A stretch of DNA of 24,971 bases from a virus: positions 1-24,971 of the IMG/VR virus record IMGVR_UViG_3300049491_001217; one strand, written 5' to 3'. Below, in pieces: positions 1 to 24,971 of the stretch (position 1 is its first letter; each line of letters opens with the position of its first letter). Under the pieces are notes generated by a model. That model saw only the letters and a list, made by a program, of their open reading frames with translations. It had not been told where the DNA came from and made no database searches. The position numbers and the translations under genes were made by a program.

Positions 1-306
1 AACAATGCACTATTTAGCAAAAAGAAGAGCATTGATATGGCACATGGAACGCTTGGTTTCCGCACTGGCACGCCTAAGCTGAAACTTATCAAAGGTTTCA
101 CATGGCCATCTGTCACAAATTTACTTAAAAAAATGCTGCCAGATTATGTTAGAACAGTAGATGAGCCAGCCAAAGATAAGCTGCTTGCTGACCGTGAAAA
201 AGTTGAGGTAATGCAACTGATGACTAAGCAAGGCATTGGCTGCGAGGTGGTGCAAGAAGAGAGCTTTTACATTGATCTAAAAAAGGAAGACTTCGCAAGT
301 AACTAA
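1..306 (+). CDS. gam: Mu Gam-like host-nuclease inhibitor, 3' part
   Basis: The frame is open from the first base, so the 5' end lies outside the window; the ATG at 37 is internal, since the residues before it (LFSKKKSIDM) read like the family. The visible stretch, with HGTLGFRTGTPKLK followed by KGFTW, a helical region, and a closing strand pattern (QEESFYIDLKKED), resembles the C-terminal half of the Mu Gam family. Gam binds the ends of double-stranded DNA as a dimer and protects phage DNA from host exonucleases. In Mu it lies in the early operon downstream of the transposition genes, which would put MuA/MuB-type genes to the left of this window. Family assignment is from motif recall and is fairly secure; the N-terminal coiled-coil part cannot be seen. 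Confidence 0.78.
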   Translation, partial: NNALFSKKKSIDMAHGTLGFRTGTPKLKLIKGFTWPSVTNLLKKMLPDYVRTVDEPAKDKLLADREKVEVMQLMTKQGIGCEVVQEESFYIDLKKEDFASN

Positions 307-308
307 AC

Positions 309-716
309 ATGAATAAAACAATGGAAATTTTCAACAAACTAAACCAGCGCCAGCATAAGCTCACCGAGCCTATTGTAAGCATAAGTAAAAGTGGCACCTT
401 TCGATTTAATAAGTCAGCTATACAACATCTATCATTAAACAATGATGACACTGTTACTATTATCAAAAAAGGGGATAGCTTATATATGTCTTTCACTGAA
501 GATGTAAATGGCCTGAAATTAAATGAATATGGCGAAAAAAAGGAATTACAATTCCAACACAAGCTAGCTGCTAATAGTCTTATCAAAGCCATAAACATAA
601 AAGCATATACAGTCTTTAGAACTTTTGAAAAGGATGCCTACCCCATTGAAGGATTTCTAGCTTATAAGCTAATACCCTCACAAATACCCGATAAACTAGC
701 CAAAGTCAAGGCTTAG
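309..716 (+). CDS. hypothetical protein, possible AbrB-like N-terminal domain
   Basis: A 135-residue protein that begins 3 bp after the gam stop and so is probably co-transcribed with it. I do not recognise a family with confidence. Residues 22-60 alternate short strands with a central helix-like segment (SISKSGTFRFNKSAIQHL, then a DDTVTII strand). This loosely recalls the swapped-hairpin AbrB/MazE DNA-binding fold and similar small Bacteroidetes phage proteins. The C-terminal part is mixed, with no signal peptide or membrane segment. The position between gam and the variable-protein genes suggests an early, non-structural role, possibly regulatory; that is inference only. Confidence 0.6.
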   Translation: MNKTMEIFNKLNQRQHKLTEPIVSISKSGTFRFNKSAIQHLSLNNDDTVTIIKKGDSLYMSFTEDVNGLKLNEYGEKKELQFQHKLAANSLIKAINIKAYTVFRTFEKDAYPIEGFLAYKLIPSQIPDKLAKVKA

Positions 717-796
717 GCTACATCCCTAATGGTTCAAGGTGTCTATTAGACTCAGCCACATGGAGCAAACTATTCAAACTTTAAATATCAAAAACA

Positions 797-1288
797 ATGA
801 GTACAACTCAACTAAAAACCCCAGACAACGCGGACATTATTGCCGCCTATCAAACCTCCAATGATGAGGTTAAACAAGTGCTTGAAACCCTTTATGGATC
901 AGAAGGATTCAAACCTTTAAAAATCACCGACCGAGTGAAAACATTCGAGGATGCTTGCTCTATTCAGCCTCTTTCCCAAAACCTGGATATTTTGCTTAGC
1001 TACAATGGCACCGATGCGACATTTTTAGCCGCTCAGGGATTTGCTCAAATGGCTCATATAGCCAAAGTTCTCAATGAAGGCTGGGAGCCTAGCTGGAACA
1101 ACAGTAATGAAAATAAATACTATCCCTGGTTTAAAATGAATTCGGGCTCCGGCCTTTCGTGCAGCGGCTACGATTTCGTTCTCTCGTATACGTCTGTCGG
1201 CTCCCGCCTTGTTTTTAAATCTGCTGAGCTGGCAACCTATGCAGGCAATCAATTCTTAGACATTTACTCAAAATTCTTAACTATCTAA
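797..1288 (+). CDS. variable small protein 1 (DGR-type target candidate)
   Basis: A 163-residue cytosolic protein of a family I associate with Bacteroidetes mobile elements. It has a helical N-terminus with an FEDAC motif, then NEGWEPSWNN and YYPWF (about residues 94-113). A conserved SGSGLS block (116-121) is followed by a 12-residue variable segment (122-133), a conserved VGSRL block (134-138), and a FKSAELATYAGNQF tail. The paralogue at 1300-1680 shares the flanks but differs at 10 of the 12 variable residues. DNA identity is perfect in the 19 bp before and 16 bp after the variable 35 bp, while codons outside differ at third positions. That is what template-directed retrohoming would leave. 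The N-terminal part is about 38 residues longer than in the paralogue. Biochemical function is unknown. An 80-bp gap separates it from the upstream gene, and it may start its own unit. Confidence 0.8.
   Translation: MSTTQLKTPDNADIIAAYQTSNDEVKQVLETLYGSEGFKPLKITDRVKTFEDACSIQPLSQNLDILLSYNGTDATFLAAQGFAQMAHIAKVLNEGWEPSWNNSNENKYYPWFKMNSGSGLSCSGYDFVLSYTSVGSRLVFKSAELATYAGNQFLDIYSKFLTI
1142..1211 (+). repeat. variable repeat VR1 (DGR-like cassette)
   Basis: Left block tcgggctccggcctttcgt (1142-1160), variable core 1161-1195, right block gtcggctcccgccttg (1196-1211). Both flanking blocks are base-for-base identical to VR2. Compared with VR2, 14 of the 35 core bases differ, all at codon positions 1 or 2 and none at a third position. 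Immediately to the right, five of the six codons for the shared Lys-Ser-Ala-Glu-Leu-Ala differ synonymously, so the identical blocks look recently homogenised rather than inherited. Confidence 0.8.
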
Positions 1289-1299
1289 ACTAAAATTCA

Positions 1300-1680
1300 A
1301 TGAACAAAATAAAATCATTCGAGGAAGCCTGCAAGGCCCTCAACATTTCTACGGTTCTGCCCGACTTTTCAATGATTCCGGTAGGCGGCCATTGTGAAGC
1401 TATGTCAGCCCACTATCAACTGGTGATCATCACAGAAGCCCTAAATGAAGGCTGGAAACCAGATTGGAACAACCATAATGAATGGAAGTATTACCCTTGG
1501 TTTGACGTGGAGGCATCAGATGAGTGTCCATCGGGCTCCGGCCTTTCGTACCACGTCCACGTTTGCGATTCCTCGACTACGATTGTCGGCTCCCGCCTTG
1601 CTTTTAAGTCAGCAGAACTGGCGAAATACGCAGGCGAAACGTTCAAACCCCTTTATGAGCAATACTTTTTGATTAAGTAA
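1300..1680 (+). CDS. variable small protein 2 (DGR-type target candidate)
   Basis: A 126-residue paralogue of the preceding protein, starting 11 bp after its stop. It carries the same order of motifs: FEEAC near the N-terminus, NEGWKPDWNN and YYPWF (about residues 50-69), SGSGLS (78-83), a variable block (84-95), VGSRL (96-100), and FKSAELAKYAGETF. The variable block holds Tyr, His, Val, His, Val, Cys, Asp, Ser, Ser, Thr, Thr, Ile, against Cys, Ser, Gly, Tyr, Asp, Phe, Val, Leu, Ser, Tyr, Thr, Ser in the first protein. There is no signal peptide or membrane segment. Its function is unknown. The tandem arrangement with different variable segments suggests two binders or sensors with different specificity, but nothing in the sequence shows the ligand. 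Confidence 0.8.
   Translation: MNKIKSFEEACKALNISTVLPDFSMIPVGGHCEAMSAHYQLVIITEALNEGWKPDWNNHNEWKYYPWFDVEASDECPSGSGLSYHVHVCDSSTTIVGSRLAFKSAELAKYAGETFKPLYEQYFLIK
1531..1600 (+). repeat. variable repeat VR2 (DGR-like cassette)
   Basis: The same architecture as VR1: left block 1531-1549, core 1550-1584, right block 1585-1600, with identical core length. Every VR1/VR2 difference can be derived from a common template by changing only adenines. The implied template codons in order are TAC, AAC, GAC, AAC, GAT, TAC, GAT, AAC, TCG, AAT, ACG, AAT. AAY-type codons are typical of DGR templates because adenine mutagenesis at their first two positions samples many residues without creating stops. Confidence 0.8.
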
Positions 1681-1721
1681 ATGATTGGGTTGTGCTCAAG
1701 TATGCTGACTGGTGTTGCAGG

Positions 1722-1760
1722 TCAGGCTCCGGCCTTTCGTACAACGACTACGATTACGTA
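1722..1760 (+). repeat. truncated template-like copy of the VR cassette
   Basis: The left block recurs at 1722-1740 with one mismatch (a for g at 1724), followed by 1741-1759, which aligns with the first 19 core bases of VR1 and VR2. It carries A at 6 of the 8 positions where VR1 and VR2 differ and matches all 11 positions where they agree, as expected for a DGR template repeat. The two exceptions are T. Homology stops near 1760 and the right-hand block is missing, so this is either a decayed template or a broken third target. A short frame (about 1683-1790) runs through it, encoding SGSGLS followed by an Asn/Asp/Tyr-rich stretch, and ends just before the next gene's ATG. Confidence 0.65.
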
Positions 1761-1791
1761 AAAGAAAACGAAAGACTTGAATTCACCTGAT

Positions 1792-2253
1792 ATGAGCAGC
1801 ATTACACCTAATCAACTCAGCCAGTTTCATGCGGTATTAAATCGCCTGGGGCTTATGCCGTGGAAGGTTGACTATGTTATTGATGCAACCGCAGGCCGTG
1901 AAACCAGCAGCAAAGAACTAAGTATAGATGAAGCTCGCATTCTTATATCCAGGTTAAACCGGGAAGGTGATTTTCTGAGTTGCAAGCCTGATGAAGTGCA
2001 ACCTATCACCATGCCTTCAGTACCAGCGGCTCACCCGTTTGACAAGATGCGTAAAAAAGTAATTGCATGTTTCCGTGAACTTGGATACAACAAGGATGAG
2101 AAAGCCGATATGACACGAATACAGGCCACTTTAATCAAGCACTGGGGTAAGAGGTTGAATGATTATCATAAAGCCGACCTGGTTAAAATTATTGCCGTTC
2201 TGGATAAGGAATGGATACCACATTACCTGCTGAAGAAAGGAGACAGCCAATGA
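1792..2253 (+). CDS. gemA: GemA-like (Mu gp16) regulatory protein
   Basis: 153 residues from the ATG at 1792; a TTG at 1777 would add five residues but lies inside the truncated cassette copy. The C-terminal half fits the Mu gp16/GemA (DUF1018) family: DKMRKKVIACFRELGY, then an acidic loop, MTRIQATLIKHWGKRLNDY, and a final amphipathic helix. In Mu, GemA affects host DNA supercoiling and gene expression and sits in the semi-essential early region, consistent with its position after gam. The N-terminal half (residues 1-80) is less typical and may carry a separate small domain. The stop overlaps the next start (ATGA), so the two are translationally coupled. Confidence 0.68.
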   Translation: MSSITPNQLSQFHAVLNRLGLMPWKVDYVIDATAGRETSSKELSIDEARILISRLNREGDFLSCKPDEVQPITMPSVPAAHPFDKMRKKVIACFRELGYNKDEKADMTRIQATLIKHWGKRLNDYHKADLVKIIAVLDKEWIPHYLLKKGDSQ

Positions 2254-2447
2254 CCGCAGGAGAATTTGCAAAGATCGTGGCCGAAATGAGGGCCTACCAG
2301 GTAAGGTATTTCAAAACCCGCAATACGCTATACCAAAAGAAAGCAATAGCTCTGGAGCGACTGGTTGATGATCTGCTGGAAGATCGGGGGCTGACTCACA
2401 AGCTAGAGGAACCAGCATCACAAACAAATCAAAAGGAACTGTTTTAA
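2250..2447 (+). CDS. small Mu-like early protein, helical
   Basis: A 65-residue protein starting at the ATG that overlaps the gemA stop (ATGA at 2250-2253). An earlier in-frame ATG at 2211 would overlap gemA by 43 bp and is less likely. The sequence is almost all helical and highly charged (VAEMRAYQVRYFKTRN, then ALERLVDDLLEDRG), similar to short proteins found next to gemA in Bacteroidetes Mu-like elements. There is no membrane segment. Function is unknown; size, charge and coupling suggest a DNA- or protein-binding accessory factor of the early region. Confidence 0.65.
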   Translation: MTAGEFAKIVAEMRAYQVRYFKTRNTLYQKKAIALERLVDDLLEDRGLTHKLEEPASQTNQKELF

Positions 2448-2449
2448 AC

Positions 2450-2788
2450 ATGGAAAAATATAGTTACAAATTTAATAATACCGTGGACGCAACCACGTTT
2501 AGTGATATTCTGATGATGGCACTAGATCATGCCCCAGCTGATCGGTATGAGGCTGTGGCACTTGCTACCATTCGAGAGCTTCATTTTCGCTTGAGCCAGC
2601 AAACAGCAAAAGCCATGTTTAGCGGTAAGGATAAACTGTCATTTCTGTTTACCTACACAGAGGCACAGAGCATACTGATTGCTTACCAGGAAGGCTGGAT
2701 GTATGGAGTTTCTGCTTACGCTACTAATGTAATGATTGGTGTAAGTGGGTTTTTAGATCAAAAAACAGCTTTTCCATCATGCTACTAA
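2450..2788 (+). CDS. hypothetical protein
   Basis: A 112-residue protein starting 2 bp after the previous stop and overlapping the next gene by 10 bp, so it belongs to the early operon. I recognise no domain. It appears mostly alpha-helical, with a central segment (HAPADRYEAVALATIRELHFRLSQ up to about residue 51) followed by helices containing AQSILIAYQEGWMYG. The C-terminus is moderately hydrophobic (YATNVMIGVSGFL) but too short and polar for a clear membrane anchor. No catalytic motif is visible. It may be one of the many small non-essential early genes of Mu-like phages. Confidence 0.6.
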   Translation: MEKYSYKFNNTVDATTFSDILMMALDHAPADRYEAVALATIRELHFRLSQQTAKAMFSGKDKLSFLFTYTEAQSILIAYQEGWMYGVSAYATNVMIGVSGFLDQKTAFPSCY

Positions 2789-3465
2789 AAAAGTATATAA
2801 TCACATCAGAAAAGTTTGAAGGTTTCCTGATTATGACCTACCAGGACGGGCTGTTTAAATCTTGTATAAATGAGATTAAAACACCGATTAAACGGGAGGT
2901 ATGGGATTCGTTCAGGATCAATATGCCCTTCAGGGAGGAGCTGTTGAAGGGTCTGCAACATCATGGCCTGAAAGTTTGCGAAAAGGAGTATGATTTGAGC
3001 AGCATGGAAGAGCAAGAGAAACCCGGATACGAGCGTGTAAAGCTGTTCTGCCAAATATTTGAGGAGATGAAAGGCAGAAAATACAAAGTATATGCTGGTG
3101 AAGGGAAAAAGATACAGCTTGTGCCAGTTACAGAGGCCATCATCCGCTACTATTTCCGTAGCACAAACTTTCTATGGCATACCAAATGGAGCATCAGTAA
3201 CCTCGTCAAATTTTGGAATGAGCTGCAAACGGAAATGGCTGAAGGCAAACCAGCCATGAGATTCCCAGACTATTACAGCCCTGAATATGTTGCACAATTG
3301 CTGCCAGCACAAGTGCCATACTACCATCAGCACTTGATTAAAAAGGGGTTGATTCCGGTGCGCAATTCCTTCAATGAAATAGTGGCTTTTAAAGCCAATG
3401 TCACTATTGGTGACTTTCTTAAAAAAGACGATAGCGGATTAACTATAAAAGACCCCAAAAAATGA
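2779..3465 (+). CDS. hypothetical early-region protein
   Basis: 228 residues, overlapping the previous gene by 10 bp and the next by 4 bp (ATGA at 3462-3465), so translation is probably coupled through this run. The protein is rich in Lys, Glu and aromatic residues, with no signal peptide, membrane helix or recognisable catalytic motif. A central part (about residues 100-150) contains KYKVYAGEGKKIQLVPVTEA, followed by an aromatic-rich segment (YYFRSTNFLWHTKWS). The position, just before a small HTH-type gene, suggests an early or middle function. I cannot assign a family. Confidence 0.6.
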   Translation: MLLKKYIITSEKFEGFLIMTYQDGLFKSCINEIKTPIKREVWDSFRINMPFREELLKGLQHHGLKVCEKEYDLSSMEEQEKPGYERVKLFCQIFEEMKGRKYKVYAGEGKKIQLVPVTEAIIRYYFRSTNFLWHTKWSISNLVKFWNELQTEMAEGKPAMRFPDYYSPEYVAQLLPAQVPYYHQHLIKKGLIPVRNSFNEIVAFKANVTIGDFLKKDDSGLTIKDPKK

Positions 3466-3644
3466 GTAGAAAATCTGAGCTGTTGAACAAAAGGAATGAT
3501 CGTTTGAAAGCCAGGTATAAAGAGCTGGCTTCTCAAAAAATAAAGGGGAAGCGTAAATATACCTATGGCTATATCCTTGAGATGCTTAGCGATGAGTTTT
3601 TCCTATCAGCAGACTGGATTGGGCAAATATTAACTACCAAGTAA
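3462..3644 (+). CDS. small HTH-like protein, possible middle/late regulator
   Basis: 60 residues, very basic at the N-terminus (SRKSELLNKRNDRLKARYKEL), followed by KRKYTYGYILEMLSDEFFLSADWIGQIL. The last part has the spacing of a helix-turn-helix (helix, LSDEFFLS turn, recognition-type helix). It resembles small Bacteroidetes phage and transposon proteins with an LSxEFFLSxxxI pattern. It is the last gene of the early run, directly before the fibre genes. In Mu that position is occupied by the Mor and C activators of middle and late transcription, so a similar job is plausible. That functional link is by position only; no sequence similarity to Mor or C is claimed. Confidence 0.6.
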   Translation: MSRKSELLNKRNDRLKARYKELASQKIKGKRKYTYGYILEMLSDEFFLSADWIGQILTTK

Positions 3645-3654
3645 TTTATATAAC

Positions 3655-4008
3655 ATGGAAACTTTATATATAGGAGAAGACAAAACCATCTACTTCGACC
3701 TTCTTGACAAAGATGGTGAACCCTTAAACTTCGCTGACCTGATTGATATGGTCGTCATATTGTCCATCAACAATATTGAAGTAGCCAAATACAGCAAGGT
3801 TGAGGCTGAAGGGTTTGAACCTGTTACAGCAGGGGAAACCGTAACTGAAGCTAAGATTATTCTTACATCTGACAAAACCAGTGATTTCAATACAGGGCTC
3901 CTGCAAATGCAGATTGACTTGGTTATTGAAGATTCAGACTATGTAAATGGTCGCAAAGACCGTGAAGTTGCGGACTTATTCCGCGTCAGGAAAGGAGTTG
4001 CATCATGA
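3655..4008 (+). CDS. fibre/baseplate-associated protein, BppU-N-like
   Basis: 117 residues, predicted all-beta. It opens with YIGEDKTIYFDLLDKDGEPLNF and contains alternating strands with a TSDFNTGLLQMQIDLVIED segment near the C-terminus. This layout (an opening strand with Asp-Gly-x-Pro and Ig-like spacing) recalls the N-terminal domain of phage baseplate upper proteins that anchor fibres. It overlaps the following collagen-like gene by 4 bp (ATGA at 4005-4008), which supports a fibre-anchoring role. It starts after a 10-bp A/T-rich gap. The assignment is from fold-like pattern and neighbourhood, not from a conserved catalytic motif. Confidence 0.55.
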   Translation: METLYIGEDKTIYFDLLDKDGEPLNFADLIDMVVILSINNIEVAKYSKVEAEGFEPVTAGETVTEAKIILTSDKTSDFNTGLLQMQIDLVIEDSDYVNGRKDREVADLFRVRKGVAS

Positions 4009-4898
4009 GTGTAATTGTTAGAGTAAAGCCCCGCAGCTCATTTAAAACAAGGGTTCAGGACAATGTCAAAGTTGTAACTGAATTGGCTGTTGGCCCTAAA
4101 GGTGATGAAGGAGCAGATGGTAAAACGCTCAGAAATGGCTCAGGAATTCCTTCAAATGGCCTTGGAGCAGATGGTGATTTTTATATTGACACCACTAATT
4201 GGGTAGCTTATGGCCCCAAAGCATCAGGAGCATGGCCTACTGGTCACTCAATGACAGGGCCACAAGGAGCCACAGGAAATACAGGAGCAACTGGAGCCAC
4301 AGGAAACGCTGGAGCAGATGGTAAAACGCTCAGAAATGGCTCAGGAATTCCTTCAAATGGCCTTGGAGCAAATGGTGATTTCTACATTGACACCACCTCA
4401 AGGTACATTTATGGCCCCAAAGCATCAGGAGCATGGCCTACTGGCGTTTCACTTGGCAATATTGTTTTAGGTCAAAACTCAGCTCCCCTTACTGTTGGTA
4501 ATACAACCGCTCTGACTTTACTGGCAAGTATTATTGTTCCGCCAGGATTGTTAGCAGTTGGAGACAGCATACAAGTTGAGTATATTTGGAATTGCAACAA
4601 TAATGCTAATGCGAAAGCTCCCAATCTGTATGTGAATGGTACGGTTGGTCCAGTCCAAAATGATAGTTTAGCTAATAACCAATATTTACAAAAAATAGTC
4701 ATTTTCAAGGTGGTATCCTCCACACTTCTGAAGTGTATTGCTTTGGCTAACAGCAGTTATTCAGCTACCGGGTTGAATGCGAGTACTGCTACTGTTAATA
4801 TATCCAATACAATCACCATAGATTTTAAAGGACAAAAAGCGGTTGCTGGAGATACCTTGATACTTGAACATTATTGCATCAGAGTAATTAAATCTTAA
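4005..4898 (+). CDS. collagen-like tail fibre protein
   Basis: 297 residues. Domain order: a basic N-terminus (1-24), a short Gly-x-x stretch (GPKGDEGADG), a module reading DGKTLRNGSGIPSNGLG to GPKASGAWPTG, a collagen-like run (GPQGATGNTGATGATGNAG), a second copy of the module, and a C-terminal beta-rich domain (about residues 150-297) ending in a CIRVIKS-type strand. Gly-x-y repeats with interspersed GDFYIDT and YGPK motifs are common in trimeric phage fibres of Bacteroidetes, where the C-terminal domain makes host contact. The two modules are nearly identical in DNA (see the repeat entries). It overlaps the preceding gene by 4 bp. Confidence 0.75.
   Translation: MSVIVRVKPRSSFKTRVQDNVKVVTELAVGPKGDEGADGKTLRNGSGIPSNGLGADGDFYIDTTNWVAYGPKASGAWPTGHSMTGPQGATGNTGATGATGNAGADGKTLRNGSGIPSNGLGANGDFYIDTTSRYIYGPKASGAWPTGVSLGNIVLGQNSAPLTVGNTTALTLLASIIVPPGLLAVGDSIQVEYIWNCNNNANAKAPNLYVNGTVGPVQNDSLANNQYLQKIVIFKVVSSTLLKCIALANSSYSATGLNASTATVNISNTITIDFKGQKAVAGDTLILEHYCIRVIKS
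4110..4243 (+). repeat. fibre module repeat, copy 1
   Basis: A 134-bp segment repeated at 4311-4444 with the same length. The two copies are almost identical except for a 13-bp patch after the shared attgacaccac (copy 1 encodes TNWVAY, copy 2 TSRYIY) and a few single changes. It encodes the DGKTLRNG to GAWPTG module of the collagen-like fibre. Confidence 0.85.
4311..4444 (+). repeat. fibre module repeat, copy 2
   Basis: Second copy of the fibre module, separated from the first by a 67-bp segment encoding the Gly-x-y collagen-like run. The high DNA identity implies recent duplication or gene conversion. It could allow module gain or loss by recombination. Confidence 0.85.
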
Positions 4899-4911
4899 CA
4901 TAAATAAATAT

Positions 4912-5058
4912 ATGAAATATCAATTGATTGATCCGGAAACCAATGAAAGCAGCTTTGTAGATGAACTTCCATCAGTTATTGCACCTGGCACACGCATATT
5001 TGTTTTAAATGCTGATGGGATCACCTATGTTGAAATTTTTGACTGGAAAACCATTTAA
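4912..5058 (+). CDS. small hypothetical protein (48 aa)
   Basis: A short frame from the ATG at 4912 to TAA at 5056-5058, preceded by an A/T-rich leader. It begins MKYQLIDPETNESSF and ends YVEIFDWKTI. It fills the gap between the fibre gene and the lipoprotein gene in the same orientation with only short spacers, which supports it being real. It is acidic and probably beta-rich, with no membrane segment. Function is unknown; its place right after a fibre gene could mean a small fibre-assembly or cap protein, but nothing in the sequence shows it. Confidence 0.5.
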   Translation: MKYQLIDPETNESSFVDELPSVIAPGTRIFVLNADGITYVEIFDWKTI

Positions 5059-5066
5059 TTTGCATC

Positions 5067-5483
5067 ATGACGAAACTATTTTTATTTATCCCAATAGCGG
5101 TTATATGCTGCTGCCAGAAGCCAAAAACTGTCACCAATACGGTGACTAATACTGTTACCAATACGGTTGTTAAAAATTGCAGGCAAGTTAAGGGGCAAAG
5201 TCTTGACAAGGATGGTAATATTGGCACTGAATGGGTGAACTATTACACTGGCAACAGACTTGATAGTTCTGTATATTCTATGAAAAATAAACCTTACTTA
5301 TCAAAAGTTTTTACAGAAATCACAGCCGCTGAAAGGACTTGGATTAGCTATGATGGCAGTCACATTGCGAATGGAACAACTGGCAAGGAAATCATTGATA
5401 ACAATGGCAACGTGATTGAATCCTGGGCATGGTCAAATGGCCAGTTTTCCTATCACCAGGTTTTTACTTTCAACTGTGATTAA
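5067..5483 (+). CDS. predicted lipoprotein with TVTN repeats
   Basis: 138 residues. The N-terminus MTKLFLFIPIAVICCCQK is a short signal sequence ending in a cysteine cluster typical of a lipobox, so the product is probably a lipid-anchored envelope protein. Residues about 21-35 are a tandem TVTN repeat encoded by 12-bp units (5127-5171), likely an extended linker. The rest has alternating Gly/Asn turns and strands (YYTGNRLDSSVYS, WISYDGSHIANGTTG, NNGNVIESWAWSNG), somewhat like beta-hairpin repeat proteins. A phage-encoded lipoprotein beside fibre genes could act in superinfection exclusion or lysis; this is a guess. Its stop overlaps that of the convergent gene, with no terminator between them. 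Confidence 0.65.
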   Translation: MTKLFLFIPIAVICCCQKPKTVTNTVTNTVTNTVVKNCRQVKGQSLDKDGNIGTEWVNYYTGNRLDSSVYSMKNKPYLSKVFTEITAAERTWISYDGSHIANGTTGKEIIDNNGNVIESWAWSNGQFSYHQVFTFNCD

Positions 5484-6019
5484 GGAGTTACTATTTTAGT
5501 AGTGGTAATCGTTTTATCCCGCTGCTCTTTCAATTCAGCAGTAGCCTCAACATATCTCTTTTTAATAGCCGCAGCCTCATCGTAAATGGTGAGGCTGTAT
5601 GCTTCCTGCATTACCCATAAAGCATCGTGGTTGGTATCCTGGACTGATTGTATCCGATCCATAGATGAAGCCAGAGCTTTGCCAGCCTCATCTCTTGCAA
5701 CCCATCCCTGAACTGCTACATAAACGCTTTCAACGAAGCTCAGGAATTCAAGGCCATCAATTACCTCAGACGTTGTTGAGCTGTAGCTTTCAAGCCCAAT
5801 GTGGAGCCTGATGGTAGCCTTCCCATCCTGAATATTGGTGCTGTTGCTTGTCCAGTCCACAGGCATGAATTCAATCAGTACGGCTGGGAATATGATGATA
5901 TCCTCTTCACTTTCATTGTCCTTGAGGTTTTGAAACTGATTGTTAAACAGGTCAATTGTACCTACTCCTACTATCTGGGTAGAAAGGTATTTTTTCAGGG
6001 ATTTATATACTTGAATCAT
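5480..6019 (-). CDS. Mu gp37-like (DUF1834-like) tail/neck protein
   Basis: 179 residues, last gene of the minus-strand packaging module; its ATG overlaps the upstream gpG-like stop by 4 bp. The N-terminus (VYKSLKKYLSTQI, then VGVGTIDLFNNQF) and the central ATIRLHIGLESY and YDEAAAI strands match the pattern of phage tail-terminator or neck proteins placed after the gpG-type gene in Mu-like phages. Such proteins join the finished tail to the head. A charged C-terminal tail (about 155-179) is probably helical. The family call rests on gene order and general pattern more than on invariant motifs. Confidence 0.5.
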   Translation of the reverse strand: MIQVYKSLKKYLSTQIVGVGTIDLFNNQFQNLKDNESEEDIIIFPAVLIEFMPVDWTSNSTNIQDGKATIRLHIGLESYSSTTSEVIDGLEFLSFVESVYVAVQGWVARDEAGKALASSMDRIQSVQDTNHDALWVMQEAYSLTIYDEAAAIKKRYVEATAELKEQRDKTITTTKIVTP

Positions 6020-6555
6020 TGTAATGCTTTGGTTAATTGACGGATGATTATGGCCTCAATACGCTGGTCTAACTGCCTGCTATTGCCTATAAATTTACGT
6101 TGCGGGATGACAACATTCAGGCGTGTACCTGGCTTTGCCATTGCCATTCCCTTATAGACTGATTTACCTGTGGCCTTGTACATGTTCCATGCCCACGCCT
6201 TGCTTTTGACTGTTACTGATGGATGTGTAACCCCTCCGCTATTGTGAATACCTCCATAAACAGCAGCGGGACCAACTATGAATATCCTGATGTTAGATGG
6301 CCCAACCTGTTTTACAATGCTCTTAAACAATAAGCCCTTGTTAACCAATAAAGCCCTTCCTGAGTTCCTTTGTGCGTTCTGGCTTCTAGCTGGCCACTTC
6401 TCAAGCCCACTGTCTCCCTGAAATCCTTCTTTTTTAAAGTTGTCCTGAAAGAAGTTGACAGCCTCATTGCCAATCAATACAGGTAGCACACTGAGTGTTT
6501 TCTTCAGTTCCTGAATCATCTCCTTGGGTGTCTTTCCTGAATGTTTAATTGGCAT
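6016..6555 (-). CDS. virion morphogenesis protein, Mu gpG-like
   Basis: 179 residues. Features of the phage virion morphogenesis family (Mu gpG, P2 gpS): an N-terminal helix, a W-x-x-R segment (EKWPARSQNAQRNSG), ALLVNKGLLFKSIV, an IHNSGGVTHPSV motif, and a C-terminal PQRKFIGNS element followed by a helix. The family acts in tail completion or head-tail joining. It is separated from the MuF gene upstream by 87 bp, the largest gap within this operon, which holds a hairpin and a plus-strand promoter-like sequence. It overlaps the downstream gene by 4 bp. Confidence 0.8.
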   Translation of the reverse strand: MPIKHSGKTPKEMIQELKKTLSVLPVLIGNEAVNFFQDNFKKEGFQGDSGLEKWPARSQNAQRNSGRALLVNKGLLFKSIVKQVGPSNIRIFIVGPAAVYGGIHNSGGVTHPSVTVKSKAWAWNMYKATGKSVYKGMAMAKPGTRLNVVIPQRKFIGNSRQLDQRIEAIIIRQLTKALQ

Positions 6556-6584
6556 TGGTATTGTATTTAAAGTTTGTATATTTG
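6554..6584 (+). promoter_or_regulatory. Bacteroidetes-type promoter-like sequence on + strand
   Basis: ATTG at 6554-6557, a 19-bp spacer, then TATATTTG (6577-6584), a perfect match to the Bacteroidetes -7 consensus TAnnTTTG. Transcription would run rightward, opposite to the packaging operon, from about 6590 into the hairpin at 6619-6644. Its orientation does not serve any annotated gene. Confidence 0.4.
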
Positions 6585-6618
6585 CACTTGGCTGGGGAGT
6601 AATCCTCGGCCCTGGCTT

Positions 6619-6644
6619 GAGGCCCCTCGTTTTCGAAGGGCCTC
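6619..6644 (+). terminator. hairpin at the MuF 3' end, terminator-like on + strand
   Basis: gaggccc (6619-6625) pairs with gggcctc (6638-6644). After one mismatch the stem extends by tcg/cga, leaving a tttt loop. On the + strand it is followed by attctatttt. On the - strand no T-run follows, so it would not be a simple end to the MuF transcript. It overlaps the MuF stop codon. Confidence 0.45.
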
Positions 6645-7848
6645 ATTCTATTTTAAAGCCTTTATTGAGTATTTGCTTCCTGGTAAATACAAGCAGTTTC
6701 CCTTGATAATACAGCATAAGAGATTGAACATTTTCAGACCTGGCCACACGGTTTTGAATAGCTGAAGCCAGAGCTCCGGGCTTAATGCTACTCTTTACGT
6801 GTAGCAGGATGTTATTCGCCTGGCTCTTAGCCTTTCTCAACTCACTGTCAATGGCACCTTTTGAAGCCTTGTGGTTGTGCTTGATTTCAAACTGCTTGAT
6901 GCCTATCATGGCATCAGGATTCTTTGCTCCTGGCTTTGAACTGACTGCTAACAGCTTCACTTTATATCCCTGGTTAGCTAGAATGATCCCGGTCTCAATA
7001 TTTTCAACCCGCTCCTGTTTGGAATGAGCTGGATGCACATCAACATAACCTCCCTTCTTACCTTCATGCACCCGCTGAAATTCCTGCCTGTTTGGGATGA
7101 TCTTCTCAACGGCTTTTAGTATGGATTGACGGGTTTGCTTGTTGACATTGTAATAGGGATGGCTCTCAGGAAACACCACGCCCTGCTTTGCTGTATTATT
7201 GCGAAACATGGGAGGCAGCTCAGGCAGTAAAGACTTGTCTATCTTTGTCTCTTCGCCTTCAGTAAGCTGTCTTACCGAGCATCTGCAACCCCAGCCATTG
7301 GGAGGATAGTAGTTATTCCAGAACGGATCATCTACTTTCTTAATAATCTTATCAAGAGCAGCGTGACTTGCTCTTACCCGGCTGTCTCCTACTGTCTGAT
7401 ATTGCAGGAAAGGCAATGCTCCTTTTTCAACTTGGAATTGAACCCATCGGCTGGCCATCGCTGAGCTGTTAACCGCAAAGTCATATTCAGCAGCCAGGTA
7501 GTTGACATTGTAATTTTCATCAATGTCTTTTACATCCTTCTTAAAGTCTGCAAACGGCCTAACATTGCCTTGTTCATCATATAATAAGCTGGTAATGTCG
7601 CGAAGCTGATGATAGTTTTGAAAGCCATAAAACACATAGACATTCCGCTCAAGATGTTGCAGCATTTCAAAGTCATGGGTTTGCAGCCCTGGTGAATCAA
7701 AGTCGAGGTTATAGCCTTTTTTTACTGCTTTCCATACTTCCTGAGCTAGTTCCTGAATAAATTCAGGATCAACGTCACCTGATCTGATTTTACCCTTATA
7801 GATATCATCCACAACCCGGTCAAAGATGTCATCCAGTGTCTTACTCAT
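6643..7848 (-). CDS. MuF-like minor head protein with C-terminal nuclease-like domain
   Basis: 401 residues. Residues about 115-200 form the MuF (SPP1 gp7) minor head domain, with RASHAALD (159-166), DPFWNNYYPPNGWGCRC (174-190) and a following SVRQL. These proteins sit near the portal inside the capsid. Residues about 280-401 are a separate domain: an alpha/beta segment with D312 and the pair E321-x-K323 (PDAMI then FEIK), a Lys-rich helix (SELRKAKSQANNIL), and a closing MLYYQGKLLVFTR strand. This arrangement resembles the CdiA-CT-type or PD-(D/E)xK-like nuclease and toxin tails often attached to MuF proteins. The gene starts inside the portal gene (8-bp overlap). The MuF call is strong; the tail's activity is inferred. 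Confidence 0.8.
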   Translation of the reverse strand: MSKTLDDIFDRVVDDIYKGKIRSGDVDPEFIQELAQEVWKAVKKGYNLDFDSPGLQTHDFEMLQHLERNVYVFYGFQNYHQLRDITSLLYDEQGNVRPFADFKKDVKDIDENYNVNYLAAEYDFAVNSSAMASRWVQFQVEKGALPFLQYQTVGDSRVRASHAALDKIIKKVDDPFWNNYYPPNGWGCRCSVRQLTEGEETKIDKSLLPELPPMFRNNTAKQGVVFPESHPYYNVNKQTRQSILKAVEKIIPNRQEFQRVHEGKKGGYVDVHPAHSKQERVENIETGIILANQGYKVKLLAVSSKPGAKNPDAMIGIKQFEIKHNHKASKGAIDSELRKAKSQANNILLHVKSSIKPGALASAIQNRVARSENVQSLMLYYQGKLLVFTRKQILNKGFKIE

Positions 7849-9169
7849 GCTCGCAGTCGTGTTCCTGGTATAGTTCGTTGATGGATTGATGCAGCTTTAC
7901 AATAGGATTCATGCCTTTGAGCTTCTTTTTCTTTCCGGGATCAGGATTATCTCCAGGCTTGGTTTTAGGAGGTGTTACCTCTTTTACCTTCACCGGGATA
8001 CCAAAATTGTCAATGATATACTGAGGTTCAACATCGAAGTATTCAAGAGCTTCATGCACCCGCTTCCACAAAGCATCCAGGTCTTTGCGTTCGGGGAATT
8101 CAAACTTAAAGTTCTCAAAACCCATTCCCTGGGCATTCATTACCCTGAACAGACTGGTATTCACCAGCGCTTCAAACCCAGTCTTGAAAGCATTGATCAC
8201 ATTCTCCAAAATCCGTTCATGTACTTCACCCTGGCTTTTGCTACTTCCATTATCGGTGGTCATGGTCTGGCCAAGTAGCAGCTTACTGATTTGCATATCA
8301 ATGCGGTCTATGAACTTGTCATAAACATTGTACGCATCTCCCTTGGTAGATTCAATATATTTGATCTCTTCGCCTTCCTGGAACACAGCATAAGCTGATT
8401 TGCCCATATCTTTCAGGTGTCCCTCCATCCTGTCCATGTCCTTCTTATCTCTTCCGACAACCTTACCAACCCTGACAGGCATTCCGAATATGTCGGTGTA
8501 TTCCGACCAGGCTATAAACGCATTGCGTTTGAAGAGTATGTTCGGAGCTGCTTTGTTTAACAAGCCCAACCCTTTCTTAGTGCCTATTTCAATAAGCCAG
8601 TCCATCATTGGAGTATCCCGGTATGCAATTCCTGTATTATCGATTTGATTAACTAGGATCAAACCAAACTCAGGCGAAACGTGTCTGCGTGGCACCAGTT
8701 CGCAACCAGAGAATTCCCCCTCTACAATATTTCCCATCTGAACTAGGCTATGGCCCCAAAGAGCTGTGTCAACGTAAATGTCAATCAGGTCATTGAACCA
8801 TTGCTTTCTGAACATCTCTGTCTTTTCCAGGTCTTCCGTTCCATCAGTTTTGTTGGAGACTCTTATGACTTCAGCTTTCAATGCTGCTTTGATCTGGTGA
8901 TCTACTATCCCGCTCAAATGATTGTCCAGCACCAGCTCATCATATAGGTTGTATAAAAGCAGCCTGCGCGGATTTACAACGTTTTCAGCCGAAGTCAGTG
9001 CAGTTCTCCAGGTCTTAATATCCTTTTTTGCCCTGGTATTTGACTGCTCAATAATCCGTGTAATGACCTGCTCATTATTTACCCGATCACCTGAACCGGA
9101 TTTTAAGGCCTCTGGTCGCTTATTTATCAAGTTGTCTATCCAAGACATAGGATTCATACTTATCTTCAT
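7841..9169 (-). CDS. portal protein (DUF935, Mu gp29-like)
   Basis: 442 residues. Recognisable DUF935 portal features: an N-terminal YNLYDELVLDNHLSGIVDHQ segment, LWGHSLVQMG, ELVPRRHVSPEFG, and a C-terminal helical region (QISKLLLGQTMTTDNGSSKSQGE) followed by a PxPGxxKKKK linker. The protein forms the dodecameric ring at the capsid vertex through which the terminase pumps DNA. Its length is close to that of the Mu relative, allowing for a shorter C-terminus. It lies between the gp36-like gene (33-bp gap) and the MuF gene (8-bp overlap), the usual portal-then-MuF order. Confidence 0.85.
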   Translation of the reverse strand: MKISMNPMSWIDNLINKRPEALKSGSGDRVNNEQVITRIIEQSNTRAKKDIKTWRTALTSAENVVNPRRLLLYNLYDELVLDNHLSGIVDHQIKAALKAEVIRVSNKTDGTEDLEKTEMFRKQWFNDLIDIYVDTALWGHSLVQMGNIVEGEFSGCELVPRRHVSPEFGLILVNQIDNTGIAYRDTPMMDWLIEIGTKKGLGLLNKAAPNILFKRNAFIAWSEYTDIFGMPVRVGKVVGRDKKDMDRMEGHLKDMGKSAYAVFQEGEEIKYIESTKGDAYNVYDKFIDRIDMQISKLLLGQTMTTDNGSSKSQGEVHERILENVINAFKTGFEALVNTSLFRVMNAQGMGFENFKFEFPERKDLDALWKRVHEALEYFDVEPQYIIDNFGIPVKVKEVTPPKTKPGDNPDPGKKKKLKGMNPIVKLHQSINELYQEHDCEHE

Positions 9170-9202
9170 TTTACGGGCTTTTTAAACGGTATTTAAACAG
9201 TA

Positions 9203-9628
9203 TCAGTATTCACTATTGAATTTCTCATTGCTTCCAAATCGGGAATTTGAAGCACTTTCCTCAGTATCCGGATCAATCAAAGCTGGAAGAGCCGGAGTGA
9301 GTTTTCCGGTTGCCACATCCCTGAGCCAGGCAATGGCTTTATCATATCGGTCAATCCTTATTTGAGGGATATTTCTGGGAGTGGCACGGCTGAATACGTG
9401 GTACACCACCATGTCAATCAGGTACATCTTTATAAGTGGATCACGATCACCTTCTTCCTGGGAGAAAATCTCATCCACATCAAACCGCTGGTTGATATAG
9501 GACTCCATTTCCTTCTGAGCCATGATTTCGGCTTCCTGAAGCACCAGGTTATCATTTTCTATAACCTGAAATATAGCCTGTTCCCTTATTTGGGTTTTGT
9601 AATCATCTTGTTTGAGAAATGCCATCAA
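9203..9628 (-). CDS. Mu gp36-like (DUF1320-like) head-tail connector protein
   Basis: 141 residues. The helical N-terminal and central parts (REQAIFQVIENDNLVLQEAE, ESYINQRFDVDEIF, MYLIDMVVYHVFSR, RYDKAIAWLRDVATGKLTP) are typical of the DUF1320/gp36 family and of gp6-like connectors that sit under the portal. In Mu the equivalent lies after the major head gene; here it lies between the large terminase and the portal. Two adjacent Met codons (9626-9628 and 9623-9625) are possible starts. The first overlaps the stop of the dam remnant. Confidence 0.65.
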   Translation of the reverse strand: MMAFLKQDDYKTQIREQAIFQVIENDNLVLQEAEIMAQKEMESYINQRFDVDEIFSQEEGDRDPLIKMYLIDMVVYHVFSRATPRNIPQIRIDRYDKAIAWLRDVATGKLTPALPALIDPDTEESASNSRFGSNEKFNSEY

Positions 9629-9777
9629 AATTTATAGTTAGCTGTTAGAACTTCGATTTTGAGCTTCTTTGCTCCAAAGAAGGGCTCAACATATATTTTA
9701 TGTTCGGGAATTGCTGGCAGAATGTGTTTCAACATGGTTTGTTTACCGCCGTACCATGTAATAGGTGTTCTTTTCAT
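9625..9777 (-). pseudogene. truncated DNA adenine methylase (Dam/D12-class) remnant
   Basis: A 50-residue frame from the ATG at 9777. PITWYGGKQTMLKHILPAIP then YVEPFFGA is the N-terminal SAM-binding start of D12-class N6-adenine methyltransferases, which normally continue EPFFGGG and run to about 250 residues or more with a DPPY motif. Here the sequence passes from FFGA straight to KKLKIEVL, as if the Gly-rich loop and next few residues were deleted, and it stops 14 residues after that gap. No DPPY motif follows in any nearby frame. It is squeezed between the terminase and gp36-like genes in the same orientation. It could be a dead relic, or a small product kept for coupling translation. Confidence 0.7.
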
Positions 9778-9790
9778 GTATATATAGAGG

Positions 9791-11344
9791 TTAATAATCG
9801 TTTTCTCGTTGACGTTTACCCGTGCGGGTTTCATTGCTTCTGCTTTTACTGCGGCCTCTTCTTTGGAGCAGCCAAATTGCCCCCTCATCAGCATCGGGGC
9901 CGTCATCAGGTGCAGAGTTGCCTTGCTCGGTTGCTAATAGCTGATCAATGCCAGCGACCATATCAGGATCATCTTTCTCTTCCTGATTATATATAATAAA
10001 TCCACGTTCATACAGAGGGCTGGTTGCCTCTATTCGGCCAAACTTATCAGGCTTTGATCTGTGATCCGGCCTGATAGGTAGCTGATAGTTGCGGGACTCA
10101 CCTTCCTCATAGAACTCATCCAATAACAAGTCCTGAAGCATATTGGCTTCTATATAATAATCTACCTGTATATCTTCAGGTAATGACTCATGAAGGTCAT
10201 AAAACCATTTGACCATTGTGGACACGGAACATTGGCGGCAAAATGCTCTGATTAAATGCAGCTCACTGCCTTTTTTGCCCCAAAACTTGATTGCTTTAAA
10301 GTCGCTAGTTGCGGTGTTCTTGAATGATGGATCACAATAGACAACCAGATCATCATATTCACGAAGCTTCCTTATAGCTCTCCACTTGATCCACTCAGGT
10401 TTGAATATAGTTCCTTCCAGCAGCGGATTGTTCATATACTCTTTTTCCCACGCCCGCATGCTGGTCTCAGACCTTTTTTGCTTCCAGTATTGTATAGTGT
10501 ATTTTTCCGGCCATGTGGGGAAGCCCTTTTTGTCAAGTGCATTTACAGTCAGTAAATGCCAGTTGCCTTTAGTTGTATATATACAACCGCTCTTTACACT
10601 TCTGTCACCGCCCTTGAGCTTCTCATCTGACACAGTGGCCATGATACTTGTTTTAGATATCAGGTTATTGACCAGGATAAACCTTTCTGAGCCTATATCA
10701 AAACAGCCCATCAAGTCCTCCATGATCCAGTCAGCAGCTTCACGCACGAGCTTTGGATTCTTACTCAGCTTCTTTGAATCAGCATCATCCACAACTATAT
10801 AGTCAGGTCTGTTGGCTTCATTGCGTGTGCCTCGTGGATTTTGTCCTAAACCGATGGCATAAAAAGCACAATTGTCTTTTGTAATGAATTCACCTTCACT
10901 CCAGGAGCCAAAGCTGAACTGCTCCCCAAAGTCGTTGATGAACCTCCGGTTATTGGTTAACTGAGCTTGTATATCTGCCAGCAATCTGAATGCTTTCTTT
11001 TCGGTTTGCCCAACCAGGAGCATGGTCTTTAATTCTTCATTTATTTTGAGCCAAAGCGGCCAGCCTAATGTAGCATGGGTAGATTTTGCTGAACCCCGAA
11101 ACCAGCGGGCAATACCTTTAAACAGTTTATTTTTAAGAAGTGCGTTTGCAAATAATATATGAAACCATGCACAAGGAGCTTTGGCGTACATTGGAAAATA
11201 GTATTTAAAAAAGAACTTGTAATCCTTTTTTGCCCGCTCAATCCTTTTTTGCTTGGCATCTATAGTTTCTCCTACTTCAACAGGCGTGGCCTGCTGAATC
11301 ATCTTACAATGCTCTTCAAAATCTTTCCAAGTCACCTGTTTCAT
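9791..11344 (-). CDS. terminase large subunit (Mu gp28-like)
   Basis: 517 residues. N-terminal ATPase: a deviant Walker A RGSAKST (83-89), a common variant in Mu-like terminases, and Walker B YIVVDDAD (182-189). A VLVGQTEK-type strand follows Walker A. The C-terminal RNase H-like nuclease shows an acidic triad: D338 in VVYCDPSF, E399 in YYIEAN, and D484 in DDGPDADEGAIW. The enzyme translocates and cuts DNA during headful packaging. The start overlaps the small-subunit stop by 4 bp. The basic C-terminal tail (RRGRSKSRSNETRTGKR) probably binds portal or DNA. Length is normal for the family. Confidence 0.88.
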   Translation of the reverse strand: MKQVTWKDFEEHCKMIQQATPVEVGETIDAKQKRIERAKKDYKFFFKYYFPMYAKAPCAWFHILFANALLKNKLFKGIARWFRGSAKSTHATLGWPLWLKINEELKTMLLVGQTEKKAFRLLADIQAQLTNNRRFINDFGEQFSFGSWSEGEFITKDNCAFYAIGLGQNPRGTRNEANRPDYIVVDDADSKKLSKNPKLVREAADWIMEDLMGCFDIGSERFILVNNLISKTSIMATVSDEKLKGGDRSVKSGCIYTTKGNWHLLTVNALDKKGFPTWPEKYTIQYWKQKRSETSMRAWEKEYMNNPLLEGTIFKPEWIKWRAIRKLREYDDLVVYCDPSFKNTATSDFKAIKFWGKKGSELHLIRAFCRQCSVSTMVKWFYDLHESLPEDIQVDYYIEANMLQDLLLDEFYEEGESRNYQLPIRPDHRSKPDKFGRIEATSPLYERGFIIYNQEEKDDPDMVAGIDQLLATEQGNSAPDDGPDADEGAIWLLQRRGRSKSRSNETRTGKRQRENDY

Positions 11345-11793
11345 TGAGTCCTACGGATCAAGGTTTGTATATACTCTTTTTGAAATGGAATGAGTTGCTT
11401 GGTTAAATCCAAGTCAATGCTCTGAAGGAAATTGTTAAACCGCATGAATACTTCCATATTCAGCGAAGGGCTGATCTTCTTATCCAGCTTTTCAATAGCT
11501 GAAGCAATTTTGTTCAGGGAGTCAGCTTCTTTGGAAGTGATGGGCCTGTCGTCTTCTTTTGCCTTTTTTAATATAAGATCACTTTGCTCATAATAAGATT
11601 GTATAAGCTTTGTTGGCGAGAGGTTTTGAACGGCCTTCTTTTCTTTCCATCCAAATTTCTCCACCCACTGCCCGATAGTTTTTTCAGTAACAGACAGCTC
11701 TTCAGCAATCTGCTTTTGTGTATAACCGGACACAATGAACAGTATTTCGGCGTACTGTTTTTTTTCATTATACTTTACTGATTTGGCAGCCAT
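11341..11793 (-). CDS. terminase small subunit, HTH-containing
   Basis: 150 residues. Residues about 10-55 are a helix-turn-helix (YAEILFIVSGYTQKQIAEEL, then SVTEKTIGQWVEKFGW), the DNA-recognition part of many small terminases. A helical coiled segment (residues 60-110, KEADSLNKIASAIEKLDKKI) would form the oligomerisation core. The C-terminal helix (LIPFQKEYIQTLIRRTQ) would contact the large subunit. It is the first gene of the minus-strand module and overlaps the large subunit by 4 bp. Its start faces the divergent control region at 11794-11963. Confidence 0.8.
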   Translation of the reverse strand: MAAKSVKYNEKKQYAEILFIVSGYTQKQIAEELSVTEKTIGQWVEKFGWKEKKAVQNLSPTKLIQSYYEQSDLILKKAKEDDRPITSKEADSLNKIASAIEKLDKKISPSLNMEVFMRFNNFLQSIDLDLTKQLIPFQKEYIQTLIRRTQ

Positions 11794-11801
11794 ATCAATA
11801 G

Positions 11802-11832
11802 CAAAGGTGCATTCCTTATAAAGCAGTATAAA
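11802..11832 (-). promoter_or_regulatory. possible promoter for the packaging operon
   Basis: On the minus strand, TTTA (11832-11829), a 19-base spacer and CACCTTTG (11809-11802) approximate the Bacteroidetes -33/-7 pattern (5 of 6 at the -7 box). The leader before the ATG at 11793 would be only a few bases, so the assignment is weak. Confidence 0.25.
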
Positions 11833-11844
11833 AAGTTCTTCAGC

Positions 11845-11884
11845 TAACCATAAGTAAAAATCCGATTAACCATAAGTAAAAATC
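11845..11884 (+). repeat. two 18-bp direct repeats in the divergent control region
   Basis: taaccataagtaaaaatc occurs exactly at 11845-11862 and at 11867-11884, 22 bp apart start to start, which is about two helical turns. The repeats lie between the divergent late operons and upstream of both. This suggests paired binding sites for a late activator or repressor. The second copy runs into the adjacent hairpin. Confidence 0.6.
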
Positions 11885-11905
11885 GGGTTGTACTAAACCC
11901 GATTT
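11880..11905. promoter_or_regulatory. 10-bp perfect inverted repeat between divergent operons
   Basis: aaatcgggtt (11880-11889) and aacccgattt (11896-11905) are exact complements around a 6-base loop. The A/T-rich arms make it look like a bidirectional terminator. A terminator is unexpected upstream of both operons, so an operator for a dimeric protein, or insulation between opposing promoters, is equally possible. Confidence 0.5.
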
Positions 11906-11933
11906 GCCAGTATATTATATACTTCTCAGTTTC
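11903..11933 (+). promoter_or_regulatory. possible promoter for the rightward late operon
   Basis: TTTG (11903-11906), a 19-bp spacer, then tcagtttc (11926-11933), a partial match to TAnnTTTG. It lies 30 bp before the protease ATG and just after the inverted repeat. The match is imperfect. Confidence 0.27.
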
Positions 11934-11963
11934 GCAGTCAGATATACACATATATCGGCTTAG

Positions 11964-12938
11964 ATGGAAACAAAAACTTTTGTATTGTCAGATGAAACAT
12001 TAGTAAACAGTTACGGATTTCGCGTGATGACTGCTGGTATAAACATCAGTCAATTCAAAGAGAACCCAGTGATGTTATTCAATCATAGAAGCTGGGGAGA
12101 CAACTACAAAGGACCTATTGGTCGTTGGGAAAATATAAGAAAAGAAAAAGGTCAGTTATTAGCTGATGCTGTATTTGACAGTGATGATGATATGGGTGGA
12201 GAGGTTGAGCGTAAAGTAGCTAATGACTTTATCAAAAGTGCCAGTTTGGGATTTTATATAATTGAACGCTCGGCCGATTTAAAATACCTTCTACCAGGTC
12301 AACAATATCCTACTGTTACCAAATGCAAAGCTGTAGAGGCAAGCGTGGTAGATATACCCAGCAATGACAATTGCCTTGCACTGTATGACTCAAACGGTAC
12401 TAGGATAGAGCTTAAAAACCCTGAAGACTTTATACAGCTTCAGATGGTTCCACTAAAACAGCAAGCCACAAACGACACAAACAATATGGAATTTCCTATT
12501 TCAATTCTTGCCCTGCTTGGACTTAAAGCAGGTGCAACTGAAGAGCAGGTGATTGAAAAGATCACAGCTCTGAAAGCAGACGCGGATGAAGTTACAAAAC
12601 TTCGTTCAGATGCCCTAACCAACCAGAGCAAACGAGTGACTGAACTCGTGGCAGATGCTGTGGCTTCAGGAAAAATTACCAAAGCACAGGAAGATAGTTA
12701 TACAAAACTAGCTAACGCTGAATTTGATTCTGCCAAAGCTATTCTGGATGCTATCAAGCCAGTACCAAAGCCTATGGATATTATCCAGTTGGGTAAGAAA
12801 ACAGAAACCGGGAATACTGAAGACCGTTCCACATGGACGTATAAGGACTGGTCTCAAAAAGACCCTAAAGGTCTGGCTAAACTCAAAGCCGAAAGCCTTG
12901 AAGAGTTTCAGGCACTCCGGACTAATTACGGTAAGTAA
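11964..12938 (+). CDS. prohead protease fused to scaffold domain
   Basis: 324 residues. Residues 1-150 resemble the HK97-type prohead protease (U35): NPVMLFNHR with a probable catalytic His41, PIGRW, and FIKSASLGF with a probable catalytic Ser94. A linker (about 151-172) leads to a C-terminal scaffold-like part (175-324): LLGLKAGATEEQVIEKITALKADADEV is a heptad-like coiled coil, followed by helices and an acidic/basic tail. In Mu, gpI is the protease and gpZ, its C-terminal half made from an internal start, is the scaffold. An ATG at 12486 (Met175), preceded by an A-rich stretch, is well placed for the same arrangement. It is the first gene of the rightward late operon. Confidence 0.78.
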   Translation: METKTFVLSDETLVNSYGFRVMTAGINISQFKENPVMLFNHRSWGDNYKGPIGRWENIRKEKGQLLADAVFDSDDDMGGEVERKVANDFIKSASLGFYIIERSADLKYLLPGQQYPTVTKCKAVEASVVDIPSNDNCLALYDSNGTRIELKNPEDFIQLQMVPLKQQATNDTNNMEFPISILALLGLKAGATEEQVIEKITALKADADEVTKLRSDALTNQSKRVTELVADAVASGKITKAQEDSYTKLANAEFDSAKAILDAIKPVPKPMDIIQLGKKTETGNTEDRSTWTYKDWSQKDPKGLAKLKAESLEEFQALRTNYGK

Positions 12939-12998
12939 TCTCCACCAAAATAAACATATACAATTTTACATAAGCACGAAACGAAAATTTATATAAAA

Positions 12999-14084
12999 AT
13001 GAAAAAGAGTCTGCTCTTAGCCTTGATGGCCATCATGTTTAACACGCTTGTAGCGATGTTCATGACTACCGTTGTAAACCAGGTATTCTTAACTGAATAC
13101 AGTATGGTACTCCCATGTTTAATTCTGAATATCCTTTCTTTACGCTGGGGTCAACAGAATGTTATACAATCAGCAATTCTTTCCGGCCTTTTAAAAGAGG
13201 TCTGGATAGATGCGCTTTTAGAAAATTTTTATCCGGGTAATGACATCCTGGATGATGCAGATGACTGGTCTGAGTGGCAGGATAATGACACGATCAATTT
13301 TGGAGAAATAGGGGCTGACCCAACTGTAGAGGTCAACCGTACAACCTACCCAATACCCATTGCTGGTCGCACGGATACAGCTCTTGCTGTTTCGCTTGAC
13401 GAATTCTCAAGCGACAGCACCCTTGTAAAGGATGCAGAACAGATAGAATTGGCTTACAATAAACTGCAAACCGTAACGGCTCAACACAAGGATACTATAT
13501 ATACAAAGTTTGGTGACAAGGCTCTCTATAATTTTGGATGCACGGCCAACATAGCTAATACACCGATGATTGACTCCACTGGAGCGGATGATGGTTCAGG
13601 TTTAAAACTCATAACAAAAACAGACATTAAGAATCTGGCCAAAGCTTGGGATAACAAACAATACCCTAAAGAAGGGCGTGTATTAGTAATGTCACCAGAT
13701 CAGTTCTGGGGCTTTGTAGATTCAGATGAAACTCTGAAGCGTCAATACGAGCTCAATGCTCAACAAGGCGTAGTAACAGGAGTTCTGTTGAACTATTATG
13801 GCTTCCAGATTCGTGTGAGAACCGGACTACCTTTATACCGTAAAGTTAGTGGAGTATGGACTAAACAGGCATTTGGAGCTTCTCAGACCAGCAATGATAA
13901 ATATGCAGCCGTTGCATATATCAAGAAAAAGTCCATCATGAAAGCAATGGGAAGTATCAAAATGTATGATAGCATTGACAACCCTGATTACCAGGGATCG
14001 TACATAAATTTCAGGCTTCGGGCATTAGCAACCGCTAAACGTCAAAAGCAACTCGGAGGTATTGTTCAAATCGCAGCCTCCTAA
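12999..14084 (+). CDS. major capsid protein
   Basis: 361 residues, placed right after the protease-scaffold gene. The body (from about residue 60) has the pattern of Bacteroidetes Mu-like major head proteins: LKEVWIDALLENFYPGNDIL near the start, a DPTVEVNRTTYPIPI strand, a long helix (KDAEQIELAYNKLQTVTAQH), RVLVMSPDQFWGFV, and a C-terminal YINFRLRALA segment, consistent with an HK97 fold. The first 50 residues are strongly hydrophobic (MKKSLLLALMAIMF and on), like a signal peptide or membrane anchor, which is odd for a capsid protein; it may be the delta domain removed by the protease. A stable hairpin follows the stop codon. Confidence 0.75.
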   Translation: MKKSLLLALMAIMFNTLVAMFMTTVVNQVFLTEYSMVLPCLILNILSLRWGQQNVIQSAILSGLLKEVWIDALLENFYPGNDILDDADDWSEWQDNDTINFGEIGADPTVEVNRTTYPIPIAGRTDTALAVSLDEFSSDSTLVKDAEQIELAYNKLQTVTAQHKDTIYTKFGDKALYNFGCTANIANTPMIDSTGADDGSGLKLITKTDIKNLAKAWDNKQYPKEGRVLVMSPDQFWGFVDSDETLKRQYELNAQQGVVTGVLLNYYGFQIRVRTGLPLYRKVSGVWTKQAFGASQTSNDKYAAVAYIKKKSIMKAMGSIKMYDSIDNPDYQGSYINFRLRALATAKRQKQLGGIVQIAAS

Positions 14085-14124
14085 TATTCGATAAATATTT
14101 TAGGTCAATGGATAACCGTCAATA

Positions 14125-14146
14125 GGAGGCTGGGAAACCAGCCTCC
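14125..14146 (+). other. 9-bp hairpin with GAAA tetraloop after the capsid gene
   Basis: ggaggctgg (14125-14133), loop gaaa, ccagcctcc (14138-14146). The stem is perfect and the loop is of the stable GNRA type. No T-run follows, so it is not a classic intrinsic terminator. It could protect the 3' end of capsid mRNA or reduce downstream expression. Confidence 0.7.
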
Positions 14147-14169
14147 GAAAAGGCGGAACACGAACAACA

Positions 14170-14397
14170 ATGGAAGACAAAGGCGGAGCAATAGCAGGAG
14201 CATTGATGTCAATCACAGCCCAAATATTCGGCTGGATCAGCATAGAAGGAATAATGCAGGCAGCAGTGTATGGAGCCATTGGAGCTGGAGCCGGATTCAT
14301 GATGACCAGGTTTCTTAAATGGCTTTTTAAACCTTTAAAACCTAATAACCCCAACCAAAGCAATGACAAAGGATCAAGACAAACTCACAGCAGCTAA
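14170..14397 (+). CDS. small membrane protein, holin-like
   Basis: 75 residues with two hydrophobic segments (about residues 6-24 and 28-49) separated by a short acidic turn (SIEG), then a basic segment (RFLKWLFKPLK) and a polar tail. The topology suits a class II holin, which would permeabilise the inner membrane so the endolysin can act. It overlaps the next gene, also a two-helix membrane protein, by 35 bp, so the pair could be holin and antiholin. The endolysin gene is 10 kb away at the end of the operon, so the lysis role is inferred from size and topology only. Confidence 0.5.
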   Translation: MEDKGGAIAGALMSITAQIFGWISIEGIMQAAVYGAIGAGAGFMMTRFLKWLFKPLKPNNPNQSNDKGSRQTHSS

Positions 14398-14614
14398 TAT
14401 GCTGGCTCGCATGGATAGTCCGACACCTCCATTTTGGAAAAAGCTGAGAAGGATCGGATTCATCATCGGAGCATTGGGAGGCTCAATCTTGACTGCTGCT
14501 GAATCAGCAGGCCTCACTTTACCTGCCTGGATCACCACCTCCGCTATCATTTTAAGCTCAGTAGGAGCTGCAATAGTGGCCGTTGCAAGTATGGCCAGTG
14601 AATACCACGAATAA
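14363..14614 (+). CDS. small membrane protein, holin-like
   Basis: 83 residues. A charged N-terminal region (1-29, ending PPFWKKLRRIG) precedes two membrane segments, about 29-50 (GFIIGALGGSILTAAESAG) and 53-77 (LPAWITTSAIILSSVGAA), and a short acidic end. W-K-K-L-x-x-I-G before a Gly-rich helix and an LP turn is a pattern I recall from short Bacteroidetes phage membrane proteins. It overlaps the preceding membrane-protein gene. A holin or antiholin role is likely but unproven; a virion membrane-pore function is the alternative. Confidence 0.5.
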   Translation: MTKDQDKLTAANMLARMDSPTPPFWKKLRRIGFIIGALGGSILTAAESAGLTLPAWITTSAIILSSVGAAIVAVASMASEYHE

Positions 14615-14635
14615 CCATTTAAACCACATTCAAAC

Positions 14636-14956
14636 ATGGACAAAAAGGAAATCAGCAAACTCGCTGAGGAAGTATTGAAAGAAAACCCTGAAGTAAATGA
14701 AGTGTACAGCACTTCAGATGGCAGTGTTTTCAAAGTGAAAAACGATGCCAATAACCACGCAAAAAACCTTGGAGAAGAGCCGGAAACACACAATCGGGAT
14801 AAGAATCCAGCTTTAACCTACAAGCCCTTGGATAAAATGAACAAGGCTGAACTCACTGCCATTTGCCACGAGCTTGAGCTTGAAATACCTGATGGTGCTA
14901 CTAATAAGGATATGGTCAAACTCATTGAGGACAAAAGGGCTGAACAGCCTGAGTAA
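14636..14956 (+). CDS. hypothetical protein with SAP/HeH-LEM-like C-terminus
   Basis: 106 residues. The N-terminal part is charged and helical (KEISKLAEEVLKENPEV), followed by a strand pair (EVYSTSDGSVFKVK) and a disordered His/Asn/Glu stretch. Residues about 66-103 (LDKMNKAELTAICHELELEI, then ATNKDMVKLIEDK) match the helix-extended-loop-helix pattern of SAP or HeH/LEM domains, which often bind nucleic acid. Similar domains occur in short proteins just after the capsid gene in many phages. It could be a head-decoration or connector factor, or it could bind packaged DNA. The stop lies 9 bp before the tRNA gene. Confidence 0.6.
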   Translation: MDKKEISKLAEEVLKENPEVNEVYSTSDGSVFKVKNDANNHAKNLGEEPETHNRDKNPALTYKPLDKMNKAELTAICHELELEIPDGATNKDMVKLIEDKRAEQPE

Positions 14957-14965
14957 AGGAACAAT

Positions 14966-15037
14966 TGCAGGATAGAGCAGAGGTAGCTCGCTGGGCTCAT
15001 AACCCGGAGGTCGCTGGTTCGATCCCAGCTCCTGCAA
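14966..15037 (+). tRNA. tRNA-Met (CAU), initiator-type
   Basis: A full cloverleaf of 72 bases. Acceptor tgcagga (14966-14972) pairs with tcctgca (15030-15036), and A73 is at 15037. T8 and A9 are present. D stem gagc/gctc with a 7-base loop; anticodon stem ctggg/cccgg with loop ctcataa, anticodon CAT; T stem gctgg/ccagc with loop ttcgatc. Initiator hallmarks are present: three consecutive G:C pairs at the loop end of the anticodon stem (29-31/39-41) and a purine-pyrimidine A11:U24 pair in the D stem. The 1:72 position is a weak U:A pair rather than the C:A mismatch of E. coli. CCA is not encoded. It lies on the sense strand inside the structural operon, 19 bp before the sheath ATG. Confidence 0.88.
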
Positions 15038-15056
15038 CTATAAAAATTCAAACACA

Positions 15057-16277
15057 ATGAATGATATTGTTGTAACCCGAACCACAGGCGGACTAGGCCG
15101 CAGAGAGCCAAGCTCCGACATGATTTGTGGAGTCATGACCACTGGTGTTGCCGTTAGCGGTGGCCTAACATTGGGAACAGTTTATACTTTGAAAAGCCTG
15201 AATGATGCTGATGCATTGGGTGTGGATGCTGATTATGACACCACAAACACCACGCTGCTGTATCATCATATCAAAGAGTTTTTCCGCATGAATCCTTCAG
15301 GAGAATTGCGACTCTTAGTTGTTGCCCGCACTAATACGCTGACCAACCTTGCTGATAAAGATGTAAGCACCAACGCAAAAAAACTTCTGACCCAATCAGA
15401 AGGCAAGATCAATGTACTGGCTATCATTAGAAACCCATCAATAGGCTACACTCCAACGTTGTCAAACGGCTTTGATGCAGATGTGGTGACAGCAATTGTA
15501 AAAGCCCAGGCTCTTGCTGAAGAGGAGACCGCAGAACACCGCCCGGTGTTTATCCTGATGGAAGGCCGCTCTTACAATGGATCAACCTCCAGTGCAATAG
15601 ACCTGCGTGGAGCTGAATGTGATCGTGTCGCAGTAACCATTGCCAGCGACCATGCAGTAAGTAGCTCCAATACACTTTACAATGGCTATGCTGCTGTAGG
15701 AACTATACTCGGATGTATATCAAAAGCAAAGGTTAACGAGTCATTATCTTGGGTCGGGAAGTTTAATATTGAAAGTGCTGCTGAGTCAGCCTTCCTGACT
15801 CCCGGACTCAGCAGCAACAACCTGCTGACCAGTTATACTGCAACCGACTTTGAAACCCTGAATACAAAGGGATTTATATTCCCACGCAAATACACTGGCC
15901 TCTCTGGTGTATATATCAATGACAGCCATGCCTGCACTGAAGTAAGCAGTGATTATGCATACTTAGAAAACACCCGAACCATCGACAAAGCTATCCGCAA
16001 TATCCGGACTGCTTTGCTTCCTGAGCTTGGCAGGCCCATCTTGGTAGATAAGGACACCGGAAAGCTTTCGCCTGAAGTGGCCAAGCGCTTTGAGACGCTT
16101 GGCCTGAAGGCAGTCGAAAACATGGGAAAAGACGGTGAAGTGTCGGGCTTTGGTGTATTCGTTGATCCTAGCCAGGACATCCTGTCAACCTCTCAATTGC
16201 AGGTAAAGTTTGAGTGCACACCAACCGGAACAGCCCGAACCATTGCAGTAACCATAGGCTTTAACAATCCCTTTTAA
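15057..16277 (+). CDS. contractile tail sheath protein (DUF2586-like)
   Basis: 406 residues, beginning with a conserved NDIVVTRTTGGLGRR segment. It contains the sheath-family stretch on the approach to DADYDTTNTTLLYHHIKEFF, a central EHRPVFILMEGRSYNG segment, a TDFETLNTKGFIFPRKYTG element, a RTIDKAIRNIRTALLPELGR helix, and a C-terminal strand-rich end (VKFECTPTGTARTIAVTIGF). These fit DUF2586-type sheaths of Bacteroidetes Mu-like phages. It polymerises around the tube and contracts on infection. It is followed 12 bp later by the tube gene, the normal order. The tRNA gene forms most of its leader. Confidence 0.82.
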   Translation: MNDIVVTRTTGGLGRREPSSDMICGVMTTGVAVSGGLTLGTVYTLKSLNDADALGVDADYDTTNTTLLYHHIKEFFRMNPSGELRLLVVARTNTLTNLADKDVSTNAKKLLTQSEGKINVLAIIRNPSIGYTPTLSNGFDADVVTAIVKAQALAEEETAEHRPVFILMEGRSYNGSTSSAIDLRGAECDRVAVTIASDHAVSSSNTLYNGYAAVGTILGCISKAKVNESLSWVGKFNIESAAESAFLTPGLSSNNLLTSYTATDFETLNTKGFIFPRKYTGLSGVYINDSHACTEVSSDYAYLENTRTIDKAIRNIRTALLPELGRPILVDKDTGKLSPEVAKRFETLGLKAVENMGKDGEVSGFGVFVDPSQDILSTSQLQVKFECTPTGTARTIAVTIGFNNPF

Positions 16278-16289
16278 TAGCAGACTAAC

Positions 16290-16718
16290 ATGGAGTTTAT
16301 CCCTTTAATTAATGGTGCCAGATTTAGCTGGGCCAATATCCGAATGAACATATTCGGTCGCACCTACGAAGGTTTTACCGCCATATCTTATGACGATGTG
16401 GTAAAGAAGACCAACAACTATGGAGCTGGTCGCATGCCAGTCAATCGCACCCGCGGCAACTACGAGCCTAAATGCAGTATAACACTTTATGACTATGAGG
16501 TGCAGGCCATTCAAAGCGGCCTCCCGAAAGGCAAGAGACTTCAGGACATAAATCCTTTTGACATCACAGTTTCATACGTGGATGACAATGGGATTGCGGT
16601 TACCGATGTAATCCGCAACTGTGAATTCACCAACAACGTAAGAGACATCAAACAAGGTGACATTAAAATTGAGGTGAAGCTGGAGCTGATCGTAAGCCAC
16701 ATTGACTGGCACCAATAA
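16290..16718 (+). CDS. tail tube protein (DUF2597-like)
   Basis: 142 residues, beta-rich: FIPLINGARFSWANIRMNIFG, then a long loop (GRTYEGFTAISYDDV), GRMPVNRTRGNYEPKCSITL, and a closing VIRNCEFTNNVRDIKQGDIK with VKLELIVSHIDWH. This is the tube-protein layout (two orthogonal sheets forming the inner channel) of the DUF2597 group. Its place right after the sheath gene and before the frameshifting chaperone gene matches contractile-tail phages. The following 88-bp gap (16719-16806) holds no gene that I can see, only an A/T-rich leader before the chaperone gene. Confidence 0.75.
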   Translation: MEFIPLINGARFSWANIRMNIFGRTYEGFTAISYDDVVKKTNNYGAGRMPVNRTRGNYEPKCSITLYDYEVQAIQSGLPKGKRLQDINPFDITVSYVDDNGIAVTDVIRNCEFTNNVRDIKQGDIKIEVKLELIVSHIDWHQ

Positions 16719-16806
16719 TGAAGACGGCCGCCAGATGTAGCCGAACTGGTACCCAGGTACTCCGCCGACTTTTATATAAAAATCAATTTTATAAACTATA
16801 CATAAA

Positions 16807-17172
16807 ATGACCAAGCAAACAATAACCAAAGAGCCAGGTACTCTGCCAGGCAACATCACACAGGAGCAATTTGATGCCTGGAAAAAAGAGCATGGAGACA
16901 TTCACACAATCTCAGTATATGATGACTCCCAAACTAAAACCTGCTACCTGAAGCCTCCAGGCCGAAATGTTGTAGCAGTGATGATGACCAGACATGCTAA
17001 TAAGCAGATTCTGGAGGCGGGAGAATTCGCCATACAGAATTGCTGGCTGGGAGGTGATGATTCACTCCGCAATCCTAGCTCAAGCCAGAAGGAGCAAATG
17101 TTTTCCATCAAGGCAGCAACACTAGCCTTTAACGTGCTGGAACTTCCAGGGGGGCAGTACGTAAAAAACTAA
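16807..17172 (+). CDS. tail assembly chaperone, short (G-type) product
   Basis: 121 residues. An N-terminal helical region (GNITQEQFDAWKKEHGDIH), a strand (ISVYDDSQTKTCYLKPPGRN), helices (VVAVMMTRHANKQIL) and a cysteine-containing core (NCWLGGDDSL). This is the pattern of the G-type chaperone that coats the tape measure during tail assembly. The zero-frame stop (17170-17172) comes immediately after an AAAAAAC heptamer, and a long -1 frame continues, so it is the short product of a frameshift pair. In most contractile and long tails a chaperone pair lies just before the tape measure; here the DUF6046-like and hub genes intervene. Confidence 0.75.
   Translation: MTKQTITKEPGTLPGNITQEQFDAWKKEHGDIHTISVYDDSQTKTCYLKPPGRNVVAVMMTRHANKQILEAGEFAIQNCWLGGDDSLRNPSSSQKEQMFSIKAATLAFNVLELPGGQYVKN
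17163..17169 (+). other. -1 ribosomal frameshift slippery heptamer AAAAAAC
   Basis: The zero frame reads GTA AAA AAC TAA, so the heptamer parses as A AAA AAC, the canonical X XXY YYZ pattern. Just downstream, cactg (17173-17177) can pair with cagtg (17189-17193). Alternatively ggggggcagt (17149-17158) can pair with actgctcccccc (17174-17185) with a single bulged T, placing the heptamer in the loop. Confidence 0.8.
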
Positions 17173-17357
17173 CACTGCTCCCCCCGATCAGTGAGAATCC
17201 GGAACAGGATATTATAAGGAAAATCAATGCGATGCTCAGCTATTACATGAACATCCCTCATCCTGAAGACCTGCCAGATTCGGTGTATTGGGAGAAATGG
17301 GAGCAATTGTGCTGGATCAGAAGTTATGAGAAGCAACAAAGCAGCGAATGGCAATAA
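17169..17357 (+). CDS. tail assembly chaperone, -1 frameshift extension (T domain)
   Basis: The -1 frame is open from the slip site to TAA at 17355-17357 and adds 62 residues (LTLLPPISENPEQDIIRKIN, then a YYMNIPHPEDLPDSVYW segment and KWEQLCWIRSYEKQ). Small size, helical character and a WxxxxxxxWI pattern are typical of the T domain in G-T fusions, which links the chaperone to the tube and tape measure. The full fusion would span 16807-17357. An in-frame ATG at 17233 could start a free product, but no strong ribosome site is evident. It ends inside the next gene (10-bp overlap), as expected for coupled translation. Confidence 0.75.
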   Translation, partial: LTLLPPISENPEQDIIRKINAMLSYYMNIPHPEDLPDSVYWEKWEQLCWIRSYEKQQSSEWQ

Positions 17358-17914
17358 AGGTAAATATACCTCAATTACTGGAACGGGTCTTTGGCCTTCG
17401 TGGAGTAGTTACACGGGTCGAAGGCTCGACTTCGTCTGCTATAAGCCTAAATGGTATTGACACCATTGACATCAACCCGGAGACAGCTACTTCCATTTTG
17501 GGAACACCCATTTATGAAGTTGTCAAACTCAAAACTCCGGATGGCTCCAGCTACAATCTGCCTGACGCATCACTGATTGATGCCAGTCAGGCTAAAATTA
17601 TAATTAAAACTCAAATACAGGGCCGACCGGGGCGTGTTAAAGAGTTTATTAGCCTTGATGACTTCTCAATTGAAATACGCGGCTTAATCATAAGCCAAAA
17701 CGACAACTACCCCCTTGATGAGGTCAGGAAATTATCTGAAATCTTCAAAATAAATTCTGAACTCCAAGTGGAAGCCTTGGTATTAAACATGCTGGGCATT
17801 CATAACATAGTGATTGAAGATATTAAATGGCCGCGCTTGGAAGCAACTCCAAGCGTACAGCCATTCACCATCAGTGCCTCAAGTGACACCCCTATTGAAT
17901 TGCAACTAAAATAA
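17348..17914 (+). CDS. DUF6046-like tail/baseplate protein
   Basis: 188 residues. Key stretch: IYEVVKLKTPDGSSYNLPDA, LIDASQAKIIIKTQIQGRPG, VKEFISLDDFSIEIRG and YPLDEVRKLSEIF, with a C-terminal IVIEDIKWPRLEAT. This matches my recollection of DUF6046 in Bacteroidetes phages. The role is probably structural, in the tail tip or baseplate near the hub, judging from its place between the chaperone and hub genes. It starts inside the frameshift extension and its stop overlaps the next ATG by one base. No enzymatic motif is visible. Confidence 0.65.
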   Translation: MAIKVNIPQLLERVFGLRGVVTRVEGSTSSAISLNGIDTIDINPETATSILGTPIYEVVKLKTPDGSSYNLPDASLIDASQAKIIIKTQIQGRPGRVKEFISLDDFSIEIRGLIISQNDNYPLDEVRKLSEIFKINSELQVEALVLNMLGIHNIVIEDIKWPRLEATPSVQPFTISASSDTPIELQLK

Positions 17915-18846
17915 TGCTGTTAGCCCTTAACTGCCATATAACCATTGGGAATTTTGAATTTGACTATGTCAACCAGGTCGAAATAAAATCCTCATGGCAG
18001 AACATGAGCGACACGGCCATGATCACTCTACCCCGAAAGCTGAAGCTGAAGGATAAGAGTATAAAAGACCTGATCAAAAAGGGAGATAAAGTAAGCATCC
18101 AACTTGGATATAACGGGGAGTTCAACCATGAGTTCTCTGGCTTTGTTTCAAGGATTGAACCTAATGTTCCTGTGGTGATACATTGTGAGGATCAGATGTG
18201 GAAGCTCAAGCAAACCACATTCAACAAATCATATACTTCAGTAACACTTAAACAGCTTTTAAAGGACATCGCGCCTGACTATTCCATTCATGCTGCTGAT
18301 GTTGACCTGGGGCCTTTCTCAATCAAAAATGTAAGCGCAACAATAGTCCTTCAAAAGCTGAAGGAAACTTATGGCCTTGTTTCTTATTTTCGGGGCCATG
18401 AGCTGAACTCAGGCATTGCGTATCCGCTCAATCCCAAACAGGTCAAATACGACTTTCAAAAAAACATCATTGACAACAATCTGGAATACCTTACTAAGGA
18501 AGACAGCAAGATCAAAGTAACGGCTGTCAGCCAGTTGGGCGGAAATAAGAAGATAGAGGTGCATTTGGGTGATGCGGATGGCGAACACCGCACCTTGCAC
18601 TATTATAAACTAACCAAGGAAGAGCTCACAAAAAGGGCTCAGTCAGAGATAGGCAAACTCAAGGTTGATGGATATAAAGGCAACATAGTAACCTTTGGCC
18701 GGCCATATTGCCAGCATGGATATGTGGCCGTATTTACAGACAATGAATACCCGGAACATGCTGGCAAGTATTTCATAGACTCAGTTGAAACTCGGTTCGG
18801 TGTGGACGGTTTTCGCAGAATAATCAAGATCGGAGGGCAGGCATGA
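17914..18846 (+). CDS. baseplate hub protein (gpD / Mu gp44-like)
   Basis: 310 residues. An N-terminal beta domain (ITIGNFEFDYVNQVEIKSSW, SDTAMITLPRKL, IKKGDKVSIQLGYNG, FSGFVSRIEPN) is followed by a middle region with SYTSVTLKQLLKDIAP and an alpha/beta segment (VLQKLKETYGLVSYF). The C-terminal RAQSEIGKLKVDGYKGNIVT resembles the late-control gpD / gp27-type hub family, which connects tail tube and spike at the centre of the baseplate. It overlaps the tape measure start by 4 bp (ATGA). Confidence 0.75.
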   Translation: MLLALNCHITIGNFEFDYVNQVEIKSSWQNMSDTAMITLPRKLKLKDKSIKDLIKKGDKVSIQLGYNGEFNHEFSGFVSRIEPNVPVVIHCEDQMWKLKQTTFNKSYTSVTLKQLLKDIAPDYSIHAADVDLGPFSIKNVSATIVLQKLKETYGLVSYFRGHELNSGIAYPLNPKQVKYDFQKNIIDNNLEYLTKEDSKIKVTAVSQLGGNKKIEVHLGDADGEHRTLHYYKLTKEELTKRAQSEIGKLKVDGYKGNIVTFGRPYCQHGYVAVFTDNEYPEHAGKYFIDSVETRFGVDGFRRIIKIGGQA

Positions 18847-20729
18847 GCGATAACAAAACCGAATGGATTTATATGGGCAAGGATGAGCTGAGTGCCATCC
18901 TTGAAAAGATAGATTCCCGATTTAATGCTCTTGAAGAAAGTACCAAAAAGGCTGATACTGCCTTTGGCAAGCTATTCGATGGTATGGCCGGAGGGCTGTT
19001 TGCCTTTAACCAGATTCACGATGCTATTCAGACCGTAATCAGCGGAGCTGGCTCACTGATCACTCCATTTGCTGACTATGATCAAAAGATGCATGAGCTA
19101 TCTGCAATTACAGGCATCACAGGCAAGGACTTAAACGAGCTGGGAGAATTTGCAAGAAAGACCGGAGTAGATTTTAATCTTGGAGCTTCTGAATCAGTTG
19201 AAGCATTCAAGTTGCTGGCCTCAAATATAGATGTGGCAACTGCTGGTGGTATAAAAGGGTTGGAAGAGTTGGAGAAAAACACCATCACGCTGTCAAAAGC
19301 CGCTGGTGTGGACATGCCTACAGCGGCCAATACAATGGCTGCGTCACTGAATCAGTTCCACATGGCTGCCAGCCAGTCAGCCGACATGATCAACGTGCTT
19401 GGAGCTGGTGCTAAATTCGGAGCTGCTGAAATACCTGATCTGGCTATGTCGCTGAAGGAAACTGGAAGTGTAGCATATAACGCTGGCGTAAGCATAGAAT
19501 CCACTGTTGGAGCTTTAGAGGTTCTTAGCCAGAATGCCATTAAAGGCGGGCAAGCAGGAACTGAACTCCGCAATATCATTACTATCCTTCAATCCGCTTT
19601 CCATGTTGACCTTTCAAAACAAGGACTTGCTCCAACATTGCAAGCTCTCGGCCCCAAACTACATGATGTGACATTCCTAACCAAAGCCTTTGGACGGGAA
19701 AATCTTAATGCTGTTCAAACACTCATATCAAATGCTGATGCTGTTGGAGGAATGACAGCCAAAGTTACCAGGACCAATACTGCTTTTGAGCAGGCTCAAG
19801 AAAACATGAGCTCCTTTGCTGAACGTGTTAAGCATGGCCAGGCATCTATACAGGACTTCATGATTGAGATTGGCGAAAGAGCTGCTCCCTATATAGAAAC
19901 AGCACTGGATAAAATTAGCCAGGGCTTCGCCTGGGTAGAAGCAAATATAGACACGATCTCCCATGTGGTAGAATCCCTGACTATTGGCCTGATTGCCGGA
20001 GGTACAGCCTGGCTGGCCTACAATGGCTATTTGTTTGTAACCAATACCCTGATGCCAATCCTGAATGGTGAATTGAGCCTCATGAATATAATCATGAATG
20101 CTAACCCAGTTGGTATCATTGTGACAACTATTGGGCTGCTGATTGCCGGGCTGGTGCTAGCTTACAAAGAAAGCCAGACCTTCAGAGCGGTGCTTGCTGG
20201 GATTGGAGCTGTGGCCGGAACCCTGATTGACTGCTTTGTCGGATTGGGCAAAGTGATTGCTGGTGCATTCACTCTGGACACCGACCTAATCAAAGAAGGC
20301 TTTGAGCAGTCCGCTGGTGCAATCAAAGATGTTGCTGAGAAAGGAATAGGAGGTATATTCAATGAAGGTTACGACCAGTTAATCAACGATGAAAAAGCCA
20401 AAGAGCTGAAGCAGAAACTGGAAAAGGACAAAGCTGATGCTGATAAAAAGAACGGCTCAATGAGCCTAATGCCTGATGGTAAAACAGCCATGACTAAACC
20501 TGGAAAAGCTGGCCCAGCACCTACTGAGATGTCTATGGGCATTAAGGGAGTTGCTGCTGGTGGTGCCAAGGTTAGAAATGTAACAATCAATATTCAAAAG
20601 ATAGTAGGTATCGAAGAGCTGCATACCAACACAGTCAAAGAAGGTGCAACCCAAATGGCTGATGTGGTCAATGAATCTCTGGTCGGTTCAATCCGGGATG
20701 CTGAAATAGCCTCAACTAACAACGAATAA
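18843..20729 (+). CDS. tail tape measure protein (TP901-like)
   Basis: 628 residues. The N-terminal part has a coiled coil (EKIDSRFNALEESTKKADTA), then the TP901-type core with MHELSAITGITGKDLNELG, ARKTGVDFNLGASESVEAF, and Ala/Gly-rich helices (MAASLNQFHMAASQSADMIN, GAAEIPDLAMSLKETGSVAY). Two hydrophobic stretches (about 372-410 and 420-445) would help DNA enter the cell. At roughly 0.15 nm per residue the tail would be near 90-95 nm, short for a myovirus (estimate only). It lies after the hub gene, the opposite of the order in phages such as P2, but it is coupled to it by overlap. Confidence 0.85.
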   Translation: MSDNKTEWIYMGKDELSAILEKIDSRFNALEESTKKADTAFGKLFDGMAGGLFAFNQIHDAIQTVISGAGSLITPFADYDQKMHELSAITGITGKDLNELGEFARKTGVDFNLGASESVEAFKLLASNIDVATAGGIKGLEELEKNTITLSKAAGVDMPTAANTMAASLNQFHMAASQSADMINVLGAGAKFGAAEIPDLAMSLKETGSVAYNAGVSIESTVGALEVLSQNAIKGGQAGTELRNIITILQSAFHVDLSKQGLAPTLQALGPKLHDVTFLTKAFGRENLNAVQTLISNADAVGGMTAKVTRTNTAFEQAQENMSSFAERVKHGQASIQDFMIEIGERAAPYIETALDKISQGFAWVEANIDTISHVVESLTIGLIAGGTAWLAYNGYLFVTNTLMPILNGELSLMNIIMNANPVGIIVTTIGLLIAGLVLAYKESQTFRAVLAGIGAVAGTLIDCFVGLGKVIAGAFTLDTDLIKEGFEQSAGAIKDVAEKGIGGIFNEGYDQLINDEKAKELKQKLEKDKADADKKNGSMSLMPDGKTAMTKPGKAGPAPTEMSMGIKGVAAGGAKVRNVTINIQKIVGIEELHTNTVKEGATQMADVVNESLVGSIRDAEIASTNNE

Positions 20730-21256
20730 TGACAACACTCGAAGCCTTAAATCACATCATCAAAAGGCAGATCAAAATATATACATCTGTGTGTAAGGTG
20801 GTATCTGTAAATATGGATGAACACATCTGCGAATGTGAGCCGCTTAATGGTGGCCCCAACTTCCTTGAAGTGCGCCTCAGGCCAACTGACAATGATGAAG
20901 AGAAAGGTCTGTGGGGCAAGCCTAAAATAGGAGCATGGTGTTTGATTACGCTACTGGAGAATCATGATTGTATGGCCTACATGGTTGCTTGTGATGAATA
21001 TGAAGAGTTGCATGTGAAAGCTGAAAAAATCATCCTGAATGGGGAAGACTGTAGTTTGGTAAAAGGTGAAGAGCTTCAGGAACAGATCAATAAGTTAAAA
21101 GGGACTGTTGATGCGCTGATTACTTCCATAAATAGCTGGACACCAGCAACCGGAGATGGTGGCCTCGCTTTAAAAACAATACTTACATCTGCTTTGGTAG
21201 GCCAAACCACAGGAAATTTTAACAACATACTCAATGAAACAATCAAACACGCATGA
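20729..21256 (+). CDS. baseplate spike/assembly protein (gp45/gpV-like)
   Basis: 175 residues. The N-terminal helix (EALNHIIKRQIKIYTSVCKV) is followed by an OB-fold-like beta region (SVNMDEHICECEPL, LEVRLRPTDN, GAWCLITLLENHDCMAYMVA, then ELHVKAEKIILNG). The C-terminal part has a coiled coil (EELQEQINKLKGTVDALITS). This suits the Mu gp45 / P2 gpV family, whose trimer forms the membrane-piercing spike. Overlaps of 1 bp with the tape measure and 4 bp with the next gene support one baseplate operon. Confidence 0.6.
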   Translation: MTTLEALNHIIKRQIKIYTSVCKVVSVNMDEHICECEPLNGGPNFLEVRLRPTDNDEEKGLWGKPKIGAWCLITLLENHDCMAYMVACDEYEELHVKAEKIILNGEDCSLVKGEELQEQINKLKGTVDALITSINSWTPATGDGGLALKTILTSALVGQTTGNFNNILNETIKHA

Positions 21257-21561
21257 GCGAAGTAAAAGATATACTGCTGGATGACGATGGAGACCTCCTA
21301 ATAAAGGATGGTGACTTGGTGTTCGGTGCAAGCGACCAGCAGCATATCAATGATCTGCTTATTTGCCTGCCTGGCCATATAAGGGAATTCCCATTGGCTG
21401 GAATTGGCATTCAGAAGTATATAGGAGCTCCATTTACATTGGAAATAATAAACGCCTTGCAAAAGAGAATACAGCTTCAGTTGGAGCTGGACGGTTATAA
21501 AGTAAATTCAATCATCATCAACAGTTTCACTGACATTACAATAGATGCAGAGCGGATATAA
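21253..21561 (+). CDS. baseplate wedge protein (Mu gp46 / gp25-like)
   Basis: 102 residues. DILLDDDGDLLIKDGDLVFG is the characteristic start of the gp46-type family (an acidic Asp-Gly repeat before the strand). It continues with QQHINDLLICLPGHIREFPL, IGIQKYIGAP and a helix (LEIINALQKRIQLQLELDG), ending in an ITIDAERI-type strand. It is equivalent to T4 gp25, a small wedge subunit that starts sheath assembly. It overlaps the next gene by 17 bp. Confidence 0.75.
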   Translation: MSEVKDILLDDDGDLLIKDGDLVFGASDQQHINDLLICLPGHIREFPLAGIGIQKYIGAPFTLEIINALQKRIQLQLELDGYKVNSIIINSFTDITIDAERI

Positions 21562-21856
21562 GTATATAGTTGTTGTATATGGCCAGAACATTACTGACAT
21601 AGCTATCCAGGAGTATGGATGCTATGAAGGTATTGCTATCCTGATGGAAGACAACCCTCAGCAGATGGATGCCGGATTTAATAGTGTTACTGATCCTGGC
21701 ACGCAGTTGCTTATACGGAATGCAATTCCTGACCTGAATGGCCGCAATCAGCAAATAGGCAAATATCTATCAACGCTGGGTAGTATAGCTACCAACGTTG
21801 TTGAACAACTCAGCTACATTGAATCTGACTATATAGAAAGGGATTATATATCATGA
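21545..21856 (+). CDS. LysM-like tail protein (gpX-like)
   Basis: 103 residues. The N-terminal part is LysM-like: YKYIVVVYGQNITDIAIQEY, a short helix (EGIAILMEDN), then an acidic spacer and DPGTQLLIRNAIPDL. This follows the LysM pattern of strand, helix, helix, strand. Small LysM proteins such as P2 gpX attach to the spike or hub in contractile tails. The C-terminal 35 residues are acidic and probably disordered or helical. The ATG at 21545 overlaps the preceding gene, and the stop overlaps the next start. Confidence 0.65.
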   Translation: MQSGYKYIVVVYGQNITDIAIQEYGCYEGIAILMEDNPQQMDAGFNSVTDPGTQLLIRNAIPDLNGRNQQIGKYLSTLGSIATNVVEQLSYIESDYIERDYIS

Positions 21857-22371
21857 CATATTTAATTGATTTAATTTTCAGGAGGGACAGAACCTCAAGG
21901 CTAACATCAGTCAATGGAGATGACAATATGGACAGTATTAAAGCTGCCCTGAATGCTTCACAACGATGGGTAAAGTTTAGTTACACCTATCAAGACATCA
22001 TTGATGCAACTATTGAGCAGGATCAGGAATTTTTAAAAATAAAACTTCCTGATTTCCCAGCCGGAACAATAGGACATGGATTAAGGCATCACGTAAAAAC
22101 GGCCTTTGTTCATGAAACTGAAGATCACATGAAATTTGATATACATAAGGACAATTCTGGTGCAACGTGGTTTCCTGACTACCCGAATAAGTCCTTTGAT
22201 TTCAACTTGAATCATACAAGTCTATGGTTTTTGGATGAGCGATATGAACTAAGTATTTCGGCTGACTCAACAGAAATGTATATGCAATTTTCATTAGACA
22301 ATGCCGCATTTATTTCAGATTTAACCGCTGGGCAGATTGATATATACATTTTAATGAGCCGAACATCATGA
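21853..22371 (+). CDS. hypothetical tail protein
   Basis: 172 residues, overlapping its neighbours by 4 bp at both ends (ATGA at 21853-21856 and 22368-22371), so it is part of the baseplate translation unit. It appears beta-rich (RWVKFSYTYQDIIDA, IKLPDFPAGTIGHGLRHHVK, SLWFLDERYELSISADSTEM, QIDIYILMSR). I do not recognise a family. Its place between the gpX-like and gpJ-like genes suggests a small structural part of the baseplate or fibre attachment. Confidence 0.65.
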   Translation: MTYLIDLIFRRDRTSRLTSVNGDDNMDSIKAALNASQRWVKFSYTYQDIIDATIEQDQEFLKIKLPDFPAGTIGHGLRHHVKTAFVHETEDHMKFDIHKDNSGATWFPDYPNKSFDFNLNHTSLWFLDERYELSISADSTEMYMQFSLDNAAFISDLTAGQIDIYILMSRTS

Positions 22372-23171
22372 CCATTGACGAAATAATCACAGACATTGAT
22401 GCAGCTAAGGATGCTGAACCAACGCTCAGCTCTTTGAACAGCCCAAGCAGTCAGGCACGTTATAAGCTGCTCAGGTATATTATAGCCGTATCGCACTATA
22501 CTTTATCGCTGCTTTGGGCTGCTTATAAAGTGGAAGTGGATGCTATTGCCTCAAAATCTGCTTTTGGAACCCGTGATTGGTTCGGTGACCAGGTGCTGGC
22601 ATTTCAGTACGGGGACACCGTAACATTGATTGATTACAAACCGGGCTATGCCGTGCTTGACAAAACCAAGCAGATCGTTAAAAAGGTTTCAGTGGTTGAA
22701 ACCAATGGGGAGGTATTGATTAAAGTGGCTAAAGGCAATGGTGGAGGCACATTAGAGCCGCTTACATCTGGCCAGCAAACTGCTTTAACTTCTTATGTAA
22801 ATAAGATCAAGCCTGCCGGGGTGAAAACCACCATCCTCAGTATTGATGCTGACCAATTGAAGTTTAAACAAACAATTACCTACAATGGTCAACTTGATCT
22901 AGGTGAGTTTAAAATAGCTTTGAAAGCTGCTGTTGAAGCCTATTTAAGCAGTATCAAGTTTGATGGCAAGTTTAATGTGAATAAGTACATTGATGCTTTA
23001 CAGGCCATTACTGGTTTCGTGGACGTTGTAATTGACAACATACAAGCTAAGCCTGACGGCGGCAGCTATTCATATATCATAGGCTCTTATCAGCCTGCAT
23101 CAGGCTATTTTAAAATAGATGGTGCCTTTGAAATCACTGATCCGGCATCAACAACATTCATCCCTGCATGA
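22368..23171 (+). CDS. baseplate wedge protein, gpJ/Mu gp47-like
   Basis: 267 residues, the Bacteroidetes version of the baseplate J family. The N-terminal part has a helical region (SSQARYKLLRYIIAVSHYTL, then LSLLWAAYKVEVDAIASKSA). The middle has beta strands (VTLIDYKPGYAVLDKTKQIV, KKVSVVETNGEVLIKVAKG). The end has KPAGVKTTILSIDADQLKFK and a closing helix (LGEFKIALKAAVEAYLSS). The family makes the wedge ring around the hub. It is shorter than the roughly 350-400 residues of Mu gp47. Confidence 0.7.
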   Translation: MTIDEIITDIDAAKDAEPTLSSLNSPSSQARYKLLRYIIAVSHYTLSLLWAAYKVEVDAIASKSAFGTRDWFGDQVLAFQYGDTVTLIDYKPGYAVLDKTKQIVKKVSVVETNGEVLIKVAKGNGGGTLEPLTSGQQTALTSYVNKIKPAGVKTTILSIDADQLKFKQTITYNGQLDLGEFKIALKAAVEAYLSSIKFDGKFNVNKYIDALQAITGFVDVVIDNIQAKPDGGSYSYIIGSYQPASGYFKIDGAFEITDPASTTFIPA

Positions 23172-23656
23172 TCATCACTTGGAACATAAGAGAATGGATG
23201 CAGCAAATATTGCCGCCACGGCTCAAAGACAAGCCGAAGGCAGAGGCATGGTTTTACATTCATTTGAAGCCCGTTCAAACACTCTTTGAACAGTTGATTG
23301 ATTACCGCACAGAAACCAATAAAAAGCTCAGATACAATAGTCAAACAATTGTACTTGAAAGCCTTTTAAATGACAAGTTTGACCAGGATCAAAGAAGTAT
23401 ATACATAGTCACTGAATCCGACATACTGCCTGAAAACTACCTGTTTCAGGATGGTAGCCCAGAGCCACCACTTTACCTCTTTACTGATGCTGATGATACT
23501 GATGAAGTATGGATATACACCGATGAGGAGTATGAACAAAACTATGATTTTGTGGTGTATCTAAGGGATGATCTGGTGTATGATGCAGCTCAACTTGTTT
23601 CCACAGTGAACTACTACAAATTAGCAGGCAAACTATTTATTATAAATACATATTGA
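23168..23656 (+). CDS. Mu gp48-like / gpI-like tail protein
   Basis: 162 residues, overlapping the gpJ-like gene by 4 bp. The N-terminal helical region (EWMQQILPPRLKDKP, AWFYIHLKPVQTLFEQLIDY) and a middle helix (NSQTIVLESLLNDKFDQDQR) are followed by a C-terminal domain rich in Tyr and Asp (SIYIVTESDILPENYLFQ, PLYLFTDADDTDEVWIYT). Position right after the J protein matches the gp48 or gpI protein that anchors tail fibres to the baseplate. The assignment is mainly by gene order. Confidence 0.6.
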   Translation: MIITWNIREWMQQILPPRLKDKPKAEAWFYIHLKPVQTLFEQLIDYRTETNKKLRYNSQTIVLESLLNDKFDQDQRSIYIVTESDILPENYLFQDGSPEPPLYLFTDADDTDEVWIYTDEEYEQNYDFVVYLRDDLVYDAAQLVSTVNYYKLAGKLFIINTY

Positions 23657-24456
23657 TGAACAAACTTGTTTTAACACATATCGGCGGGCATCCATTGCGG
23701 CTGCAGGATTTAAAGTTTATGCAGGATGCCAATTTTGCGGCTTTTGCTGCCCTTTCAAAGGGTTTTATTCATGGCTCTGAAGAGTCATTTATATTGGGTG
23801 GTTTAGAAACCACACCAGGCAGCGGAGTAGTAAGTTTTTCTGAAGGCTGGATTTCGTACAAAGGGGAACTCATGTACGTGGCCGCTTCGCCTAATGTGTC
23901 CACTGCTGATGATATTGTAATAGCTCCAGTAAGCACCTTTCCCTCTCCCAATCCATTAACTTATAAAGACCTCTCTACAAAGAATGTCAGGGAAGTACGC
24001 ACGGCCATTGTTACCAATCTTGGTTCCTTAACTGAGTATATCAGCTACCCGAAACCCATTGAAAGGCTAATTGGTAATCGGATAAATGATTTGAATGGGA
24101 GCTGGCAGGTGGAAGGAATAGACTTTACGTTAACCAGCAATTGCACGGTAATGCCTGGGTCTGGTTATGGAGATTTGCAAACTGTTAAGTTCAGGAAAAC
24201 ATGGGATGGTTATGTCGAGTTTGTTGGAGGCATTAAAGTGCTTTCAATATCATCTGGGGCAGTTGATTTCTTTACTGTTCCTTCGGGCTATGAGCCACCA
24301 CACGATATAAATGCTTCTCTAATGTGCTATAATTCATCAACAGATGGAATTGCTATACGCGTTCGTGTCAAAAGCGATGGAACGGTTCAACAAGTATGGA
24401 ATGCTGGGTTAGTTAACTTAGCTATTGATTTTTCAGGTTTAAAATATTTATTATAA
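23656..24456 (+). CDS. tail fibre / receptor-binding protein candidate
   Basis: 266 residues from the ATG at 23656; it overlaps the previous stop by 1 bp (TGATG). A TTG at 23653 would add one residue and is unlikely. The N-terminal part (LTHIGGHPLRLQDLKFMQDA) looks like a baseplate-attachment helix found in Bacteroidetes phage fibres. The rest is beta-rich, with segments VSFSEGWISYKGELMYVAAS, YADLSTK-like turns, and a C-terminal domain containing GDLQTVKFRKTWDGYVEFVG and DGTVQQVWNAG. No DGR-like cassette was seen in this gene. It ends one base into the endolysin start. Confidence 0.6.
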   Translation: MNKLVLTHIGGHPLRLQDLKFMQDANFAAFAALSKGFIHGSEESFILGGLETTPGSGVVSFSEGWISYKGELMYVAASPNVSTADDIVIAPVSTFPSPNPLTYKDLSTKNVREVRTAIVTNLGSLTEYISYPKPIERLIGNRINDLNGSWQVEGIDFTLTSNCTVMPGSGYGDLQTVKFRKTWDGYVEFVGGIKVLSISSGAVDFFTVPSGYEPPHDINASLMCYNSSTDGIAIRVRVKSDGTVQQVWNAGLVNLAIDFSGLKYLL

Positions 24457-24971
24457 TGATTCCAATAGAATTTATTAAAAAGTACATCCCACATGCCCGC
24501 ATTGTGGAAGCACAGACAGGTATGTCAGCAATCGCTCAACTTGCCTCGTCAGCGGTTGAAACGGGATGGGGTAAAACTGTTGTCGGCAATATGATGTTTG
24601 GAGTAAAAGACACTGATGGTGTCAATGGCAACGAGCAACTTCTTCCTACAACTGAATACCTAACCACACCCAATGCCAGATTTCCTGCTATATATAAGAT
24701 AACACAGGTTGGTAAGAAACTCTGGAAATACTATGTAGCTGATTATTTTAGGAAGTACAATAGCCCAGCAGATAGTTTTATGGACTACGCCAAAACAATT
24801 AAGATCGCTCCACATTGGTCAGCTGCTTGGAAGGTGCGACATGACTACAAGTTGTTTTTTATTGAGCTTCAGAAGGGGCCAAAGAAGTACGCCACAGCAT
24901 CCAATTATGATAAGCTTTGCATAGAGGTAGGCGATACAATTTCAAGGTTAATTAAGGCAAATAACCTGTAG
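24456..24971 (+). CDS. endolysin, GH73 glucosaminidase-like
   Basis: 171 residues, complete, ending at the last base of the window. The N-terminal part shows the GH73 pattern: IAQLASSAVETGWGKTVVGN with catalytic Glu35 in ETGWGK, then MMFGVKDTDGVNG. It continues with a YFRKYNSPADSFMDYAKTI segment typical of the FlgJ-like glucosaminidase fold. It would cut the peptidoglycan sugar backbone at lysis, or act locally during entry. No signal peptide is present, so release would need a holin such as the small membrane proteins near 14.2-14.6 kb. It overlaps the fibre gene by 1 bp. Confidence 0.8.
   Translation: MIPIEFIKKYIPHARIVEAQTGMSAIAQLASSAVETGWGKTVVGNMMFGVKDTDGVNGNEQLLPTTEYLTTPNARFPAIYKITQVGKKLWKYYVADYFRKYNSPADSFMDYAKTIKIAPHWSAAWKVRHDYKLFFIELQKGPKKYATASNYDKLCIEVGDTISRLIKANNL

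Follow-up and report, generated by a model that had tools for sequence, protein, structure and literature searches.

To our knowledge, phage DGRs are almost always interpreted as tail-fibre tropism switches. The BPP-1 DGR (Mtd/brt/avd) targets a tropism protein of the tail that adopts a C-type lectin fold, and an Avd protein is present. C-type lectin folds surround the variable repeats (VRs) in published surveys (PMC8144416). Hankyphage, a Mu-type Bacteroides phage carrying a DGR, has a tail fibre longer than 2200 residues whose C-terminus is the DGR target, together with an Avd protein (PMC6199706, PMC12135933). Non-structural DGR targets have a precedent (PMC8008677): the second target of Quimbyvirus is a non-structural, hypervariable protein "nested within defense-related genes" (Benler 2021, PMC8008677), located in a defence island on the strand opposite to the structural genes (PMC8008677), and a 2025 study noted second VRs near counter-defence genes (PMC12629997). 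The module described here shares with BPP-1 the logic of VR, template repeat (TR) and reverse transcriptase (RT) and the adenine bias, but neither a C-type lectin fold nor Avd was found in it. It differs from Hankyphage in having two small early proteins, VP1 and VP2, as targets and a different RT-linked gene. VP1 and VP2 resemble the second target of Quimbyvirus and LoVEphage in being non-structural and hypervariable, whereas in those phages a single remote target is added to a structural one and the RT is split in frames. VP1 and VP2 are adjacent targets of a dedicated cassette for which no structural target was found. No earlier description of an early dedicated cassette with paired targets was found.

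The window, the whole stretch of DNA analysed, is a complete virus record of 24,971 bases. Its Mu-type portal (Portal_Mu, E = 4e-68) and its Gam gene (Table 1) identify the virus as a Mu-type transposable phage, and a phage terminase match is present. Transposase A/B genes are absent from the 24,971-base record; they would sit upstream of the record start, as in relatives. A portal-protein search for close relatives of the window phage found none, and an exact-pattern scan of viral contigs for the window's own template flank gave zero matches. Elsewhere in the window, positions 4005-4898 encode a protein in which collagen-like G-x-x repeats occur together with a repeated ADGKTLRNGSGIPSNGLGA unit; its tail fibre match is weak. 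A short minus-strand ORF beside the terminase gene end (9625-9906) was read by eye as a possible truncated DNA adenine methylase start (TWYGGK...EPFFGA).

Table 1. Features of the early region of the window that contain or adjoin the VP1/VP2 locus.
Feature	Position	Strand	Evidence
Mu Gam-like DNA end-protection gene, C-terminal part	1..306	+	phrog_491, E = 3.5e-17; early region
Early gene, 135 aa, function unknown	309..716	+	ORF; no Pfam or PHROG match
VP1, long variable protein, 163 aa	797..1288	+	phrog_11581, E = 2e-27
VR1 (variable repeat 1)	1142..1211	+	core about 1161-1194
VP2, short variable protein, 126 aa	1300..1680	+	phrog_11581, E = 2e-25
VR2 (variable repeat 2)	1531..1600	+	core about 1550-1583
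5' half of template repeat (TR), truncated	1722..1758	+	intergenic; 10/11 VR/TR mismatches at TR adenines
Last codons of ds, VKENERLEFT stop	1758..1790	+	matches ds C-terminal ends
Next early gene after the ds remnant	1792..2253	+	phrog_286 weakly, E = 3e-4; GemA-like by position only

VP1 and VP2 are adjacent plus-strand paralogues belonging to a family of unknown function. Searches of Pfam, NCBIfam and PADLOC returned zero matches for either protein, a sequence search of solved structures gave no credible match, and no family member was found in plasmids. The AF2 models of VP2 (pLDDT 85.7, pTM 0.81) and VP1 (pLDDT 84.7, pTM 0.72) are largely helical, with the VR in a loop of low confidence. 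Foldseek comparison of these models with the PDB gave no match at E<=0.001, and their BFVD matches were only uncharacterised phage proteins.

In VR1 and VR2, identical blocks flank a 34-bp core, 19 bases long on its left side and 17 on its right; the original prediction had the left block right and gave 16 and 35 bp for the other two. Its count of 14 core differences, none at codon position 3, was reproduced, with 5, 9 and 0 differences at codon positions 1, 2 and 3. The flanks differ mainly at third positions, as it had stated: the corresponding figures are 4/4/10 in the homologous stretch upstream of the VRs and 9/8/15 downstream. The probability that 14 differences would miss every third position by chance is about 0.002 if all 70 bp are considered and 0.0004 for the core alone.

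The TR remnant lies in the intergenic slot where relatives have intact TRs and contains 8 adenines among its 37 bases. All five mismatches of VR1 with the remnant face adenines (p = 1e-4), as do five of the six of VR2 (p = 7e-4). No complete template is left in the window, only these 5' 37 bases. The remnant and the intact TR of L109, an Elizabethkingia locus, have TCGTACAACGACTACGATTACG in common. The L109 template reads TCGTACAACGACTACGATTACGATAACTCGAAT..., and the window copy is identical there up to GATTACG, beyond which it continues as GTAAAAGAAAACGAAAGACTTGAATTCACCTGA. This encodes VKENERLEFT followed by a stop, the C-terminal end of ds, a gene of about 100 aa; in L027 the equivalent end is TTTIVKENERFEFT stop, and in L001 it is KNNDRLEFS stop. 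Because the middle of the TR runs directly into the ds end, the window lacks the 3' template, the RT and almost the whole of ds. Comparison with intact relatives points to a deletion from mid-TR to the 3' codons of ds that would have removed the RT, an inference for which the read support of the record was not checked. The end of ds was probably retained because the start region of the next gene lies on it. The check for an RT elsewhere in the element found none anywhere in the 24,971-base record, so the element as found is unable to act alone, and the absence of an RT of the DGR clade makes the window a decayed DGR locus and not a working DGR. The template had thus been correctly called broken, but the extent of the damage was underestimated, since the whole RT and most of ds are also deleted. 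Six of the eight alignable variable sites had been credited with a template A; the six stand, and the true count is six of seven because the eighth falls past the deletion junction. The further proposal of template adenines at all 14 variable sites holds for 13 in the full-length L109 template and fails at one T/C site.

In relatives, the complete module has the order long target, short target, template, DGR-type RT and ds. L001, a relative recovered with VP2 as query, has a VP1 orthologue at 7453-7935 and a target with 62% identity to VP2 at 7946-8326, followed by an intact DGR whose 70-bp template spans about 8361-8430 and whose RT occupies 8536-9495, with ds next. A homologue of the window gene that follows the ds remnant also lies 3' of the L001 module. 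The best solved match of the L001 RT is 8ub7_A (full length, E = 1.6e-45), an entry titled only "Reverse transcriptase" that we take to be the BPP-1 DGR enzyme. A family-alignment search covered the best 80 of 393 viral loci and 61 genome loci, some of which duplicate one another. An RT lies at most 800 bases downstream in 101 of the 110 loci with an adjacent target pair, and ds is also present in 71 of those 101. The GxxxSQ motif, a DGR hallmark (PMC11054128), occurs in 104 of 105 RT copies and takes the form GNYLSQ in relatives. The bases flanking the template vary between phages. Six loci (L012, L057, L067, L086, L107 and L121) have a third tandem target, and a single template matches all three, and L090, L093, L105 and L119, from Dyadobacter and other genomes, have several family members kilobases apart around a single RT. 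The Dyadobacter and Niastella loci L093 and L096 are among those in which the module is intact.

Templates were located automatically for 185 VRs of relatives, and 2439 of the 2660 VR/template mismatches (92%) face template adenines. This figure is somewhat favoured because the template search score tolerates mismatches at A. The located templates are high-scoring and share one fixed location, after the short gene and before the RT. Many VR/template pairs have zero non-A mismatches. Comparison of near-identical contigs served as a check of activity that is independent of the templates. L057 and L068 have 13 VR differences and 0/5824 bases differing elsewhere; the corresponding values are 11 and 1/4534 for L067 and L068, 11/57 and 1/6461 for L017 and L029, and 24 and 1/3908 for L057 and L067. 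Some near-identical pairs have no VR difference. Phages that differ almost solely in their VRs indicate that the device is active in nature, and these natural VR-only differences suggest that the paired genes are still rewritten in the roughly one hundred related viral and prophage loci that keep the enzyme and the template. The adenine test set by the original prediction was passed, and its assignment of the two proteins as DGR targets is upheld by the complete cassettes of relatives together with the VR-only differences.

The module belongs to the early/replication block, and the predicted non-tail location in the early region of a Mu-like phage is supported by relatives with a complete cassette. 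Of the pair loci, 32 have MuA/MuB-like genes upstream on the strand of the module, and the MuB-like gene carries an AAA domain. L020, L038 and L012 are non-Mu phages, and there SbcC-like, RecT, MBL-fold, helicase or cytosine methylase genes adjoin the module. No tail gene matched the TR in ten whole phages checked, in which the TR matches solely VRs of the VP1/VP2 family.

Remote members of the family occur in DGR-bearing phages of other kinds. The crAss-like DGRs (Buchavirus, Blohavirus) have an RT about 60% identical to the L001 RT and a template that also serves a distant VP1/VP2-family member, but a tail target exists, the RT is beside the tail gene and the small target is unpaired. In cr56, cr52, cr53 and cr60, the small family member lies 46-59 kb from the RT that adjoins the tail protein. 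Every small-gene VR/template mismatch is at A in cr56, cr52 and cr53, where the VR of the tail gene derives from the template that also serves the small gene; cr60 is weaker evidence because its small gene best matches the tail VR and not the TR. The crAss-like records with a template for both the tail and the small protein are NC_055890, NC_055888, NC_055889 and NC_055891 (L147, L148, L182-L187). Proteins of LoVEphage match the family with 28-30% identity over more than 90% of their length (E 1e-7 to 5e-9), and the family-member VRs of LoVEphage and BI-TP1 differ from the LoVEphage template at A only. The LoVEphage member sits beside methyltransferases and an RtcB-type ligase, a neighbourhood from which it is inferred to be the published Quimbyvirus-type ORF. 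This distant member is probably the documented hypervariable non-structural target of Quimbyvirus. The RT domain of the LoVEphage and BI-TP1 loci (L150-L153, L157) extends across two ORFs, comparable to the reported frameshifted Quimbyvirus RT.

The RT-linked gene ds (phrog_19665; L001:9485-9784 and equivalents) directly follows the DGR RTs of Bacteroidota phages. It had no match above noise in Pfam, NCBIfam or the PDB. Its only matches in the phage collection are in the archaeal viruses ANMV-1 and vir525, where it again directly follows the RT; there the DGR target is instead adtA or a tail protein, and no VP1/VP2-type protein was found in the stretch searched. A search of 395 Bacteroidota genomes with ds alone gave five matches, each with a DGR-like RT immediately upstream, and three of the five lack VP-type genes in the stretch examined. 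Further loci with ds directly after a DGR RT are L188, L189 and L194-L196. No Avd was recognised in the module, which has ds after the RT instead. The gene ds is a good candidate DGR accessory protein, or another component of DGRs so far unrecognised.

The deletion in the window has counterparts. Almost the same deletion in L082 fuses mid-template to ...KDDRYLFT stop, and the module is intact in L018, a relative of L082 (about 78% identity over the target pair). L055 has a similar deletion that leaves only a ds tail. Five further pairs (L073, L092, L098, L099 and L112) are without a recognised intact RT, and some of them keep templates or RT fragments. The RT thus appears, from these sequence comparisons, to have been lost repeatedly among these phages.

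A mechanism is proposed in which VP1 and VP2 are paired targets of a DGR in the early region of Bacteroidota transposable phages. By extension from known DGRs, the RT of the intact form would misread adenines as it copies the template RNA, and the resulting cDNA would replace the VRs of both genes by mutagenic retrohoming. About a dozen residues ahead of an invariant GSRL block would be randomised. In the window phage, the putative deletion from mid-template to the end of ds would have removed the RT, and VP1 and VP2 are inferred to be frozen in their last rewritten state. The combination of DGR origin, early non-tail targets and RT loss is very probably correct. Plain gene duplication with positive selection or gene conversion, without a retroelement, would account for tandem paralogues, and selection on amino acids likewise favours codon positions 1 and 2. 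Such a history does not accommodate the bias towards template adenines, the intergenic position of the template or the RT linkage in about a hundred relatives, and we give it almost no credence. Gene conversion or selection alone was rejected on the grounds of the extragenic template and the adenine bias. The missing RT could be an assembly artefact in a real phage with an intact DGR, given that the record is an uncultivated-virus contig and variable repeats disturb assembly. The junction is not within a repeat common to both sides, however, and the same kind of junction occurs in the distantly related L082, whose nearer relative L018 is intact, with a third loss in L055; an artefact is improbable. 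A cassette still in use, with a co-resident phage or prophage supplying the RT and a full template in trans to rewrite VR1 and VR2, is equally hard to credit. The window VRs do still match the TR remnant at nearly all non-A sites, and crAss-like templates act across 46-59 kb within one genome, but template flanks differ between phages, homing across phages is not observed and the host genome is not known.

The preferred account of a decayed DGR with early targets leaves the role of the proteins to be inferred. The likeliest role of VP1 and VP2 is intracellular binding of variable molecules from the host or from competitors, such as defence components, with counter-defence the preferred function; this rests on gene location only and is tentative, although it is close to an even proposition. 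A role as minor virion or tail-associated receptor-binding proteins encoded outside the tail cluster, through which the DGR alters host range as in BPP-1 and Hankyphage, would agree with tail proteins being most known phage DGR targets (PMC8144416) and with the crAss-like template that also serves a tail protein. It is unlikely for proteins of 126-163 aa without a tail profile match, encoded in a Gam/transposition or RecT/helicase early block and not in a late operon, whose template is common to no tail gene in the ten whole phages and whose apparent Quimbyvirus homologue is in a defence island opposite in strand to the structural genes (PMC8008677). A wider version of the intracellular reading is more doubtful than its core: Bacteroidota transposable phages would maintain a dedicated DGR whose sole targets are two early intracellular proteins that form an antigen-receptor-like pair for probing rival phages or the defences of the host, ds would replace Avd, and the RT would be repeatedly discarded once a useful variant is fixed.

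These phages represent a large conserved class of DGR with targets in the early block and no tail gene among those checked. The recurrent joint loss of RT and ds supplies natural "frozen" variants for comparison, and ds, common to archaeal viruses, is a candidate for an unrecognised DGR component. The early, non-tail targets make the question of what a phage needs to vary inside the cell directly testable. Since crAss-like and Quimby-type gut phages also have a remote second target from the VP1/VP2 family, the function of this family is probably common to abundant gut viruses.
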